Positions 1-6,995 of a stretch of 6,995 nt of DNA are shown piece after piece. A program made the position numbers and the translations under genes. The stretch spans positions 1 through 6,995 of the forward strand of contig JACPZR010000171.1 in NCBI GenBank assembly GCA_016195395.1, read 5' to 3'. The first letter of the stretch is position 1, and every line of letters starts with the position of its first letter. This DNA is from Spirochaetia bacterium (GTDB lineage Bacteria > Spirochaetota > Leptospirae > Leptospirales > Leptonemataceae). Under the pieces are notes generated by a model. The model ran no database searches. It was given only the letters and a program-made list of their open reading frames with translations, and was not told the DNA's origin.

Positions 1-1374
1 GTGCTTCGTGACGCTCTGATGAAGACAGGAAAGCAGATCTTTCAGGAACGCACCGCTGATCTCGACGACGTAGCGGGGCGGCTTCTGCGCAATCTGGAAC
101 AGCGTAACGATGAAGAGATCATCCTTGCTTCGATCCAGCCGGACTCAGTGCTCGTGGCTTCTGAGATCTCCCCTTCCCTGATGCTCCAGATCCAGAACGT
201 GGCAGGCATTGTTACGGAACGCGGCGGACTCACGGCTCATGTTTCGATTCTCGCGCGCGACCGGGGGATTCCCGCCATTGTGGGGGCAGCGGGCGTGGTA
301 TCAGAATTGTCCGGGGGCGAACCTGCGATCGTGAACGCATTTCAAGGGAATCTTGTGATCTGCCCCAACGAAACCGACTTCCGGGTAATGGACGAATGGA
401 AGGCCAAGCTTGCTGCGGGGACCGTGTATTCTCCGGTCAGCATGACGGATAACACCCAGATTCTCCTCTGGACCAACCTGGATTCAGAGAACGACGCCGG
501 AGACAGCCGTATCCAGCGCCTGTCCGGTGTGGGTCTTTTCAGAACCGAGTACCTCTACGTCCATTCAGATGATCTATTTGATAACCCGGCAGCGCACGCC
601 GCGCTCTATGAACGGATCCTTGCGCGCATCGGCGGGAAGACGGTCACATTCCGACTCCTGGACTTTGGCGCTGATAAGCCGGTTCCCCACAACGTTGCGC
701 ATCACTTTGCCCGCCAGGATCACCACTACGCAGAAGCATCGCACGACGATGGTTTACGGGGCATAACGCTCCTTTTAGCATCCCCTTCCGCGCTCTTGGG
801 CCAGCTCCGCGCTATCATGACCGCAGCCAAGTCCCGTCCGCATCAGGTGCGCATTCTATTGCCGATGGTTTCCCATGTCCGGGAGATCGACGACTTTCTT
901 GTGATGTTCCGCCGCGCGGCGATCGCAGAGGCGTTGGACGCGGACAAAGCCGGCATATCCCTGGGAGCCATGCTTGAAACACCTGCCGCCTGCCTTTCGG
1001 CCGACAGGCTGTCCCGCTCCGGTCTTCAGTTCTTCAGTATTGGAACCAACGACTTATCCGCCTTCACTCTCGGGATCGACCGATTTCAAAGCGGAAGCGA
1101 TGACCAATTCTACAACCCCGCTGTCTTCCGCATGATTCAATCTGCGGTACAAGGTTCCACTCTCCCCGTATCTGTCTGCGGCGAGATGGCGTCGCGTCCC
1201 GACCTCATCCCCGTGCTGGTGGGACTCGGCATCCGCGAGCTGAGCGGGCCGTTGACAGCGCTCCCCGCCGTGGTCGACGGGCTGCGTACGCTGTCTCTCC
1301 ACGATTGTATCTCCCGCGCGGAAGCAGTCCTCGCCTGCGACTCATCGGAACAGGTCAAGGCAGTGCTCAAGTAA
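1..1374 (+). CDS. ptsI: Phosphoenolpyruvate-protein phosphotransferase (PTS enzyme I), 5'-truncated by window edge
   Basis: Enzyme I takes phosphate from PEP onto a histidine and passes it to HPr at the head of the PTS cascade in the cytosol. The 457 visible residues align with the family from roughly residue 110 of the usual ~570, so about 109 N-terminal residues, including most of the HPr-binding domain, lie outside the window. The GTG at base 1 is probably internal. Visible landmarks: the phospho-histidine motif GGLTAHVSILAR with His80; the PEP-binding barrel motifs GVGLFRTEYLY (Arg181), RLLDFGADKP (218-227), GLRGITLLL (251-259), MLETPAA (Glu326) and FFSIGTNDL (Asn350, Asp351); and the C-terminal catalytic Cys393 in SVCGEMA. 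All expected catalytic residues are present. The motif has TAH where TSH is usual, a mild change. The TAA stop overlaps the convergent downstream gene by 8 bp. A PtsP-like paralogue cannot be excluded without the N-terminus. Confidence 0.93.
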   Translation: MLRDALMKTGKQIFQERTADLDDVAGRLLRNLEQRNDEEIILASIQPDSVLVASEISPSLMLQIQNVAGIVTERGGLTAHVSILARDRGIPAIVGAAGVVSELSGGEPAIVNAFQGNLVICPNETDFRVMDEWKAKLAAGTVYSPVSMTDNTQILLWTNLDSENDAGDSRIQRLSGVGLFRTEYLYVHSDDLFDNPAAHAALYERILARIGGKTVTFRLLDFGADKPVPHNVAHHFARQDHHYAEASHDDGLRGITLLLASPSALLGQLRAIMTAAKSRPHQVRILLPMVSHVREIDDFLVMFRRAAIAEALDADKAGISLGAMLETPAACLSADRLSRSGLQFFSIGTNDLSAFTLGIDRFQSGSDDQFYNPAVFRMIQSAVQGSTLPVSVCGEMASRPDLIPVLVGLGIRELSGPLTALPAVVDGLRTLSLHDCISRAEAVLACDSSEQVKAVLK

Positions 1375-2276
1375 GAGTATTCATCAGGCCTGCCATGTCG
1401 TCCGGCATGGGTGTCTCAAAGAGCATGGTCTGGCCGGACTCCGGATGCGGAAACGAAAGAAGACTGCTGTGGAGCGCCGTACGGTTGATGCGCAGGCGGA
1501 GTCGGTCCTCGTCGGTTTCCAGGTCGTTGATCATCTTCAAGTATAACGTCTCATCTACGCCGTAGAGTCTGTCTCCCGTAACCGGGAAGCCGAGCGAGCA
1601 GAGTGTGGCCCTGATTTGGTGCAGACGGCCTGTGTGGAGCGTTACACGAAGCAGCGAAAGCGACGGATTCTTGACCGCGCTCACCAGGCGAAATTCTGTG
1701 CGCACCTTCTCGCCCCCTTCCACCTCGGCCGGGACAAAGTGGCGCTTCTTTTTCACCGGGCCGGTCCCCGTGGTCAAGAAACCGCGGGCGTCGAGATACT
1801 CCGGAAACGATCCCTCAACAATGACGTCGTACTCTTTGCGGAACAAACCGCTTTTCTGCGCGCGCTGGAGGGCAGCAGCTGATGCGGCGTGAAAGACCGC
1901 GAGCATAGTGCCGCTTGTTTCGCGGTCGAGCCTGTTGGAACGTAAGGAGAGTGTGCTTGTTGTACACGCCGGAAGGGTGAACCGGCAGGTTCGGCGGTTT
2001 GTTGAGCACCAGAAGCCAGTCGTCCCTGAAGACAATCGAGTAGTTCCGGTCCACCTCCGGCTCCGGCCTCTGTAGAAACGTGAACGAGATCACCTCTCCC
2101 GCGCGGGTGCGCTTGGAAGGCCTTGCCGGGACCCCGCCGACAGTGACACGACCGGCGCGGATGCGTTCCTGCCAGTCGCTCCTGCTGAAGCGTTGGAAGC
2201 GAGTGGTCAAGAGCTGGTCAAGGCGCTGCCCCTTCTCGTCGTCCGAGATCACGAACGTATGCCGCTTTTCAATCAT
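1367..2276 (-). pseudogene. RluA-family rRNA/tRNA pseudouridine synthase, frameshifted near 1937
   Basis: RluA-family enzymes isomerise specific uridines in rRNA or tRNA. Two overlapping minus-strand frames together make one protein. The first frame (from 2276) carries an S4-like RNA-binding domain (GQRLDQLLTTRFQRFSRSDW, then IRAGRVTVGG) and the start of the catalytic domain (VLNKPPNLPVHPSG). It goes out of frame after HTLLTF. The second frame resumes at RLDRETSG, the catalytic motif whose Asp is at 1927-1925, and runs through KKKRHFVP, TGRLHQIRATL and GFPVTGDRLYG to the TGA at 1369-1367. Relatives have roughly a dozen residues between the NTL-like motif and HRLDRETSG. Here there are almost none, and the usual His is Asn. 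About 38 missing bases (13 codons minus one) would explain both the gap and the frame change, and would restore ~315 aa. ATG 2276 is preferred because the domain begins just after it; an in-frame GTG at 2315 is possible. It could be a true pseudogene or an assembly error. Confidence 0.82.
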
Positions 2277-2339
2277 TCGACATCTTTTTTTCGGAACGCA
2301 TCCGGACTTCTCCACCCTCTCTCATATGGAGGTTTCCAC

Positions 2340-2780
2340 ATGAAAGATACACTGACAGACCAGACTTGGAGGGAAATCATAAAGAGAAAGGAAGAATTCC
2401 AGAAAATCGTAGGACTCCTTGTTGAATTTGACGAAAGAACGGGACGTTATCAGAGCTACGGCGATCCAGAGGCACACTTCATGCGTAAGGCGGTGAGCGT
2501 GTGCAGGCCGGACGACCTCAGAGTCTTTGCAAAGAACCTGGGCAACTACGTCTACTATGTGGTCACGGAGCTTGTGGGCTCAGGCGGACACGTGGCAACG
2601 GGATGGATTCACGAGGACGGCATCCGGGCAGAAAGGGAAGGCGCAGCTTCAGGTCATCCCGTCCATAGGATCATTTGTCTCACGGACCTGTTCCAAGACT
2701 CCAGCCAAAAACTCGACGAAGACATCCTGGAGGCATGCGTGGAGCCTTCCACGCTCGCCATCATGGCGGTCTCGCCCTAG
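2340..2780 (+). CDS. Hypothetical protein, 146 aa, cytosolic
   Basis: I do not recognise this family. The start is ATG 2340, because a clear Shine-Dalgarno GGAGG at 2328-2332 stands 7 nt upstream; the frame is open further upstream, but that part overlaps the divergent synthase gene and reads as random. The protein is soluble-looking, with no signal peptide or membrane segment. The first 30 residues form a charged amphipathic stretch (WREIIKRKEEFQKIVGLLVEF). A middle segment, YVYYVVTELVGSGGHVATGWI (about 70-90), alternates like beta strands around a glycine turn. It is followed by HRIICLTDLF (109-118) and an acidic helix LDEDILEAC. Cysteines are at 55, 113 and 133, with no CxxC motif. Codon usage resembles the neighbours. 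The product ends with TAG at 2778-2780, immediately followed by the hairpin repeats and the bidirectional terminator, which suggests a single-gene transcript. Confidence 0.8.
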   Translation: MKDTLTDQTWREIIKRKEEFQKIVGLLVEFDERTGRYQSYGDPEAHFMRKAVSVCRPDDLRVFAKNLGNYVYYVVTELVGSGGHVATGWIHEDGIRAEREGAASGHPVHRIICLTDLFQDSSQKLDEDILEACVEPSTLAIMAVSP

Positions 2781-2864
2781 TGCGCAGCGACCGTGATTCG
2801 CGAAGGGCACCGTGACGCTCCCAGGACGAACGAAACCAATCCCGCGGAGCGACCGTGGTCCGCG
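2781..2864 (+). repeat. Direct repeat of a hairpin module (two copies, 62 bp apart)
   Basis: The 22-bp segments 2781-2802 and 2843-2864 match at 18 of 22 positions and share the core GCGACCGTG. The second copy forms a perfect 6-bp stem, CGCGGA with TCCGCG, around a 10-base loop. The first forms nearly the same stem (TGCGCA with TTCGCG, one mismatch and one wobble). After the first copy, 2814-2836 (GACGCTCCCAGGACGAA and onward) resembles the tail of the larger structured repeats at 2957-2972 and 5321-5337. The stretch therefore looks like a degenerate or differently assembled member of the same family. It starts at the base after the stop codon of the 146-aa gene and shows no coding character. 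Confidence 0.6.
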
Positions 2865-2871
2865 CAGCGGA

Positions 2872-2972
2872 ACACCGCCGGCATGGAGGCCGGCGAAGGG
2901 CGAACAGCCCGCATCCTCCATCAGCGGCATGGGGAGGCCAGGATGGCCGAGTCATGACGCTCTCAGAACGAA
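2872..2972 (+). repeat. Structured repeat element, copy 1 (four hairpins)
   Basis: This copy matches 5238-5337. From 2896 to 2972 the two differ at 9 of 77 positions by hand alignment. Hairpins in order: H1 is CGCCGGC (2876-2882) with GCCGGCG (2889-2895), loop ATGGAG. H2 is GGGC (2898-2901) with GCCC (2907-2910), loop GAACA. H3 is TCCTC (2914-2918) with GGGGA (2931-2935), a 12-base loop and one T-G pair. H4 is GGCCA (2936-2940) with TGGCC (2944-2948), loop GGA. A tail follows with the palindrome GTCATGAC (2951-2958). The wobble in H3 would be an A-C mismatch in the opposite-strand RNA, a weak hint that the plus strand is the functional RNA strand. The element lies in the 3' untranslated region of the 146-aa gene and abuts the terminator. 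Confidence 0.85.
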
Positions 2973-3004
2973 AAAACCGCTCCCTTTTGAGGAGCGGCCT
3001 TTTT
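2971..3004. terminator. Bidirectional intrinsic terminator
   Basis: A 7-bp GC-rich stem, CCGCTCC (2977-2983) with GGAGCGG (2991-2997), encloses a 7-base loop. It is flanked by six A on the left (2971-2976) and CC plus five T on the right (2998-3004). Read on the minus strand, the stem is followed directly by six T. This makes a strong terminator for the secreted-protein gene, whose stop at 3026 is about 22 bp away. On the plus strand it can end transcripts of the 146-aa gene. Its position between convergent genes fits use in both directions. Confidence 0.9.
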
Positions 3005-3025
3005 GAAATCCAAGTGAAGCTTGAA

Positions 3026-3961
3026 TTACATCTTCATCATGTAGCCGAATTTGTAAACCGCACCACCCACAACAGTAATCTTGGAGGTAATGGGGCCCAG
3101 AGCAGCGCGTGTGGAGTCGTTTTTACCACCAGCCACGCCGTATCCTGCATCGAGAAGGTCTTCCATTTCGAAGAACAGCTTGTCGCCGCCGCTTCCGATT
3201 TTGCCGGAAACGCCCACTACGAAGTTAGGAGCAAAGCCTTTCACGCGCAGACGCACGCGTTCGTTGTAGATATCGCCACCTTTTTGGTTACCCGCTACAC
3301 CGCGAACGGTGTGCGCTCCAACCGGAGTACCAAGGAGGTAGGTGGGGATGTCCCCAAGGTTTTTGCCATAAAGGTCCCAACCGCCGGTGAAGTAGTTGAT
3401 ACCACCGCCCATGTAGACGGTTGCGGAATCGCCAACGTTTGCTTTCAAGCCCACATAGACGGGCACATACATTGCTTTGAAGTCCCAAGATACATGGTAC
3501 CATTCCACAGTGGCGATGGTTGCGGAGGTATCTCCACCCATAATTTTCTTGTTGTACATTACGCCGGCGCGCATCCACATCAGATCATAGTCTTTCTGAT
3601 AGAAGAGGTTCACCAGACCGCCGCTCATAGCGCCTTCGGTTCTTACCGTGATCGCTTGATTGGTGGACTTTGACAGGGCAATCAGTCGGTTTTCCGACAT
3701 GATTACATATTGGCCGGTCCCGTTGACGGTTTCCGGGCAAAGCGTACCGGCGGTGCCGCAACCAAAGCTGCCGGCCTTGGCGAATGTCGTATCCGCGTTA
3801 CTTACAGAGCTCTGGAGACCATCATTGGTGATGGTGCCGCCCAGTTGGCCGAGGTTGAACATCAGACCCCCGCCGATGCCTACATAGGTCCCTTCAGCGT
3901 AAAGACCTGTGGCTGCCAACGCAACGACCAAGGCCATCGTAAATTTTATAACTTGTTTCAT
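3026..3961 (-). CDS. Secreted, probably outer-membrane beta-barrel-like protein, 311 aa
   Basis: The N-terminus is a classic Sec signal peptide: MKQVIKFTMALVVALAATGLYA, with predicted cleavage after Ala22 (YA/EG). The mature protein is rich in Gly, Thr and Tyr, with many short alternating polar and hydrophobic stretches typical of beta strands (TYVGIGGGLMFNLG; MYVPVYVGLKANVG; SATVYMGGGINYF; KITVVGGAVYKFGY). This suggests an outer-membrane barrel or porin-like protein. I recognise no specific family. The C-terminus, FGYMMKM, lacks the usual final aromatic residue, so the barrel assignment is inference. Two Cys (in GCGTAGTLCPE, an extracellular-loop-like segment) could form a disulfide. ATG 3961 is preceded by GGAGG (minus strand, 3977-3973) at 11-nt spacing. 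The gene is monocistronic: a divergent intergenic region lies upstream and a strong terminator sits just beyond its stop. Confidence 0.85.
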   Translation of the reverse strand: MKQVIKFTMALVVALAATGLYAEGTYVGIGGGLMFNLGQLGGTITNDGLQSSVSNADTTFAKAGSFGCGTAGTLCPETVNGTGQYVIMSENRLIALSKSTNQAITVRTEGAMSGGLVNLFYQKDYDLMWMRAGVMYNKKIMGGDTSATIATVEWYHVSWDFKAMYVPVYVGLKANVGDSATVYMGGGINYFTGGWDLYGKNLGDIPTYLLGTPVGAHTVRGVAGNQKGGDIYNERVRLRVKGFAPNFVVGVSGKIGSGGDKLFFEMEDLLDAGYGVAGGKNDSTRAALGPITSKITVVGGAVYKFGYMMKM

Positions 3962-4214
3962 GAAGCTGTCTTCCTCCAGAATCGCAGATTCGGTTGTTTT
4001 TGATATCAGGGTAGGGCCTACCCCGCGGAGGAGTGACGACCACGGATGGCCACCGTCAATTAAAAAAGGGCAAATTTGACGAAAAAAAAACGAACCCGTG
4101 ACAAGAAAAACCGTTCTAAACTGCCCATAACACCATGTTAGCGATACGTATTGACGGGGACTCGACAGGGTTTTTCCTTGATCCAGCCCCTATAACGTAG
4201 AGGCAGGAGTGAGC
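3962..4214. other. Divergent intergenic region with candidate control signals
   Basis: These 253 bp separate the minus-strand secreted-protein gene from the plus-strand TPM gene and show no coding character. There is a 7+7-bp inverted repeat at 4009-4023 (GGGTAGG, one base, CCTACCC), which falls in the leader of the minus-strand gene. An A-rich tract spans about 4061-4115. TTGACG occurs three times: on the minus strand at 4059-4054, and on the plus strand at 4076-4081 and 4151-4156. The first two form an imperfect inverted repeat. TATAAC at 4191-4196, 18 nt before ATG 4215, could be a -10 box for the TPM gene, but I see no good -35 at the usual spacing. None of these is a confident promoter. 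Confidence 0.4.
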
Positions 4215-5228
4215 ATGAAAAAGATTCTAGTGTTTGCAGCGCTCTTGGCAGCGCCCGTGTGGAGCGTTCTGCCTGAAGTTGTGGATGGCGCCGGGATGTT
4301 CAGCCCCGCAGCCGTCGATCAAGCGAATTCGAAGATTCGTGATATCCAGTCCCGCACCAAGAAGCAGTTGGTCGTTGAAACCGTAAACTCCCTGGGGGGC
4401 CGACGCGTGGAAGACGTTGCCCGCGAGCATGCTCGTGACAGGCAGGTGAACGGCATCCTCGTATTGATCTCGAAGGATGACAGAAAGATCGCCACTGAGG
4501 TGGGATCAAAGACGCAGAAAGTTTTCAGCTCCAGCGACGCGAGAGATCTGCGCGACCGCGTGACCGCAAAGTTCAAGATGAAAGATTTTGACGGCGGCCT
4601 TCAAGCTGCGGTGGAAGTCTACTCGGACCGCATTGGGTCATCTGTCTCATCGTCGGGCAGCAGCAGTTCCAGCAATACGGATACACGCACTAGCACGTCG
4701 GACAGCAGCAGTTCATCATCGAGCTCGAGCGGATCCGGGATCTGGGGTTGGATCAAGGGTATGGGAATCGTGGGAATCATCTGCACGCTCCTGTCGCTCT
4801 TCATTGTGTACAGAATTGTAAAAGGAATTTTCAAAGCGATCTTCGGAATCTTCCGTCCAGCGCAGCCGCAGCAAATGCCGACGCAGCAGCCGGGCGGTAC
4901 ATACCAACCGGGCTATCAACCGGGTTACCAGCCGGGCCCCATGGGTGGCGGAGGCATGGGCTTCATGGGAAGTCTGATGACCGGTATGCTCGGCGCCGCA
5001 GCAGGGAGCTGGGTCTATGACAAATTCAGCGGCGGCGGTTCTGCGTACGGACATGGCACCTCTGACATGACCAACTCATCATCGAGCAATACCGACAATG
5101 GATCCGATTATTCCAGCGGCTCGAGCGGCTGGGATTCTGATTCCGGATCGTCGTCCAGCGGCAGTTCCGACTGGGGTGGCGGCGACTCCGGCGGCGGAGG
5201 AGATTCAGGTGGTGGAGGCGACTGGTAG
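4215..5228 (+). CDS. TPM-domain (YgcG-like) membrane protein with low-complexity tail, 337 aa
   Basis: ATG 4215 is chosen over the in-frame GTG 4209 because AGGAG (4205-4209) then stands 5 nt upstream. Residues 1-17 are a signal peptide (KKILVFAALLAAPVWS). Residues ~20-140 form a TPM domain: VVDGAGMFSPAAVDQ, QLVVETVNSLGG, NGILVLISKDDRKIATEVG and FDGGLQAAVEVYSDRI. A serine-rich linker (~142-175) leads to a transmembrane segment (~177-200, GWIKGMGIVGIICTLLSLFIV). Next is a Pro/Gln segment with a tandem PGYQ repeat, a glycine-rich patch ending GAAAGSWVYDKF (259-271), and a Ser/Asp/Gly tail ending in repeated DSGGGG and DW. That order is typical of YgcG-type proteins, which are predicted to display the TPM domain outside the cytoplasmic membrane. 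The domain has been linked to photosystem II repair and phosphatase activity in plants; its bacterial role is unclear. A structured repeat begins 9 bp after the stop. Confidence 0.87.
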   Translation: MKKILVFAALLAAPVWSVLPEVVDGAGMFSPAAVDQANSKIRDIQSRTKKQLVVETVNSLGGRRVEDVAREHARDRQVNGILVLISKDDRKIATEVGSKTQKVFSSSDARDLRDRVTAKFKMKDFDGGLQAAVEVYSDRIGSSVSSSGSSSSSNTDTRTSTSDSSSSSSSSSGSGIWGWIKGMGIVGIICTLLSLFIVYRIVKGIFKAIFGIFRPAQPQQMPTQQPGGTYQPGYQPGYQPGPMGGGGMGFMGSLMTGMLGAAAGSWVYDKFSGGGSAYGHGTSDMTNSSSSNTDNGSDYSSGSSGWDSDSGSSSSGSSDWGGGDSGGGGDSGGGGDW

Positions 5229-5237
5229 ACATCGCAC

Positions 5238-5337
5238 ACACCGCGGACAGGATGTCCGCGAAGGCCGAACAGGCCGCATCCCCGGTCAGCGGCATGGGGA
5301 CGCCAGGATGGCGGAGTCATGACGCTCTAAGAAAGAA
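5238..5337 (+). repeat. Structured repeat element, copy 2 (four hairpins)
   Basis: This is the second copy of the element at 2872-2972. H1 is CGCGGAC (5242-5248) with GTCCGCG (5254-5260), loop AGGAT. H2 is GGCC (5263-5266) with GGCC (5272-5275), loop GAACA as in copy 1. H3 is TCCCC (5279-5283) with GGGGA (5296-5300), a 12-base loop of which nine or more positions match copy 1. H4 is CGCCA (5301-5305) with TGGCG (5309-5313), loop GGA. The palindrome GTCATGAC is at 5316-5323. Stem differences from copy 1 are compensatory (two pairs in H1, one in H2, one in H4). There is no T-tract, so it is not a standard terminator. It fills most of the gap between the TPM and STAS genes and could act in the 3' end of one or the leader of the other. 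Confidence 0.85.
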
Positions 5338-5379
5338 GTTGCCAGATGACCGCTTTGGGGCAGGCATGTCTCAAACCTG

Positions 5380-5721
5380 ATGGCGTCCCTATTTCAAGTC
5401 CAGAGTACCATCGAAAAGGAAACTCCTGTCATTCGTCTGTCCGGGGAAATCACGGCGGAAGTTGAGGAAGAGCTCCTTCAGTGCTACAGCACAATTCCGG
5501 GCGAAAAGAAAGAACGGGTCATACTTGATTTTGATGAGACTCGCTACATCAACTCGTCAGGAATTGCCATCCTCATCGGTCTCATCACCAAAGCCACAGA
5601 CAATAAACAGCGCGTGGAATTCTGCGGTCTCAATCCTCATTTCAGAAAAGTGATGGATATCGTAGGCCTGACTGATTTTGTTTTGATTCACGATAATCTT
5701 GCAGAAGCTCTGAAGCATTGA
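5380..5721 (+). CDS. STAS-domain protein, anti-sigma-factor antagonist (SpoIIAA-like)
   Basis: The 113 residues form a single STAS domain of normal length. Features: strand VIRLSGEIT (17-25), the core strand RVILDFDETRYINSSGIAIL (46-65), then a helix and the strand RVEFCGLNPHFRKVMDIVGL. The DSSG-like motif appears as NSSG; Ser60 matches the serine phosphorylated in SpoIIAA/RsbV proteins by their anti-sigma kinase. Known members switch partners: unphosphorylated, they bind an anti-sigma factor and free the sigma factor. No kinase, phosphatase or sigma gene is visible, so the partner is unknown, and a role in another STAS system is possible. ATG 5380 lacks a clear ribosome site. A 4-codon frame (ATG 5366, TGA 5378-5380) overlaps the start and may couple translation. 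The DUF1569 gene follows after 39 bp and may be cotranscribed. Confidence 0.9.
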   Translation: MASLFQVQSTIEKETPVIRLSGEITAEVEEELLQCYSTIPGEKKERVILDFDETRYINSSGIAILIGLITKATDNKQRVEFCGLNPHFRKVMDIVGLTDFVLIHDNLAEALKH

Positions 5722-5760
5722 TCGGGCCGCGTCTGCAGGGAATACTTGCGAGGCGACTTC

Positions 5761-6321
5761 ATGCAGGACACCACTAAGATTTCCCGTGGGCAATTCATTG
5801 AGAAAGCCGGCGCCTACGCGGCAGCTGTTGCGGCCTCGGGCTCTATCTTAAGCGCCGCATCCTGTTCAGGAAGCGCCGCGCACAAAGTAAAATTTGCCGA
5901 CCTCACACAAGCCCTCACCTATTTGGAAAAGCTTCCTCCGGCCACGAAGACCTCGGGAGCTTGGGATGCCGCGCAGGTACTCATCCACTGCGCACAGAGC
6001 ATCGATTTTTCCATCAGAGGATTTCCAGAAAACAAGCCGTGGGTGGTGCGCCATACAGTGGGCCCGGTGGTCTTTGGGCGATTCAGATCTCACGGAGAAA
6101 TGAACCACGACCTTTCGGCTGCCATTCCGGGAGCGCCTCCCCTGCCGCCGGGCCTGTCGTTCCAAGAGGGGATGGAAATACTGCGTGCGTCGGTGACCCG
6201 CTTCCTTGCCTACAATGGGCCGCTCGCGGAGCACTTTGTGTACGGGACCATGACCAAGACCGACTTTGACCTGGCCCACGCCATGCACATTGCCAACCAC
6301 ATCGACGAATTCGCGATATAG
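5761..6321 (+). CDS. DUF1569 (DinB-like four-helix) exported protein, 186 aa
   Basis: ATG 5761 is chosen because GAGG (5750-5753) stands 7 nt upstream; an in-frame TTG at 5746 would place that site inside the gene. The body matches DUF1569 of the DinB/YfiT-like superfamily by recognisable blocks: VKFADLTQALTYLEKL (43-58), GAWDAAQVLIHCAQSIDFSI (66-85), GFPENKPW, HTVGPVVFGRF (98-108), IPGAPPLPP (122-130) and AHAMHIANHIDEF (172-184). His76, His176 and His180 are placed like the metal-ligand histidines of DinB-type four-helix bundles. The biochemical function of DUF1569 is not established. The N-terminus ISRGQFIEKAGAYAAAVAAS looks like a Tat signal in which the twin arginine has become Arg-Gly, followed by SAASC (Cys35), a possible but non-ideal lipobox. 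Export is likely; route and lipidation are uncertain. Confidence 0.85.
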   Translation: MQDTTKISRGQFIEKAGAYAAAVAASGSILSAASCSGSAAHKVKFADLTQALTYLEKLPPATKTSGAWDAAQVLIHCAQSIDFSIRGFPENKPWVVRHTVGPVVFGRFRSHGEMNHDLSAAIPGAPPLPPGLSFQEGMEILRASVTRFLAYNGPLAEHFVYGTMTKTDFDLAHAMHIANHIDEFAI

Positions 6322-6473
6322 TCGCCAGAACGGCACAGGCTTGGGCCTCAAGAGGCGGGCCTTGGGTCGTCAAAAACACTTCATGCCAAGGACGGTTTTC
6401 TTCGATCCTATAGACAGTGGGTTGGCGCATACTATTGGAACGGGCCCGGACGGCGGGACCCAAGGGGGTGGTG

Positions 6474-6995
6474 ATGGGCCTTGCCGGCGCAGCCGTCGTG
6501 ACAATCTCAACACTGGCCCCGTCGCTTTCGGCGCGGCCGTTCAAGACTACGGCGCTGCCGGACCCCTATTATCCACAAAAGCCCACCGGTGAACTCCGCC
6601 TCAATTACTACTATGACCGCACCGGACGGTGGGTGAAATTTTCAGACTGGATTCCGTTCAAACAGCGCAAATGGGAACCCCGCTACTTTGAAGACTTCTA
6701 CCGGCTCTACGGTCTCCCGCCGGGCTACAACGCCCCGCAGATCAAAGAGAGCATGTTCTATTTGTACATGTCGCTCGGAACCAGGTTCCGGCATCCGGCA
6801 TCCGCGCTCTGCAAGATCAAGACAGAAGACGAACACCACCGGTATCGCAACCTGATGTTCATGCACACCAATCTTCTGATCATGCGGATGTATCTGCGCC
6901 TGGGCTCCATGTACGACAAGCGGCATCTCTACTATCACGACCTCGACGTGGCCGACGAGATGTCGGTCGCCGTCCTCGATCACATCGCCAGCGGC
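6474..6995 (+). CDS. Secreted protein of unknown family, 3' end beyond window
   Basis: A plus-strand frame is open from a TAG at 6411 to the window's last base and gives 174 clean codons from ATG 6474. That start is favoured by AAGGGGG (6462-6468) about 5 nt upstream, but the resulting leader MGLAGAAVVTISTLAPSLSA has no basic residue before its hydrophobic core. In-frame TTG 6435 or GTG 6417 would add a basic n-region (ERARTAGPKG) and a better export signal, so the start is unsettled. Cleavage is likely after SLSA. The mature part is rich in Tyr, Arg, His and Met: GELRLNYYYDRTGRW, YFEDFYRLYGLPPGY, FMHTNLLIMRMYLRLG and HLYYHDLDVADEM. I recognise no family. Coding is judged from the sensible, uninterrupted composition and third-base bias. 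It follows the DUF1569 gene by 152 bp, with no clear terminator in between. Confidence 0.75.
   Translation, partial: MGLAGAAVVTISTLAPSLSARPFKTTALPDPYYPQKPTGELRLNYYYDRTGRWVKFSDWIPFKQRKWEPRYFEDFYRLYGLPPGYNAPQIKESMFYLYMSLGTRFRHPASALCKIKTEDEHHRYRNLMFMHTNLLIMRMYLRLGSMYDKRHLYYHDLDVADEMSVAVLDHIASG

Follow-up and report, generated by a model that had tools for sequence, protein, structure and literature searches.

The window analyzed here, a 6,995-nucleotide stretch of the Spirochaetia bacterium contig JACPZR010000171.1, carries two copies (A and B) of a hairpin-rich element of about 100 nt downstream of unrelated genes, which raises the question of what the element is and what it might do at both places. 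A repeat search of the window paired positions 2885-2972 with 5250-5337 (88 nt, 86% identity), and the full alignment of copy A (101 nt) with copy B (100 nt) contains 14 substitutions and one gap. An earlier, sequence-only reading had taken both for genuine structured copies, and the alignment bears this out. The four compensatory stem changes it named (C-G/G-C and G-C/A-T in H1, G-C/C-G in H2, G-C/C-G in H4) were all found on both sides with no pair broken, together with the single T-G/C-G pair change and the nine differences in the 77 columns past H1. When 14 random substitutions were introduced into the structure drawn in that reading, four compensated pairs were never obtained in 200,000 simulations (maximum three, 42 times). 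Relative to dinucleotide shuffles, the fold reached z values of −2.0 (copy A) and −2.6 (copy B) on the + strand and of −1.9 and −1.5, respectively, on the − strand. Conservation of the element's structure between the copies is supported.

Of the four-hairpin layout originally proposed, H1, H2, and H4 are present, but the 3' half is better described as one long hairpin than as H3 followed by H4. H3 competes with this longer hairpin, which encloses H4 (Table 1). The drawn stems of the long form amount to −41.9 kcal/mol in copy A and −38.7 kcal/mol in copy B, compared to −36.1 and −36.2 kcal/mol with separate H3 and H4. The minimum free energy (MFE) structure of copy A corresponds to the long-hairpin form; the free MFE structure of copy B (−42.1) retains H3 and has additional pairs.

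Table 1. Features of the two element copies and their surroundings (positions refer to the window)
Feature	Position	Strand	Description or basis
Shortened related piece	2782-2833	+	H1-like hairpin and GTGACGCTC..AGGACGAA tail; repeat families D2, D8; limits by eye
Second H1-like piece	2844-2867	+	Repeat family D8; limits partly by eye
Copy A	2872-2972	+	3' of the 146-aa gene stop codon, 5' of the terminator-like hairpin
H1 of copy A	2876-2895	+	Loop ATGGAG, C-G closing pair; A(N)GGAN site 1
H2 of copy A	2898-2910	+	Loop GAACA
Long hairpin of copy A	2923-2961	+	Outer stem AGCG.CATGG / TCATG.CGCT, internal loop GGA/GAG, inner stem H4; MFE, drawn-stem energies, R2 match
H4 of copy A	2936-2948	+	Loop AGGAT, C-G closing pair; A(N)GGAN site 2
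Terminator-like hairpin and T run	2977-3004	.	Between the convergent 146-aa and OmpL1 genes; sequence read directly
Copy B	5238-5337	+	Repeat search and alignment
H1 of copy B	5242-5260	+	Loop AGGAT, C-G closing pair; R2 match
H2 of copy B	5263-5275	+	Alignment
Long hairpin of copy B	5288-5326	+	Drawn-stem energies, R2 match
H4 of copy B	5301-5313	+	Loop AGGAT, C-G closing pair

As had been stated before, both copies lie 3' of stop codons; they are on the sense strand of the upstream genes. The stop codon of the 146-aa gene is located at 2778-2780, and copy B starts 10 bases past the TPM stop codon and ends 42 nt upstream of the STAS gene. In a comparison of 12 OmpL1 loci, the 146-aa gene was located beside OmpL1 in five and was not found there in seven. 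The interval between its stop codon and OmpL1 comprises 245 nt in the window and 53-168 nt in the five relatives that share this gene pair. Because the interval is longer in the window and a terminator-like hairpin is found in it in all five relatives, copy A appears to have been inserted upstream of the terminator. Shorter pieces related to the element sit upstream of copy A (Table 1).

The sequence-only reading did not recognize the element as a named family, and the window had no match in Rfam 15 at E ≤ 1; all matches at E ≤ 10 were far below threshold. Among the CsrB-clan models, rsmX scored 12.9 bits on copy B against a cut-off of 56, which is no match, and none of these models was among the matches at E 0.5 on loci of 20 relatives. 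The check suggested in that reading, a covariance model built from the two window copies (R1), was run on 30 order-level and 48 class-level genomes, none of which yielded a convincing match over the full length. R1 matches in G021 were rejected since they look coding, and one in G013 (27.6 bits, E 4.2e-4) was discarded as well; by eye, it is a strong hairpin with T's behind it, close to an integron-like region. The loose pattern GCGAACAGNCCGCATCC with two mismatches was found in 21 of the 30 genomes; by eye, the 20 loci returned seem to match by chance, most of them within coding DNA. Exact element patterns gave no match in the genome-contig and viral-contig collections, and plasmid and phage searches returned short weak matches only or none. 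The pattern GGACAGGANGTCC matched 89 times versus 16 times for its mirror image (23 of 48 class genomes), a count set aside as support because many matches fall within coding DNA or adjoin attC-like sequence. Model-free scans of whole loci found A(N)GGA loops enriched weakly or not at all; when all hairpins in G009 and G013 sequence were counted, the motif was weakly enriched over its mirrored form (75 versus 48 and 44 versus 36). The idea that the internal loop forms a K-turn, weighed against the usual K-turn rule, was not retained.

The apical loops of the element were not weighed in the sequence-only reading. On the + strand of the window, four of 25 hairpins with a stem of at least 5 carry an A(N)GGA loop, and all four are H1 or H4 of the two copies; on the − strand, the loop occurs in none of 25. 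A C-G pair closes the loop at all four sites, and the distance from site 1 to site 2 is 56 nt in both copies.

A second covariance model (R2) was built from the modules of nine relatives, with the window excluded and the repeat's first hairpin not included. It revealed a dispersed, covarying two-hairpin repeat in 14 of 48 class genomes and in 35 of 392 sampled Spirochaetota. In the relatives, the repeat consists of a hairpin with an A(N)GGAN loop, a spacer of approximately 4 nt, and a second hairpin with a GRA/GAGA internal loop and an A(N)GGAN apical loop. For the second hairpin, 98.5% of 400 cells are paired in 45 distinct rows from the relatives, with 76 cells changed on both sides; for other Spirochaetota (31 distinct rows), 279 cells were compared, of which 98.9% are paired and 21 show double changes. 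None of 500 shuffles attained the pairing or the double-change figure of either set.

The first hairpin carries an A(N)GGAN loop in 57 of 67 distinct cases, whereas in random stretches such a loop was seen in 75 of 8292 hairpins; in six of the 38 distinct class cases, this hairpin is the pattern used to pick some of the loci. The closing pair is C-G in 57/57 of these hairpins versus 24.7% of control hairpins, with 15 + 16 distinct stem arms. The cleanest subset, chosen outside the class via R2 alone, gave similar values (loop 26/29, closing pair 26/26). The distance between the two GGA motifs, measurable in 53 of the 57 cases, is 19-34 nt. Since loops and internal loops are fixed throughout the phylum while the stems change, the apical loops are considered the informative part.

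The loops and the GGA/GAG internal loop of the window copies agree with this Spirochaetota repeat. The top three of 24 R2 matches in the window are all located on the + strand inside the copies, at 2933-2952 (20.8 bits in the long hairpin of copy A, E 0.0028 when only the window is searched), 5245-5258 (H1 of copy B, 13.9 bits), and 5298-5317 (long hairpin of copy B, 13.4 bits). H1 of copy A reached just 5.2 bits, and a joint search of the window and 41 other sources gave no window match at E 0.05. R2 aligns with the copies at no more than model positions 6-25 or 9-22, leaving the outer stem unmatched, and the place of the family's 4-nt spacer is occupied by H2 and a linker. Taken by their sequence and predicted fold, the window copies look like a variant of the dispersed repeat.

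High-affinity sites of Csr/Rsm proteins are A(N)GGAX loops on C-G-closed stems (PMC4005645), and a CsrA dimer spans sites 10-63 nt apart, with an optimum beyond 18 nt (PMC7652899). CsrA of Leptospira binds hairpins with GGA hexaloops in EMSA (PMC8668096). As judged from sequence, the loops and the closing pair of the repeat match this recognition rule. Two relatives contain arrays of such hairpins within tRNA clusters. In G046, an array of six tandem modules with a 53-nt spacing fills the 327 nt that separate tRNA-Cys from tRNA-Leu and lies on the tRNA strand, and in both G046 and G048 the interval from tRNA-Ser to tRNA-Thr is filled by hairpins with ACAGGATGT-type loops, also on the tRNA strand. 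Because of their placement between tRNA genes, these arrays are likely transcribed together with the tRNAs. A csrA gene was found in all genomes with at least three R2 matches (9/9 in the class, 10/10 outside) and in 19 of 23 R2-positive genomes outside the class; no csrA match was obtained in G013, G120, G108, G215, and G219, which have one or two R2 matches each. This co-occurrence discriminates little, because almost all class genomes have csrA (43/48).

On balance, the element is probably a CsrA-binding hairpin repeat, a variant of a repeat dispersed across the Spirochaetota and partly mobile. The repeat RNA would present two binding hairpins for CsrA (Rsm), whose spacing would allow one CsrA dimer to dock on both. 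A copy in a 3' untranslated region, such as copy A, would bind CsrA, and this could shield or uncover the 3' end of the mRNA that carries it; many copies together might titrate free CsrA, much like CsrB and RsmZ in other bacteria. The copies would spread as small repeats, and for this reason unrelated genes would carry them.

A repeat mobile purely at the DNA level (REP- or MITE-like), whose single-stranded hairpins are recognized by a transposase or another enzyme with the loops as the mark and RNA playing no part, is rather unlikely. Such mobility is suggested by near-identical copies with differing flanks in G156, by similar copies within each of G086, G111, and G132, by copies placed inside other palindromes, and by the inserted appearance of copy A against the relatives. 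Gene orientation also bears on it: the upstream gene is sense-oriented in 31 of 43 class cases (a hand count with uncurated ORFs in which several copies share a gene; 16 to 6 in a script tally without covered cases), but in 19 of 40 cases in other Spirochaetota, where orientation is random. Against it, a Y1 transposase (PF01797), searched in the nine class genomes with at least three R2 matches, was present in G038 and G046 and unmatched in G009, G015, G006, G010, G034, G005, and G016. A window scan judged by eye revealed no GTAG or CGTC tag common to both copies at the hairpin foot. Its single GTAG overlaps the TPM stop codon, and its three CGTC are on the − strand within the long hairpins, one of them overlapping the H4 foot of copy B without a counterpart in copy A. 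Further arguments against a DNA-only repeat are the fixed A(N)GGAX loop and C-G pair on freely varying stems, the arrays on the tRNA strand, and the ratio of G-T to A-C pairs on the loop strand (7 to 1), although the model search itself favours G-T.

The orientation data also bear on the proposal that the element stabilizes or processes mRNA 3' ends through its stable hairpins alone, with an incidental loop motif. Its stable folds and the sense-strand position of both copies past stop codons, with copy A before a terminator-like hairpin, are in line with such a function. The orientation bias did not hold outside the class (19/40), leaving a general function in 3' UTRs unsupported there, and hairpin stability gives no reason to expect the fixed A(N)GGAX loop, C-G closing pair, and GRA/GAGA internal loop in the relatives; we regard this explanation as improbable. 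It is very improbable that the copies belong to an integron, as attC-like recombination sites or cassette-borne hairpins. By eye, some relatives appear to contain integron-like arrays, and some GGACAGGANGTCC hairpins adjoin attC-like sequence. attC sites contain R' (GTTRRRY) and R'' (RYYYAAC) boxes, but neither was found on either strand in 2860-2990 or 5225-5350, and the neighbor genes of copy A have the same order in five relatives. Two functionless duplicates with structure kept by chance would fit the presence of just two full copies in 7 kb, yet the simulations never produced four compensated pairs and R2, made without the copies, ranks their hairpins first in the window, which makes this the least credible of the explanations.

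Compared with known systems, the repeat read as a CsrA-binding element resembles the sequestering RNAs CsrB and RsmZ in its several C-G-closed A(N)GGAX apical loops with dimer-suited spacing (PMC4005645, PMC7652899). The six-module tRNA-Cys/tRNA-Leu array of G046 is the closest likeness to such a sponge; unlike CsrB and RsmZ, the repeat is short, is dispersed in many intergenic copies, and has no Rfam match. BOX-type repeats consist of modular hairpin units in varying combinations and are similar, by description alone, in their modular hairpin build. Like REP/REPIN and CGTC-tagged repeats, the element is small, extragenic, palindromic, and multi-copy, with genome-particular families (PMC3733652), but the window copies have no common GTAG/CGTC foot and the constant part is the loop and internal loop rather than the stem. 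That work reports CGTC repeats in Spirochaetes, with no transposase linked to them (PMC3733652). The CsrA targets on Leptospira flaB mRNA share the GGA hexaloop hairpins bound by leptospiral CsrA; those sites are directly 5' of start codons, whereas the present element consists of paired hairpins in repeats (PMC8668096). Leptospira genomes are described in the same source as having no csrB and csrC homologs, with one CsrA-like ncRNA reported in L. biflexa (PMC8668096). In titles and abstract openings of the open-licence papers listed, CsrA-linked palindromic or dispersed repeats of this sort were not found; a paper on Alcanivorax deals with ordinary CsrA-related sRNAs (PMC9788540).

The outcome is a searchable covariance model and a few testable bases. 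More tentatively, and with somewhat less than even confidence, we propose that mobile or once-mobile docking repeats for CsrA dimers, present in genomes throughout the Spirochaetota and located in 3' UTRs and tRNA-cluster arrays, would together act as a distributed CsrA sponge and bring many unrelated mRNAs under CsrA control. Should the repeats bind CsrA, the Spirochaetota would possess a distributed CsrA antagonist or target set made of dispersed repeats. A small repeat would then bring genes under a global RNA-binding regulator, and the regulator would be rewired by repeats.

As the sequence-only reading had claimed, the hairpin element is present in two copies, A (2872-2972) and B (5238-5337). 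They align over 88 nt with 86% identity and differ at full length (101 and 100 nt) by 14 substitutions and one gap. The compensatory stem changes it described were likewise borne out, with four pairs altered on both sides between A and B and none broken; four compensated pairs were obtained in none of 200,000 simulations of 14 randomly placed substitutions. For copies A and B, respectively, folding z-scores were -2.0 and -2.6 (plus strand) and -1.9 and -1.5 (minus strand). That reading had drawn four hairpins (H1-H4) per copy, of which H4 was kept, but the 3′ half is read here as a long hairpin around H4 with the internal loop GGA/GAG. The long hairpin beats H3 in A and B when the drawn stems are compared, although the free MFE structure of copy B retains an extended H3; the two forms are mutually exclusive. 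Four of the 25 plus-strand hairpins in the window have A(N)GGA loops, all of them H1 or H4 of the two copies. Each of these loops is closed by a C-G pair, and the two sites of each copy lie 56 nt apart. In copy A, the H1 loop ATGGAG (2883-2888) is complementary to CTCCAT after H2 (2916-2921); the counterpart in copy B is shorter (GGAT of the loop and ATCC). This complementarity could make a pseudoknot or mask the GGA.

Features of the window (R2, covariance model built from relatives only)
Feature	Start	End	Strand	Remark
Phosphoenolpyruvate-protein phosphotransferase	1	1374	+	
Pseudouridine synthase	1367	2315	-	two frames
146-aa protein	2340	2780	+	
Long hairpin enclosing H4, copy A	2923	2961		
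R2 match	2933	2952	+	20.8 bits, E 0.0028, window alone
OmpL1-type porin	3026	3961	-	
TPM-domain protein		5228	+	
R2 match	5245	5258	+	13.9 bits
Long hairpin enclosing H4, copy B	5288	5326		
R2 match	5298	5317	+	13.4 bits
STAS-domain protein	5380	5721	+	
DUF1569 protein	5746	6321	+	
Conserved protein	6417	6995	+	without Pfam match

In five of the 12 OmpL1 loci compared, the 146-aa gene adjoins OmpL1; the interval from its stop codon to OmpL1 is 53-168 nt in these relatives and includes a terminator-like hairpin. The window interval measures 245 nt; here the stop codon is followed by two shortened pieces and copy A before the terminator-like hairpin is reached, so that copy A appears to be an insertion ahead of the terminator. 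Because of this position, it should belong to the 146-aa gene transcript, provided transcription reaches the terminator-like hairpin. Among the other genes, the overlapping pseudouridine synthase frames, one with the S4 domain and the other with the catalytic domain, reflect a sequencing error or a real frameshift. The conserved protein at the window's end is common to MAGs named Leptospirales, Leptospiraceae or Spirochaetales (identity up to 78%) and is a useful marker for the Leptospirales-type group. On the strength of this sharing, the organism is taken to be related to the Leptospirales; the closest matches of two other window proteins are only 46% and 53% identical.

The element lies outside Rfam, as had been supposed: the window gave no match at E 1, and matches around the copies at E up to 10 were far under threshold. 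The covariance search proposed earlier, using a model of the two copies (R1), returned no convincing full-length relative in the 48 relatives' genomes (the class). A short form 5′ of ompL1 in one relative (G013) matches copy B at 90% of 39 nt (E 1.6e-6), the shared parts being H1, H2 and GCATCC.

A hairpin survey in relatives yielded a two-hairpin module, the second hairpin of which has variable paired and nearly fixed unpaired bases. In this hairpin, an outer and an inner stem are separated by G(A/G)A on the 5′ side and GAGA on the 3′ side, and the inner stem carries an A(N)GGAN loop. It was modelled as R2 from nine modules of relatives, with the window left out (81/81 seed cells paired; six of nine pairs changed on both sides). 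Searching the window alone with filters off gave 24 R2 matches, of which the top three all fall within copies A and B; matches in the copies cover the apical part only, and H1 of copy A scored 5.2 bits. When the window and 41 other sources were searched together, no window match was obtained at E 0.05. R2 was present in 14 of 48 class genomes (E 0.1). Among 392 sampled Spirochaetota it occurred in 35 (E 0.01; 12 in the class, 23 outside). Its counts within genomes are lower bounds, as both searches scored some of their candidates only. Two alignments of R2 matches, which are fitted to the model and thus biased towards it, had 98.5% of 400 cells paired with 76 double changes (45 distinct rows, including the nine seeds) and 98.9% of 279 cells paired with 21 double changes (31 distinct rows); none of 500 shuffles reached such figures.

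The hairpin just upstream is absent from R2 and so provides an independent test. In 57 of 67 distinct stretches (31/38 class, 26/29 outside) its loop is A(N)GGAN, compared with 75 of 8292 hairpins from random stretches of the same loci, where a slightly higher stem score was required for the motif count. A C-G pair closes the loop in 57/57 of these cases and in 24.7% of controls, its stem arms comprise 15 and 16 distinct sequences, and the GGA-to-GGA distance to the second hairpin is 19-34 nt (53 measured). The class stretches represent 45 of 60 R2 matches, after removal of five duplicates and ten weaker matches (35.7 bits or less; one of 34.4 bits was kept). The outside stretches represent 41 of 42 (one of 27.5 bits was dropped), obtained on 40 sequence stretches from 16 genomes chosen by the author among the outside hits. 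Some class loci had been picked by a hairpin pattern, which the first hairpin equals in six of 38 cases; the outside set, selected through R2 alone, gave the same result.

The element in copies A and B is real, structured and dispersed, and probably belongs as a variant to a phylum-wide repeat absent from Rfam. The copies are best regarded as a form of the two-hairpin repeat, with loops and GA-rich internal loop alike and a different spacer. Of the REP hallmarks, no tag at a hairpin foot was common to the window copies, and Y1 transposases were absent from seven of nine class genomes with at least three R2 hits; the boxes of attC sites were likewise not found in the window copies. Compared with CsrA-binding RNAs, the tested sequence features are present, whereas the Rfam models were unmatched. 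The high-affinity Csr/Rsm site is described as an A(N)GGAX loop, with N and X free, directly on a C-G-closed stem (PMC4005645), and one CsrA dimer is reported to bridge two sites 10-63 nt apart, best above 18 (PMC7652899). Judged by sequence, every part of this site rule is found in both the relatives' repeats and the window copies. Leptospira CsrA is described as binding GGA hexaloop hairpins, and csrB and csrC homologs are lacking according to the same account (PMC8668096).

A csrA gene was found in every genome with at least three R2 hits (9/9 class, 10/10 outside), although csrA is commonplace in the class regardless (43/48 genomes). In one relative, it comes after frames resembling flgL and fliW (by eye), and its product matches solved CsrA structures. 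The csrA search gave no match in five genomes with one or two R2 hits, which MAG gaps may explain. These gaps were counted against CsrA binding, together with the mobility described below and a mixed gene orientation: in the class, upstream genes were sense in 31/43 cases and downstream genes in 21/41 (author's count on uncurated ORFs, with shared genes), a script tally of upstream orientation without covered cases gave 16 to 6, and outside the class upstream genes were sense in 19/40.

Some repeats outside the class form genome-specific families with near-identical copies at different places, at times within other palindromes, which indicates that these repeats move or once moved. At L234, L243, L246 and L253, the module lies within a larger palindrome (arms e.g. 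AGATTGCG and CTCGCAATGACA) and has a repeat-in-repeat look. Matches to the group II intron RF02001 (cut-off 32 bits) were seen in G034 near two-hairpin modules, one in L167 (1303-1425, 32.6 bits) and one in L190 (1610-1723, 31.2 bits), the latter overlapping a weaker second R2 match. Integron-array-like sequence with attC-like repeats was noted by eye in G013 (L023, L027, L028), G003 (L091, L114) and G015 (L015, L093, L115), with strong hairpins ahead of some attC-like sites and a recombinase-like reading frame in L023.

Arrays of the repeat lie among tRNA genes. In G046 (L171 1224-1550, -), six tandem R2 matches spaced 53 nt apart fill the 327 nt from tRNA-Cys to tRNA-Leu on the tRNA strand, with both hairpins in each module. 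Between tRNA-Ser(gct) and tRNA-Thr(ggt) of G048 (L113 1309-1570, -; 262 nt), a hairpin scan (stem 4 or more, loop 5-6) found A(N)GGAN loops in 6/6 sense and 0/6 antisense hairpins. The corresponding interval of G046 (L132 1817-2044, -) has tandem ACAGGATGT hairpins, of which the scan counts 1/9; the ACAGGATGT-type loops of both Ser-Thr arrays are on the tRNA strand. No such hairpins were found in the remaining tRNA intervals of L171, L132 and L113, and in L175 (G010) a module is close to a tRNA gene on the opposite strand. We infer that the arrays are co-transcribed with the tRNAs. With somewhat better than even confidence, copies A and B are best explained as putative CsrA-binding hairpins spread via small repeats. 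The strongest candidate for a transcript that would act as a CsrA sponge is the Cys-Leu array of G046.
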